NCBI GenBank assembly: GCA_030526155.1
Contig: JAUNDI010000003.1
Location: 79,456-130,572, forward strand
Reading direction: 5' to 3'
Length of the DNA: 51,117 bases
Source: Bacteroidia bacterium
Lineage (GTDB): Bacteria > Bacteroidota > Bacteroidia > Bacteroidales > Marinilabiliaceae
A program made the translations under genes and the position numbers. The notes below the pieces were generated by a model. The model did no database searches. It saw nothing but the letters and a program-made list of their open reading frames with translations, and had not been told where the DNA came from. How positions within the stretch are numbered: the first letter of the stretch is position 1; each line of letters opens with the position of its first letter. Of this stretch, positions 1 through 51,117 are shown in pieces.

Positions 1-448
1 CATAGAGCAACAAAGAATCTCTATATAAAGATATCTTATTATAAGCCTTAAGAGTGTCAGAAGGCAAAGCATTTGAAGATACTGGTACTAAAATATGCGA
101 AGCGTGGATACGAGTTTTGAAGCGGGTGGATATCTTCTGCTTATATGCTTCCAACGCAGCAGAATCCACTAAATATGGTGCTATCAACTCCTCTTGATAA
201 CCCTTACACTCCTTTTTATAAGAAGACAATGTATCAAGATGAAGAGATTTAGCCTCTTGAACCTTCAGTTTATAATTAACATAAAGAGTCAGATAATCTT
301 CCCTAGGGATATATAGATTATTGATTCGACAATTTTTACGGAATAGATGTTCAAATTCCTCCTTGTCGAAATTACCCTTTTGAGCAAAAAGATTTGTAGC
401 CACCAAAACGGTGGCTACAAAAGGAGCTATTTTAGTATTAAATCTCAT
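1..448 (-). CDS. Parvulin-type peptidylprolyl isomerase, secreted (C-terminus outside window)
   Basis: The reading frame begins at an ATG complementary to 446-448 and runs off the left window edge after 149 codons. Residues 1-22 form a signal peptide ending in FAQ, so the protein is probably periplasmic. The region after it is helical and charged, like the N-terminal chaperone part of SurA/PrsA proteins. At about residue 116 the motif ASHILVP appears, which is how a parvulin (PpiC) domain usually starts. Expected role: cis-trans isomerisation of prolyl bonds and chaperoning of exported outer-membrane proteins. The start lies 2 bases after the stop of the GH31 gene, so the two are probably co-transcribed. 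The isomerase domain itself is mostly outside the window, so the family call rests on the domain edge and the architecture. Confidence 0.72.
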   Translation of the reverse strand, partial: MRFNTKIAPFVATVLVATNLFAQKGNFDKEEFEHLFRKNCRINNLYIPREDYLTLYVNYKLKVQEAKSLHLDTLSSYKKECKGYQEELIAPYLVDSAALEAYKQKISTRFKTRIHASHILVPVSSNALPSDTLKAYNKISLYRDSLLLY

Positions 449-450
449 AT

Positions 451-3324
451 TTATAATTTAACCTCAATCTTTTCACCTGCATACTCTACACGTACGCCCT
501 TGAGGTCGGCAAAATCCTTGTATTGCTTTTTACCATCAACGAGCACTACGTTGAAAGACCTGCTTTGAAGCATACCCTCGAATTCGCCGTTACGATTTTC
601 GATAGTAAGTATTTTAGAGGCCTCATCATAATGCATTGGAATAGTAGAGAATGCGCCATTCTCGTAATTGTAATTGGTATCCTCATCCTCATACAACTCA
701 TATGTAGCATCCTGACCAGCAAATACCAAGAGAGTAAGGTTATCAGCCTTCTTCTCATTAGACCACTGCATAACTGGCCCCATAGGCACAATCTGTCCGC
801 TACGTGCATAAAGAGGCATACGCTCGAAAGGAGCAGCTACATTAAGAGTCTCACCACCATTACTTACCGCCTTACCAGTGTAGAAGTCGTACCACTTAGC
901 CCCGGTAGGGAAGTATACGTCGATATTACGAGCCTTATATTCAGCCACAGGGCATACCATAAGAGCATTACCGAACATATATTGATATGGGATATTGAGA
1001 GCCTTCTCGTCTGAAGCGAAATCCATAACTAGTGGACGCATGATGGTATAATCTCGATGATATGTAGCGCCAGCCATAGTATAGATATAAGGCATAAGTT
1101 GGTAACGCAACTTTGTATAATATACTATAGACTCATAAGCAGGATGATTAGCTGGTGCTATATTCCAAGGCTCACGAAGAGGGAACTGGCCGTGAGCTCT
1201 ATAAAGAGGACAGAAAGCACCGAACTGGAACCAACGAGTATTAAGCTCACGCCACTCCTTAAGATCCTCATTCTCCTTGCCAGTTTCATCAAAAATACGC
1301 TGAGCTGCTTCATAACGAGCCTCAACACAGAAGCCGCCTATATCCATTGTCCAATAAGGAACACCCGAGATAGCGAAATTCTGACCAGCTGTTATCTGAG
1401 CACGCATATCCTCCCAACGAGTAGCGATATCACCCGACCAAGTAGATGTAGCATTACGCTGCTGACCTGCGAAACCCGAACGAGTGAGGAGATATACACG
1501 CTCATTAGGATTTGCCGAACGCTGGCCCTCGTAGAAGCCGAGTCCCTGCATTAAGCCATAAGCATTGAAGTATTTTGTTGATGGACCATAGTATGTAGGA
1601 CCACAAAGAGCCTTACGATATTCAAGATCTGTACAATCGCGCACATTAGGTTCTGAGGCATCTACCCACCAAGCATCGAAGCCTAGACTATAAAGGTGCT
1701 CATTAACCTGATCCCAAAATAGTTTACGAGCCCCAGGAGCATAAGCATCATAGAACGAGCCAAGATAACCAGGACCAATCCAATCCTTGATAGAATCTGT
1801 GATAGCCTGCTGATACATCCAACCCCTAGCATCAAACTCCTTATAATGGTCTGTGTTGGCATAGAACTTAGGCCAAACAGATATCATGATATGAGCATTT
1901 TGGTTATGAACCTCATCTACCATAGCCTTAGCATCTGGGAAACGTTGCTTATCGAACTCATGAGAACCCCATTGATCCTCCTCCCAATAGCTCCAATCTT
2001 GTACTATATTATCAATTGGAATTTGACGTTTACGGAACTCATGCAACACATCGAGAAGTTCGTCTTGAGTCTTATAACGCTCACGACTCTGCCAGTAACC
2101 CATAGCCCACTTAGGCATGATGGTAGCCTTACCTGTTACCTGGCGATAACCAGCCACAACCTCATCAGCATTATTACCCGTGATGAAATAATAATCTACT
2201 GCATCAGCCATCTCACTCCAGAAAGAGACCTTATTCTGCTCCACCTCCTCAACAGGAGACAAGACTCTCAAACCACAATATGATACATAACCATCAGGCA
2301 ACCACTCGATGCGCAAAGGCACACGCTTATTAGCCTCAAGATTTACGGCAAACTTATAAGAGTTTGGATTCCATGCTGTTCTCCAACGCTCTGGGACTAC
2401 GAGTTGGTTGTCGATATATATCTTCATATAACCTGCATAATACAAGTTAAATCTGAAAAGACCCGACTCAGCAGGCTCTATCTCACCTTCAAAAAGAACA
2501 TTTGAGCCAAAATAAGGGAAGCCGTCAGGAGTATTTACAACCTTATTTAGCTTCTGCTCCTTATCTAAATATTCAAAATAGAGAGAATCCTCACGACGCA
2601 CCAACACCTCACCATCTTGTGGCATATATGTACCAGTTATAGCGCCCTCTACACCATCCTTATCATAAAGTTTGAAAACCTCACCTAACTGCTGATACTC
2701 TCTAGGGTCGCCAAACTTACTATATGAATAATTATCCCAAAGGATAGCATAATTTTTACTAGATACAATAATAGGAACTGTAACTTTAGTATTATATTGG
2801 AAAAGATCCTCATTACGGCCCTTATAGTTCCACTCATCTGCCTGATGCTGACCAAGACCATATAAAGCCTCATCCTCTGGGGTATCCCACACCTGGCGAA
2901 TAGAGTATCCCTTTGTCTCCTCCACCTCAATAGGTGAGAATGTACGCTGGCTCTCGGAAATAATAGCATTACCCTCAGAATCCAAGTAAGATACCTTACC
3001 TGTAGCCTTAGAAACTAAGGCAGTAAGCGCAGAAGTTTTTACAGATACTACGTCCTCGCTCTCCTCAACAGAGAAATTAACACCATACTCTTGAGGTACG
3101 GCAATAAGACTTTCAGTCGTTGGGAATTGTTGATCAACAGGAATAGCGCTAACGTGAATAATCTCAGGCGCCAAGACCTCTAAACGAATCTTTTCTTTGT
3201 CGAGTGTAACTGTTACACCCTTACCATTCTGCTCTATGCCTTTGTGTGTGCATGACATCAGTGTTGCAGTACCTATTATTACGCCAAGTACCAACGCGCG
3301 AGCAGTAAATTTAACCTTTACCAT
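451..3324 (-). CDS. GH31 alpha-xylosidase/alpha-glucosidase lipoprotein with PA14 insert
   Basis: A 957-residue protein with a lipoprotein signal (lipobox LMSC, Cys25), so it is probably anchored in a membrane facing the periplasm or outside. An N-terminal GH31 beta-sandwich (about 30-220) is followed by a PA14-like insert (about 225-357) and a (beta/alpha)8 catalytic barrel (about 400-730). The nucleophile is Asp555 in WWVDASEP and the acid/base is Asp632 in GDIATRWEDM, so the active site looks intact. Beta domains close the C-terminus. The PA14 insert and the WWxDxSEP form match Bacteroidetes alpha-xylosidases that act on xyloglucan oligosaccharides, so release of alpha-xylose is the best guess; alpha-glucosidase activity is the main alternative. 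It diverges from the SusD-like gene across 144 bases and is followed closely by the isomerase gene. Confidence 0.9.
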   Translation of the reverse strand: MVKVKFTARALVLGVIIGTATLMSCTHKGIEQNGKGVTVTLDKEKIRLEVLAPEIIHVSAIPVDQQFPTTESLIAVPQEYGVNFSVEESEDVVSVKTSALTALVSKATGKVSYLDSEGNAIISESQRTFSPIEVEETKGYSIRQVWDTPEDEALYGLGQHQADEWNYKGRNEDLFQYNTKVTVPIIVSSKNYAILWDNYSYSKFGDPREYQQLGEVFKLYDKDGVEGAITGTYMPQDGEVLVRREDSLYFEYLDKEQKLNKVVNTPDGFPYFGSNVLFEGEIEPAESGLFRFNLYYAGYMKIYIDNQLVVPERWRTAWNPNSYKFAVNLEANKRVPLRIEWLPDGYVSYCGLRVLSPVEEVEQNKVSFWSEMADAVDYYFITGNNADEVVAGYRQVTGKATIMPKWAMGYWQSRERYKTQDELLDVLHEFRKRQIPIDNIVQDWSYWEEDQWGSHEFDKQRFPDAKAMVDEVHNQNAHIMISVWPKFYANTDHYKEFDARGWMYQQAITDSIKDWIGPGYLGSFYDAYAPGARKLFWDQVNEHLYSLGFDAWWVDASEPNVRDCTDLEYRKALCGPTYYGPSTKYFNAYGLMQGLGFYEGQRSANPNERVYLLTRSGFAGQQRNATSTWSGDIATRWEDMRAQITAGQNFAISGVPYWTMDIGGFCVEARYEAAQRIFDETGKENEDLKEWRELNTRWFQFGAFCPLYRAHGQFPLREPWNIAPANHPAYESIVYYTKLRYQLMPYIYTMAGATYHRDYTIMRPLVMDFASDEKALNIPYQYMFGNALMVCPVAEYKARNIDVYFPTGAKWYDFYTGKAVSNGGETLNVAAPFERMPLYARSGQIVPMGPVMQWSNEKKADNLTLLVFAGQDATYELYEDEDTNYNYENGAFSTIPMHYDEASKILTIENRNGEFEGMLQSRSFNVVLVDGKKQYKDFADLKGVRVEYAGEKIEVKL

Positions 3325-3364
3325 GTATCTACTAAATTATTGCGTATTGTTTTATATGCGATTG

Positions 3365-3394
3365 CAAATATAAACAAATATAAACACAATGCAA
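3365..3394 (-). promoter_or_regulatory. Bacteroidetes-type promoter for the GH31 gene
   Basis: On the minus strand the -7 box TATATTTG (3372-3365) lies 19 bases after a TTG -33 element (3394-3392). Box, spacing and distance to the ATG at 3324 all fit the Bacteroidetes consensus. Confidence 0.6.
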
Positions 3395-3436
3395 CATATT
3401 GTTTTATTCGTGCAACATATTTTAACTCTAATCGTA

Positions 3437-3444
3437 TACACTTG
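3437..3444 (+). promoter_or_regulatory. Possible -7 box of the SusD-like gene
   Basis: TACACTTG differs from TAnnTTTG at one base and sits 24 bases before the ATG at 3469. No clear -33 element is visible, so support is weak. Confidence 0.3.
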
Positions 3445-3468
3445 CAATAGAAGTGATTAATACATCTC

Positions 3469-6147
3469 ATGCAAAGGAACAAGATAAAATATCTACTATC
3501 GACCGCGATCATCGCCACGCTATTAGCCCTTGTAGGGTGCTCTGAGAAAGTCATAGATAAGAGAAGTCAGATCAACTACGCTCTCAACTACTGTTTGCCA
3601 GCGTTATCAACAGAAAATGCTGACACTCTATTCTTGAGGGCTTACAACAACTTTTCAGTTACATGTAATGACCCTACAATGCTCTCTATCGTCACGGAAG
3701 AGTGCAATATAAGGCATACCACAACAGACAATACAGCTTTTATAAGGCAACTATTCACACTAAATGAGCTCCCTACAGACAATGCTATTTGCGCTTGGGA
3801 CGATGCTAGAATATCAGACATCTGCCTAAACATACAGCCTCCACAGGATTATAACCTAAAAAACGCTGAAGGCATGTATTTAAGACTAATGTGTGGCATC
3901 TTAATTTGCAACAAATATCTATCGCTCAACGCTAATGATAGTATCTCAAAACTTGCTGAGGTAAGATTTCTTAGAGCGCTTAACTATTACTACTTGTTAG
4001 ACCTATTTGGAGAGGCTCCAATATTCAAGAGTTTCACAAAAGACGAAACAGTGGTATCTACATCGCTAGAGTTATATGATTTTATTGAGGATGAGCTACG
4101 AAATATCTTACCTTCATTACCAGAGGGTAAGTTGACATCAGATTTTGACGCTGAGTATGGGCATGCCAATAAGATAGCAGCTCACATGCTTTTGGCTAGG
4201 CTATACTTGAATGCCAAGACATATATCGGGAAAACCGAGTGGAAACAAGCTGCAAAAGAGGCTAAGGCAGTAATAGATGGTCCATACAAACTATCTGATA
4301 CACCACTAGCTAATCGTACCATGAATACCACATTCAGCGGTTATCAACTTCTATTCACTGCTGATAATGGTAGCAATGGGGCCAACTCTGAAGTAATATT
4401 CCCAATAAGGTTCGACACAAAGATGCATTCAGACATGGGCGGTACCACATATCTTGTTTGCGGAGCAACATCTGACGACACTCAATACCTCCCAAAGGTA
4501 AAGGGGCTTGGCGTAAATGGTAGCTGGCGCGGTAATAGAGCTCGTCCAAATCTCATTACAAAGTTCCTCCCAGACAGCACCCCAACTGATGCATACCATA
4601 CTACAATGACAAAATGGGCAGAAGACGATAGAGCGCTATTCAATTCAAAAAACCGCCACTTGAAGTGCCTAAGAAGATCTGACTTTGAAGACGGCTTCAC
4701 CGTGGTAAAGTTTGCTAATTTTTTTACAGCACGACTAATACCTATTACTTCAGACCCTATAGCAAGTGTAGATTTCCCTCTTATGAGACTTGCTGAAGCA
4801 TACCTAACCTTGGCCGAGGCACAATGGCGTATGGGGAACATAGATGAGGCTCTTAAGAGTATTAATATCATTAGAGAAAGAGCTCACGCAAAACCTATGA
4901 CCAAAATAGACTCAGCTGGACATGCCATACTTGACGAATGGGCAAGAGAGTTCTATTTCGAGGGTCGCCGTAGGACCGACCTCATCAGATTCGATTGTTT
5001 CGGGGGCAATAACAACTACCAATGGCAATGGAAGGGTGGGATAATACTCGGCCAAGACTTCGATGCTAAACTCAATAGGTACGACCTACCTATTGATTCT
5101 CTAATTATGGTATCGCCAAAGGTCAACAAATCTCTTATGTACTACATGATTGGCAAAGGCATCGGCGATAATAGTTGGAATACTGAGGGAGGAGATAATA
5201 TAGGTAAGGGCATAGCCCCTATGTGCATGGCGGATGAGAGTAAACTACATTTCTCCGACTGGTTCCCTGCAGATGCCGAATTTAAGATGTTTAGGAATTT
5301 CGACTCATGGGAAGAGCAGTTTGGTGCTGGAGACTATGCTGGAGAAGTTGCACATAATAATTCAAGTTCAAAGAACTTCACTATACCAAAGGCGGGCATA
5401 TATAGAATAACCCTCATACCATCAGAGTCGAAGGTAAACATAAAGCCTATACCATCATCAGAGGTAGAATCTCACGAAACACTCTTCTTATGGGCTAACC
5501 ATGGAAGACAAGTTATGAGGAGATACTCAAAGAGTGAAAATACCCATATATGGTACACTGATTTTGAAGCACAAGGTGGTGAGGTAGTATTGAATATCAC
5601 AAAAACCTCTTCTCCTAGCAAAGCTCCAATAGATTTAAGAAATTGCCTATTATATGGCATAAAATCCAATATTGATAATAGAGGGCATATCATACTTCAC
5701 ACAGAGGCTGTGAAACAGAGAATACGTGTGATATATAACGACATAGACAATTCTCTCTTCTCATATAAGCTAGAAGATTACATAACACCAGAGAACGAGA
5801 TACCTAGAGACATTAAACTTAAGATAGACTTGGACAATACCTATAGGTCGGATGCAAATGCATACGCTCTACGTTATAGTTTTGGTCTCCCAGAAGGGGC
5901 ACAAGTACGTAACATTAGGATAGGTCTTACTAGTGCCAAAGAGAATAATTTTGGCATAGAGGTATGCAAAATAGACAATAAAGACAGCAACCAAGAAGGA
6001 ACAACAATAGTCTACCAAGATAGGATACACAATATCATGAACCAATTGGGCGATATCGTCACATTCAAGTTTAGCATATCTGTTGAATTTACGCTCTATG
6101 GAGATATATGGAGTGCGACGAGCTATAGTTCAACGTTTTATGATTGA
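3469..6147 (+). CDS. SusD/RagB-like glycan-binding lipoprotein with SusE/F-like C-terminal extension
   Basis: An 892-residue lipoprotein (lipobox ALVGC, Cys24). Residues about 25-560 have the SusD/RagB layout: TPR-type helices, with sequence such as LRALNYYYLLDLFGEAP and the C-terminal MRLAEAYLTLAEA and REFYFEGRRRTDLIRF typical of the family. SusD proteins normally end near 500-600 residues; here about 330 more follow. Part of the extra region (about 590-670) resembles the surface carbohydrate-binding domains of SusE/SusF, with an FKMFRNFDSWEEQFG pattern and a strand GIYRITLIP. A further beta-rich part closes the protein. Expected role: capture of a glycan at the cell surface for a TonB-dependent transporter. 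No SusC partner is present on either side, which is unusual. The neighbour GH31 enzyme suggests a xyloglucan- or alpha-glucan-like substrate, by inference only. Confidence 0.8.
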   Translation: MQRNKIKYLLSTAIIATLLALVGCSEKVIDKRSQINYALNYCLPALSTENADTLFLRAYNNFSVTCNDPTMLSIVTEECNIRHTTTDNTAFIRQLFTLNELPTDNAICAWDDARISDICLNIQPPQDYNLKNAEGMYLRLMCGILICNKYLSLNANDSISKLAEVRFLRALNYYYLLDLFGEAPIFKSFTKDETVVSTSLELYDFIEDELRNILPSLPEGKLTSDFDAEYGHANKIAAHMLLARLYLNAKTYIGKTEWKQAAKEAKAVIDGPYKLSDTPLANRTMNTTFSGYQLLFTADNGSNGANSEVIFPIRFDTKMHSDMGGTTYLVCGATSDDTQYLPKVKGLGVNGSWRGNRARPNLITKFLPDSTPTDAYHTTMTKWAEDDRALFNSKNRHLKCLRRSDFEDGFTVVKFANFFTARLIPITSDPIASVDFPLMRLAEAYLTLAEAQWRMGNIDEALKSINIIRERAHAKPMTKIDSAGHAILDEWAREFYFEGRRRTDLIRFDCFGGNNNYQWQWKGGIILGQDFDAKLNRYDLPIDSLIMVSPKVNKSLMYYMIGKGIGDNSWNTEGGDNIGKGIAPMCMADESKLHFSDWFPADAEFKMFRNFDSWEEQFGAGDYAGEVAHNNSSSKNFTIPKAGIYRITLIPSESKVNIKPIPSSEVESHETLFLWANHGRQVMRRYSKSENTHIWYTDFEAQGGEVVLNITKTSSPSKAPIDLRNCLLYGIKSNIDNRGHIILHTEAVKQRIRVIYNDIDNSLFSYKLEDYITPENEIPRDIKLKIDLDNTYRSDANAYALRYSFGLPEGAQVRNIRIGLTSAKENNFGIEVCKIDNKDSNQEGTTIVYQDRIHNIMNQLGDIVTFKFSISVEFTLYGDIWSATSYSSTFYD

Positions 6148-6226
6148 ACAAAAAAAAATGCGATGAAATGCGAAACAATACAAAAAAAGTGTATATTCGC
6201 GGAAAATTCAAAAATACTACTGAAAG

Positions 6227-6448
6227 ATGTATTGGACACTAGAATTAGCATCTAAGCTCGAGGATGCACCATGGCCTGCTACAAAAGAGGAGCTTATTGA
6301 CTATGCAACTCGTTCAGGAGCGCCATTGGAGGTAATAGAAAATCTAACAGAAATAGAAGAGGAGGGCGAGATTTTCGAGACAATAGAAGACATCTGGCCT
6401 GACTACCCAAGTAATGAAGACTTCTTCTTTAATGAAGAGGAGTATTAA
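6227..6448 (+). CDS. DUF2795 family small acidic protein
   Basis: A 73-residue, strongly acidic protein. The core with WPATKEELIDYA and SGAPLEVIENL matches the DUF2795 fold, a short helical domain often predicted to bind nucleic acid, and the C-terminal EDIWPDYP with an acidic tail is strongly conserved in Bacteroidales. Its function is unknown. It lies alone between the SusD-like gene and a strong terminator. Confidence 0.8.
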   Translation: MYWTLELASKLEDAPWPATKEELIDYATRSGAPLEVIENLTEIEEEGEIFETIEDIWPDYPSNEDFFFNEEEY

Positions 6449-6486
6449 TTAGGTAATCGATATTTCAAAGCTATAACAAGCACAAG

Positions 6487-6517
6487 AATCGAGGGAGAAC
6501 ACCCCTCGATTTTTTTT
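6487..6517 (+). terminator. Rho-independent terminator after the DUF2795 gene
   Basis: A perfect 9-bp inverted repeat (AATCGAGGG / CCCTCGATT) with a 7-base loop is followed by a run of T. Confidence 0.85.
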
Positions 6518-6637
6518 ATTTATATAATGCCACTTTCGACCAACTACTCTTTGAGGAATATATTTTGCCAAAAAATATTGTACTTCAACATTCAAACTAA
6601 AAAATAACTACCTTCGCATTGTAGACACCAAAATTCT

Positions 6638-7564
6638 ATGTACGTGAAAAATACAACCAGTCAACGCTATATAAATCCTATGACGGATTTTGGCTTTAAG
6701 AAGATCTTTGGTGAGAAGGATATAATGATTGCTTTCTTAACTGATTTGCTTAATCCGGAATCACCGATTGAGGATATAGAGTTCTTGGATAAAGATCTAG
6801 TGGCAGAGTCGTTTGAGATGCGTGGCGTAATATACGACCTCAGATGTCGCACTGCCGATGGCGCAGAGTTTATCGTAGAGATGCAGAATAGGTATCAGTC
6901 AAATTTTAACGACCGTATCGTATTCTATCTCTCAAGATCATTCTCTACGCAAGAACGTAAAGGTGACCATGATTGGAATTACGAACTTTGTCCCGTTTAC
7001 GGAATATTCTTTTTAAATTTCCGTATGAACGGATTACAACAGCGAGCTAGGCGTACTATCCAGCTTCAAGTGGTAGAGACAGGCGAGGTATTTTCCACGA
7101 AACTGAAGGCCTTTACATTCGAGTTAGCCGACTTTAAGGGCAAGCCCCTAGAGTACCCTAAAGAAAAATTAGACTATTGGTTTTATAATTTAGCTAATAT
7201 GGAGACCATGACAACAAATTTACCCTTCCAGAATGAGCAACCTATATTCAACAAAATAGGTAGCATAGCTGAACTTGCCAATATGACAGCTGAAGAGATC
7301 TCTAAATATCATGTAAATATTGATACTGTACGTACTGCTAGGTGCGTCATGCGTTATGAGCGCGAGGAAGGACGCGCTGAGGGACGTACTGAGGGAATGA
7401 CCGAGGGAATTGAGATTGGAATGCAACGGGGTATAGCCAAAGGTAAAAACGATGAACGCAACGCCTTAGTAAAAGCAATGAAGGAGCAAGGGATACCAGA
7501 CGAGCAAATTGCTATCATTGCAAATATCTCTTTGAAAGAGGTTCGCTCAGTGCTTGACATGTAA
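6638..7564 (+). CDS. Rpn family recombination-promoting nuclease / PD-(D/E)XK transposase-like protein
   Basis: A 308-residue protein of the Rpn/TIGR01784 family. The N-terminus (YINPMTDFGFKKIFGE) is the family hallmark, and the nuclease core shows Asp67 (YDLRC) with Glu81-x-Gln83 (EMQ), the PD-(D/E)XK active site. The C-terminus holds repeated EGRxEG units (about 243-265) followed by a short helical end with GIPDEQIAIIANIS, which resembles the usual tail of these proteins. Rpn proteins of enteric bacteria make DNA breaks and raise RecA-independent recombination; activity here is inferred. Such genes occur in many near-identical copies in Bacteroidales genomes. It stands alone, with its own terminators on both sides, consistent with an accessory gene. 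Confidence 0.85.
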   Translation: MYVKNTTSQRYINPMTDFGFKKIFGEKDIMIAFLTDLLNPESPIEDIEFLDKDLVAESFEMRGVIYDLRCRTADGAEFIVEMQNRYQSNFNDRIVFYLSRSFSTQERKGDHDWNYELCPVYGIFFLNFRMNGLQQRARRTIQLQVVETGEVFSTKLKAFTFELADFKGKPLEYPKEKLDYWFYNLANMETMTTNLPFQNEQPIFNKIGSIAELANMTAEEISKYHVNIDTVRTARCVMRYEREEGRAEGRTEGMTEGIEIGMQRGIAKGKNDERNALVKAMKEQGIPDEQIAIIANISLKEVRSVLDM

Positions 7565-7595
7565 CATTGTTAACCTACATCTAAATATAAAAATT

Positions 7596-7627
7596 GCGAG
7601 CAACAAGCCACTACACTTGTTGCTCGC
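7596..7627. terminator. Bidirectional hairpin between rpn-like and thiF-like genes
   Basis: A perfect 12-bp inverted repeat (GCGAGCAACAAG / CTTGTTGCTCGC) with an 8-base loop lies between two convergent genes. There are no long T runs, so termination strength is uncertain. The arm sequence recurs near metK. Confidence 0.6.
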
Positions 7628-7651
7628 TATACATATAATCACCCCTTAACC

Positions 7652-8377
7652 CTACACGTTAAGCACATTAAAGCTCATACTCTTAGCATCAAATATTAGC
7701 AGTCTATCTGTCAAGAGCTGACCAATACCTAATATATACTTAATAGCCTCGGTAGCTTGAATCGTTCCGATAACACCTGGTACCACCCCTAAAATACCTA
7801 GCACAGCACACGACTGGCACCCAGCATTATCCTCAGCATCTGGAAAGACATCCCTATAGGTTCGCGCACCTGGCACCCAAGTCATAGTCTGCCCTCTAAA
7901 CTGCTGCACACCGCCTATGCTGAATGGCTTACCTAACTTTGTACATACATCATTTATGAGATACTTCGACTCAAAATGGTCTGTAGCCTCTACCACGAAG
8001 TCGTAACTTGCCAATATCTCTTCTGCATTCTCTTGCGTCAAAAAAGCATTATATATATCCACCTTCACATGTGGATTCAGCTCCTCTATACATCTCTTCG
8101 CAGATTCAGTCTTTGGCGTCCCTACAGATGCCGTAGTATGTATAACTTGCCTCTGTAGATTACTCAAATCTACATTATCTCCATCTACTATACCAATTCT
8201 ACCTATACCCGCCGCAGCCAAATATAGCAACACAGGCGAACCCAATCCGCCTGCCCCTACTACACAGATACTAGCCTCTTTAATGCGCTTCTGACCAGAG
8301 GGACCTACGCCTTCTAAATCAATATGTCTTAAATAACGCCTTACCTCTTCGTCGCTAAACTTTACCTTTTCTTCCAT
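7652..8377 (-). CDS. ThiF/MoeB/HesA family E1-like adenylyltransferase
   Basis: A 241-residue protein of the family that adenylates the C-terminal glycine of ubiquitin-like sulfur carriers (ThiS, MoaD). The nucleotide loop GAGGLGSP (41-48), Asp65, the arginine finger in LQRQ (Arg76) and the ATDHF motif (Asp133) are present. A CxxC pair (Cys187, Cys190) is present, but the protein ends at FDAKSMSFNVLNV, before the second CPxCG zinc pair that most relatives carry. No ThiS, MoaD or other carrier gene is nearby, so the pathway (thiamine, molybdopterin or other) cannot be told. It is the last gene of the recQ-coaD-comF operon, 23 bases after comF. Confidence 0.82.
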   Translation of the reverse strand: MEEKVKFSDEEVRRYLRHIDLEGVGPSGQKRIKEASICVVGAGGLGSPVLLYLAAAGIGRIGIVDGDNVDLSNLQRQVIHTTASVGTPKTESAKRCIEELNPHVKVDIYNAFLTQENAEEILASYDFVVEATDHFESKYLINDVCTKLGKPFSIGGVQQFRGQTMTWVPGARTYRDVFPDAEDNAGCQSCAVLGILGVVPGVIGTIQATEAIKYILGIGQLLTDRLLIFDAKSMSFNVLNV

Positions 8378-8400
8378 CTATTATCTCTTTATGTTTGTAA

Positions 8401-9078
8401 CTACTCATCAATAGAAAATGTCAATACGCCAATAGCTAAATCCGGCACCTTTTCTCTCATCGCCCTACAACAAGCGGCAAGAGTAGCCCCTGTCGTTAGT
8501 ACATCATCCACCAATGCTATCTTCCTATCTACTACATCTAAAATACTAGACTTAGAAACAAAGGCATTGCTCGACATAGACTCCTCTCTCTGTTCTGCGT
8601 TGCGAGTCGATTGCGACGATGCCCAAGAACGTCTCTTGAGAATATCTGTACGCATCTCTACGCCTGTAGCCTCAGATATACCTCTAGCTATCTCTGCGGC
8701 CTGATTATACTCTCGAGTAAACCGCCTAACCCAACTAATGGGAACAGGAACAATAAGATCAAAGAGGTGCGTCATTCCATTCTGCTTCATATATGCCCCC
8801 ACCTCAAGTCCCATATCATAGGCCAAATAACGATTATGATGGTACTTAAACTCATGAACCGCCTCTCGAACTATGCTGTCAGCTTTGGAAAATATATAAT
8901 GACTATACCCCCAAGATACTTCAGCTTTCTGCGCCATACGTTGCTCAGCAATATTCATCGTCTTGGGCAGCATGAAGGTACGCGCCATACGTTGCCGACA
9001 AGAGAGACATATCGCCTCCTCGTGACGTGTAAGTATCTCTCCACAAGAGATACACCTCTTGGTGGTAAAAAGAGACAT
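8401..9078 (-). CDS. comF: ComF family phosphoribosyltransferase-like protein
   Basis: A 225-residue ComF homologue. The N-terminus has a zinc-finger-like pair, CISCGE and CLSC (about 9-27). The C-terminal type I phosphoribosyltransferase domain has the PRPP loop KIALVDDVLTTGATL (about 187-201). In naturally competent bacteria ComF helps single-stranded DNA uptake and processing; in Bacteroidales the role is not established. Its ATG directly abuts the stop codon of coaD, indicating translation from one transcript. Confidence 0.88.
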   Translation of the reverse strand: MSLFTTKRCISCGEILTRHEEAICLSCRQRMARTFMLPKTMNIAEQRMAQKAEVSWGYSHYIFSKADSIVREAVHEFKYHHNRYLAYDMGLEVGAYMKQNGMTHLFDLIVPVPISWVRRFTREYNQAAEIARGISEATGVEMRTDILKRRSWASSQSTRNAEQREESMSSNAFVSKSSILDVVDRKIALVDDVLTTGATLAACCRAMREKVPDLAIGVLTFSIDE

Positions 9079-9558
9079 CTATCTATTGTTAGCTATACGC
9101 CTTATCTCTTCCCTAATGGCTTTAGGTACATACATAGATGCATCTCCATGATGATGTAGAATATCTCTCACTATGGAGCTGTTGACAGGTGTATGCTCAG
9201 GAATACATAGCAAGAATGAGGTATCCAGTCCCGACATCTGTTTGTTTACTTGCGCTATAGCACGCTCAAACTCAAAGTCGGCCGATGTACGAAGCCCTCT
9301 CAAAATATGCGTACACCCTATCTGCTTGGCATAATCTACCGTCAGCCCTGCATATGTAGCTACAGATACTCTAGGCTCGTCTTTGAATGTATCACGAATA
9401 AATTGTAATCTCTGCTCAATAGAGAACATTCCTCTCTTATCGCTATTAATACCTACAGCTATTACTATATGGTCAAATATATTAAGACCACGAAGAACAA
9501 TATTCTCATGTCCTATGGTAAATGGGTCAAACGACCCAGGAAATATAGCTTTATTCAT
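9079..9558 (-). CDS. coaD: Pantetheine-phosphate adenylyltransferase
   Basis: A 159-residue protein of normal length for the family. It catalyses the transfer of AMP from ATP to 4'-phosphopantetheine, the penultimate step of coenzyme A synthesis, in the cytoplasm. The nucleotidyltransferase signature TIGH (14-17) follows FPGSFDPF, and the substrate-binding ILRGLRTSADFEFE and the second signature NSSIVRD are present. It starts 6 bases after the stop of the methyltransferase-GT2 gene and abuts comF. Confidence 0.96.
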   Translation of the reverse strand: MNKAIFPGSFDPFTIGHENIVLRGLNIFDHIVIAVGINSDKRGMFSIEQRLQFIRDTFKDEPRVSVATYAGLTVDYAKQIGCTHILRGLRTSADFEFERAIAQVNKQMSGLDTSFLLCIPEHTPVNSSIVRDILHHHGDASMYVPKAIREEIRRIANNR

Positions 9559-9564
9559 CTCTAT

Positions 9565-10971
9565 TTATCTAAACCTAATCTTGCTGGCAGCAAAAGCACT
9601 CATCCTAAGCAAAAGCCAACCATGCGAAAAGCGTGATATATTAGTATCGCCATACACTCTCTCTTGATAGCGTATAGGCAAATCTACTATCTTCAAATTC
9701 AACTTATGAGCCCCAAAGAGCATATCGAAGTCGCCAAAGGGGTCAAAATCGCCAAAGAATCGCCTACCCTCTGTTAGTTTCAGCCAGTTTTCTCTCGTCA
9801 TGACCTTCGTTCCACAAAGTGTATCTTTTATTGGGGCCTCCAATATCCACGAGAAGAGCAACGAAAAGAAATGGTTGCCCAGATGGTTAAGCGTCCTCAT
9901 CGCTCTATCCTCCATAGGATAAACCAACCTCACACCATTTATAAACTCGCCTTTCCCTGTAGCTATAGCCATATAGAATTTTGGCAAATCTTCCGGACGA
10001 ACAGTAAGGTCGGCATCTAATATCATAAGTATATCACCCGTAGCTTCTGCATATCCACAGCGTACTGCATCGCCTTTCCCTTTACCTTTCTGCTGTAGTA
10101 TATGAATATCTTTCTCAGGATACTCCTCTTTTAGCTTCTGAATCGTCGCCCAAGTATCATCCGTAGAGTTGCCTTCACAGAATATAATCTGTGTATGGCT
10201 CCCCATATCTGGTATCCTCTCTATGGCATTTCTTATATTACCACTCTCATTTCGTGCCGGAACTAATACAGATACACTATATCTACTCCTTGCCTCTTCG
10301 TCACTTATCGTAGGCACAGGTCTAGCAAAGAAATATCTATTTAGTGCCAATACGTTTAATATTGGCAAATGAGATAATATCCTATTACAAAACTTTGATA
10401 CTAATGGTATATATATCGGGAGCAATGTAGAACTATTTACCCTATAGGTATCAAAACCTGCTAAATATAGTAGGTTCTGCATATCATGTACTGACAACCA
10501 ATTCTGCTGAGGTGTCTTTCTCTTTATGCCAATAAACTCAGCAAATTTAATTATGGGCTCCCAAAGTCTATTATATGATGTGACTATGATACGAGTATCC
10601 TCCTTACATACACTATGCAAGCGCTCAAAGACCAACTGTACATCTGTCAAAAAACCAGTAAGGTTAGATAATACTATAACATCAAATTTCACCCCTCCTA
10701 AATCAAACTCCTCAGCAGACATACAATGGAACTCCACATCCTTATACTCATCTTTAGCCTGCGATATAAGTTCTTCACAAAAGTCTATACCTACCCTCTT
10801 GGCTGCCTTTAGCTCGCCTATAAGCTCTCCTGTACCACACCCTATCTCTAGTACCGAACTAGAGGAGTGTATATAATACTCTATATAGCGAGTAATAGAA
10901 TCCCAATAATACGATCTACGTCTCCTATATTTGCGCCACGTAGGGGCTGCTGAACGAAAATACTCTATCAC
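9565..10971 (-). CDS. Bifunctional SAM-dependent methyltransferase / family 2 glycosyltransferase
   Basis: A 468-residue two-domain protein. Residues about 30-200 are a class I methyltransferase with motif I VLEIGCGTGEL and a later acidic IVLSNL strand. Residues about 228-440 are a GT2 domain of the dolichyl-phosphate-mannose-synthase type: VSVLVPARNESGNI, the DAD motif in ILDADLTV, and CGTKVMTREN. It therefore likely modifies and transfers a sugar on a lipid carrier at the inner membrane, but neither substrate can be read from sequence. This fusion is a recurrent architecture in Bacteroidetes. It lies 23 bases after recQ and 6 bases before coaD. Confidence 0.85.
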   Translation of the reverse strand: MIEYFRSAAPTWRKYRRRRSYYWDSITRYIEYYIHSSSSVLEIGCGTGELIGELKAAKRVGIDFCEELISQAKDEYKDVEFHCMSAEEFDLGGVKFDVIVLSNLTGFLTDVQLVFERLHSVCKEDTRIIVTSYNRLWEPIIKFAEFIGIKRKTPQQNWLSVHDMQNLLYLAGFDTYRVNSSTLLPIYIPLVSKFCNRILSHLPILNVLALNRYFFARPVPTISDEEARSRYSVSVLVPARNESGNIRNAIERIPDMGSHTQIIFCEGNSTDDTWATIQKLKEEYPEKDIHILQQKGKGKGDAVRCGYAEATGDILMILDADLTVRPEDLPKFYMAIATGKGEFINGVRLVYPMEDRAMRTLNHLGNHFFSLLFSWILEAPIKDTLCGTKVMTRENWLKLTEGRRFFGDFDPFGDFDMLFGAHKLNLKIVDLPIRYQERVYGDTNISRFSHGWLLLRMSAFAASKIRFR

Positions 10972-10994
10972 TGTAATATGACGTTTCGTGGTTA

Positions 10995-13166
10995 TTAATT
11001 CGCAACTTCCGAGACGTACTTTATGCGCACTAATCTTAGTTCGTTCTCCTCGTACGCACCTTCATACTCGTCCATCGCCTTATGTATATCATCATCGTCT
11101 GAATCCTTATAGTACTCAAACAACTCTTCAATATCAGATTCATCCATTATCTGCTTGAGATAATAGTCTAAGTTGAGCTTTGTACCATTGTATACTATAC
11201 TCTCCATCTCCTTGATAAGCTCCTCCATAGACATACCTAAGTTATTAGCTATGTCATCAAGACTTATGCGCCTATCCAAATATTTTATTATCTCTGTCTT
11301 ATTCTTACTCTTCTGTGGTACATTCTTTACCACAGTCTCCATGGTACGCTCTATCTCATTCTCCTCGACATATTTCGAGATGAGGTCAATAAATGGCTGA
11401 CCAAACTTGGTTGCTTTTCCCTCATTAATACCCGGTATCGTCTGCAACTCCTCAAGGGTCATTGGATAGAAGGTAGCCATAGCATCTAGCTGTGGCTCGG
11501 TGAATATTACGTGAGGTAATAGACCTAGTCGTACGCCCTCCGACTTCCTCAATGCCTTGAGCTGCTGTGATAATGCATCGTCCAATGCCGACGAGCCTGT
11601 CATATTTCCTCCCCCAAGGGTATTCTCCTCATCTGCATTGTTAAACTCTCTATCTAGGGTGTATTGTATAGCGTGTGGCGACTCCAAGAAGGCTGCTCCA
11701 GCGGATGTCAACTTCACCGTTCCATACTGCTCTACCTCTTTCTTTAGTAGACCCTCTATGACGGATTGCCTTACTATACTCAACCAATATCGGCCCTCCT
11801 TCTCTTTTCCTGAACCAAATAGCTCGAGCGAGGTGTATTTGTAGCTCTTCATCACATCTGTAGCTCTACCTATAAGGAAATCTACTAGCTGCTCTGCCTT
11901 TAGCTTACCATTGAGGGCCTCCACTGCCTCCAATACTATCAATACACTCTCCTTCGCATTGAATTTCTCTTTTGGAGATACACAATTATCACACATGCCG
12001 CAGTTCTGCACGTCATATGCCTCACCAAAATAGTTTAGCAATATCCTTCTTCTACAGTTCGAACTCTCAGCGTATGCTATAGTCTCACAGAGCAACTGTT
12101 TACCTACCTCTTGCTCAGAGACTGTCTTATTCTGCAAGAATTTCTCTAACTTCTGTATATCCTTATACGAGTAATATGCTATACACCTACCTTCTCCACC
12201 GTCTCTACCTGCTCTACCGGTCTCTTGGTAGTAGCCCTCAAGGCTCTTTGGAATATCATGGTGAATAACAAATCTTACATCTGGCTTATCAATACCCATA
12301 CCGAAGGCTATGGTAGCACATACCACATCTACCTCCTCCATCTGAAACTTATCTTGGTTGGCTGCTCTAGTAGCGGCATCCAATCCAGCATGGTATGGTA
12401 ATGCCTTAATACCATTAACGGTCAAAAACTCTGTTACCTGCTCTACCCTCTTTCGCGATAGACAATATATAATGGCACTCTTACCTGGATTCGCTTTAAG
12501 CAACTTCACTATCTCCGTCATCTCATTGCCCTTTGGCCTTATCTCATAAAAGAGGTTAGATCTGTTAAACGAAGATTTGAATACTGTCGCATCCGCCATA
12601 CCTAAGTTCTTCTGTATATCTACTTGTACCTTTGGTGTGGCTGTAGCTGTCAATGCTATAATAGGGGCTGTGCCTATCTCCTCTACAATAGGTCTTATCC
12701 TTCTATACTCAGGTCTAAAGTCATGACCCCACTCTGATATACAATGCGCCTCATCTATAGCATAGAAGGATATCTTAATCTGACGGAGAAACTGCACATT
12801 CTCCTCTTTGGATAGCGATTCAGGTGCTACATATAGCAATTTGGTCACACCCGACATTACATCCTCTTTTACCTGTGTAATCTGAGCCTTATTTAATGAG
12901 GAATTCATGAAATGGGCAACTCCAGGGTGCGACGCATAGCCTCTTATCGCATCTACCTGGTTCTTCATCAATGCTATCAATGGCGAAACAACTATAGCTG
13001 TTCCCGGCAATAACATAGCAGGCAACTGATAACATAAGGATTTACCACTACCCGTTGGCATCAATACAAAGGTATCCTTACCAGCCATTAGGTTGTTAAT
13101 TACTGCTTCCTGATTGCCCTTAAAAGAATCAAATCCAAAATACTTACGAAGCTCTTCCGTTAGCAT
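10995..13166 (-). CDS. recQ: ATP-dependent DNA helicase RecQ
   Basis: A 723-residue helicase when started at the ATG complementary to 13164-13166; the frame stays open to a TTG at 13223, but the family N-terminus (LTEELRKYFGFDSFKGNQ) begins exactly here and a -7 box lies upstream. The Walker A is MPTGSGKS (36-43), the DEAH box is at 138-141, and the superfamily 2 helicase motif VI region contains QETGRAGRDG. The zinc site follows (CRRRILLNYFGE ... CGMCDNC), then an RQC winged helix and an HRDC domain with the peptide LEELQTIPGINEGKA. The C-terminal region has an extra helix-turn-helix-like part (SLDDIANNLGMSMEELIKEM) and an acidic tail. It unwinds DNA during recombination and repair. It is the first gene of a five-gene leftward operon. 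Confidence 0.95.
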   Translation of the reverse strand: MLTEELRKYFGFDSFKGNQEAVINNLMAGKDTFVLMPTGSGKSLCYQLPAMLLPGTAIVVSPLIALMKNQVDAIRGYASHPGVAHFMNSSLNKAQITQVKEDVMSGVTKLLYVAPESLSKEENVQFLRQIKISFYAIDEAHCISEWGHDFRPEYRRIRPIVEEIGTAPIIALTATATPKVQVDIQKNLGMADATVFKSSFNRSNLFYEIRPKGNEMTEIVKLLKANPGKSAIIYCLSRKRVEQVTEFLTVNGIKALPYHAGLDAATRAANQDKFQMEEVDVVCATIAFGMGIDKPDVRFVIHHDIPKSLEGYYQETGRAGRDGGEGRCIAYYSYKDIQKLEKFLQNKTVSEQEVGKQLLCETIAYAESSNCRRRILLNYFGEAYDVQNCGMCDNCVSPKEKFNAKESVLIVLEAVEALNGKLKAEQLVDFLIGRATDVMKSYKYTSLELFGSGKEKEGRYWLSIVRQSVIEGLLKKEVEQYGTVKLTSAGAAFLESPHAIQYTLDREFNNADEENTLGGGNMTGSSALDDALSQQLKALRKSEGVRLGLLPHVIFTEPQLDAMATFYPMTLEELQTIPGINEGKATKFGQPFIDLISKYVEENEIERTMETVVKNVPQKSKNKTEIIKYLDRRISLDDIANNLGMSMEELIKEMESIVYNGTKLNLDYYLKQIMDESDIEELFEYYKDSDDDDIHKAMDEYEGAYEENELRLVRIKYVSEVAN

Positions 13167-13239
13167 AGCATTGTTGTTTTGTACTACAGATAAACAGATT
13201 TTTTGCCCATAACACACAAGCAAAATACCCTCCTACACA

Positions 13240-13247
13240 CAAATATA
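13240..13247 (-). promoter_or_regulatory. -7 box of the recQ operon
   Basis: TATATTTG on the minus strand, about 75 bases before the recQ ATG. It matches TAnnTTTG exactly; no convincing -33 element was seen. Confidence 0.45.
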
Positions 13248-13321
13248 AGCTTTTTTTCTTCATAGTGAGCATTTAATGCAATATTTTTTAGAACTTCGCA
13301 CGCCAAAATCATTTATTTACT

Positions 13322-14779
13322 TTGAGAATTCTACCTGATACACAGAAGTTATTATCGCGCATCCGCGAAGGGGAGGCGCTATCTACTAAGCAGCAGATAA
13401 TGCTGACTTTCCAACTATCCCTCCCTGCCATATTTGCTCAGCTTTCTACCATCTTAATGCAGTATATAGATGCCTCTATGCTGGGCCGACTTGGAGCTAA
13501 CCCTAGTGCTTCTGTAGGCTTGATGGCTAGTGCTACATGGCTCTTAGGTGGTCTGTGTATAGCTATATCTGCTGGTTTTACCGTTCAGGTGGCTCAAAAA
13601 ATAGGGGCCAAGAGGTTTGAGGAGGCTCGCCTCATCATGCGTCAGGCGTTCATTACTTGCCTTTCCGTAATAGGCGTGCTGTCTATTATCGCTATGTCCA
13701 TAAGTCCTATACTCCCTATTTGGATTGGTGGAACTCCTGAGATATGCCCAGATGCCACTGCTTACTTCTTTATATATACTGCTGCTCTCCCTGCTGCTCA
13801 GCTATACCAACTCTCGGGTGGTATGTTGCGTTGTAGCGGCAATATGCAAATACCTAGCATGGCTAGTATATTAATGTGCGTCCTAGATATAATATTCAAT
13901 TGGCTGCTTATCTTCCCTACCCACCACTTTAGTATTTGTGGAGTAGACTTCTCCATATGGAGCGCAGATATGGGCGTGAAGGGTGCCGCCCTTGCAACAG
14001 CTCTCGCTCAAGTGATTACTGCTCTATACCTCACCATATATCTCCTCACTCGCTCTAAGGAGCTTAGCGTTTTCGGAAAACGTGGTAATAAGGATACATT
14101 GCCTAGAGGGGCTAAGCGTTCTTACCTCCCTACTATAAAAACACTCAAAATGGCTTTCATGATTAGCGCGCCTATGGGACTGGAACATATCGTGATGTGT
14201 AGCGCTCAGGTGTTGTCTACCGTCATCGTAGCTCCTCTAGGTGTAATGAGTATAGCTGCTAATAGTTTCGCCGTTACTGCCGAGAGCCTATGTTATATGC
14301 CGGGTTATGGTATTGCTGATGCCGCCACTACTCTTATAGGTCAATCTATCGGAGCACGTAGACTGAATCTTACTCGCCGTTTCGGGTTTATTACAGTCGG
14401 ACTGGGTATGTCTATCATGTCCATCATGGGCATCGTCATGTATTTCTGCGCTCCAATGATGATGGCTATACTCACTCCAGTACAGGAGATTATCGACTTG
14501 GGGGCTATGGCTCTGCAAATCGAGGCTTGGGCCGAACCTATGTTTGCCGCTAGCATAGTGGCATATGGCGTATTCGTTGGCGCAGGCGATACACTGAAGC
14601 CTTGCTTAATGAATTTCATCTCTATGTGGGGCGTCCGTCTGTCGCTTGCTTGGTACCTTGCGCCGACATGGGGACTAAAAGGTGTGTGGACCGCCATGTG
14701 TATCGAGCTATGTTTCCGCGGATTTATATTCCTTTTGCGCTTGCGCGGGCACTCTTGGATGAAAATTAGATTGACCTAG
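13322..14779 (+). CDS. MATE family efflux transporter
   Basis: A 485-residue integral membrane protein with about 12 hydrophobic helices in two similar halves, as in the multidrug and toxin extrusion family. The first helix region has LSLPAIFAQLSTILMQYIDASMLGRLG, with the family's typical bundle of small residues, and the second half begins near MGLEHIVMCSAQVL. It is expected to export cationic compounds or other solutes with Na+ or H+ antiport at the inner membrane. The start is uncertain: TTG at 13322 coincides with a near-consensus -7 box (TTACTTTG), and the next in-frame ATG is at 13400, just before the first helix. It is divergent from recQ. Confidence 0.88.
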   Translation: MRILPDTQKLLSRIREGEALSTKQQIMLTFQLSLPAIFAQLSTILMQYIDASMLGRLGANPSASVGLMASATWLLGGLCIAISAGFTVQVAQKIGAKRFEEARLIMRQAFITCLSVIGVLSIIAMSISPILPIWIGGTPEICPDATAYFFIYTAALPAAQLYQLSGGMLRCSGNMQIPSMASILMCVLDIIFNWLLIFPTHHFSICGVDFSIWSADMGVKGAALATALAQVITALYLTIYLLTRSKELSVFGKRGNKDTLPRGAKRSYLPTIKTLKMAFMISAPMGLEHIVMCSAQVLSTVIVAPLGVMSIAANSFAVTAESLCYMPGYGIADAATTLIGQSIGARRLNLTRRFGFITVGLGMSIMSIMGIVMYFCAPMMMAILTPVQEIIDLGAMALQIEAWAEPMFAASIVAYGVFVGAGDTLKPCLMNFISMWGVRLSLAWYLAPTWGLKGVWTAMCIELCFRGFIFLLRLRGHSWMKIRLT

Positions 14780-14833
14780 CTATATTAATATACATTCATT
14801 AATTAATAATATTCTTTTATCCAAGCCGGCTAT

Positions 14834-14876
14834 ATACTCTCGCTATGCTCGCTATAACCTCGCTATACCCTTGCTC
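14834..14876. repeat. Short tandem repeat, unit like ATACCTCGCTC
   Basis: About four imperfect units of 9-11 bases, each containing CTCGCT followed by ATA or ATG, lie in the 250-base gap between the MATE gene and parE. The remaining gap holds only the parE promoter. The same unit recurs at 40060-40092 in the opposite orientation. Confidence 0.6.
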
Positions 14877-14976
14877 AACACTCAAAATAATAAGAAAAAT
14901 AGCTCTACTTAACAGTATGAAACGCGCGTACGGGCAAAAGTTATTAACAAACAATGATACGATAGGAAATATTTCC

Positions 14977-14984
14977 TACATTTG
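14977..14984 (+). promoter_or_regulatory. -7 box of the parE-parC operon
   Basis: TACATTTG matches the Bacteroidetes -7 consensus and lies 45 bases before the parE ATG at 15030. It supports that ATG over the TTG at 14982. Confidence 0.5.
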
Positions 14985-15029
14985 CGCTCTAATATCATTT
15001 TTCAACCGCATTTTACCCAATTTGTTTTT

Positions 15030-16925
15030 ATGGCAGTGATAGACGAAACGCTACAGGGAGTTAGCTATACGGAAGATAATATTACCACACTCGAATGGCA
15101 CGAACATATACGCCGCCGTCCAGGTATGTACATTGGTAAACTTGGAGATGGTCAATATCAGGATGATGGGATATATGTCCTCATTAAGGAGATTATAGAC
15201 AACTCTATAGATGAGTTCATGATGGGCAATGGTAAACAAATAGAAGTATCCATCGTGGACGATCAAGTTACTATACGCGACTATGGTCGTGGTATCCCAT
15301 TGGGTAAGGTGGTTGATGTTGTCAGTAAAATGAATACTGGCGGTAAGTACGACTCTGACGCTTTCCAAAAATCTATCGGTCTTAACGGTGTAGGTAGTAA
15401 GGCGGTAAATGCCCTCTCTACTAGCTTCATCGTCGAGTCTATGCGCGATGGTAAAATGAAACGTGCCGAGTTCTCTCGTGGTATCCTCATCAAGGAGCAC
15501 GAACTGCAAGATACTACCGAGAAGAATGGTACACGTATATCTTATATAGTAGATAACACTATCTTCGAGAACTATTCGTACCACCTCGATTTCGTGGTAC
15601 AAATGCTCAAGAACTATACCTACCTCAATAAGGGTCTCAAAATGGTGCTCAATGGCACACCATACGTATCTAAGGAGGGTATCGTCGACCTATTGAGAGA
15701 TAATATTCGTGAGGAGCAACTCTATCCTATCATACATCTCGAGACTAAGGATCTTGAGATTGCCATGACTCACACTACTGCCTATTCAGAGGATTACTAT
15801 ACGTTCGTTAATGGTCAGCATACCACACAGGGTGGTACTCACCTAGCGGCTTTCAAAGAGGCTCTCGCTAAAACAGTGCGCGAGTTCTACAAGAAGGAGT
15901 ATGATGTGAATGATATCCGTATGGGTATCTCTGCCGTAGTGAGCATACGCGTTCAAGAGCCTGTCTTCGAATCTCAGACAAAAACAAAACTTGGCTCTAA
16001 GGATATGAGCCCTAAGGATGGAGTCTCTATCCGTAGCTATATGATGGATTTCATCGGCGAACAGTTCGATAACTTCCTCCACCGTAATCCTGAAACAGCT
16101 AAGGCTCTTCAAGATAAGATTATTAGTTCAGAGGCCGACCGTAAGTCTATCTCAAAAATCCAAAAGGAGGCAAAGGAGAAGGCTAAGAAGGCAAACCTCA
16201 ATAATAAGAAGTTGCGCGACTGCCGCTGGCATCTATCCGACCCTAAAAAGGTGAAGGATAATGAGGCAGATCCTCGTGAGGAGACTTCTCTCTTCATTAC
16301 CGAGGGTAACTCTGCGTCGGGTTCTATTACTAAGGCGCGTAATGCCAACTATCAAGCGGTATTCAGCCTCCGTGGTAAGCCTCTTAATACTTTCGGTCTT
16401 AAGCGTGATATCGTATATAAGAATGAGGAGTTCTATCTACTCCAAGCCGCCCTCAATATCGAGGATGGTATGGATAACCTCCGTTATAATAAGGTGATCA
16501 TCGCTACCGATGCCGATGTCGATGGTATGCATATCCGCCTCCTTATGATTACCTTCTTCCTCCAGTTCTTCCCAGATGTAATAAAGGAGGGGCACCTATT
16601 TATCCTTCAAACGCCTCTCTTCCGCGTGCGTAACAAAAAGAAGACTCAATATTGCTACTCGGATGACGAACGCGAGAAGGCTATTAAGGCTCTCGGTCCT
16701 AAACCTGAAATAACACGATTCAAGGGTCTCGGTGAGATCGACTGGCAGGAGTTCCGCGAATTTATCGGCGAGGGTATACGTCTCGACCAGGTTACTATGC
16801 ATACTGCCGATAATATCAAAGAGTTGCTAACGTTCTACATGGGTAAGAATACACCTACCCGTCAGCAGTTCATCATAGATAACCTCGTAGTAGAGGAGGA
16901 CCTCGTTGAGGATCAGATTTACTAA
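15030..16925 (+). CDS. parE: DNA topoisomerase IV subunit B
   Basis: A 631-residue ATPase subunit of a type II topoisomerase. The start is the ATG at 15030 ([10 protein letters not shown]). The GHKL ATPase domain has [20 protein letters not shown] and [10 protein letters not shown], with the glycine-rich [14 protein letters not shown] loop. The Toprim domain has [10 protein letters not shown] and the metal-binding DADVDGMH. The reading [11 protein letters not shown] after the Toprim motif favours ParE over GyrB, which usually has PLRGKILNVEK. With ParC it decatenates daughter chromosomes. It is followed after 23 bases by parC. Confidence 0.92.
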
Positions 16926-16948
16926 CCACCCCTTTTTCCTAGAAAATT

Positions 16949-19615
16949 ATGAGTGACGATATAAATAACAATATAGACGACCAGAACGAGAATCTGGAAG
17001 AACAGAACGAAGAGATCCTCTCTGATGCTAACTCCGAGGAGATAGCTCTCGAGGAACTTAGCATTAGCGATATGGCTCAGCATAGCCAAATCCATGGTAT
17101 GTATAAGACATGGTTCCTCGACTATGCTTCTTATGTTATTCTCGACCGCGCCGTACCTAATATAGAGGATGGTCTTAAGCCTGTTCAGCGCCGCGTTATG
17201 CACGTGCTAAACAAGATGGATGATGGCCGATATAATAAGGTGGCAAATATCGTGGGCGAAACCATGAAGTACCACCCTCATGGCGACGCTTCTATCTATG
17301 CTGCTTTGGTACAACTCGGTCAGAAAAACCTCCTCGTAGATACTCAGGGTAACTGGGGTAATATCCTTACGGGCGACGAGGCGGCTGCTGCCCGTTATAT
17401 CGAGGGACGTCTTACTAAATTCGCCCAAGATGTAGCTTTTAACCATAAGACTACCGTTTGGCAGCTCTCTTATGATGGCCGTAACGAAGAACCTGTGACT
17501 CTCCCTATGAAGTTCCCTCTCCTCCTCGCTCAGGGCGTGGAGGGTATCGCCGTAGGTCTCGCTTCAAAGATTCTACCTCATAACTTCAATGAGCTTATAG
17601 ACGCATCTATAGCTATCTTGAAGAATGAGCCTTTCGAAATATTCCCTGACTTCCCTACAGGAGGTCAGATTGATGTCGCTAAATATAATGACGGCCTTCG
17701 CGGTGGCTCAGTACGTATCCGCGCTAAGATTAATAAGGTAGATTCAAAGACTCTCTCTATTACAGAGATTCCTTATACTTGTACCACAGGCTCTCTCATC
17801 GAGAGCATCCGTTCTGCTAGCGACAAGGGTAAGATAAAGATTAAGAGCATCGACGATATTACCTCTGCTACTGCCGAGATTGTCCTCAATCTCCACGCCG
17901 GTGTATCACCAGATAAGACCATCGACGCTCTCTACGCATTTACCGATTGCGAGATATCAATATCGCCTAACGCATGCGTAATCGATAATAAGACTCCTCG
18001 CTTCATGACGGTGAGCGAGATTCTACGTCACTCTACTAATCGTACTCTTAACCTCCTAAAGCAGGAGCTTGAGATAAAGTTAAATGAGTTGCGCGACGCA
18101 GCGCTCACTCTATCCCTCGAAAAACTTTTCATAGAGCAGCGTGTATATAAGGATGCCGAATTCGAGCAGTCTAAGTCCAATGACGAGGCTATAGCATATA
18201 TAGATAAGCGCCTCTCTCCTTTCTATAAGGATTGTATCCGCGAGGTAACAAAGGACGACCTCCTCCACCTCCTCCAAATCCCTATGGCGCGTATCCTACG
18301 CTTCAACTCCGACGCGGCTAACGATAAACTCCTCCAACTACAAGCCGATATGGAGGATACAATGAGAAATATCGAGGGTATCGTGGATTACACTATCGAC
18401 TACTTCAAGACTATCAAGAAGAAGTATGGTAAGGATCATCCACGTCTTACTGAGATTCGCTCTTTCGATAATATCGAGGTGGCTAAGGTAGCTATCCAAA
18501 ACCAAAAGCTATATATCAACCGCGAGGATGGCTTCATGGGTTATGCCGCCGCAAAAGTTAAGGGCGACTACGTACAGGATTGCTCCGACCTCGATGATGT
18601 TATCATATTCTACAATGATGGTAGATATGTAATCAAAAAGATTGAGGAGAAGGTTAATATCGGCATGAACGTAATGCACATAGCTGTCTTCAAAAAGAAC
18701 GATAAGCGTACCATATACAATGTGGCATACTTAGATGGTGCAACAGGCATAAGCTATGTTAAGCGTTTCGCAGTATCTGGTATTACTCGTGATAAGGAGT
18801 ACAATATTACTATGGGTACCCCTAAGAGTAAGGTGGTATACTTCTCTGCTAACCCTAATGGTGAGGCGGAGGTCCTCAAAGTTTGCCTAAAACCAAAACT
18901 CAAACTACGTAACGTAGTATTTGAATATGATATGGCAGACCTCGCTATCAAGGGACGCGACTCAAAGGGTAATCTCCTTACCAAAAACGAACTCCTTAAG
19001 GTAACCCTTAAACGTCGTGGCGTATCTACTCTCGGCGGACGTAAGGTTTACTTCGAAAAGGAGACTCTACGTCTTAACCCTGATGGACGTGGCGAGCTTA
19101 TCGGCGAGTTTAGCGGTGACGACCTCATATTGGTTGTTAATAATAAGGGCGAGTTGTACACTACTGGTTTCGGCTTCGAGCAGCATTTCGAGGATAACAT
19201 TATCAAAATGGAGAAGTTCGATAGTCGTAAGATATGGACTGCCGTATACTACGATGGCGAGAAGAAGCTACACTACATCAAGCGTTTCCGTATCGAGCCA
19301 ACTAATAAGCCTATCCTCTTCATCTCCGAGGCTCCTAAGTCTAACCTCCTCCTCTTGTCCGACGAGGATCACCCTCGTATCCAAGTTAACTATGGCGGCC
19401 CAGACAAGTGGCGCGAGGCAGAAATTGTCGAGGCTTCCGAATTCATCGAGGAGAAGGGCATAAAGGCTAAGGGTAAGCGTATCGGGCAATGGACTATTAA
19501 GGACTTCGCCGAACTAGAGCCTACCATACCTACCGTTCGCGAGGTACCTCTTACATTCGAGGAGGGTCCGGGCGACCAAGATGACGATGAGCCTGTAGAG
19601 CAAACATTGTTCTAG
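16949..19615 (+). CDS. parC: DNA topoisomerase IV subunit A
   Basis: An 888-residue DNA-breaking subunit. After an acidic, Asn/Glu-rich leader (1-45) comes the breakage-reunion domain with KPVQRRVMHVLNKM and the catalytic tyrosine, Tyr150, in AAARYIEGRL. The quinolone-determining region lies just upstream (HPHGDASIYAAL). The C-terminal half is a weak beta-pinwheel without a GyrA box, which agrees with ParC rather than GyrA. It cuts and rejoins both strands of the gate segment in the ParE/ParC heterotetramer. The next gene follows after 15 bases. Confidence 0.92.
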   Translation: MSDDINNNIDDQNENLEEQNEEILSDANSEEIALEELSISDMAQHSQIHGMYKTWFLDYASYVILDRAVPNIEDGLKPVQRRVMHVLNKMDDGRYNKVANIVGETMKYHPHGDASIYAALVQLGQKNLLVDTQGNWGNILTGDEAAAARYIEGRLTKFAQDVAFNHKTTVWQLSYDGRNEEPVTLPMKFPLLLAQGVEGIAVGLASKILPHNFNELIDASIAILKNEPFEIFPDFPTGGQIDVAKYNDGLRGGSVRIRAKINKVDSKTLSITEIPYTCTTGSLIESIRSASDKGKIKIKSIDDITSATAEIVLNLHAGVSPDKTIDALYAFTDCEISISPNACVIDNKTPRFMTVSEILRHSTNRTLNLLKQELEIKLNELRDAALTLSLEKLFIEQRVYKDAEFEQSKSNDEAIAYIDKRLSPFYKDCIREVTKDDLLHLLQIPMARILRFNSDAANDKLLQLQADMEDTMRNIEGIVDYTIDYFKTIKKKYGKDHPRLTEIRSFDNIEVAKVAIQNQKLYINREDGFMGYAAAKVKGDYVQDCSDLDDVIIFYNDGRYVIKKIEEKVNIGMNVMHIAVFKKNDKRTIYNVAYLDGATGISYVKRFAVSGITRDKEYNITMGTPKSKVVYFSANPNGEAEVLKVCLKPKLKLRNVVFEYDMADLAIKGRDSKGNLLTKNELLKVTLKRRGVSTLGGRKVYFEKETLRLNPDGRGELIGEFSGDDLILVVNNKGELYTTGFGFEQHFEDNIIKMEKFDSRKIWTAVYYDGEKKLHYIKRFRIEPTNKPILFISEAPKSNLLLLSDEDHPRIQVNYGGPDKWREAEIVEASEFIEEKGIKAKGKRIGQWTIKDFAELEPTIPTVREVPLTFEEGPGDQDDDEPVEQTLF

Positions 19616-19630
19616 TTGACTTCTTAAAGA

Positions 19631-20047
19631 ATGACTTTCAAACTCAAAAATACGTGGATGGATATATTACCAGTACTCTTCGTGCTGGTAATATATGCTG
19701 TTTTTATAGTTGTTATATCAGGGGTTGCAGAGGGGAAGCTTCCTATCGTAGCTCATATATTCTTCTGTATTGTTCTTATCCAAAAGATAGACTCCTATTT
19801 TTGGAAGGTTGTTACTATCTCTGATACCCAACTTATATTTAAGGATGGCCACATGCAGTCAAAATCTATCGAGCTGTCCAAAATCAAGAGTATTACTACT
19901 CCTCAACAGAAACGCTATAGGAATCAACTCCAACTAAATTATGGTAATGGCGGAAGGTTTATCCTCTACCTAGCAGAGCCTACTCAATTTATCAAGGCTC
20001 TCCAAGATGCAATACCATCATTGGATGTTGACCCAAAATTAGTATAA
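19631..20047 (+). CDS. Small membrane protein with PH-like domain
   Basis: A 138-residue protein with two predicted membrane helices (about 11-32 and 38-52) and then a cytoplasmic beta-rich part. The pattern ISDTQLIFKDG ... IELSKIKSI and the ending with TQFIKALQDAIP resemble bacterial PH-like domains (DUF/bPH type). No function can be assigned. It sits between parC and ung with short gaps of 15 and 12 bases, so it is co-transcribed with them. Confidence 0.65.
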   Translation: MTFKLKNTWMDILPVLFVLVIYAVFIVVISGVAEGKLPIVAHIFFCIVLIQKIDSYFWKVVTISDTQLIFKDGHMQSKSIELSKIKSITTPQQKRYRNQLQLNYGNGGRFILYLAEPTQFIKALQDAIPSLDVDPKLV

Positions 20048-20059
20048 CACCTATTCACT

Positions 20060-20722
20060 ATGGAAGTAATAATAGAAGAGAGTTGGCGCCGCCTCCTGCA
20101 ACCGGAATTTGATAGCCTATACTTCGAGCAGCTAACTCAGTTCGTCAAGTCAGAATATACCAATTATCAGATCTTCCCACCGGCTCACCAGATATTCAAT
20201 GCTTTTGACAGATGCCCTGTGGACAACACAAAGGTTGTCATCCTAGGTCAGGATCCATACCACGATGTTGCCCAAGCTCATGGTCTATGTTTCTCTGTCA
20301 ACCATAATGTTAAGTTCCCTCCTTCTCTTGTCAATATCTTTAAGGAGGTAGAGTCTGACACAGGTAAGCCTATGCCCCAATCGGGTAATCTTGAACGATG
20401 GGCCGACCAAGGTGTACTCCTTCTTAACGCTACCCTCACTGTACGTGCTCATCAAGCGGGCTCGCATCAGGGACATGGTTGGGAGGTATTCACCGACCAT
20501 GTGATAGAGCGTCTCCAAGCAGAAAAGGAGCACCTAGTATTCCTCCTATGGGGTAGCTATGCTATCAAAAAGGCTGCCCTTATCGACAAATCTAAACATT
20601 GCGTACTTACTGCCGTTCACCCTTCTCCTTTGTCTGCTTACCGTGGCTTCTTCGGATGTAAACATTTCAGTAAGGCTAACGAGTATCTTAAGGCTCATAA
20701 TATTAAAGAGATTGACTGGTAG
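20060..20722 (+). CDS. ung: Uracil-DNA glycosylase (family 1)
   Basis: A 220-residue enzyme that removes uracil from DNA, starting base-excision repair. The water-activating loop GQDPYH (63-68, Asp65) and the minor-groove loop HPSPLS (starting His187) are both intact, and the LLLNATLTV segment is typical for the family. Length is normal. It is in the parE operon. Confidence 0.96.
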   Translation: MEVIIEESWRRLLQPEFDSLYFEQLTQFVKSEYTNYQIFPPAHQIFNAFDRCPVDNTKVVILGQDPYHDVAQAHGLCFSVNHNVKFPPSLVNIFKEVESDTGKPMPQSGNLERWADQGVLLLNATLTVRAHQAGSHQGHGWEVFTDHVIERLQAEKEHLVFLLWGSYAIKKAALIDKSKHCVLTAVHPSPLSAYRGFFGCKHFSKANEYLKAHNIKEIDW

Positions 20723-20755
20723 CCTAATATTAATACAAGAAATATCCTATAGATT

Positions 20756-21616
20756 ATGAAAACAAGTAACATATACATTCTATTTCTAGTCTTTATCCTT
20801 ACTAGCTGTGGAGCTAGTAAAATGACAACTAGTAAGGGCGACCTTCTATTAGCTTCGGGCGACTATGCTGGTGCTCTTGCATTCTATAAGGAGAAGATGG
20901 CTTCTCTCTCTCCTGATGATCGTTCGTTATATCGTAACATGGCTATAGCTAATAGCAAGTTGGGAAATCATGCCGAGGCTTGTCGCTTGGCTGCTTATGT
21001 GCCTACAAGTGGCGACTCTCTTCTCCTAAATTCTCTTGCTACTAGCCTCCTACAAGAGAACCGCCAACATGAGGTTATCCCTCTTATCGAGGAGAATCGT
21101 AATATATTCCTCAATTCTTGGGGCGCAGATAGCGTAAATGTTCACCTCGCTAAGTATTATACTAGTATCAACGATTCGCGTATCGTAGAGGTATACCCTC
21201 TCCTAAATAGTCCTGCTGCTCAAGCAGAGTGCCTAGAGTGTTATATCAAAAAGGCCGATCTCCCTACTGCCGAAATAAAGAAAAATTGCGAGCAAGTACT
21301 GAGCTTCGACTCTTCTCACGTAGTGGCTATACGTCTTCTAGCTACTGCTTACTATGACGAGGCAGAGAGTGGCTATAACTCTTCTATGGCGCAATACAAC
21401 AAGAAAAAGAATACCGCTACCTACGCTAAACTGGTAAAGGAGCTAAAAGCTCTTACACCTACTTATATCAAGTGTAAGGACCGTTTGGAAAAACTCCGCA
21501 CTATGGGTGTAGCTGAGGCTAACGACCTTAAGCGCTTGGTTAATGTATATAATCGTCTAAACCAAGAGGAGAAGGCAAAAGCAGTAGAACGTCAAATCAA
21601 AAAGCTTAAGAAGTAA
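20756..21616 (+). CDS. TPR-like lipoprotein of unknown function
   Basis: A 286-residue lipoprotein (lipobox ILTSC, Cys18). The mature part is made of helical hairpins like tetratricopeptide repeats, for example GDYAGALAFYKEKM and YRNMAIANSKLGNHAEACRL, and ends in a very basic tail (VERQIKKLKK). TPR lipoproteins usually act as protein-protein adaptors in the envelope. No partner can be named. It follows ung after 33 bases and precedes the HAD gene by 1 base. Confidence 0.7.
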   Translation: MKTSNIYILFLVFILTSCGASKMTTSKGDLLLASGDYAGALAFYKEKMASLSPDDRSLYRNMAIANSKLGNHAEACRLAAYVPTSGDSLLLNSLATSLLQENRQHEVIPLIEENRNIFLNSWGADSVNVHLAKYYTSINDSRIVEVYPLLNSPAAQAECLECYIKKADLPTAEIKKNCEQVLSFDSSHVVAIRLLATAYYDEAESGYNSSMAQYNKKKNTATYAKLVKELKALTPTYIKCKDRLEKLRTMGVAEANDLKRLVNVYNRLNQEEKAKAVERQIKKLKK

Positions 21617-21617
21617 T

Positions 21618-22256
21618 ATGAAGTTTAAAGTAGCTCTATTCGACCTCGACGGAACTCTCATTGATACCGAGGGGCAGTACACTAATATATGGGGGGCTAT
21701 TGCTAGAAAGTTCCGCCCAGATGTCCCAGATCTTGAGTACCTCATCAAAGGGACTACATTGGTACATATATTCGACAAGTATTTCCCTACAGAGGAGATG
21801 CGCAAAGGGGTAACCGAAATGCTAAACGCTGGCGAGGAGGGTATGAAATATGAGTTCTTCCCTGGTGCTTTGGATTTCATTGCCAACCTAAAGGCGAATG
21901 GTGTGAAGTGTGCTATAGTTACCTCTTCTAACCAAAAGAAGATGGAGAGCGTTAAGAGGGCAATACCTAATTTCTACGAACTCTTCGATAGGGTACTCAC
22001 TTCAGAGGATTTTACCGCCTCTAAGCCTGCTCCTGATTGCTACCTCTTAGGTGCGAAGGTATTTAACGCAAGTATTGACGAGTGTGTGGTCTTCGAGGAC
22101 GCCTTCACGGGTCTACAAGCAGGAATGTCATCAGGTATCTACACCATAGGTCTTGCAACAGGAAATAGCCCCGAGGCAATAAAAGATAAATGCAACCACG
22201 TCTTGCCGGGATTCGAGGGTATCACATACGACTATATCAGTAGTTTAATGGCATAA
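21618..22256 (+). CDS. HAD superfamily phosphatase, beta-phosphoglucomutase-like
   Basis: A 212-residue haloacid dehalogenase-type enzyme. Motif I is FDLDGTLIDTE with Asp9 (nucleophile) and Asp11, motif II is the TSS in IVTSSNQKK, motif III is the lysine in SKPAPDCY and motif IV is FEDAFTG. The helical cap between motifs I and II is of the beta-phosphoglucomutase (C1) type. Substrate is unknown; sugar phosphates are usual in this subgroup. It is the last gene of the parE operon. Confidence 0.85.
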   Translation: MKFKVALFDLDGTLIDTEGQYTNIWGAIARKFRPDVPDLEYLIKGTTLVHIFDKYFPTEEMRKGVTEMLNAGEEGMKYEFFPGALDFIANLKANGVKCAIVTSSNQKKMESVKRAIPNFYELFDRVLTSEDFTASKPAPDCYLLGAKVFNASIDECVVFEDAFTGLQAGMSSGIYTIGLATGNSPEAIKDKCNHVLPGFEGITYDYISSLMA

Positions 22257-22260
22257 CACA

Positions 22261-22290
22261 AAAAGAGGCGTCAATACGGCGCCTCTTTTC
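22261..22290. terminator. Hairpin terminator between HAD gene and cstA
   Basis: A perfect 10-bp inverted repeat (AAAAGAGGCG / CGCCTCTTTT) with a 9-base loop serves both convergent genes. Confidence 0.85.
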
Positions 22291-22314
22291 TATTTCTATA
22301 CTACTAACTCTATA

Positions 22315-23742
22315 TTACTTACGTCTCTTTGCCCATCCACAGAAACAAAGCAATGCCAATACAGCAACTGCTATGCTAATGTAATATGAGTACTCTTGCG
22401 CAGTTGGGAATATCGACCCTAAACACTCTGGAGCTACACACATATATGTAGTGCAGACTGCTGTCATAAATAGCGCTGGTATCAGTGTAACATAGTACAA
22501 CTTCTTGGCTGTATATAGGTACACCGTTATAGCCCATAGGGTAAATACAGATAATGTCTGATTACACCAAGCAAAGTATCTCCAAATAATCGCAAAGCCA
22601 TTCTTATCTATTAGGCTATACGCTAATATGCCAATAGTAAGCACAAATAGAGGTATGGATACCATAAGTCGACGTGGTATGCTACGCTGCTCCATACCCA
22701 ATGTATCTGCTACCATAAGTCGTGCCGAGCGCAATGCCGTATCGCCAGAGGTAATAGGAGCAAATACAATACCTAACATAGCAAGAACATAACCAAACGA
22801 ACCTAGCCAATCATGACATATACTCTTCGCCACAGCAGCTCCAGAGAATACTCGTCCCGACTCATCCGCTACACCATTCTCCGCAAAGAAATATGTTGCT
22901 ACTGCCGCCCAAATAAGTGCCACGATACCCTCGGTTACCATAGCGCCATAGAATATTGGTCGACCAATACGCACATTAGTCATACATCTAGCCATAAGAG
23001 GCGACTGTGTGGCATGGAATCCACTAATAGCACCACAAGCGATAGATATAAACATCATAGGGAATATAGGGCTCGTCTCATACTTAGTCCCAAAACCATT
23101 CCACATCTCAGGAAGTGAAGGCTGCTTCACAAAAAGCATAACCAATATACCAAGAGCCATAAAAATTAGGGCAATGGCAAACAACGGGTATACCCTACCA
23201 ATAATCTTATCTATAGGAAGCAAGGTAGCCAATACATAATATGCAAATATTATGGCAATCCATAAGAAAGGGTTCCACTCCGTCATGCTAGCAAGAATCT
23301 CAGCTGGACCGCTCACAAATACAGCCCCCACAAGAATCATCAATACAATGGCAAACACACCAAATACCCTTTGAGTCCCCCTTCCAAGGTATCTACCAAT
23401 AATCTGAGGTAAGCTCTCTCCATCATTTGAAAGAGATATCATACCAGCAAGGAAGTCATGCACCGCTCCCGCAAAGATAGTACCCAAGACTATCCAAAGG
23501 TACGATGCAGTACCAAACTTAGCTCCCATAATAGCGCCAAAAATCGGACCAAGTCCCGCTATATTAAGGAACTGAATCATAAAAATACGCCAAGAAGGCA
23601 ACGGAAGATAATCCACCCCATCAGGATGCACCAATGCCGGTGTCTTTTTTTCATAATCAGGAGCAAAAACTCGCTCCACAAAGCTACCATAAATAAAATA
23701 GCCCGCTACTAGTACTAATAATGCAATTGAAAAAGAAATCAT
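22315..23742 (-). CDS. cstA: Carbon starvation protein CstA family transporter
   Basis: A 475-residue membrane protein with many hydrophobic helices, of the short CstA type found in Bacteroidetes. The start is the ATG complementary to 23740-23742 (MISFSIALLVLVAGYFIYG); a longer frame to 23805 contains non-membrane sequence and overlaps the promoter. The family core has GLGPIFGAIMGAKFGTASYL, HDFLAGMISL and FAPITSGDTALRSARL. CstA proteins take up peptides or pyruvate, and are induced by starvation in enteric bacteria; regulation here is unknown. Confidence 0.9.
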   Translation of the reverse strand: MISFSIALLVLVAGYFIYGSFVERVFAPDYEKKTPALVHPDGVDYLPLPSWRIFMIQFLNIAGLGPIFGAIMGAKFGTASYLWIVLGTIFAGAVHDFLAGMISLSNDGESLPQIIGRYLGRGTQRVFGVFAIVLMILVGAVFVSGPAEILASMTEWNPFLWIAIIFAYYVLATLLPIDKIIGRVYPLFAIALIFMALGILVMLFVKQPSLPEMWNGFGTKYETSPIFPMMFISIACGAISGFHATQSPLMARCMTNVRIGRPIFYGAMVTEGIVALIWAAVATYFFAENGVADESGRVFSGAAVAKSICHDWLGSFGYVLAMLGIVFAPITSGDTALRSARLMVADTLGMEQRSIPRRLMVSIPLFVLTIGILAYSLIDKNGFAIIWRYFAWCNQTLSVFTLWAITVYLYTAKKLYYVTLIPALFMTAVCTTYMCVAPECLGSIFPTAQEYSYYISIAVAVLALLCFCGWAKRRK

Positions 23743-23792
23743 TTGATATGTGTGAGTATAAAATATTATAGACGTATGTCTATATGTATACA

Positions 23793-23800
23793 CAAAGTTA
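23793..23800 (-). promoter_or_regulatory. -7 box of cstA
   Basis: TAACTTTG on the minus strand, 50 bases before the cstA ATG, matches TAnnTTTG. Confidence 0.45.
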
Positions 23801-23858
23801 AACATTTTTCACATTTTATCATTTGTATATTACTACTCTTTTGCATAATATTGCAATG

Positions 23859-23879
23859 TTAATCGGTTTAACTGATTAA
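23859..23879. promoter_or_regulatory. Near-perfect palindrome in the cstA/MCP divergent region
   Basis: Two 10-base arms (TTAATCGGTT and AACTGATTAA) with one mismatch around a central T. The size and position between divergent genes fit a dimeric regulator's operator. A second TTGCA/TGCAA pair lies at 23841-23856. Confidence 0.4.
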
Positions 23880-23930
23880 AAACATAACTAAACTATTCAC
23901 AACACTAAAGGTCCTCAGAGCATTACTACT

Positions 23931-25817
23931 ATGAGGCAAATAAAAAAACCTACTATTGCTATGAAGTTATTCAATTTCAAGAGTATTAAGACCATGTTGT
24001 TGGTCACTGTTGCAGGCACATGTATGCTTTCATGTATTATTCTTGCTGGTACCGCTGCTTATTTAGGTGTCACGGGACTAAAAGATGAGGTCGGCTGCAC
24101 CCTCAACAACCAATCCAAGATTATCTGTAACCAGCTAGACACGGATATTCTCATTCGCTCTAAACAAGTTGAACAATTATCTCAGCTAAGCATCTTCAAA
24201 AAGCATGCAAATGCCATTGACGTAAACAATGAGTCGGATGTCAATGCTATTATGACGGAGTTGAATCCGCTTGTCTCTGTTGATTATACTGTGGCTCATT
24301 TTGTTCTAATTGACCTTAATGGCAATGGTATAACATCCTATGGCGTACAGAGCGACCTATCAGATAGGCCATATTTCTCACAGTGCATATCAGAGGGCAA
24401 GTCAGATGCCGTCTTGATTACCTCGAAGAGCACGGGAGAGAAGAATGTGATGTTCAGCTCGCTTATCAAGAATCAAGGTGGTGACGCAATAGGAATCTTA
24501 GCCATGGCTATAAAGAGTGAGGTATACTCAGACATGGTATCTAAGATAAGCAATGGCGTATTACACCCTATAATTGTCAGCACAGACGGCACAATGATAG
24601 GTAACGAGGATAAAGACTTAGTCAACTCAGAGTATAACATCCTAAATGATGAGATAGCCAATGTAGACAATGTATACGATACCATGCTAAGCTCGACAGA
24701 TGGTGGCACATTCCGTTATACCGACCACAATGAAGAGGAGATTATGGTAGGATACGCGCCAGTTCATGGAGCTAAGTGGGTAGCCATAGCACCTATGAAA
24801 ACAGCCGATGCTGCTACCTTGGATGAGACATCAAATAAGGTATTAGTAATCTTCATCTGCGTATTTGCGTATTGTATACTAGTATCAATATTTGTAGCTA
24901 GACGAGTAGGTCGACCTATTGGCGTTGTAACAAGAATAGTAAATGACATTGCTGACGGCGACTTAGAGATGTCAAATCTTGATTCTGAGGATTGGAAAGT
25001 ACTCCAGTTGAGAAGCGATGAGATAGGACTATTAGGCAAATCGGTAGTAACGTTGACAGAAAAGCTTAGGTCGATAATCAACGATATTCAAGCCACATGT
25101 GCGGACGTTACGGACAACGCCAACCAGATTAGCAACGCTAGTCAGGAGGTATCGATAGGAGCCAATGCACAAGCCAGTGCTGCTGAAGAGGTAGCTAGTA
25201 CAATGGAGCAGATGACCTCAGGCATCAGAACGAACGCCGACAATGCCAGCAATACTATGATGATTGCCGATAAGAATATCGCATCGAGCAAGCAATCTGC
25301 AGAGGCAGTACATCAGACTCTAGAGTATATGCACCAGATTGGTGAGAAGGTGGGCATTGTAGAGTCTATTGCGCAACAGACAAATATCCTAGCCCTCAAC
25401 GCTGCGGTAGAAGCGGCAAGAGCCGGGCAAGCTGGTAAGGGCTTTGCAATAGTTGCCGGTGAGGTAAGAAAACTTGCCGAGCTCAGTCAGCAAGCAGCAG
25501 CAGAGATTACCACAATGGTACACCGCAGTACCGCTGCCTCAGAAGAGAGTGGACGAGTAATTAACGAGTTACTCCCAGAGATACAACATACAGGCTCGCT
25601 TGTAAAAGAGATAGCTGTATCAAGTAGAGAGCAGAATACAGGAGCAGAGCAGATAAACCTTGCTATGCATCAGATGAACAGCGTAACGCAACAGAACGCG
25701 GCGGCATCAGAGCAGCTATCTAGTATGGCGCAAGAGCTTTCTGCCTTAGCTACAACATTGAAGAATACTATCGGATTCTTCCGAGTATCAAGTAATATAA
25801 TACCTGTTGGTAAGTAA
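23931..25817 (+). CDS. Methyl-accepting chemotaxis protein with dCache sensor
   Basis: A 628-residue chemoreceptor. A first membrane helix (about 22-47) is followed by a periplasmic double-Cache sensor (about 50-290) with the typical [11 protein letters not shown], a second helix (about 300-320), a HAMP linker (about 323-385) and a long coiled-coil signalling domain. The kinase-contacting tip [18 protein letters not shown] and the following [16 protein letters not shown] are well conserved. The ligand is unknown; dCache sensors often bind amino acids or carboxylates. The start may be Met11 (23961). No cheA, cheW or motility gene is in the window, and Bacteroidales are normally without flagella, so the output is unclear. 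Confidence 0.93.
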
Positions 25818-25836
25818 GTTGGTTATGTTAAAATGC

Positions 25837-25872
25837 AAGGCGCTTCGCAGTGATTTGCGAAGCGCCTTCTTT
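25837..25872. terminator. Strong terminator after the chemoreceptor gene
   Basis: A perfect 13-bp inverted repeat (AAGGCGCTTCGCA / TGCGAAGCGCCTT) with a 6-base loop and a following T run, between convergent genes. Confidence 0.88.
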
Positions 25873-25905
25873 TATATACATACTATTAACAAAGAAGAGG
25901 CAATT

Positions 25906-26748
25906 TTAGTCGGCATAAGATGCCTCATGAGCCAACCCCTTACAAGAGGCCAATTCACATGAGAATGCACCCACTAACATTTTGAACTCAATCTTAACGG
26001 GGATACGATTATCATCAGCAGTAATCCAAAGATGCATATCGTCATTAGACTTGAACGTTCTACCCACCTCCGTTACAGGAGAGAACTTATAGCAGAGAAT
26101 CTTACCCATCTTAGTTTTCACCCTTTCGGTACCCTGATAACGGATACGGAGTGGGAATATCTGTCCGCCGAAGTAAGTATTAAAACATATAGTATCACCT
26201 ACGGACATTGAGCTATTGAAACTATTATTACGGGCGAAGTAGAATGCAGAGACAATATCGAGCATATTACGTCCGACGAACTCGGTAGTATCCTTATCGC
26301 CTCGGCGGGTTTCCTTATGTATAGATACTGTACCCTCGAGATTATCATACGTTGTACGATCGAAATAGCGATACTTACCCTCCTTGATAGAACGAGTAGA
26401 GAGCAGAGGGAATTGAGTCTCCATATCCATATACGACTCATAAGTATCACGTACTTCGAATACTGCGTCGGCCAAGCCTGTGGTGCGACCTGAGACAGTG
26501 ACATGCTCCACACGGCGACCATTGATAGTAGTATCCCGTACATAGAAGTGACCCTCGCCACCCTTTACGAAACCATACTTAACATTAAACCTTAGCTCCT
26601 CGCCGGCACGGAAAGCGCGGTGCCCGGTAGTCTTCAGGTTATCATTAGACAAAGAAGAAGAATCTGTTTTAGCCCAAAGGATGGTTGGCATTATGGCTAC
26701 GAAGAAGAGGGTAGTCAGCTTATGTATTTTGAGAATAGTGTTGTTCAT
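25906..26748 (-). CDS. DUF3108 domain protein, secreted
   Basis: A 280-residue protein with a signal peptide ending near LWAKTD (about 26). The mature part has the DUF3108 pattern: FRAGEELRFNVKYGFVKGG, an RDTYESYMD segment, and NRIPVKIEFKMLVGAFSCEL near the end. It is predicted to be a beta-rich envelope protein; no function is established. It has its own -7 box and is convergent with the chemoreceptor. Confidence 0.85.
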   Translation of the reverse strand: MNNTILKIHKLTTLFFVAIMPTILWAKTDSSSLSNDNLKTTGHRAFRAGEELRFNVKYGFVKGGEGHFYVRDTTINGRRVEHVTVSGRTTGLADAVFEVRDTYESYMDMETQFPLLSTRSIKEGKYRYFDRTTYDNLEGTVSIHKETRRGDKDTTEFVGRNMLDIVSAFYFARNNSFNSSMSVGDTICFNTYFGGQIFPLRIRYQGTERVKTKMGKILCYKFSPVTEVGRTFKSNDDMHLWITADDNRIPVKIEFKMLVGAFSCELASCKGLAHEASYAD

Positions 26749-26802
26749 GACTCTAATAATTTAAAGTGTTATTTATTGACTACACCAATACAAACAGCGT
26801 GC

Positions 26803-26810
26803 CAAAAGTA
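26803..26810 (-). promoter_or_regulatory. -7 box of the DUF3108 gene
   Basis: TACTTTTG on the minus strand, about 55 bases before the ATG at 26748, fits TAnnTTTG. Confidence 0.45.
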
Positions 26811-26883
26811 GTATCATTGTTTTATCTCCTTATATGATAGGGAGATATGGGGTAGTTAGAGACATTAAGCACATAGGCTGTTG

Positions 26884-27036
26884 CCTTGTTGCTCGTAATT
26901 TTTTTAGTTATTCTAGTTGTTCTAGTTGTTCTAGATTTCCTAGAAACTGCTAGAATGAGAGGTGGGAGTAGTGCAATGAACAGGGGCGAGAGTATAATAG
27001 ACAATAAGCGAGGTCTCTTGTTGCTCGCAGTTTTTG
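26884..27036. repeat. Intergenic copies of a CTTGTTGCTCG-T-run motif and a phased CTAG array
   Basis: The 363-base gap between the DUF3108 gene and metK holds two copies of CTTGTTGCTCG followed by T runs (26885-26905 and 27017-27035). Between them, five CTAG tetramers lie at 26913, 26922, 26931, 26940 and 26950, spaced 9-10 bases. No credible gene was seen: the open frames here are low-complexity and unlike known proteins. Confidence 0.5.
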
Positions 27037-27052
27037 TTTTTGGTGAGATATT

Positions 27053-27092
27053 AAAAAAGAGGATGTACCCCACATGGGGATACACCCTCTTT
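27053..27092 (-). terminator. Terminator of metK
   Basis: Read on the minus strand, an imperfect stem (arms starting AAAGAGG on each side, with CCCC/GGGG at the loop end) is followed by TTTTTT. It lies about 20 bases after the metK stop. Confidence 0.75.
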
Positions 27093-27111
27093 GGCATTGG
27101 TTATCTGGATT

Positions 27112-28362
27112 CTAGATTGCGAATTCCTTTTTGATAGCGTCTACGTAGTCGAGTTTCTCCCAAGCGAAGAACTCCACCTCCTTCTCGGTCTCTACGCCAT
27201 TAACGAAGACCTTAACCTTTTGGGTATAAGGCTTACGACCCACGTGACCATAAGAAGCTGTAGGCTCGAATATAGGATTCTTGAGGCCGAAGCGCTTGAT
27301 GATGCTAGCTGGGCGCATATCGAACAACTTAGCAGCACGCTGAGCTATTTCGCCGTCAGAGAGAGAGACATGAGATGTACCGTAAGTATTAACATATAAG
27401 CCAACAGGCTGAGCCACGCCGATAGCGTAAGCTACCTGTACGAGCACCTCATCAGCCACGCCAGCAGCTACGAGATTCTTAGCGATATGGCGAGTTGCAT
27501 ATGCAGCCGAGCGGTCGACCTTAGAAGCATCCTTACCAGAGAATGCGCCGCCACCGTGAGCACCCTTACCGCCATAAGTATCTACGATAATCTTACGACC
27601 TGTGAGGCCGGTATCGCCGTGAGGGCCACCGATAACGAACTTACCTGTAGGGTTCACGAACAACTTATAATCAGCCTTAAAGAGATTCTTAATATTCTCA
27701 GGCATAGAAGCTATTGTACGAGGGATGAGGATATCAGCCACATCCTGACGTATTTTAGCGAGCATCTTCTCGTCCTCATCGAACTCATCATGCTGAGTAG
27801 AGATAACTATAGTATCGATACGTTGAGGTACGTTATCATCAGAATACTCTATAGTAACCTGGCTTTTTGAGTCGGGACGTAGATAAGTCATAACCTTACC
27901 CTCGCGACGGATAACAGCCAATTCGAGAAGGAGTTGGTGAGCAAGATAGATAGGGAGAGGCATATAATCCTCAGTATCCTTACAAGCGTAACCGAACATC
28001 ATACCTTGGTCGCCTGCGCCCTGCTCCTCGGCCACTTCACGCTCGACGCCCTGATTGATATCAGAAGACTGCTCATGAATAGCAGAGAGGACGCCACAAG
28101 AGCCGGCGTCGAATTTATACTCAGCCTTATTGTAACCAATTTTATCGATTACTCGGCGAGCCACGTCTTGTACAGGAACGAAGCCATTTGTCTTAACCTC
28201 GCCTGCGACAACGGTAAGACCTGTAGTAACGAGAGTCTCGCAAGCAACTTTAGACTCAGCATCCTGAGCAAGGAGGCAATCGAGCACTGCGTCTGAAATC
28301 TGGTCGGCTACCTTATCTGGATGGCCTTCAGAGACTGATTCGGATGTAAAAAAATAACCCAT
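27112..28362 (-). CDS. metK: S-adenosylmethionine synthetase
   Basis: A 416-residue enzyme that makes S-adenosylmethionine from methionine and ATP. N-terminal [22 protein letters not shown], the [13 protein letters not shown]-binding signature and the [20 protein letters not shown]-loop-like segment are intact. It is a little longer than enteric MetK (about 384), as is usual in Bacteroidetes. The 5' leader carries a probable SAM-II aptamer, so it is likely repressed by its own product. Confidence 0.97.
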
Positions 28363-28432
28363 CTTAAAAGCACTTAAGTTTGATATTAAACAAAAAACTT
28401 GATGGGAAAAGAGAATGATAGGGACTCAACTA

Positions 28433-28487
28433 GATGCGTTTTAGCACTTTTTTATAGTGGTTGCAATTGGCAAATCCTTCCACTCTT
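28433..28487 (-). ncRNA. Probable SAM-II riboswitch (metK leader)
   Basis: Read on the minus strand, a 5-bp stem AGTGG (28484-28480) / CCACT (28460-28456) encloses a loop with GATTTG and ATTGCAA. It is followed by an A-rich stretch and GCTAAAA (28445-28439). Order and spacing of GATTTx, ATTGCAA, stem closure, ATAAA and GCTAAAA match the SAM-II (SAM-alpha) consensus, a pseudoknot known in alphaproteobacteria and Bacteroidetes. A -7 box lies about 20 bases upstream and metK starts about 70 bases downstream. The match was made by eye; the pseudoknot pairing was not computed. Confidence 0.72.
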
Positions 28488-28506
28488 TTCTCCTCTTTAT
28501 TGGGGG

Positions 28507-28514
28507 CAAAGGTA
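28507..28514 (-). promoter_or_regulatory. -7 box of the metK transcript
   Basis: TACCTTTG on the minus strand, about 20 bases before the SAM-II aptamer. A TTTG-like -33 element lies slightly far upstream (28541-28538). Confidence 0.5.
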
Positions 28515-28665
28515 AGGAATACTTTGGAAAAGAAAAGCAAAAAAATGTGATGATAGGATATTTAACATGTTTTATTAACTTGAGTGGGAAAACGTGTAGG
28601 GATAGAAGGATGAAAAGAGATACTATATATAGGCAAGATGTAGATAGGAAGCACAGTGGGAGCAC

Positions 28666-28686
28666 CCTTGTTCATCGTAATTTTTT
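28666..28686 (+). repeat. Third copy of the CTTGTT-x-TCGTAA-T-run motif
   Basis: CTTGTTCATCGTAA followed by six T lies in the 445-base metK/efp gap. It differs at two bases from the copy at 26885-26905. The rest of this gap holds the riboswitch and the two promoters. Confidence 0.45.
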
Positions 28687-28752
28687 AATTAACGACAGAG
28701 AGATAAGATGGCAAAAAGAGAAAAAAATGAGAATATAGAACGCTGAAAGATG

Positions 28753-28780
28753 TTGAGTATCAAAAAAAGATGTACTTTTG
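28753..28780 (+). promoter_or_regulatory. Promoter of efp
   Basis: TTG (28753-28755), 17 bases, then TACTTTTG (28773-28780), a fair Bacteroidetes -33/-7 pair, 27 bases before the ATG. Confidence 0.5.
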
Positions 28781-28807
28781 CGCATTGAATAATAATAGTA
28801 AACATTT

Positions 28808-29371
28808 ATGATAAATTCTCAGGATATCAAGAATGGTGTTTGTATCCGTTTGGATGGCAAGCTTTATTTCGTAGTAGAGTTTCTCCATGTAAAGCCAGGA
28901 AAGGGCAACACAATCATGCGAGTTAAGATGAAGAGCGTAACTGATGGTCGTGTACTTGAGCGTCGTTTCAACATTGGTGAGAAGCTTGAGGATGTACGCG
29001 TAGAGCGTCGTCCAAACCAGTACCTCTATTCAGACGGTGAGGGAGAGGTATTCATGAACCAAGAGACATTTGAGCAGATCACCATTAAGAAAGATCTTGT
29101 AACTGGTGGTGAGTATATGAAAGAGGGTGATATCGTAGAGGTAGTAACAGACGCTTCTAACGAGGAGGTACTCTTTGCGGAGATGCCAGTTAAGACACAG
29201 CTCAAGGTAACATATACAGAGCCAGGTTTGAAGGGTGATACAGCAACTAACACCTTGAAGCCAGCTACAGTAGAGACAGGTGCAGAGGTAAGAGTACCTT
29301 TGTTCATTGAGGTTGGTGAGACAATCGTAATTGACACACGTGACGGTTCATACTTGGAGCGCGTTCGTTAA
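28808..29371 (+). CDS. efp: Translation elongation factor P
   Basis: A 187-residue factor of normal length that relieves ribosome stalling at polyproline. Three beta-barrel domains are expected; domain I carries the loop KPGKGNT with Lys32 at the tip, the position that is modified in some bacteria. The C-terminal signature [19 protein letters not shown] is intact. It has its own promoter and terminator. Confidence 0.97.
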
Positions 29372-29390
29372 TTAGACGACTACCCATACG

Positions 29391-29425
29391 TAAGGCTACG
29401 CAGCAATGTGTAGCCTTATTTTTTT
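29391..29425 (+). terminator. Terminator of efp
   Basis: A perfect 9-bp inverted repeat (TAAGGCTAC / GTAGCCTTA) followed by a T run. Confidence 0.88.
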
Positions 29426-29465
29426 GTAAAAATTACAAACAAAATACAAATTCGCTCGTAGACTA

Positions 29466-29495
29466 TTGCCTAGAGCGGAATATATGATAATTTTG
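29466..29495 (+). promoter_or_regulatory. Promoter of the two-component system
   Basis: TTG (29466-29468), 19 bases, TAATTTTG (29488-29495), then ATG at 29509. It is one of the best consensus matches in the window. Confidence 0.55.
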
Positions 29496-29508
29496 CATAA
29501 AAAGAGCA

Positions 29509-31077
29509 ATGAAAAGTAAAACGGTCATAGTGTGGCTTTGCGTGGTAATGTCCATGGCATTCATGGGACTTATCTATATGCAGACGGTATGGCTGACACA
29601 AGCGATTGAATTGAGAGAGAAGCATTTCAATCAGCTAGTTTGGCAAACTATTGATGCAGTTATCAAGAGGTTGGAGACTGACGAGATTTCGTTCATGAAA
29701 TCAGACAACAGGCTCAACATTCGGGATTGGCCTCTATACATGAGGAATCAGAGAAGGCACAGAACGCAGAATTCTAGCAAATCTTCCACTCCTGATTTTA
29801 ACATTTCGTTTGAAGTAGATGCCTACGGACGCTACAATCTAAGCACGTATAGAGAAGACACCCTTATCACAAGTGTTAATGGCCAGACGGAGATGGGCAA
29901 TATGGGCCATTTCGACCAGTTGACCAATGTGATATGGATGTTACAGTACGAGCTATTGAAGCGTACGGATGCGCAAGTACAGACACAGCTACATACTGCA
30001 TTTGAGTCGATACCTATCCAAGACAGAGTAAACTCATTCCGCCTTGAGGGACTTTTAGTGAACAACCTAAAAGAGCGAGGCATAACGGACGAGTTTGACT
30101 ATGCGGTATTAAACTCCAAGGGAGAGCGCACAGATATATGTTCGCCTGGTCTTGGCATACTTCCAGAGTTACCACCAGAGAATGAGCTATATGTACGTCA
30201 GCTATTCCCTAACGATGTACACGCCAAGCTACATAGCCTAGCCGTGTGGTTTCCTGATAGAAAATCGTCTATCAGTGATTTATTAGGATTGGTAATACCT
30301 ACTTCGATATTCACCTTATTGGTATTATCGATATCTATATACACGATAGTCATTATATTTAGGCAGAGAAAGCTTGACATAATAAAGAACGACTTTATCA
30401 ACAACATGACTCATGAGTTCAAGACTCCGATATCAACCATCTCGCTAGCGGCGCAGATGATGCAAGAGGGAGCTGAATTCTTGAAGCCCGAAAAGATAAA
30501 GAGGTATTCGACGACGATACGCAACGAGGGAGACAGGTTGACGAAGCAGGTAGAGAAGATATTACAGATGGCTGCCTTTGAAAAAGGCAAGGCGTCGTTG
30601 AAGTTGGAAGAGATGGATGTAAACGACATCATTGAGCGAGTAGCCAACGACTTCAGGGTAAAGGTAGAGAAAGACAATGGTTCTCTTGACCTACGACTAG
30701 AAGCGACGGATACAATAGCCATGGTGGACAAGGTACACTTTACCAACGTCATCTTCAACCTACTTGACAACGCTGTGAAGTACAAGAAGAGCGACGGAGC
30801 GCCAATGCTTTATATTAAGACAGTTAATAGAAACAAAGGTGTAATAATATCCATTAAAGACAATGGACTAGGAATTTCAAGAGATAACCTAGAGAGGATA
30901 TTTGAGAAATTCTACCGAGTACATACAGGCAACGTACATGACGTGAAAGGCTTTGGTCTAGGATTGGCCTACGTGAAGAAGATAGTAGAAGACCACGGAG
31001 GACAGATTACGGTGGAAAGCGAGTTGAACGTCGGCACGAAGTTTGATATTTACATACCATTAATGAATAAAAAGTAA
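29509..31077 (+). CDS. rprX: Sensor histidine kinase, RprX-like
   Basis: A 522-residue membrane kinase. Helices at about 5-28 and 257-284 flank a periplasmic sensor of about 225 residues. The H box is MTHEFKTPIS with His302, and the ATP-binding domain has the N box FNLLDNAVKY, the G1 box IKDNGLGI and the G2 box GFGLGLAYVK. It phosphorylates the response regulator encoded 23 bases downstream. The pair matches the RprX/RprY system of Bacteroides by organisation and sequence style; the symbol is given on that ground. Confidence 0.85.
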   Translation: MKSKTVIVWLCVVMSMAFMGLIYMQTVWLTQAIELREKHFNQLVWQTIDAVIKRLETDEISFMKSDNRLNIRDWPLYMRNQRRHRTQNSSKSSTPDFNISFEVDAYGRYNLSTYREDTLITSVNGQTEMGNMGHFDQLTNVIWMLQYELLKRTDAQVQTQLHTAFESIPIQDRVNSFRLEGLLVNNLKERGITDEFDYAVLNSKGERTDICSPGLGILPELPPENELYVRQLFPNDVHAKLHSLAVWFPDRKSSISDLLGLVIPTSIFTLLVLSISIYTIVIIFRQRKLDIIKNDFINNMTHEFKTPISTISLAAQMMQEGAEFLKPEKIKRYSTTIRNEGDRLTKQVEKILQMAAFEKGKASLKLEEMDVNDIIERVANDFRVKVEKDNGSLDLRLEATDTIAMVDKVHFTNVIFNLLDNAVKYKKSDGAPMLYIKTVNRNKGVIISIKDNGLGISRDNLERIFEKFYRVHTGNVHDVKGFGLGLAYVKKIVEDHGGQITVESELNVGTKFDIYIPLMNKK

Positions 31078-31100
31078 AACACTATAAAAAGAAGACTCAT

Positions 31101-31787
31101 ATGGAGAACATAGAGCACAAAATCCTTTTAGCAGAAGACGAAGAGAGCCTCGGCTTGATGCTCAGCGAGTACCTTGAGATGAAAGGGTACTCAGTAGAGT
31201 TGACCCACGATGGTGAGGAGGCATACAATGCATTCGTCTCAAAAAAGTTTGACATTTGTATCTTTGACGTAATGATGCCAAAGAAGGACGGATTTACACT
31301 TGCCAAAGAGATTCGCATGGTAAACGCTGAGGTGCCTATCATCTTCTTGACTGCCAAGACTATGAAAGAGGATATTCTTCAAGGATTCAAGATAGGTGCA
31401 GATGACTACTTGACAAAACCATTCAGCATGGAGGAGCTAATACTACGTATTGAGGCCATTCTACGTCGTACTAGCGGCAACAATGTTATCCAAGATGTTT
31501 ATATGCTCGGCAAGTACAAGTTTGACACACAGAAGCAGCAGTTGCTCCTTGAGGACAAGGTTATCAAGTTGACCACAAAAGAGAGTGAGCTTTTGAAACT
31601 TCTTTGTTCGAACGCCAACAAAGTATTGGAGCGTAACTTAGCGTTGAAGACCATTTGGGTTGACGACAACTACTTCAATGCTCGTTCGATGGACGTATAT
31701 ATCACAAAGTTGCGTAAGCACTTGAAGGAGGATCCATCAGTTGAGATTATCAACGTACACGGTAAGGGATACAAGTTGGTAGTCTAA
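31101..31787 (+). CDS. rprY: OmpR-family response regulator, RprY-like
   Basis: A 228-residue regulator. The receiver domain has the acidic pocket AEDEE, the phospho-acceptor Asp56 in FDVMMPKKDG, and the conserved TAK. The C-terminal winged helix (about 130-228) has the OmpR-type LTTKESELLKLLC and ITKLRKHLKEDP. It binds DNA after phosphorylation by the upstream kinase. Whether it controls the following operon is unknown. Confidence 0.9.
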   Translation: MENIEHKILLAEDEESLGLMLSEYLEMKGYSVELTHDGEEAYNAFVSKKFDICIFDVMMPKKDGFTLAKEIRMVNAEVPIIFLTAKTMKEDILQGFKIGADDYLTKPFSMEELILRIEAILRRTSGNNVIQDVYMLGKYKFDTQKQQLLLEDKVIKLTTKESELLKLLCSNANKVLERNLALKTIWVDDNYFNARSMDVYITKLRKHLKEDPSVEIINVHGKGYKLVV

Positions 31788-31813
31788 AAAGACAGAAGAT
31801 ATCCGCCAATGAT

Positions 31814-31850
31814 AAAAAGCAATTTGGGAATGTTCTCAAGTTGCTTTTTC
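31814..31850 (+). terminator. Terminator of the two-component operon
   Basis: A 13-bp stem (AAAAAGCAATTTG / CAAGTTGCTTTTT, one G-U pair) with a 10-base loop, ending in T. Confidence 0.8.
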
Positions 31851-31895
31851 TATTTCCATATGTTAAGATTATGTTAAAGGTAGGGCAACTACTAT

Positions 31896-31923
31896 ATTGG
31901 TTGGGTGTTAGTTTCTAAATTTG
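31896..31923 (+). promoter_or_regulatory. Promoter of the hyf-like operon
   Basis: ATTGG (31896-31900) and TAAATTTG (31916-31923) form a Bacteroidetes-type pair, 34 bases before the ATG at 31958. The spacer (about 16) is a little short. Confidence 0.5.
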
Positions 31924-31957
31924 CGACATTATAGAGAAAAAGCTTATTTACAAACAG

Positions 31958-33790
31958 ATGGAGATTATCTCGGAATATGTTGGTCAGATTACAAACCTTG
32001 GGTGGTTTTTCATAATTCTGACGACGTGTATTTTTATCCTATCCGTAATTTATGGTGTAGGTTATTTGCACCATTACAAAGCGACCAATAAAGAGTTGAC
32101 CCTACATTGGGGGATGTTTGCGCTATGCTATGTAGGCATGATGGGGCTATATAGCACGCAGTCTATGCTATGGTTTCTTGTAGGATGGGAGTTGATGGCC
32201 TTAGGCTCATTTATGAGTGTAATTTTTGAGGCGGAGAAACCGGTAGTTCTGAAAGCGGGTATGAACTACTTTGTACAGAGTCACATTGGTGTACTATTCA
32301 TCACTGCAGCCTTTGTATGGGTATACTCGGTAACAGACAGGATGGACTTCAACACCATTCCGCTATTTATTGAGTCGTTGACAGAGACACAGCAAGTGGT
32401 TTGGATGATGCTACTTGTGAGTGGATTTGGCTTTAAGGCAGGTCTTATACCATTTCACTCATGGTTGCCACATGCGCACCCAGCAGCACCAAGTCATATT
32501 TCGGCAGCCATGTCGGGTGTTATAGTTAAGGCAGGCGTATATGGAGTAATACGCTTTGGCAGCTATATGACAATGGGCCATACCACCTTAGGAGCCATAG
32601 TATTGATATTAGCTATCCTTAGTGCTCTATATGGCATTATCAACGCAGCAGACGGCAGAGACTTCAAGAGGATATTAGCATATTGTACTATAGAGAATGT
32701 AGGCATAATATTTGCGGGCATAGGTGTAGCCTATATAGCTATAGGCGAGGATATGACAGCGTTGGCCTATTTAGGATTGATGGCGGCGCTATTCCACACA
32801 TTAAACCATGCCATATTTAAGGTAATGCTATTCTTTGCTGCAGGCAATGTATATGTATCTACCCACACAAGAGACATAGACCGCTTGGGAGGCATGTTAA
32901 AGATAATGCCACAATCGGGCTTACTATTCTTGATAGCAGCGATAGGCATTGGAGGACTTCCACCATTTGGAGGTTTTATATCAGAGATGATGTTGTATAG
33001 CGGATTCCTAAAAGGTATGGCTATGGATTCCCTTCCGCTATCAATATTGATGGTACTTAGTGGAGCTTCATTAGCCGTTGTAGGAGGAGCATCTATGCTA
33101 TGCTTTACAAAGACATTTGGTGTTATCTTCTTAGGAGTTAAGAGAGACGAAGAGATAAAACCACACCTAATAGCAGACAAGTATGCAGAGCAGAACAGCA
33201 TGACATACCCTATATGGCTATTAGTACCAGTAGTAATATGCATAGTAGCCTTCCCTAGTGTACTCTGCGCACTATTTATGGACTGTGTAAAAGAGATATA
33301 CAGCATAAACATGACAGCCAGTGAGGTTTACAGCATAACAAATAGCATTGACGTACTACAATCGATATCACTAGGAGCCCTAATACTCATAACTACATGC
33401 GCAGTACTAGGCGCAATAAGAGTATGGTTTATGCGACGCAGGCCAATGGCTGAGGGACCTACATGGGGTTGTGGTTATATGAAACCTATACGAGGCATAC
33501 AATATACTGGGCAGTCGTTCTCTGGCACGCTAGCAGAGCTATTCAGTTTTGTATTACCAAAGACAAGACACTACGAGCCGATACAACCAGAAGAGATATT
33601 CCCTAAACACAGGACCCTACTTAACGTTTCGCAAGACGCCATAGAGAAAGGCACCATAATGCCACTAGCAGATGGTGTAGTACACTTCTTGCAGAAGTTC
33701 CAATGGTTGATGAACGGACAGCTACAGCGATACATAATATACGGATTTATATCTGTATTACTATTAGTAATTGCTGCGATAATATTTTAA
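31958..33790 (+). CDS. Antiporter-like membrane subunit of an Ehr/Hyf-type complex (HyfB-like)
   Basis: A 610-residue protein of the NuoL/HyfB family with about 16 membrane helices. Residues needed for ion pumping in the family are present: the glutamate in WELMALG, the lysine in GFKAGLIPFHSWLPHAHP, and the lysine in LNHAIFKVMLFF. The protein lacks the long lateral helix of NuoL but has a short C-terminal extension, with hydrophobic ends and a soluble link (about 480-580). It would form the outer ion channel of the membrane arm. It is the first gene of a six-gene operon. Confidence 0.88.
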   Translation: MEIISEYVGQITNLGWFFIILTTCIFILSVIYGVGYLHHYKATNKELTLHWGMFALCYVGMMGLYSTQSMLWFLVGWELMALGSFMSVIFEAEKPVVLKAGMNYFVQSHIGVLFITAAFVWVYSVTDRMDFNTIPLFIESLTETQQVVWMMLLVSGFGFKAGLIPFHSWLPHAHPAAPSHISAAMSGVIVKAGVYGVIRFGSYMTMGHTTLGAIVLILAILSALYGIINAADGRDFKRILAYCTIENVGIIFAGIGVAYIAIGEDMTALAYLGLMAALFHTLNHAIFKVMLFFAAGNVYVSTHTRDIDRLGGMLKIMPQSGLLFLIAAIGIGGLPPFGGFISEMMLYSGFLKGMAMDSLPLSILMVLSGASLAVVGGASMLCFTKTFGVIFLGVKRDEEIKPHLIADKYAEQNSMTYPIWLLVPVVICIVAFPSVLCALFMDCVKEIYSINMTASEVYSITNSIDVLQSISLGALILITTCAVLGAIRVWFMRRRPMAEGPTWGCGYMKPIRGIQYTGQSFSGTLAELFSFVLPKTRHYEPIQPEEIFPKHRTLLNVSQDAIEKGTIMPLADGVVHFLQKFQWLMNGQLQRYIIYGFISVLLLVIAAIIF

Positions 33791-33814
33791 GGATAGACTA
33801 AACAGATATACGAT

Positions 33815-34699
33815 ATGTCTTTTTTACTAATACTATTGACGAGCTTTATATTTACAGGTATCGTCATTAGAACTAAGAGTATAGCGCAAGGTCGCAAAGG
33901 GCCTTCGGTATGGCAGCCAATGTATGACATATGGAAGTTGCTACACAAAGGATCTGTATATTCTACAGCATCTAGTTGGGTATTCAAAGTAGCCCCTACC
34001 TTTTACTTTGCATCGGTATTGGTAGCCTGCATGGTGGTACCTATAGCCAATATGGGCAGTGTAATAGGCTTTGAGGGTGACTTTATCTTCTTTGCGTATG
34101 TGCTAGGTTTTGGCAAGTTCTTCACTATTATAGGAGCGCTAGACACGGCATCATCCTTTGAAGGTATGGGTTCGGCTAGAGAGGCATTATTCTCGATGTT
34201 AGTAGAGCCAGCATTTTTTATATTGATAGGCTCTCTTGGGTTATTAACAGGCTACACATCATTTGCAGATATATTTGCGCAATTTCATTTTGAGAGTGAG
34301 ATATCCTTTGCCATAGCAGCCATAGCAGCCTTTGTGCTCTTGATGATATGTATGATAGAGAACTCACGCATGCCTGTAGACGATCCAAAGACACACTTGG
34401 AGCTTACTATGATACATGAGGTAATGGTACTTGACAACTCAGGCGTTGACATGGCCATGATACATCAGGCTACAAATATGAAGTTTGCGTTGTATTCGGC
34501 ACTTATAGTAAACCTATTTATAGGAGCAGTAGCAGATACATGGGCTCAGATAGCGCTATTCTTTGGCATTGAGTTGATATGTGCTGTAATGGTAGGTTTG
34601 ATAGAGTCGTTTATGGCAAGATATAGAATGACACACAATGCGCAGTTCATACTTGTATTGACGTCACTAGCATTATTATTGTATTTCGGCATAAAGTAA
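33815..34699 (+). CDS. Respiratory complex I subunit 1-like protein (HyfC/NuoH-like)
   Basis: A 294-residue membrane protein with eight or so helices. It has the family signatures RKGPSVWQPMYDIWKLLHKG and ENSRMPVDDPKTHLELTMIHE, including the conserved acidic loop residues that link redox and ion movement in complex I. It would join the membrane arm to the soluble arm. It starts 24 bases after the HyfB-like gene. Confidence 0.9.
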   Translation: MSFLLILLTSFIFTGIVIRTKSIAQGRKGPSVWQPMYDIWKLLHKGSVYSTASSWVFKVAPTFYFASVLVACMVVPIANMGSVIGFEGDFIFFAYVLGFGKFFTIIGALDTASSFEGMGSAREALFSMLVEPAFFILIGSLGLLTGYTSFADIFAQFHFESEISFAIAAIAAFVLLMICMIENSRMPVDDPKTHLELTMIHEVMVLDNSGVDMAMIHQATNMKFALYSALIVNLFIGAVADTWAQIALFFGIELICAVMVGLIESFMARYRMTHNAQFILVLTSLALLLYFGIK

Positions 34700-34711
34700 G
34701 GAGGAGTAGAT

Positions 34712-35344
34712 ATGAATACTATATTACTAATAGGATTTATGATTACGCTACTTTACTTTGCAGTAGCGAATAGAATGATGACATGCGTATCAATATTAGT
34801 CATCCAAGGACTATTGATATGTGGAGTAGCGATACTATCTCTACATGAGATGAACTTGTTAAATCTAGGAATTATTCTTCTTGAGACATTGATAGTCAAA
34901 GCGACATTGATGCCATTCTTTATCAGAAGAGTTATTATTAAGAACAAGATAACTAGAGAAACAGAACCATCAGTTTCTAATAGTGTTTCACTTGCTATAG
35001 TTTCTGCCATTGTAGTATTGACATACGTAGCAAGTCACTACATGCCACACCCAGATTCACTTAACATAACATACTTCGTGACAGCGCTCTCTGCGATATT
35101 GAGCGGCCTATACTTCGTGGCTACGCGACGTAAGGTGATTACACACGTAATATGCTATGTAATAGTAGAGAATGGTGCATTTATACTCTCGTTAGCCAAC
35201 GGCAGTGAGATGCCAGCCATGGTAAACCTTGGCGTATTACTTGACGTGCTAGTCAGCGTATTCCTCCTAGGTATCTTCATCAACAAGGTAGGAGACGTTA
35301 CAGGCGATGGAGATGTAAGTGGATTGACCAATTTGAAAGATTAA
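34712..35344 (+). CDS. HyfE-like membrane subunit (NuoK-related)
   Basis: A 210-residue protein with about six helices. LGIILLETLIVKATLMPFF carries Glu59 and Lys63, and a later VENGAFIL carries another buried glutamate, the pattern of the NuoK-like N-terminal part of HyfE. It would transmit protons in the membrane arm. Gap to the previous gene is 12 bases. Confidence 0.82.
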   Translation: MNTILLIGFMITLLYFAVANRMMTCVSILVIQGLLICGVAILSLHEMNLLNLGIILLETLIVKATLMPFFIRRVIIKNKITRETEPSVSNSVSLAIVSAIVVLTYVASHYMPHPDSLNITYFVTALSAILSGLYFVATRRKVITHVICYVIVENGAFILSLANGSEMPAMVNLGVLLDVLVSVFLLGIFINKVGDVTGDGDVSGLTNLKD

Positions 35345-35373
35345 GCTATTAATAAACAGAATAGGAAAGATAT

Positions 35374-36789
35374 ATGATACTGATATATTTGATAGCTGCA
35401 TTAGCCATTGGATTTACACAATTCGTCATACGTAACAGAGCGATGACGCATGTAGTAGCGACGATGACGATAGCATTACAATGGGTATTGACAATCTATG
35501 CTACATTTCACAGAGATGAGATAGATTTGACATTCTTCAAATATGATGGGCTTGCGATATTGATGTTGTGGGCATTGACGCTAATTTCTTCAGTAGTCAT
35601 GATGCACTCGACACGTTACATAGAGACTCCGCTACATTTGGACCTCAACAAGATGACAGCGCAGTACTATGGAGCGATGCAGATATTGATTATGGCGCTA
35701 TCGGCAGCCTGCTTGTCGAACCATATTGCTATGACATGGATATTTGTGGAGATTACCACTCTATCGGCATCGGCATTGATATTCTACAGAAGAGGCAAAG
35801 GAGAGATTGAGGCCACATGGAAATATGTATTTGCGTGCTCAATAAGCCTTGTATTTGTGTATGTAGGCATATTATTCTTGACTATAGCTATGCAACCCGG
35901 CATGAGAGAGTCGTTAGACTTCACATCACTTGAGCGCAATGCCACAGCTATGGACCAGTTTTGGCTCAAGATGGCTATGATATTTATTTTTGTAGGATAC
36001 TCAGCCAAGATGTCATTAGTACCAATGTTTACAGCAGGTATTGATGCCAAAGACGAGGCACCTACACCAGCTGCAGCCATGCTCTCTAGTGTACTTATGA
36101 ATACAGGTTTTGTAGCATTCTACAGATTTTATAGAGTAATACAAAACTCGGGAGCTTACGACTGGGGACGAGGAGTGGTACTAGCCGTAGCACTTGTGAG
36201 CCTTTTTGTAGCTGCAGTATATTTGATAAGGGTACACAATGTGAAGCGACTCTTTGCCTATTCAAGTGTTGAGCACATGGCAGTATCGATGCTTGGCTTA
36301 GCAGCGGGAGGAGTAGGCGTAGTATATTGCATATTACATGTAGTTATACACTCATTCGTAAAATCGTCTATTTTCCTACACATTAGTAACCTCTATAGAG
36401 TATATGGCACGAAGCAGCTAAGCTATATTGGTCGCTATATCCGCTACTCGTGGACAGGAACTATTATAGTAATATTAGCTACTATATCCATAACAGCCAT
36501 GCCTCCATCGGGACTATTCTTCACAGAGTTGATGATATTCAAGTCTATGATAGACGCGCATTGGTGGGTATGGATGGTAATTGCGATGTTACTACTCACG
36601 GTAATAGTATGGGCTATAAGCAGAGATATGTTTGCATTACTATTCCAGAAAGAAGAAGAGCCATCAGAGGTAACACCTAAGAAGGTACACATGCCAGCCA
36701 TAGAGATGGCGGGGCAGCTTCTCTTGCTCTTTATCGCTATTTGGTTGGGTATTCATACACCAGCCTATGTGTTGGACCTATTATCTTGA
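35374..36789 (+). CDS. Antiporter-like membrane subunit (HyfF-like)
   Basis: A 471-residue protein with about 14 helices, the second NuoL/NuoN-like subunit of the operon. The glutamate in WIFVEITTLSA, the lysine in GYSAKMSLVPMF and the helix with HSFVKSSIFLHISN are conserved. The C-terminus ends with a charged loop (KEEEPSEVTPKK) and one last helix. It is followed after 8 bases by the NuoCD-like gene. Confidence 0.87.
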   Translation: MILIYLIAALAIGFTQFVIRNRAMTHVVATMTIALQWVLTIYATFHRDEIDLTFFKYDGLAILMLWALTLISSVVMMHSTRYIETPLHLDLNKMTAQYYGAMQILIMALSAACLSNHIAMTWIFVEITTLSASALIFYRRGKGEIEATWKYVFACSISLVFVYVGILFLTIAMQPGMRESLDFTSLERNATAMDQFWLKMAMIFIFVGYSAKMSLVPMFTAGIDAKDEAPTPAAAMLSSVLMNTGFVAFYRFYRVIQNSGAYDWGRGVVLAVALVSLFVAAVYLIRVHNVKRLFAYSSVEHMAVSMLGLAAGGVGVVYCILHVVIHSFVKSSIFLHISNLYRVYGTKQLSYIGRYIRYSWTGTIIVILATISITAMPPSGLFFTELMIFKSMIDAHWWVWMVIAMLLLTVIVWAISRDMFALLFQKEEEPSEVTPKKVHMPAIEMAGQLLLLFIAIWLGIHTPAYVLDLLS

Positions 36790-36797
36790 TTTAGGAT

Positions 36798-38300
36798 ATG
36801 AAGATAACGAACAATCAGGTAGTTGCTCTTTCAGATATAGAGCGCTTGACATACACCGACTTCTTCATGCAAGTCAGCAATGCCCTCAGCAGCGATGCGG
36901 CACACTGTGTAAGCTACTTTGCTTTGCCAGAAGGAGGCGAAGAGTACACACTCATATGCTACATAGCAAATGATGAGAGCCATGACGTGGAGCTATTTGC
37001 TGCTAAGGTTAGCAAAACAGAAGAGCTACAGAGCCTCACAGCCCAGTATCTTGCGCTTCATCCATTTGAGCGAGAGATATACGAGCAATATGCGTTGAAC
37101 TTTGTGGGACATCCATGGCTAAAGCCATTGAGATATTCACATGACAGACAAACTGGCGGTGACATATACGATTATCCATTCTACCAGATAGATAGTCCAG
37201 AGCTACACAGAGTAGGCGTAGGTCCTATTCACGCCGGTATTATTGAGCCAGGACACTTCAGATTTATCTGCGAAGGAGAGAAGATACATCACTTAGAGAT
37301 ACAGTTAGGCTGGCAGCACAGAGGTATAGAGAACCTCTTTGTAGAGAAGAAGAAGCTACTACAACGCGCTACACTAGCTGAGAATATAGCAGGCGACACT
37401 GTAGTAGGACATTCGACAGCCTTTGTGAACGCTACAGAAGCCCTAGCCGGGTGGGAGGCACCAGAGTGGCTACAGATAGAGCGAGCTATAGCACTTGAGC
37501 AAGAGCGCATAGCGATACATACTGGTGACCTAAGTGCTATATGTACAGACGTTGCCTACCAGCTAGGTAATGCTGTATTTGGCAGATTGAGAACACCAAT
37601 GATCAACTACCTACAGAAATGGTGTGGTAGTAGATTTGCCAAGAGTTTGATACGTCCGTTCAAGACAAACTTCCTCTTTACAGAGGCTCTTGCCAAAGAT
37701 TGGGAAGAGACCATATCTAAGTACTTGCCACACTTCACAGAGATGGCAGAGCAGATGTTTGACCTACCAAGTGTACTTTCACGTATAGAACGTACTGGAG
37801 TGGTACCTACTCAGACAGCACAGACTATAGGACTAGTAGGCATGGCAGGCAAGGCAAGCGGATTGAGCAGAGACGTACGCGCTAGTCACCCTTGGGGAGC
37901 ATACAAGACCCTCAACTACGAGCCAGTGGTAATGCAATCCGGCGACGTATATGCCAGAGCACAGATGCGCTATAAGGAGATTTTGAAATCCATACAACTT
38001 ATTCGCGATTTGATAGCAAAGCGTAGGGCGTTAGGAGAGCAGCAAAAGATAGAGAACCCACAGACAAAGTGGGAGGCCAAGGCAGATAGTATAGTACTCT
38101 CTATGACAGAAGGCTGGAGAGGTATGATATGCCATGTAGCTGTTACGGGTGCAGATGGCGACTTAAGAGCCTATAAGATAGCAGACCCATCAGTACACAA
38201 CTGGTTAGGCCTAGCCCTTGCGGTTAGAGAGAATGGAATCAGTGATTTCCCTATCTGTAACAAGAGCTTCGACCTATCATATTGCGGTCATGATTTGTAA
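36798..38300 (+). CDS. Hydrogenase large-subunit homologue (HyfG/NuoCD-like) lacking all NiFe cysteines
   Basis: A 500-residue protein. Residues about 10-105 are NuoC-like and about 130-500 are NuoD/hydrogenase-large-subunit-like, as in HycE and HyfG. The motif GVGPIHAGIIEPGHFRF identifies the hydrogenase-4 type. In place of the N-terminal CxxC ligands the protein reads NIAGDTVVGHS: Ala198 and Thr201 replace both cysteines, while His205 is kept. In place of DPCxxC it reads DLSYCG: Ser494 and Gly497 replace both cysteines (Cys496 is out of register). No NiFe centre can be held, so it is not a hydrogenase. No hydrogenase maturation gene was seen nearby. This puts it in the Ehr group, between hydrogenases and complex I. 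The ligand or electron carrier is unknown. Confidence 0.88.
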   Translation: MKITNNQVVALSDIERLTYTDFFMQVSNALSSDAAHCVSYFALPEGGEEYTLICYIANDESHDVELFAAKVSKTEELQSLTAQYLALHPFEREIYEQYALNFVGHPWLKPLRYSHDRQTGGDIYDYPFYQIDSPELHRVGVGPIHAGIIEPGHFRFICEGEKIHHLEIQLGWQHRGIENLFVEKKKLLQRATLAENIAGDTVVGHSTAFVNATEALAGWEAPEWLQIERAIALEQERIAIHTGDLSAICTDVAYQLGNAVFGRLRTPMINYLQKWCGSRFAKSLIRPFKTNFLFTEALAKDWEETISKYLPHFTEMAEQMFDLPSVLSRIERTGVVPTQTAQTIGLVGMAGKASGLSRDVRASHPWGAYKTLNYEPVVMQSGDVYARAQMRYKEILKSIQLIRDLIAKRRALGEQQKIENPQTKWEAKADSIVLSMTEGWRGMICHVAVTGADGDLRAYKIADPSVHNWLGLALAVRENGISDFPICNKSFDLSYCGHDL

Positions 38301-38332
38301 GAACCTTATCTAACTGATAATAATATAAACAG

Positions 38333-39097
38333 ATGCAAATGTTAGAGACATTAAAGATATGGTGGCATCAAGGTAAGCAGTGGATACCAGATGTTGAGAC
38401 TACAGAAGTACCAGGAATATTCCGCGGTCGTCCTATCATTAAAGCAGGCGTAGCAGTAGATGAGGCTATGTTGTTAGACCTTTGTCCGATGGACGCCATA
38501 CAGACCAATCCGCTTGCTATAGACCTTGGTAAGTGTTCGTTCTGTGGAGAGTGTGCCTTTGCGTGTCCTGATAAGATACAATTTACCAAAGACTTCAAGC
38601 TCTCGCACAATTTGCGTGAGGGATTGATAATCAAGGAAGGTGTAGAAGAGCCTATCAGAGTAGATGCTGAGAAGGTAAGGAAAGAGATTAGAAGACTCTT
38701 TGGCAGGTCGCTCAAACTACGTCAGGTATCAGCAGGCGGAGATGGCTCATGCGAGATGGAGCTCAATGCTACTGGAAATGTCAACTTTGACGTAGGACGC
38801 TTTGGTATAGACTTTGTGGCATCGCCACGTCATGCCGACGGCATAGTATTGACTGGTCCGATAAGTGAGAATATGGCAGAGCCATTCCTAGACGCCTACA
38901 ATGCGGTACCAGACCCTAAGGTATTGATACTAGCAGGAACTGATGCCATAAGCGGAGGACTATTTGCAGATTCAGAGGCGGTAAACCGCTCGGTATTAAA
39001 AGACCTACATGTAGACCTTTACGTACCAGGCAATCCTGTACACCCATTGACCTTTGTAAACGGCGTGTTAGGATTACTGGGCAAGATGAAGCACTAA
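38333..39097 (+). CDS. Ferredoxin (HyfH/NuoI) - HyfI/NuoB fusion with reduced cluster set
   Basis: A 254-residue protein that joins two subunits that are usually separate. The N-terminal part (about 25-90) is an 8Fe ferredoxin remnant: the first CxxCxxC is absent but its following CP (Cys51) stays, and the second motif CSFCGECAFACP (Cys68, 71, 74, 78) is complete. One [4Fe-4S] cluster can therefore form (Cys68, 71, 74 and 51). The C-terminal part (about 130-254) is NuoB/HyfI-like (DVGRFGIDFVASPRHADGI, VLTGPISENM). Of its four cluster ligands only Cys140 remains; Asp137, Asp204 and Asn234 replace the others. The proximal cluster is probably absent. Start could also be Met3. Confidence 0.85.
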   Translation: MQMLETLKIWWHQGKQWIPDVETTEVPGIFRGRPIIKAGVAVDEAMLLDLCPMDAIQTNPLAIDLGKCSFCGECAFACPDKIQFTKDFKLSHNLREGLIIKEGVEEPIRVDAEKVRKEIRRLFGRSLKLRQVSAGGDGSCEMELNATGNVNFDVGRFGIDFVASPRHADGIVLTGPISENMAEPFLDAYNAVPDPKVLILAGTDAISGGLFADSEAVNRSVLKDLHVDLYVPGNPVHPLTFVNGVLGLLGKMKH

Positions 39098-39119
39098 AAA
39101 TTGCATTGAGATACTAGAC

Positions 39120-39153
39120 AAAGAGAACACAACCTTAAAGTGTTCTCTTTTTT
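39120..39153 (+). terminator. Terminator of the hyf-like operon
   Basis: A perfect 11-bp inverted repeat (AAAGAGAACAC / GTGTTCTCTTT) with a 9-base loop and a T run. Confidence 0.9.
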
Positions 39154-39156
39154 GTT

Positions 39157-39164
39157 TATTTTTG
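39157..39164 (+). promoter_or_regulatory. -7 box of the metallophosphoesterase gene
   Basis: TATTTTTG, 15 bases before the ATG at 39178, directly after the preceding terminator. No -33 element is evident. Confidence 0.35.
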
Positions 39165-39177
39165 GGATAAAAAAGAT

Positions 39178-40029
39178 ATGAAAGCGATACTATTGATATT
39201 ATTAGCGATTATTACCCTATCGGCATATGGGCAAAAAGATATGACAATAGAGAGGCATAGGATGAAGCTCAACGCTAAGCATAGAGGGATAAGAAGAGTA
39301 GTAAATTACGACGTCACTTCTAGCGACGTGCCCAAAGAGTTTGATGGAGTAAAGATAGTCTTCATGGCAGATATACACTATAAGAGTAGGCTTAAAGAGA
39401 AAGGCCTTGAGTCGATAAAGAGTGTACTTATGGAGATAAAACCCGACATTATACTATTAGGCGGAGACTACCAAGAGGGATGTGAATATGTGGAGCCAAT
39501 GGTAGATGTCTGTACAGCTTGGAAAGCCCCACTAGGTATGGCAGGAGTAATGGGCAATAACGACTACGAGAGATGTACAGAGCTGATACGAGAGAGATTT
39601 GCAGAGAAGGGGTTGAGGATATTAGAAGGAGATACTATGAGCATAAGACGAGGAGAAGAGGAGATAATAATAGCTGGAGCGAAAAATGTATATAAGGGTA
39701 GAGAGACAGAGCCCTCACCCACAAGAGAGATAGCCGATAGTAGTTTTGTGATACTATTGACACATACGCCAGACTATGTAGAAGATGTAGATATAGCACA
39801 TACAGACTTAGCCCTAGCAGGGCACCTTCATGGAGGACAAGTAACGCTCTTTGGGCTTTGGGCACCAGTGAACCCATCACATTATGGGAGGAGATTCTTG
39901 AAAGGCGTAAAGAGGAATAGCGCTGGGATACCAGTTATCACGAGTACAGGCATAGGGACATCTAGAGCCAATATTAGGCTATTTGCCCCGTCTGAAATTA
40001 TAATGATTACCCTACATAATAGGCAATAA
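39178..40029 (+). CDS. Secreted calcineurin-like metallophosphoesterase
   Basis: A 283-residue protein with a signal peptide ending near SAYGQ (about 19). The metal-binding motifs run in order: MADIHY, GGDYQEG, GNNDY, LTHTPD and GHLHGGQ, as in the YkuE-like subgroup that often acts on phospholipid or lipid-linked phosphates. The substrate is unknown. It is separated from the preceding operon by a strong terminator. Confidence 0.87.
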   Translation: MKAILLILLAIITLSAYGQKDMTIERHRMKLNAKHRGIRRVVNYDVTSSDVPKEFDGVKIVFMADIHYKSRLKEKGLESIKSVLMEIKPDIILLGGDYQEGCEYVEPMVDVCTAWKAPLGMAGVMGNNDYERCTELIRERFAEKGLRILEGDTMSIRRGEEEIIIAGAKNVYKGRETEPSPTREIADSSFVILLTHTPDYVEDVDIAHTDLALAGHLHGGQVTLFGLWAPVNPSHYGRRFLKGVKRNSAGIPVITSTGIGTSRANIRLFAPSEIIMITLHNRQ

Positions 40030-40059
40030 TCTAAATACGCTCTGTCTAGCGTCTGTATA

Positions 40060-40092
40060 GAGCGAGGTATGAGCGAGGTATAAGGGAGCTAT
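40060..40092. repeat. 11-bp tandem repeat GAGCGAGGTAT
   Basis: Two exact copies (40060-40070, 40071-40081) and a third degenerate one (40082-40092) lie in the gap between the metallophosphoesterase and pgeF genes. The reverse complement resembles the repeat before parE. Confidence 0.7.
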
Positions 40093-40116
40093 AAGGAAGA
40101 AAATAATAATAAAACA

Positions 40117-40785
40117 ATGAGATACTTTTTCAGCACAGAGAACCTATCGCTTTTGGCAGCAGATGGAGAGGTGAACCGCAAAAGAATAGCAGAGAGAGAA
40201 GGGTTTGAGATAGGGAGACTCACCTGCGCAGAGCAGGTGCATGGTAATGGTGTATTTGTGGTAAAAGAGGAGCATATAGGCAGAGGTGCATTAGATATTG
40301 AGAGTAGGATACCGCAATGCGACGCTCTAGTAACAGATATCAAAGGGGTATGCCTTATGATATTGACGGCAGATTGTGTGCCAGTATTACTATTCGACCC
40401 CAAGAGAGTAGTGGTAGCAGCCATACATGCTGGGTGGAAAGGTACAGCCCAGAAGATAGCAAAGAAGACCATTGAGACGATGAGAGATACTTATGGGTGC
40501 GAAGCGAAAGATATGGAGGCCTACATAGGGCCAGCCATATGTGGTAGCTGCTTTGAGGTAGGAGAAGAGGTAGTAGATGCGATAGGCATGAGATATGTAT
40601 CGGGGAGAAGCAAGATAGGGAAGCCACTATTGGATTTGAAGTTTGCCAATACGATGCAGTTGATTGATATAGGATTAGAGTTAGAAAAGATAAAGGTATC
40701 AGGAGAATGTACATACCATGATGGGCTACACTCGTGGAGGAGAGAAAAGAGTATGAATAGGATAGGCAGTGGCATTTGGCTATAA
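40117..40785 (+). CDS. pgeF: Peptidoglycan editing factor PgeF (laccase-domain protein)
   Basis: A 222-residue protein of the YfiH/DUF152 family. The copper/zinc-type motifs are present: AEQVHGNG, TADCVPVLLF, AIHAGWKGT and GPAICGSCFEVG. In E. coli PgeF removes wrongly built muropeptide precursors carrying L-Ser in place of L-Ala; other members act on purine nucleosides. Gap to the previous gene is 87 bases. Confidence 0.93.
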   Translation: MRYFFSTENLSLLAADGEVNRKRIAEREGFEIGRLTCAEQVHGNGVFVVKEEHIGRGALDIESRIPQCDALVTDIKGVCLMILTADCVPVLLFDPKRVVVAAIHAGWKGTAQKIAKKTIETMRDTYGCEAKDMEAYIGPAICGSCFEVGEEVVDAIGMRYVSGRSKIGKPLLDLKFANTMQLIDIGLELEKIKVSGECTYHDGLHSWRREKSMNRIGSGIWL

Positions 40786-40847
40786 GAGGGATAAAATAGA
40801 TAAAGGAAAAAGATACAATATATAGTCTCATTTTCGGCTTTTGTATT

Positions 40848-40855
40848 TATCTTTG
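40848..40855 (+). promoter_or_regulatory. -7 box of the rpoN gene
   Basis: TATCTTTG, 25 bases before the GTG start of rpoN; no clear -33 element. Confidence 0.4.
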
Positions 40856-40880
40856 CGATACAAGAAAAAGATAGAGACAA

Positions 40881-42350
40881 GTGTCAGGCATTAATCAAAG
40901 TTTACAACAGAAACTGCAGCAGCGTCTATCGCCATTGCAGATTCAGATTATGAAACTGATCGAGATTCCTGCGGTGCAGTTGGAGCAACGCATTAAGGAA
41001 GAGCTCGAGCAGAACCCTGTGCTTGAGATTGACCCTGTAGAGAATACGGACGAAGGCGAGGAGACGAGGATAGAAGATATAGAGGGAGAGGCGTCAGAGA
41101 GTCCGCGTGAGACCTCTATAGAGGATTATTTAAGACTAGAGCAAGATACCCCTGCATATAAGTTACAATCTAGCAACTTCTCTGCTGACGACCAGAAGGA
41201 TGAGGTACCAGTATCAGAAGAGATGAGTTTCCTTGAGCACTTAGAGGAGCAGATAGGGCTACAATCATTTACTGAGGAGGAGCAGCAGATAGCGCATTAT
41301 ATCATTGGCAATATTGATGAAGATGGTTATTTGCGTAGGAGTATTGACCAGATGGCAGATGACATTTCGTTTGCCACGAATAGAGATATAGAGCCATCAA
41401 AGATACAAGATGTGCTGACGGTGGTTCAGAGGTTCGACCCATTAGGAGTAGGAGCTAGGGATTTGCAAGAGTGCTTACTACTACAGCTTAGGGGAAGGAA
41501 TCTGCAGGACCCAATAAATAAGTTGGCCTATGAGGTAATAGACCAATGCTTTGAGGAGTTTACCAAGAAGCACTACGACAAGATAGAGAAGAAGCTCAAG
41601 ATAGACAATGAAGATTTGAAGGATGCTGTAGAGGAGATATTACGACTGAACCCTAAGCCAGGCAGTGCATATAGTGGGTACATTGTAAAGACCTCACAAG
41701 CTATAGTACCAGACTTCATAGTAGAGTATGAGGATAACAAATTATCATTCCATCTCAATAGACGTTCTGAGCCTGAGCTACACCTATCGCGCACCTATAC
41801 AGAGATGTTAGAGGAGTATTCGAGGAATAAGAATAACCAATCTAACGACCAAAAAGAGGCGGTACAATTTGTGCGTCAGAAGTTAGACTCTGCAAAATGG
41901 TTTATCGATGCCATAAAGCAGAGAAGGAATACCTTGAAAGTGGTAATGCAAGCCATTATGGATTATCAAGGAGACTACTTCATTGATGGAGACGACAAGA
42001 AACTACGTCCGATGATCTTGAAAGATATCGCAGAAAGGACAAATCTTGACGTCAGCACAATATCTAGAGTAACAAATAGCAAATATGTACAAACACCATT
42101 TGGCATATATGCGCTAAAATATTTCTTCACGGAGAAAGCACAAGGCTCTGATGGAGAAGATATCTCATCGAGAGAGATAAAGCAGATACTACAAGAGAGT
42201 ATCGATGCAGAAGACAAGCATAAACCTCTACCAGACGATAAGTTGACAGAGATTTTGCAACAAAAGGGGTATACCATAGCACGACGTACTGTAGCAAAGT
42301 ACAGAGAGCAGTTGGGTATTCCTGTAGCTCGATTAAGAAAGACTGTATAA
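40881..42350 (+). CDS. rpoN: RNA polymerase sigma-54 factor
   Basis: A 489-residue sigma factor starting at GTG. The start is fixed by region I, INQSLQQKLQQRLSPLQIQIM, which begins at residue 4 and is essential for activator response. An acidic region II (about 43-85), the core-binding domain, the helix-turn-helix (LDVSTISRVTNSKYVQTP) and the RpoN box ARRTVAKYREQLGIP follow. It directs transcription from -24/-12 promoters with an enhancer-binding activator; no such activator gene is in the window. Confidence 0.96.
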   Translation: MSGINQSLQQKLQQRLSPLQIQIMKLIEIPAVQLEQRIKEELEQNPVLEIDPVENTDEGEETRIEDIEGEASESPRETSIEDYLRLEQDTPAYKLQSSNFSADDQKDEVPVSEEMSFLEHLEEQIGLQSFTEEEQQIAHYIIGNIDEDGYLRRSIDQMADDISFATNRDIEPSKIQDVLTVVQRFDPLGVGARDLQECLLLQLRGRNLQDPINKLAYEVIDQCFEEFTKKHYDKIEKKLKIDNEDLKDAVEEILRLNPKPGSAYSGYIVKTSQAIVPDFIVEYEDNKLSFHLNRRSEPELHLSRTYTEMLEEYSRNKNNQSNDQKEAVQFVRQKLDSAKWFIDAIKQRRNTLKVVMQAIMDYQGDYFIDGDDKKLRPMILKDIAERTNLDVSTISRVTNSKYVQTPFGIYALKYFFTEKAQGSDGEDISSREIKQILQESIDAEDKHKPLPDDKLTEILQQKGYTIARRTVAKYREQLGIPVARLRKTV

Positions 42351-42370
42351 TATATTAAAGCATAACTATT

Positions 42371-43018
42371 TTGGCGATCAAGAGACCAGAGAATTGTAAT
42401 TTTTTCCTATGGGAAACAGCTAGAGGGCTGTCTATATTGGCACATCCGCTTTTAGTGCCGATATATTTGTTGCTATATATGCTTTATTTCTCCTCTTCGC
42501 CATGGAGCAAACTCCCAATGGAGTTTAAGAGTATGGTATTATTATACATTAGCCTTGGCACATCATTGATACCACTACTTTGGATGGGTATTTGCGTATT
42601 GCTTAGGGTAGTTACAGATATTGAGATGCCATCTAAAGCCGAGAGGTTCTGGCCTCTATTATTGTCTTGTATCACATCATTTGTCACTGGGGCAATAGCA
42701 CAATATAGATGGGAGCTATCAGAATCTCTTATCGGAATAGTATTTGGTACATTCTCCGTTTTGCTTGCGGCACTTATTATTACTCCATTTTGGAAAATTA
42801 GCATACATAGTATGGGCTTAGGCGCACTGCTCTGTTTCACGATAACTGTTGGTCGCCATTTGAACATAGATGTAGGAATGGGGTTATATTGCATTGTATT
42901 TTTGTCGGGACTAGTCGGTTGGGCTAGACTATACCTTATAGCGCACGATGTATACCAAATAATCATAGGATATATGGTAGGATTTACGTGTATGCACTGT
43001 ACGTTATTAATTCTATAA
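42371..43018 (+). CDS. PAP2-like integral membrane protein
   Basis: A 215-residue protein with about six helices, starting at TTG. A region like WKISIHSMGLGAL and a later ARLYLIAHDVYQIIIG recall the second and third motifs of PAP2 phosphatases, but the expected arginine and histidine pattern is incomplete, so catalysis is uncertain. It lies between rpoN (20 bases) and ispD (19 bases) and is probably co-transcribed. A lipid phosphatase role is a guess. Confidence 0.55.
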   Translation: MAIKRPENCNFFLWETARGLSILAHPLLVPIYLLLYMLYFSSSPWSKLPMEFKSMVLLYISLGTSLIPLLWMGICVLLRVVTDIEMPSKAERFWPLLLSCITSFVTGAIAQYRWELSESLIGIVFGTFSVLLAALIITPFWKISIHSMGLGALLCFTITVGRHLNIDVGMGLYCIVFLSGLVGWARLYLIAHDVYQIIIGYMVGFTCMHCTLLIL

Positions 43019-43037
43019 TCAAAACACTACAGACACA

Positions 43038-43715
43038 ATGAAGTATTATGCAGTTATAGTAGCAGGTGGTTCGGGGAAAAGAATGGGGTCGGAGATACCT
43101 AAGCAATTTTTGCCATTACAAAGTCGCCCCGTATTGATGCATACCATAGAGAGATTTGCAAAGTATCGACCAGACATGAATATCATTGTGGTTCTCCCTG
43201 CGCACCAGATAGACAGATGGGAATCTCTATGTAAGGAGCACAACTTTACAATAGAGCACAAGATAGTACATGGCGGTAATACTCGTTTTGATAGTGTAAA
43301 GAATGGTTTGAACCATATAGAAGACGATGGTGTAGTGGCAATACATGATGGAGTAAGACCATTGGTATCTCGCCAAACAATAAATCGCACATATATAGAG
43401 GCGGCAGCATACGGCTCGGCTATTCCTGTGACCGACTCTACACAAAGTGTGCGCATAATAGACGACGGCGGCATAAGTCATGCTGTCAACCGCTCTAGTG
43501 TAGTACTCGTTCAGACGCCTCAGGTATTCAAGACATCCTTGATACTCTCAGCATATGAGCAGCCATATAGCGATATGTTTACAGACGATGCTAGCGTGGT
43601 AGAGGCGGCTGGGGCACATGTACATCTTACACATGGGAATATAGAGAATGTCAAGATTACAACAAAAGACGACATGCTCTATGCAGAGGCTGTAATGCAA
43701 CTAATAGTAGATTAA
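43038..43715 (+). CDS. ispD: 2-C-methyl-D-erythritol 4-phosphate cytidylyltransferase
   Basis: A 225-residue enzyme of the non-mevalonate isoprenoid pathway. It joins CTP and methylerythritol phosphate. The CTP-binding VIVAGGSGKRMGSEIPKQF, the IHDGVRPLVS segment and TDDASVVEAAG are intact. Confidence 0.95.
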   Translation: MKYYAVIVAGGSGKRMGSEIPKQFLPLQSRPVLMHTIERFAKYRPDMNIIVVLPAHQIDRWESLCKEHNFTIEHKIVHGGNTRFDSVKNGLNHIEDDGVVAIHDGVRPLVSRQTINRTYIEAAAYGSAIPVTDSTQSVRIIDDGGISHAVNRSSVVLVQTPQVFKTSLILSAYEQPYSDMFTDDASVVEAAGAHVHLTHGNIENVKITTKDDMLYAEAVMQLIVD

Positions 43716-43744
43716 TTATTATACAAACTAATAAATAATATTCT

Positions 43745-44092
43745 GTGAATACATTATTCAACATATCAAAAGAGAGCGAGAATCTCTTTAAGGCTACAAT
43801 CAATTCTGATAGTCATATCTTCGAAGGACACTTCCCAGGCAATCCTGTTGTTCCTGGCGTAATGTCTATATGGCTAGTTAGAAATTGTGCTAATTTGATG
43901 CTCAATAGAGAGTTCTCTAACTTTCATACTATCAAAGAGGTTAAGTACGTTAGCCCTATTAAGCCTGAAAGTAGCCCTGTATCTGTAGCACTTACCTTGG
44001 TAGCCGATGGCGACGAGCCTACTATAGCTGCTGAATTGACAGATAAGGATGGCAACCTATTAGTAAAACTCAAAGGTACATTGGTTGCATAG
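43745..44092 (+). CDS. Hotdog-fold FabZ-like protein lacking the catalytic acid
   Basis: A 115-residue protein starting at GTG. The hotdog signature FEGHFPGNPVVPGV with His29 matches FabZ-type 3-hydroxyacyl-ACP dehydratases. The glutamate that follows 14 residues after the histidine in FabZ is Trp43 here, so a normal dehydratase is doubtful. A thioesterase or acyl-ACP-binding role is possible. Its stop overlaps the GTG of the DUF2062 gene by one base. Confidence 0.75.
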   Translation: MNTLFNISKESENLFKATINSDSHIFEGHFPGNPVVPGVMSIWLVRNCANLMLNREFSNFHTIKEVKYVSPIKPESSPVSVALTLVADGDEPTIAAELTDKDGNLLVKLKGTLVA

Positions 44093-44559
44093 TGAACCTT
44101 ATCTTCAGAGTACTAAAGGCAATATTCTACGACTACCCCATAAAGGCATGGCGGTGGTTCGTAGGTGAGCTTACTAATAATGAGATGTCCAATGCCCGCA
44201 TGGCTCTCTCTATAGGCTTTGGTTCTATGATGAGTTCTATGCCTATATGGGGCTTCCAAATGTGGGTAGCGATAGCTGTTGCTCAATTATGTAAGCTCAA
44301 TAGAGCCATAGTACTTACTTTTTCCAATATAAGTTTGCCCCCTGTCATCCCCTTTATCTTATGGGGTAGCCTATATCTAGGAGGTGTAATATTGGACCAA
44401 CCTACTCTAATAAGCATTGATGATATTACATTGGATAGCGCTATGCAGACCTTATACCAGTATATCATAGGCGCTATCGTATTCTCTATATTATTGGGTA
44501 GTTGTATTGGTATTCTTTCTTATATAATACTAAGATTCACACGTCATACGCCTAAATGA
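44092..44559 (+). CDS. DUF2062 membrane protein
   Basis: A 155-residue protein starting at GTG, with about three hydrophobic segments. The family core is SIGFGSMMSSMPIWGFQMWVAI followed by LNRAIVLTFSNISLPPVIPF. DUF2062 proteins are of unknown function and are sometimes fused to or near glycosyltransferases. The one-base overlap with the hotdog gene suggests translational coupling. Confidence 0.85.
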   Translation: MNLIFRVLKAIFYDYPIKAWRWFVGELTNNEMSNARMALSIGFGSMMSSMPIWGFQMWVAIAVAQLCKLNRAIVLTFSNISLPPVIPFILWGSLYLGGVILDQPTLISIDDITLDSAMQTLYQYIIGAIVFSILLGSCIGILSYIILRFTRHTPK

Positions 44560-44560
44560 T

Positions 44561-45283
44561 ATGGCAGCCTCGTACCAATTAGATATACCACCTATAGGCA
44601 AGGTTGATATCTACGAAAGTAGGCAATGCAGACGTGTGACCCTCAGAGTAGGTGCTGGGGGCATTGTTAGGGTATCTGTTCCGCCTCTCACTACGCCTAA
44701 GCTAATATACGAATTCGTTAAGGCTAATATTGAGTTTATCAATAAGGCAAAAATACAAGTTGAGAAAAAAGCACCTAAGCATATATTCACAGCCTCAGAA
44801 CATTTCTCTACAAAAAGTCACACACTAAGATTATCACCAACTGCCACGGATAATAGATTTCATGGTAAGGTTTCAGCTGGAGTAATAGAGGTGGTATATC
44901 CTTCAGATGTCAAAGAGGATGACGAACAGCTACAAGAGTTCATCCATAAGGCTATAGCTGCAGCTCTAAAAATAGAGAGTAAGAAATATATCATACCTCG
45001 ATTAGCTACATTAGCTAAGGAGCATAATTTCTCTTATAACAAGGTAGATTTACGAGATATGACTAGCCGTTGGGGTAGCTGTGATACTCGCGGACGTATT
45101 TGTATCAATATACATTGTATGCGTCTGCCCAACCACCTAATAGATTACGTATTGCTCCATGAGTTATGCCATACTATATACCACGACCACCAGGCTGGCT
45201 TTTGGGCAAAAATGGAGGAGGTTTGTAATGGACAAGCTAAGATCTTAGATAAAGAGCTTAACAAGTACCATACTAGATATTAG
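44561..45283 (+). CDS. YgjP-like zinc metalloprotease (M48/DUF45 family)
   Basis: A 240-residue protein. The catalytic HELCH motif sits in YVLLHELCHTIYHDHQAGFW, and the family motif RWGSCDTRGRICIN precedes it. A zinc peptidase of the YgjP/WLM group is expected, probably cytoplasmic; no substrate is known. It begins one base after the DUF2062 stop. Its stop overlaps that of the convergent glycosyltransferase gene. Confidence 0.85.
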   Translation: MAASYQLDIPPIGKVDIYESRQCRRVTLRVGAGGIVRVSVPPLTTPKLIYEFVKANIEFINKAKIQVEKKAPKHIFTASEHFSTKSHTLRLSPTATDNRFHGKVSAGVIEVVYPSDVKEDDEQLQEFIHKAIAAALKIESKKYIIPRLATLAKEHNFSYNKVDLRDMTSRWGSCDTRGRICINIHCMRLPNHLIDYVLLHELCHTIYHDHQAGFWAKMEEVCNGQAKILDKELNKYHTRY

Positions 45284-46899
45284 TTTTTACCCTCATCTGT
45301 TGTCTCTACGGCCGGCGCATCGTAGTTTATCTCATACAGATAGGTAGGCTCTTGGTTCTCATTTCCCATTGAGGCTATCTCATAGAAGGCTGTCGGATAC
45401 TTCTGAACTATGAAGTGCATATATCTATGGATAGTATTTATGACACCCTGACCTGGGTATAGTGGGTCTCTTCTTAATGAAGCAAGAATAATATGTGTTA
45501 CTCCGCGCTCCTTTAGTGCGTTGAGAAGCTCATCAGGGTCTTCTGTTTGGAAATTATATATGCCATGGAACTTCTTTCCGCCTGCGTATATACGTGCCAT
45601 ATTTGGTTTACGGCAGGCAACAAACGAATCTTCTGGTAGATGTTCCGCCACGGCTTGACACATACCTAAGTAGTTATACCAGTCAGGGGTATAACCATAG
45701 AGCATATTACCACTTAGGTTGGTCTTCAGCTGCATCAAATCTATCTTCTGAATAGTCTGAGCAAAGGATAATATAGCACTTAGACATACTATCGTACCAA
45801 TACCAATACTTGCAATCTTCTTCCCCAATAGTAAGAATAGTTGATACAATCCGTATATAAGTACTATATATGCTGCTAACACGTATGGTATGATAAGCCT
45901 GTATTGATCCCATAATGTTTGTAGCGCAAAGAATGTTACGCCCATCATGGTAGCTGACAATACAGCGCAAAGTATTACTACCTTATTGCCTTTTCTATAC
46001 GCAATAAATGCACCATATAAAAACACTACGTATATGAGTATGGTTCCTATAGCAGATGTCTCACGACTATTTACCGCCTTGAAACCTGCTATTCGCAACA
46101 TATGCTTTGAAAGGTACTTCTCTGAGTTCTCTGCAAAGCGAACAAAATACCCTCCTATGGTCTCTTGTCCTTTCTCTACTTCGTATGGGTGTACTTGGGT
46201 TAGCTGTGTGAGCTGACTTTGACCTTTACTTTCTCCCCAAATCATTGTCTTTACTCCCGTCCATACGCCTAATGACAGAATAGTAGCGCCTACGAGTATT
46301 ACCGCATTTTTATAGTATTTCCTAATACATAGGTAAACTACAGCTACGAGCAACCAAAATACGCCTACTGTTCTTATTAGGTATCCACATAGAATACATA
46401 TAGCAATGGGTACAATAAGCGATAATACCTGCTTTACCGTTATTTTATCAGTCGCATTATCCTCTAATCTCAACAATAGGCCTAAAAATATGGACTGGAC
46501 TAACAAATACAGAGATTCCGAATAAGTTTGCGAAGCAAAAAATAGATAAAGCGAATTAATGCTTAATAAGCCTAATGCAGCAAGCAAAAGTTCGTTATTT
46601 AATTTTTTGCGAGCAAGCTTATAGAAGACTATATGTCCACAGAGTATACACACTAGGGATGTAAGTTTCAGTACTAATAGATTAGGCCCGAAGAGTGCAA
46701 CAAATATCGCCAAAAACCAAGGGTACAATGGTCCTTGAAATGTAGGATACGTCCCGCTCGATACTACATCCATAGCACGGCATATATAGGTGCTATCGTC
46801 TCCGCCTTCGTCTATCCTAAGGTTAAATAATAATAGGCCGAAGACTAATGTCACTATCGTTATTATCCAAAAGTATATATCGTACTTTCTCGATTTCAT
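45280..46899 (-). CDS. GT39-like polytopic glycosyltransferase
   Basis: A 539-residue membrane protein with about eleven helices and a C-terminal soluble part. The first periplasmic loop carries an acidic GGDDSTY, the position of the catalytic acid in PMT/ArnT-type (GT-C) enzymes, and later EYxE-like acidic patches occur. It is expected to move a sugar from a lipid carrier to protein or lipid on the periplasmic side. The acceptor is unknown. Its start overlaps the end of the small membrane-protein gene by 4 bases (ATGA). Confidence 0.78.
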   Translation of the reverse strand: MKSRKYDIYFWIITIVTLVFGLLLFNLRIDEGGDDSTYICRAMDVVSSGTYPTFQGPLYPWFLAIFVALFGPNLLVLKLTSLVCILCGHIVFYKLARKKLNNELLLAALGLLSINSLYLFFASQTYSESLYLLVQSIFLGLLLRLEDNATDKITVKQVLSLIVPIAICILCGYLIRTVGVFWLLVAVVYLCIRKYYKNAVILVGATILSLGVWTGVKTMIWGESKGQSQLTQLTQVHPYEVEKGQETIGGYFVRFAENSEKYLSKHMLRIAGFKAVNSRETSAIGTILIYVVFLYGAFIAYRKGNKVVILCAVLSATMMGVTFFALQTLWDQYRLIIPYVLAAYIVLIYGLYQLFLLLGKKIASIGIGTIVCLSAILSFAQTIQKIDLMQLKTNLSGNMLYGYTPDWYNYLGMCQAVAEHLPEDSFVACRKPNMARIYAGGKKFHGIYNFQTEDPDELLNALKERGVTHIILASLRRDPLYPGQGVINTIHRYMHFIVQKYPTAFYEIASMGNENQEPTYLYEINYDAPAVETTDEGKN

Positions 46900-47105
46900 C
46901 TCTCCATATCTGTTATGTTACGCTTGTCGTTATAGGCCATCTTGTCTTGCGCCTGTAGGCAGTGTATACCTCGCTCTCGCATTGCTTTACTCTGACCTAT
47001 ATGTTGAGAGCTGAACTTACCATTCTTCTTGAGCAATATCTGAACTCCAAGCAATAACGCTGCTATCGCCACAAGGGCTAATGTGAATAAGAATATTTTT
47101 ATCAT
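46896..47105 (-). CDS. Small single-pass membrane protein
   Basis: A 69-residue protein with one N-terminal membrane helix (about 4-25) and a soluble tail with RERGIHCLQAQDK. The pattern of a short tail with a single cysteine and QD is shared with small Bacteroidales proteins of unknown function, from memory. It has its own -7 box and overlaps the glycosyltransferase start. Confidence 0.6.
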   Translation of the reverse strand: MIKIFLFTLALVAIAALLLGVQILLKKNGKFSSQHIGQSKAMRERGIHCLQAQDKMAYNDKRNITDMER

Positions 47106-47124
47106 GCCTATAGTATATTACTCA

Positions 47125-47132
47125 CAAAGATA
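47125..47132 (-). promoter_or_regulatory. -7 box of the small membrane protein gene
   Basis: TATCTTTG on the minus strand, about 20 bases before the ATG at 47105, directly after the T run of the preceding terminator. Confidence 0.45.
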
Positions 47133-47171
47133 CAAAAAAATAGACCTATTACCACACGATAATAGGTCTAT
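47133..47171 (-). terminator. Terminator of the bamA-ompH cluster
   Basis: A perfect 12-bp inverted repeat (ATAGACCTATTA / TAATAGGTCTAT) with an 8-base loop. On the minus strand it is followed by a T run (47139-47133). Confidence 0.9.
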
Positions 47172-47195
47172 CAATCTCTTATATAGCATCTAAAT

Positions 47196-47717
47196 CTACT
47201 CCATACCTAACTTAGCTCTCACCATAGGTTCGGCATCATAACTAAGTGGAGAGTATGAAAGTATGACTTTGGTACTAGTATCAAAAATATAGGTAAAGTC
47301 ATGCTCTTCACGCACCTTGTCTATAGCCTCCATAATTTTATCTATGATAGGCTGAAGAAGCTTCTGCTCTTTCTCTGTAATACTTCTCATAGCCATCTCA
47401 CGATATGAGGTTATTCTTGCCTCTGTATCTTGAAGATCTTTCTCTATGGTATTACGTACCAAGTCGGGCAAATCATCACGTTTCTGTATGTAGTCGGCAT
47501 ATCTACGCTCTAGCTCAGCGTTCATAACGAGCAACTGATCTTTAAGCTTCTGCGTCTCTTCATACAACTGGGCTTCTGCATCTTTCTTAGCAGGGTAATC
47601 ATTTAATATACTCTGAAAGTTAAGGTGCGCAAACCTATAGTCTTGTGCCGAAATGCCGACAATCGACTCTATTATCAACACAAGAGCAACTATGATGTAG
47701 CGTGTAGAGCGACTCAT
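47196..47717 (-). CDS. OmpH/Skp family chaperone (fourth copy)
   Basis: A 173-residue periplasmic protein with a signal peptide (cleavage near GISAQD). The body is a charged coiled coil (about 45-130, with DLPDLVRNTIEKDLQDTEARI), and the C-terminal AEPMVRAKLGM is the family ending. Skp binds unfolded outer-membrane proteins. It starts 19 bases after the third copy. Confidence 0.85.
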   Translation of the reverse strand: MSRSTRYIIVALVLIIESIVGISAQDYRFAHLNFQSILNDYPAKKDAEAQLYEETQKLKDQLLVMNAELERRYADYIQKRDDLPDLVRNTIEKDLQDTEARITSYREMAMRSITEKEQKLLQPIIDKIMEAIDKVREEHDFTYIFDTSTKVILSYSPLSYDAEPMVRAKLGME

Positions 47718-47736
47718 AAACGCAATCTTTTATTAC

Positions 47737-48258
47737 TTAGTTAGCCTTTGGTGCTGCTGCTATCTTAGCCAATACTAGTGGCTCTGCATCAACACTCTGC
47801 TCAGAATGGAAAAGAACTACCTGTGACGATAGGTCGAAGATATAGATAAAACCATTCTCCTTACCTACTGCATCAATAGCCTCTTGTACCTTTGCAAATA
47901 TAGGTTGGAACAACTTTGCTTGTGTCTGCTGTAGGCTCTGCTCTGCAGCCTTACCCATAACTTGCATACGCTGTTGCATCTCTGTCAACTCTTGCTCTTT
48001 CACTTGGCGTACTACATCAGGAAGAGAGTCTGCCTTTGATACATAATCGTTATACTTTGTCTGTAGCTCTTGTTGCATCGACTGCATCTGCTCTGATATC
48101 TTATTGCTCTCTGCCTCAAGTTTAGCTTGTGCTTGCTTGAACTCATCAAGCTGTGCAATCAATTTCTGCGAGTCAACATGTGCAAACTTTTGCTGTGCCG
48201 AAGCTGATACAGTAAATAATACTGCGACAGCTACTAATATAATGTTCTTAATCTTCAT
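47737..48258 (-). CDS. OmpH/Skp family chaperone (third copy)
   Basis: A 173-residue periplasmic protein with signal peptide (VSASAQQ) and the N-terminal FAHVDSQKLIAQL typical of the family. The middle is a Gln-rich coiled coil (MQSMQQELQTKYNDYVSKA). The C-terminus AEPLVLAKIAAAP ends with a short extra tail. Gap to copy two is 31 bases. Confidence 0.87.
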   Translation of the reverse strand: MKIKNIILVAVAVLFTVSASAQQKFAHVDSQKLIAQLDEFKQAQAKLEAESNKISEQMQSMQQELQTKYNDYVSKADSLPDVVRQVKEQELTEMQQRMQVMGKAAEQSLQQTQAKLFQPIFAKVQEAIDAVGKENGFIYIFDLSSQVVLFHSEQSVDAEPLVLAKIAAAPKAN

Positions 48259-48289
48259 TGTGCTGTTAGATTTATTATATGATAATGGT

Positions 48290-48796
48290 TTAATTCATTC
48301 CAAGTTTAGCCTTTACAAGTGGTGTAATATCTACACTCTTGTCTGATACATGTACAGTCAAGCCACCTTCACTCTCAAAAATGTAAAGAAAACCGTTCTC
48401 TACACCTATCTCTTGAACTATTCGTAGCAACTTCTGCTGAATAGGTACCATACGCTCCTGCATCTGCTGCTGCATATCTCTTTGGGCAGTTTGAATGAAT
48501 GTTTGCACTCTCTGATCTAACTCTTGTAGCTCAGTGAAGGCCTCCCTCTTCTCGTCATCAGTCATTGTAGCCTGCTTGTTTTGTAGCTCTTGCATCATTG
48601 TGTTTTGCTGCTCACGTAATGTTGCCACCTGCGACTCAATTTCTCCTTGACGCTTATCCATGTCAGTTTGCAATTGCTTAACATCTGGCATCTGCTCCAT
48701 AAAAGCAGCACTGTTAAAATGACCAAACTTAAGCTCTTGCGCTTGCATAATAGGTACGAAAACCATCAATGCAAGGAGAGTAAATAAGTATCTCAT
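48290..48796 (-). CDS. OmpH/Skp family chaperone (second copy)
   Basis: A 168-residue periplasmic protein with signal peptide (PIMQAQ) and a Gln/Met-rich coiled coil (about 40-125). It ends with VDITPLVKAKLGMN. It begins 37 bases after the first copy. Confidence 0.87.
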   Translation of the reverse strand: MRYLFTLLALMVFVPIMQAQELKFGHFNSAAFMEQMPDVKQLQTDMDKRQGEIESQVATLREQQNTMMQELQNKQATMTDDEKREAFTELQELDQRVQTFIQTAQRDMQQQMQERMVPIQQKLLRIVQEIGVENGFLYIFESEGGLTVHVSDKSVDITPLVKAKLGMN

Positions 48797-48833
48797 TGTT
48801 CGTATATTTTGTTAAGTGTATGTATTATCCTTA

Positions 48834-49349
48834 TTATTTGGAATAGCCCAAGTTCTTCAATACTAAATCTGATATATCAAGACTAGAATCTGCAAACATT
48901 AATCCGTTTGTAGACGACTTATCAAATATAGCACTCAAATTCTTCTCTTTTGCTACCGCCATAATAGCATTATATACTCTGTCTTGGATAGGTTTCACAA
49001 GCGACTCACGACTCTTGTATAGATCGCCATCCTGTCCAAAGTATTTCTGCTGAAGTTGTTTTGCCGCCTTCTCTTTCTCTACTATCTCATTCTCTTTCTT
49101 AACCTTCATATCGTTCGACAAGAATACACTCTCTGTACGATAGGTCTCGTACAAATTTGCTACCTCTTGCATCTTTGCCTTTACCTCATCCTCATACTTC
49201 TTGGAGATGGCTGATAGTTGCTCGTTGGCCGACTCATATGCTGGTATATTCTTTAGTATATACTCAGTATCTACAAATGCTATCTTCTGTGCCGATACGC
49301 CACATATCATAGCTACCATAAGCGCGAGAGTCAAAAATATATTCTTCAT
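48834..49349 (-). CDS. OmpH/Skp family chaperone (first copy)
   Basis: A 171-residue periplasmic protein with signal peptide (CGVSAQ). KIAFVDTEYILKNIPAYESA is the canonical Skp N-terminus, and DISDLVLKNLGY is the family C-terminus. It follows bamA after 75 bases, the usual bamA-skp order. Confidence 0.9.
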   Translation of the reverse strand: MKNIFLTLALMVAMICGVSAQKIAFVDTEYILKNIPAYESANEQLSAISKKYEDEVKAKMQEVANLYETYRTESVFLSNDMKVKKENEIVEKEKAAKQLQQKYFGQDGDLYKSRESLVKPIQDRVYNAIMAVAKEKNLSAIFDKSSTNGLMFADSSLDISDLVLKNLGYSK

Positions 49350-49424
49350 ATCCTTAAGTGTTTAGTTTATAAATATTGTAACACTAATCAATCATTCAAA
49401 TTGCGTGCCAAAAATTACTACTCA

Positions 49425-51117
49425 TTAGAATGATTGACCCATTACAAAGTGGAATTGTGATCCTCCAGCGTTAGAGAAGCCCTTAACTTCGTCAAATCCA
49501 TATCCCCAATCTACGCCTAACAAACCAAACATTGGTAAGAATACACGTAAACCTACACCTGCTGATCTCTTCAAGTCAAATGGAGAGTAATCTTGGAACT
49601 CACTCCAACAGTTACCTGCCTCAGCAAATGCTAACGCATATACAGTAGCATTTGGCTTCAAGGTCAATGGGTATCTCAACTCCATTGTAAACTTGTTGTA
49701 TATGTTACCATCATACGAATATGTAGTGGTATTAGTATTGTTTGCTTGATTCTCAAATCTCTTATTCCTTGACGTACGTGGTGTCAATGACGAGTTCTCA
49801 TAACCTCTCAAACCAATGGTCTCCTCACCATAGGTCGAGTAACCAGACATACCATCACCACCCATTACATACTTCTGGAATGGCGACTTACGGTACTTAT
49901 CATAGTATCCAAGATAACCCATCTCGAACTTACCCATCAAGATAAACTTGTGAGCAACATCAAGTGGCTTAAATACCGCACCCTTGATTGTCCACTTATG
50001 GTATTCAATAAACTCATACAACTTCTGGTCATCACGCTCATTCTTCCAATCATGATTTGAGAATAATGAGTATGGAGGAGTAAAGTGTACTCCTAACGAG
50101 AAGCTAGATCCCTGACGTGTATAGATCGGATTGTCAATAGAGCTACGAGACAATGTAACGCCTAATGACAAATCATGGCTATGTCCATTCTGCATCAAGA
50201 AGTACATCCAGTTACGTAGGCTATAGTGTTGATAACTGAGCTCTGCATAGAGGTTAAACCAGTCGTCTGGCCATGTGAGACGCTTACCAAAACCTACCGA
50301 CAAGCCATATACCTTACGGAACTGATGAATATCTTTCTTCTTCTGTGGCGCATTAGATCCTGCCATATCATAACCGCCAGAATATCCGTTGTAGAAGTTA
50401 TTATAGTACGAACTACTTACACCTGTCTGCGATGAAACATAAGCAGAAACAGTCAACGAGTTTGGTCTCTTACCACCTAACCATGGCTCAGTAAACGAAA
50501 CACTGAACGACTTAAAGTACTTACCATTGGCTTGTGCTTGAAGGGACAACTTCTGTCCATCGCCTGTAGGTAGCGGACTATACGCCTCTTTATTAAAGAT
50601 ATTTCTCAATGAGAAGTTATTGAATGATAGGCCTATAGTTCCTACGAACATACCAGCACCCCATCCACCAGACAACTGTATCTGGTCGTTAGACTTCTCT
50701 TGGAGATTATATATAATGTCTACTACTCCATTATCCTCATCTGGCGTTGGAACCGGATTTATTGTCTCAGGGTCAAAATGTCCTAATTGGGCCAACTCTC
50801 TGACTGTACGAATAAGATCTGCTCTACTGAACAGTTGTCCAGGCTTAGTTCTAAGCTCTCGTCTAGCTACACTCTCATGTGTCTTGTCATTACCTTTAAT
50901 AACAATCTCTCGAATAGAAGCCTGCTTACCCTCTGCAACTCTAATCTCAAAGTCTATAGTATCCCCATTTACATTACTTTCAATAGGTATTACCTTGGAG
51001 AATAGATAACCATTATTGTAATATTCATTATGTACAGCATCATCATCTTGGAATAATCGCTTATTTAGCTTCTCACTATTATAAACGTCTCCCTTCTTCA
51101 TCTGCAACAAATATTGT
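49425..51117 (-). CDS. bamA: Outer membrane assembly factor BamA (N-terminus outside window)
   Basis: The frame is open to the right window edge; about 564 C-terminal residues are visible. POTRA-type modules come first (VHNEYYNNGYLFSKV, IVIKGNDKTHESVARRELR), then the 16-strand barrel with FSVSFTEPWLGGKRPNSL and the L6 motif LRGY. The final strand ends in phenylalanine (GQSF), as needed for barrel insertion. BamA folds outer-membrane proteins. It heads the Skp cluster, which is consistent with joint function. Confidence 0.95.
   Translation of the reverse strand, partial: QYLLQMKKGDVYNSEKLNKRLFQDDDAVHNEYYNNGYLFSKVIPIESNVNGDTIDFEIRVAEGKQASIREIVIKGNDKTHESVARRELRTKPGQLFSRADLIRTVRELAQLGHFDPETINPVPTPDEDNGVVDIIYNLQEKSNDQIQLSGGWGAGMFVGTIGLSFNNFSLRNIFNKEAYSPLPTGDGQKLSLQAQANGKYFKSFSVSFTEPWLGGKRPNSLTVSAYVSSQTGVSSSYYNNFYNGYSGGYDMAGSNAPQKKKDIHQFRKVYGLSVGFGKRLTWPDDWFNLYAELSYQHYSLRNWMYFLMQNGHSHDLSLGVTLSRSSIDNPIYTRQGSSFSLGVHFTPPYSLFSNHDWKNERDDQKLYEFIEYHKWTIKGAVFKPLDVAHKFILMGKFEMGYLGYYDKYRKSPFQKYVMGGDGMSGYSTYGEETIGLRGYENSSLTPRTSRNKRFENQANNTNTTTYSYDGNIYNKFTMELRYPLTLKPNATVYALAFAEAGNCWSEFQDYSPFDLKRSAGVGLRVFLPMFGLLGVDWGYGFDEVKGFSNAGGSQFHFVMGQSF

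Follow-up and report, generated by a model that had tools for sequence, protein, structure and literature searches.

An Ehr-type operon of Bacteroidales with Asp/Ser/Asp/Asn at the former N2 cluster site, a candidate ion transporter without conventional electron flow

The operon described here lies in a window of 51,117 nucleotides (the whole stretch of DNA that was analysed) and encodes hydrogenase-4-like subunits without a NiFe site, in which three of the four cysteine ligands of the proximal cluster N2 have been replaced. In our preferred reading, to which we give a probability of about 0.4, it is a variant of the Ehr complexes whose N2 cluster site may have turned into an oxygen-ligand site, and the complex would serve as an ion transporter without conventional through-flow of electrons. 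It is unlikely that ordinary electron flow powers the pump.

Results

Six open reading frames on the + strand at 31958-39097 encode HyfB, HyfC, HyfE, HyfF, HyfG and a HyfH-HyfI fusion. They are a HyfB-like antiporter subunit (31958..33790, +, 610 aa; Pfam Proton_antipo_M), a HyfC/NuoH-like anchor subunit (33815..34699, +, 294 aa; NADHdh), a HyfE/NuoK-like subunit (34712..35344, +, 210 aa; Oxidored_q2, below its cut-off), a HyfF-like antiporter subunit (35374..36789, +, 471 aa; Proton_antipo_M), a HyfG-like large subunit fusing NuoC and NuoD (36798..38300, +, 500 aa; Complex1_49kDa and 30kDa) and the fusion of ferredoxin and NuoB-like parts (38333..39097, +, 254 aa; Oxidored_q6 and Fer4). The top NCBIfam models for HyfB, HyfE and HyfF are those of hydrogenase-4, every score being under the model cut-off, and E. 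coli FHL and P. furiosus MBH provide the nearest solved structures to HyfG and to the NuoB-like part. The hydrogenase-4 gene order given in the preliminary description is thus confirmed by the reading frames and the best Pfam and NCBIfam matches. A histidine kinase and a response regulator, which are possible regulators of the operon, lie directly upstream (29509..31787, +); this pair has the same position only in loci L030 and L033.

The four NiFe cysteines, already described as lost, are indeed absent in our alignment. The former L1 motif (CGxC; 37389..37400, +) reads A198-G-D-T201 and the former L2 motif (CxxC; 38277..38288, +) reads S494-Y-C-G497, so that A198, T201, S494 and G497 occupy their positions, and the protein ends in ...SYCGHDL without a C-terminal extension. 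The absence of these cysteines separates the complex from hydrogenase-4 and other group 4 [NiFe] enzymes. HypD for NiFe maturation was not found in the window genome (G000, 91% complete), and among 19 operon genomes searched for it, 8 have it and 11 (G000 and 10 others) do not.

In the fusion protein, an 81-row alignment places D137-x-S139-C140 at the former first two N2 ligands (CxxC; 38741..38752, +), D204 at the third (38942..38944, +) and N234 at the fourth (39032..39034, +). The 81 full-length rows of the window type were picked by residue state, and the counts at the first, third and fourth ligands partly follow from this choice (the unselected figure is 72/77, below): position 137 is Asp in 79/81 and Glu in 2/81, position 204 is Asp in 80/81 and Glu in 1/81, and position 234 is Asn in 81/81. 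Ser occupies position 139 in 79/81, and C140, the sole leftover N2 cysteine, drifts (Cys in 61/81). The constancy of Asp, Asp and Asn, bar three Glu, beside a drifting second ligand was counted for the oxygen-site reading. The earlier claim that three of the four proximal cysteines are gone therefore stands for D137, D204 and N234, but the remaining one is not conserved, and the loss of FeS ligands, though real, is better described as replacement by Asp/Ser/Asp/Asn. The 81 rows leave out L037 (window-type, an oversight), L193 and L194 (incomplete, of the window type as far as they can be read), L031, L036 and L040 (their contigs yielded no fusion gene) and the distant L039, L090 and L091. The window complex has neither a proximal [4Fe-4S] cluster with three cysteines, as in MBS, nor, by alignment with E. 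coli NuoB/NuoCD, the N2 with consecutive cysteines and the quinone-site Tyr of complex I; Gly-199 stands at what we take to be the quinone-tyrosine position.

The ferredoxin part holds a single complete [4Fe-4S] ligand set, N6b-like, of C51, C68, C71 and C74 (38483..38554, +; Cys in 81/81). It spans both ferredoxin motifs, with C51 being the 'CP' cysteine of motif 1 and the other three coming from motif 2, while the fourth motif 2 cysteine, C78, is counted with the lost cluster and varies (Cys in 16/81); the N6a set is incomplete in 81/81 rows. One of the two motifs had been described as gone, which is not the case, as the surviving set draws on both; that ligands remain for one [4Fe-4S] cluster only was correct. 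The full conservation of these ligands could reflect real electron transfer, which counts against our main reading. Gaps in the FHL relay are given as less than 14 Å in the available part of its description (PMC9474812), so that without N2 the path from N6b to HyfG would be about two hops, a point in favour of that reading.

The membrane arm keeps its charged residues, as had been proposed. HyfB E78, K160, K191, H280, H284, K288 and K385 correspond to E. coli HyfB E142, K221, K252, H344, H348, K352 and K449, and at each of them no more than one of 63 window-type rows departs from this residue (N-terminal HyfB counts of the relatives were left out as a trimming artefact). In HyfC, D110, E123, E131, E182, D189, E196 and E202 are invariant (66/66) and also acidic in E. 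coli HyfC. HyfE E58, K63, E153 and D178 are likewise invariant (67/67), and E. coli HyfE matches all of them except E58. E126, K212, K291, H326 and K330 of HyfF occur in 69/69 rows and E385 in 68/69, and all six are found in E. coli HyfF too. This match with E. coli Hyf, with its one exception, was counted for the ion-transporter reading.

The replacement is common in relatives. The refuting case named earlier, cysteines retained in close relatives, was looked for in the genus: the fusion gene could be read in 10 genus mates, and all 10 carry the replacement. In a sample of 344 Bacteroidales genomes, 77 have an operon match, of which 72 have the replacement (two from partial genes), 4 keep N2 and 1 is of a distant type. 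About a fifth of the sampled Bacteroidales (72/344) therefore have the replaced type. In 23 of 23 chosen genomes the soluble and membrane parts are present or absent together: HyfC accompanies HyfG or the fusion in 20/20 genomes and is absent from all 3 genus mates that have neither (one of these, G006, is only 84% complete). The HyfG or fusion gene lies apart from the membrane genes in 8 of the 20 (G005, G007, G011, G384, G387, G490, G596 and G662), and the co-occurrence of HyfC even there was counted for the main reading. A NuoB-like match was sought in L205 and none was found.

Twelve NiFe-less Bacteroidota relatives keep all four N2 cysteines; this comparison excludes L086 and L087, which are N2-containing and more distant, and plasmid rows. 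Against 11-12 such relatives, only six positions over six subunits show fixed differences, four of them at the N2 site. N2 cysteines are kept in 25 of the 28 NiFe-less relatives examined outside the window type. A fusion-protein tree built without the ligand columns unites the replaced type in one clade (support 98/90; 24 versus 10 rows), which supports the grouping and gives the N2 replacement one origin in this tree. On the other hand, in AU tests whose groups were named after residues and tree were known, a single window-type clade is rejected by the HyfG tree (p 0.0047), which counts against the main reading. This rejection is due to L190, whose HyfG falls inside the window type while its N2-containing fusion protein lies outside the window-type clade. 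We read L190 as a probable hybrid operon; separate conversions within the window type may also have occurred.

Other N2-less rows have D,C,D,D (L039), T,D,E,S (L090) and N,D,D,A (L091) at the four positions, at least two being acidic in each, and this was also counted for the oxygen-site reading. L090 and L091 keep the N6b set and miss N6a, and the L039 protein has no ferredoxin part. A single clade of all N2-less rows, which would join the Mycobacterium branderi and Allomeiothermus plasmid operons, L039 and the window type, was rejected by the HyfG tree (AU p 3.3e-6; with L090 alone p 1.5e-6; 46 rows). Long branches make the placements of L039, L090, L091 and L093 unsure. Similar N2-site conversions seem to have taken place separately in other phyla (L090, L091). 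The ordered loss of the preliminary description is supported in that NiFe went before N2. N6a and N2 are both present in the nearest relatives with N2 (L078, L189-L191) and both missing in the window type, so that either of the two may have gone first; L079 and L080, on a different branch, have lost the N6a ligands alone.

Comparison of the window operon with two close species gave dN of 0.04-0.10 against dS of 1.1-2.0, and dN/dS is about 0.03-0.07 in all six genes, indicating strong purifying selection (a third species, L029, is saturated at synonymous sites and gives no dS). Together with the shared replacement and the joint presence in 23/23 genomes, this supports an old and selected operon, real and repurposed as in the earlier view; its proposed role there as an ion pump or sensor driven by something else is putative. 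A decaying relic or a sequencing error is hardly credible, because 81 rows agree and relatives share the replacement; no frameshift or relaxed selection was seen in the operon, and nothing else in support of such a defect was found.

Discussion

Ehr complexes have hydrogenase-4-like subunits without NiFe cysteines, as in the window operon, and the available parts of two papers give their function as unknown (PMC10284858, PMC6349859). A group-4-like large subunit without NiFe-binding cysteines, in one operon with NuoH-like and antiporter-like membrane subunits, fits the Ehr assignment made before, but the N2-containing relatives have an intact FeS relay ending at N2, whereas the window clade has replaced its ligands. 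E. coli hydrogenase-4/FHL shares the subunit families, the B-C-E-F-G-H-I order and the membrane charges; in contrast, the window operon has no hyfD or hyfA, fuses HyfH with HyfI, lacks the NiFe, N2 and N6a ligand sets, and comes from a genome in which HypD was not found. The Mycobacterium branderi and Allomeiothermus plasmid Ehr operons have also lost N2 ligands and kept the N6b set, but with different replacement residues. An Mrp antiporter consists of the MrpA-MrpG set without NuoH, NuoD or NuoB. The window operon adds such NuoH-, NuoD- and NuoB-like subunits, in a conserved soluble arm and its anchor, to antiporter-like subunits related to those with which Mrp exchanges cations and protons, as far as the available text tells (PMC7419157). 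An N2-less Ehr or complex I relative was not described among the best literature matches listed, which were often unrelated papers.

Gene content, residue states, conservation, the joint presence of soluble and membrane parts and the one origin of the replacement in the fusion-protein tree are observed, whereas we infer what drives the complex, that it moves ions, that it binds a ligand and that the cluster gates it. NiFe went first, and the N6a-like outer ferredoxin cluster and N2 later, in the window clade, where a fixed Asp-Ser-Asp-Asn oxygen site took the place of the N2 ligands. The membrane arm may still move ions, H+ and/or Na+, and the soluble arm most likely acts in gating or coupling: its conformation would be set by a cation or polar ligand at the oxygen site, beside the coupling loops, and the N6b-like [4Fe-4S] cluster would report redox state to it. 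That the corresponding MBS cluster is the catalytic centre and sits beside three coupling loops (PMC7684303) was counted for this reading. In the few kb of flank that were read, a neighbour gene recurs at five window-type loci at most, so that nothing there points to the ligand or regulator, and this was counted against our reading.

The complex may instead still be a reductase with its active site moved back, the N2 space binding a polar substrate or organic cofactor through D137/S139/D204/N234, the N6b-like cluster feeding electrons from one hop away and the chemistry driving the pump. This would extend a series from NiFe (MBH) over the proximal cluster (MBS) to the vacated proximal site, and N6b ligands in 81/81 rows beside a fixed polar site are in its favour. 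MBS of Pyrococcus furiosus, which has no NiFe site and kept its pump like the window complex, is a precedent, since the available part of its description presents the cluster at the N2 place, held by three cysteines and beside three coupling loops, as the catalytic centre (PMC7684303); the window complex, however, has lost the ligands of that very cluster. We consider such a reductase rather unlikely, because N6a is incomplete throughout, no conserved donor gene lies within the flanks examined and the sequence offers no substrate hint. A [4Fe-4S](Cys)4 cluster has a charge of about -2, and two Asp might simply replace it, with the fold and coupling loops unchanged, in a constitutive Mrp-like cation/proton antiporter whose oxygen site and N6b are structural. 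The two or more acidic positions in each N2-less group would suit this, as would the scarcity of fixed differences elsewhere from N2-containing relatives. It is nevertheless improbable, as mere structure does not readily explain Asn-234 and Ser-139, and the fold can do without N6b in Rhizobium and Azospirillum relatives, whose operons contain no ferredoxin part. Quinone-linked or other electron transfer through an unrecognised cofactor in the cavity (e.g. flavin, haem) appears more doubtful still. A menaquinone pathway marker occurs in 56 of 60 chosen operon genomes (three of the 60 being N2-containing), which would fit a quinone enzyme and was counted against our main reading: menD (E 1e-40) in 16 (15 above the cut-off; that of G041 split over two contigs) and the futalosine marker PF02621 in 41, G409 having both. 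Four genomes (G011, G059, G535 and G662) have neither marker, though quinone uptake is possible, and Gly-199 at the presumed tyrosine position also speaks against it. RnfC-type genes are in 19/19 genomes searched and do not discriminate.

To return to the ion-transporter reading, we suggest tentatively that a [4Fe-4S] site of the complex I superfamily was converted once into an Asp/Ser/Asp/Asn metal or ligand site and kept clade-wide, and that no electrons would have to reach a terminal acceptor for the pump to be energised or gated. It has long been asked how redox chemistry at N2 drives pumping in complex I. Here, N2 has been lost in evolution from a complex that retains, in many species, its pump, its anchor subunit and one neighbouring cluster. 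The Asp/Ser/Asp/Asn site offers a clear mutational handle, and should ion movement persist in the window complex, coupling in the superfamily would not need electron transfer through N2.

The operon and its cofactor ligands

The operon (31958-39097, + strand) comprises six genes for HyfB, HyfC, HyfE, HyfF, HyfG (NuoC+NuoD) and a HyfH-HyfI fusion; the genome assembly that carries it spans 2.6 Mb (85 contigs, completeness 91%). Its HyfG shares 90-92% identity with Bacteroidales MAGs from horse faeces. Among solved structures, those nearest in sequence to HyfG and to the NuoB-like part are E. coli formate hydrogenlyase (FHL; 7z0s) and P. furiosus MBH (6cfw). Relative to its E. coli counterpart, HyfB begins about 66 residues further on (31958-32160), and it is encoded by a single gene; many relatives (29 loci, including L126-L132 and L134-L137) carry a tandem pair of HyfB-like genes. 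Genes for a histidine kinase and a response regulator (29509-31787) are located directly upstream, as also in the loci L030 and L033, and on the minus strand four consecutive OmpH-type genes adjoin one for an Omp85/POTRA protein (47196-51110).

Alignment with E. coli HycE/HyfG places A198, T201, S494 and G497 at the positions of the NiFe cysteines, and HyfG ends directly after the second former NiFe motif. A search for HypD in 19 genomes found it in 8, which perhaps use it for other hydrogenases, and in none of the remaining 11, this genome among them. In the fusion protein, D137, C140, D204 and N234 are aligned with the four cysteine ligands of N2, the proximal cluster, and the ferredoxin part has five cysteines (C51, C68, C71, C74, C78). 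Ferredoxins with two clusters bind each of them by three cysteines from one motif and a fourth from the other, so C51, C68, C71 and C74 are predicted to form one complete [4Fe-4S] site, the one named N6b in complex I, and C78 to be an orphan ligand of the lost second cluster, N6a.

Conservation of the replaced N2 site

In the order sample, 77 of 344 genomes gave a fusion-protein match at E 1e-30 or better. The N2 site is replaced in 72 of them (two from partial genes), all N2 cysteines are kept in four (L189-L192), and one has a distant type (L039). We aligned 81 full-length replaced rows, namely the window and 80 from fetched loci. C51, C68, C71 and C74 are cysteine in every row, and position 78 is Cys in 16, Phe in 54, Leu in 5, and Tyr, Ser and Ala in 2 each. 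Position 137 is Asp in 79 rows and Glu in 2, position 204 Asp in 80 and Glu in 1, and position 234 Asn in all 81, counts that are partly a product of grouping because the rows were picked by residue state; the identity of the replacing residues, always the same ones, does not follow from it. Position 139 is Ser in 79 rows, and position 140 is Cys in 61 and Ala, Gly, Asn, Ser, Thr or Val in the remaining 20.

All four N2 cysteines are kept in 12 Bacteroidota relatives without NiFe. When 63-81 rows of the window type (N2 ligands replaced) were compared with 11-12 N2-containing rows in all subunits, only six fixed differences (one residue in 90% or more of the window-type rows, a different one in 75% or more of the relatives) were found: fusion-protein positions 137, 139, 204 and 234, HyfG 282 (Lys for Arg) and HyfB 183 (Gly for Ala).

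Evolutionary history and apparent unity of the complex

When HyfG trees are rooted on E. coli, the window type branches from among the N2-containing complexes. The fusion-protein tree (34 rows, ligand columns removed) recovers it as a single clade (support 98/90). HyfG alone rejects such a clade (p 0.0047), because HyfG of the locus L190 groups inside the window type and its fusion protein, with all N2 and ferredoxin cysteines present, falls outside; L190 is an apparent hybrid operon.

Nei-Gojobori estimates for the six genes, taken against two species whose proteins are about 85-95% identical, were dN 0.04-0.10 and dS 1.1-2.0 (a third species was saturated). The charged residues of HyfB, HyfC, HyfE and HyfF are retained in nearly all rows, and those listed are the same in E. 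coli Hyf except HyfE E58. HyfC was found in all 20 chosen genomes having HyfG or the fusion, and not in the three genus mates without HyfG. Gene order is broken in eight of the 20 (L027, L028, L031, L188, L190, L174, L176 and L180), where HyfG and/or the fusion gene lies apart from the membrane genes, with HyfC on a different contig of that genome. The soluble and membrane halves are apparently passed on together as a single machine.

Other relatives lacking N2 or retaining a single cluster

The N2 ligand positions are D,C,D,D in L039 (a Bacteroidales genome), T,D,E,S in L090 (an Allomeiothermus plasmid) and N,D,D,A in L091 (a Mycobacterium branderi plasmid); in both plasmid operons the N6b set is present and N6a is missing. 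In all three loci two or more of the N2 ligand positions are acidic, which, from three rows on long branches, is only suggestive of convergence. These loci are separate from each other in the HyfG tree, and a clade joining the window type to all three (p 3.3e-6) or to L090 alone (p 1.5e-6) was rejected.

Plasmid Ehr operons of Rhizobium, Azospirillum and Bradyrhizobium (L089, L092, L094, L207 and L208, the last a record without annotation) keep N2 and show no ferredoxin part; their surviving cluster is the opposite one to that of the window type. A Variovorax plasmid (L088) carries two differing Ehr operons separated by a few kb; the HyfH-HyfI fusion is complete in one, and the other has a NuoB-like part only. 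Beside N2-containing Bacteroidota operons, clustering found a SulP-type anion transporter at four loci (L078, L084, L085, L087) and a protein combining helix-turn-helix and PTS EIIA parts at seven (L079-L085), Pfam being run on one member of each neighbour cluster; in L087, SulP, STAS and EIIA form a single protein, whose gene sits between those for HyfG and the fusion. These neighbours hint at an anion or bicarbonate link.

Possible function

According to PMC9474812, the gaps in the FHL relay are below 14 Å. P. furiosus MBS likewise has no NiFe site; according to PMC7684303, catalysis there takes place at the proximal cluster, which adjoins the three loops joining the soluble arm to the pump. 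Loss of this cluster would be expected to halt electron passage to HyfG. In the window complex, a single cluster would be left, next to a polar site that has a fixed set of residues and lies at these coupling loops. The reading we judge most likely, at a probability of roughly 0.4, is that the complex transports ions, with gating by a cation or ligand in the polar site together with the redox state of N6b. Against it count the menaquinone marker in 56 of 60 chosen operon genomes, the cluster kept in all rows, which may carry electrons, and the result that, within flanks of a few kb, no neighbour gene recurs at more than five window-type loci. Neither menD nor a futalosine marker was found in four operon-bearing genomes that are 96-99% complete (G011, with HyfG only, G059, G535 and G662). 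The main rival, a reductase acting at the vacated N2 site, seems to us less likely than the gated transporter.

Ehr complexes without NiFe are already known, with unknown function, from PMC6349859, PMC13194489, PMC10284858, PMC6728331, PMC3569383 and PMC7304191. Among the literature matches listed, none describes an Ehr complex or complex I relative with replaced N2 ligands.
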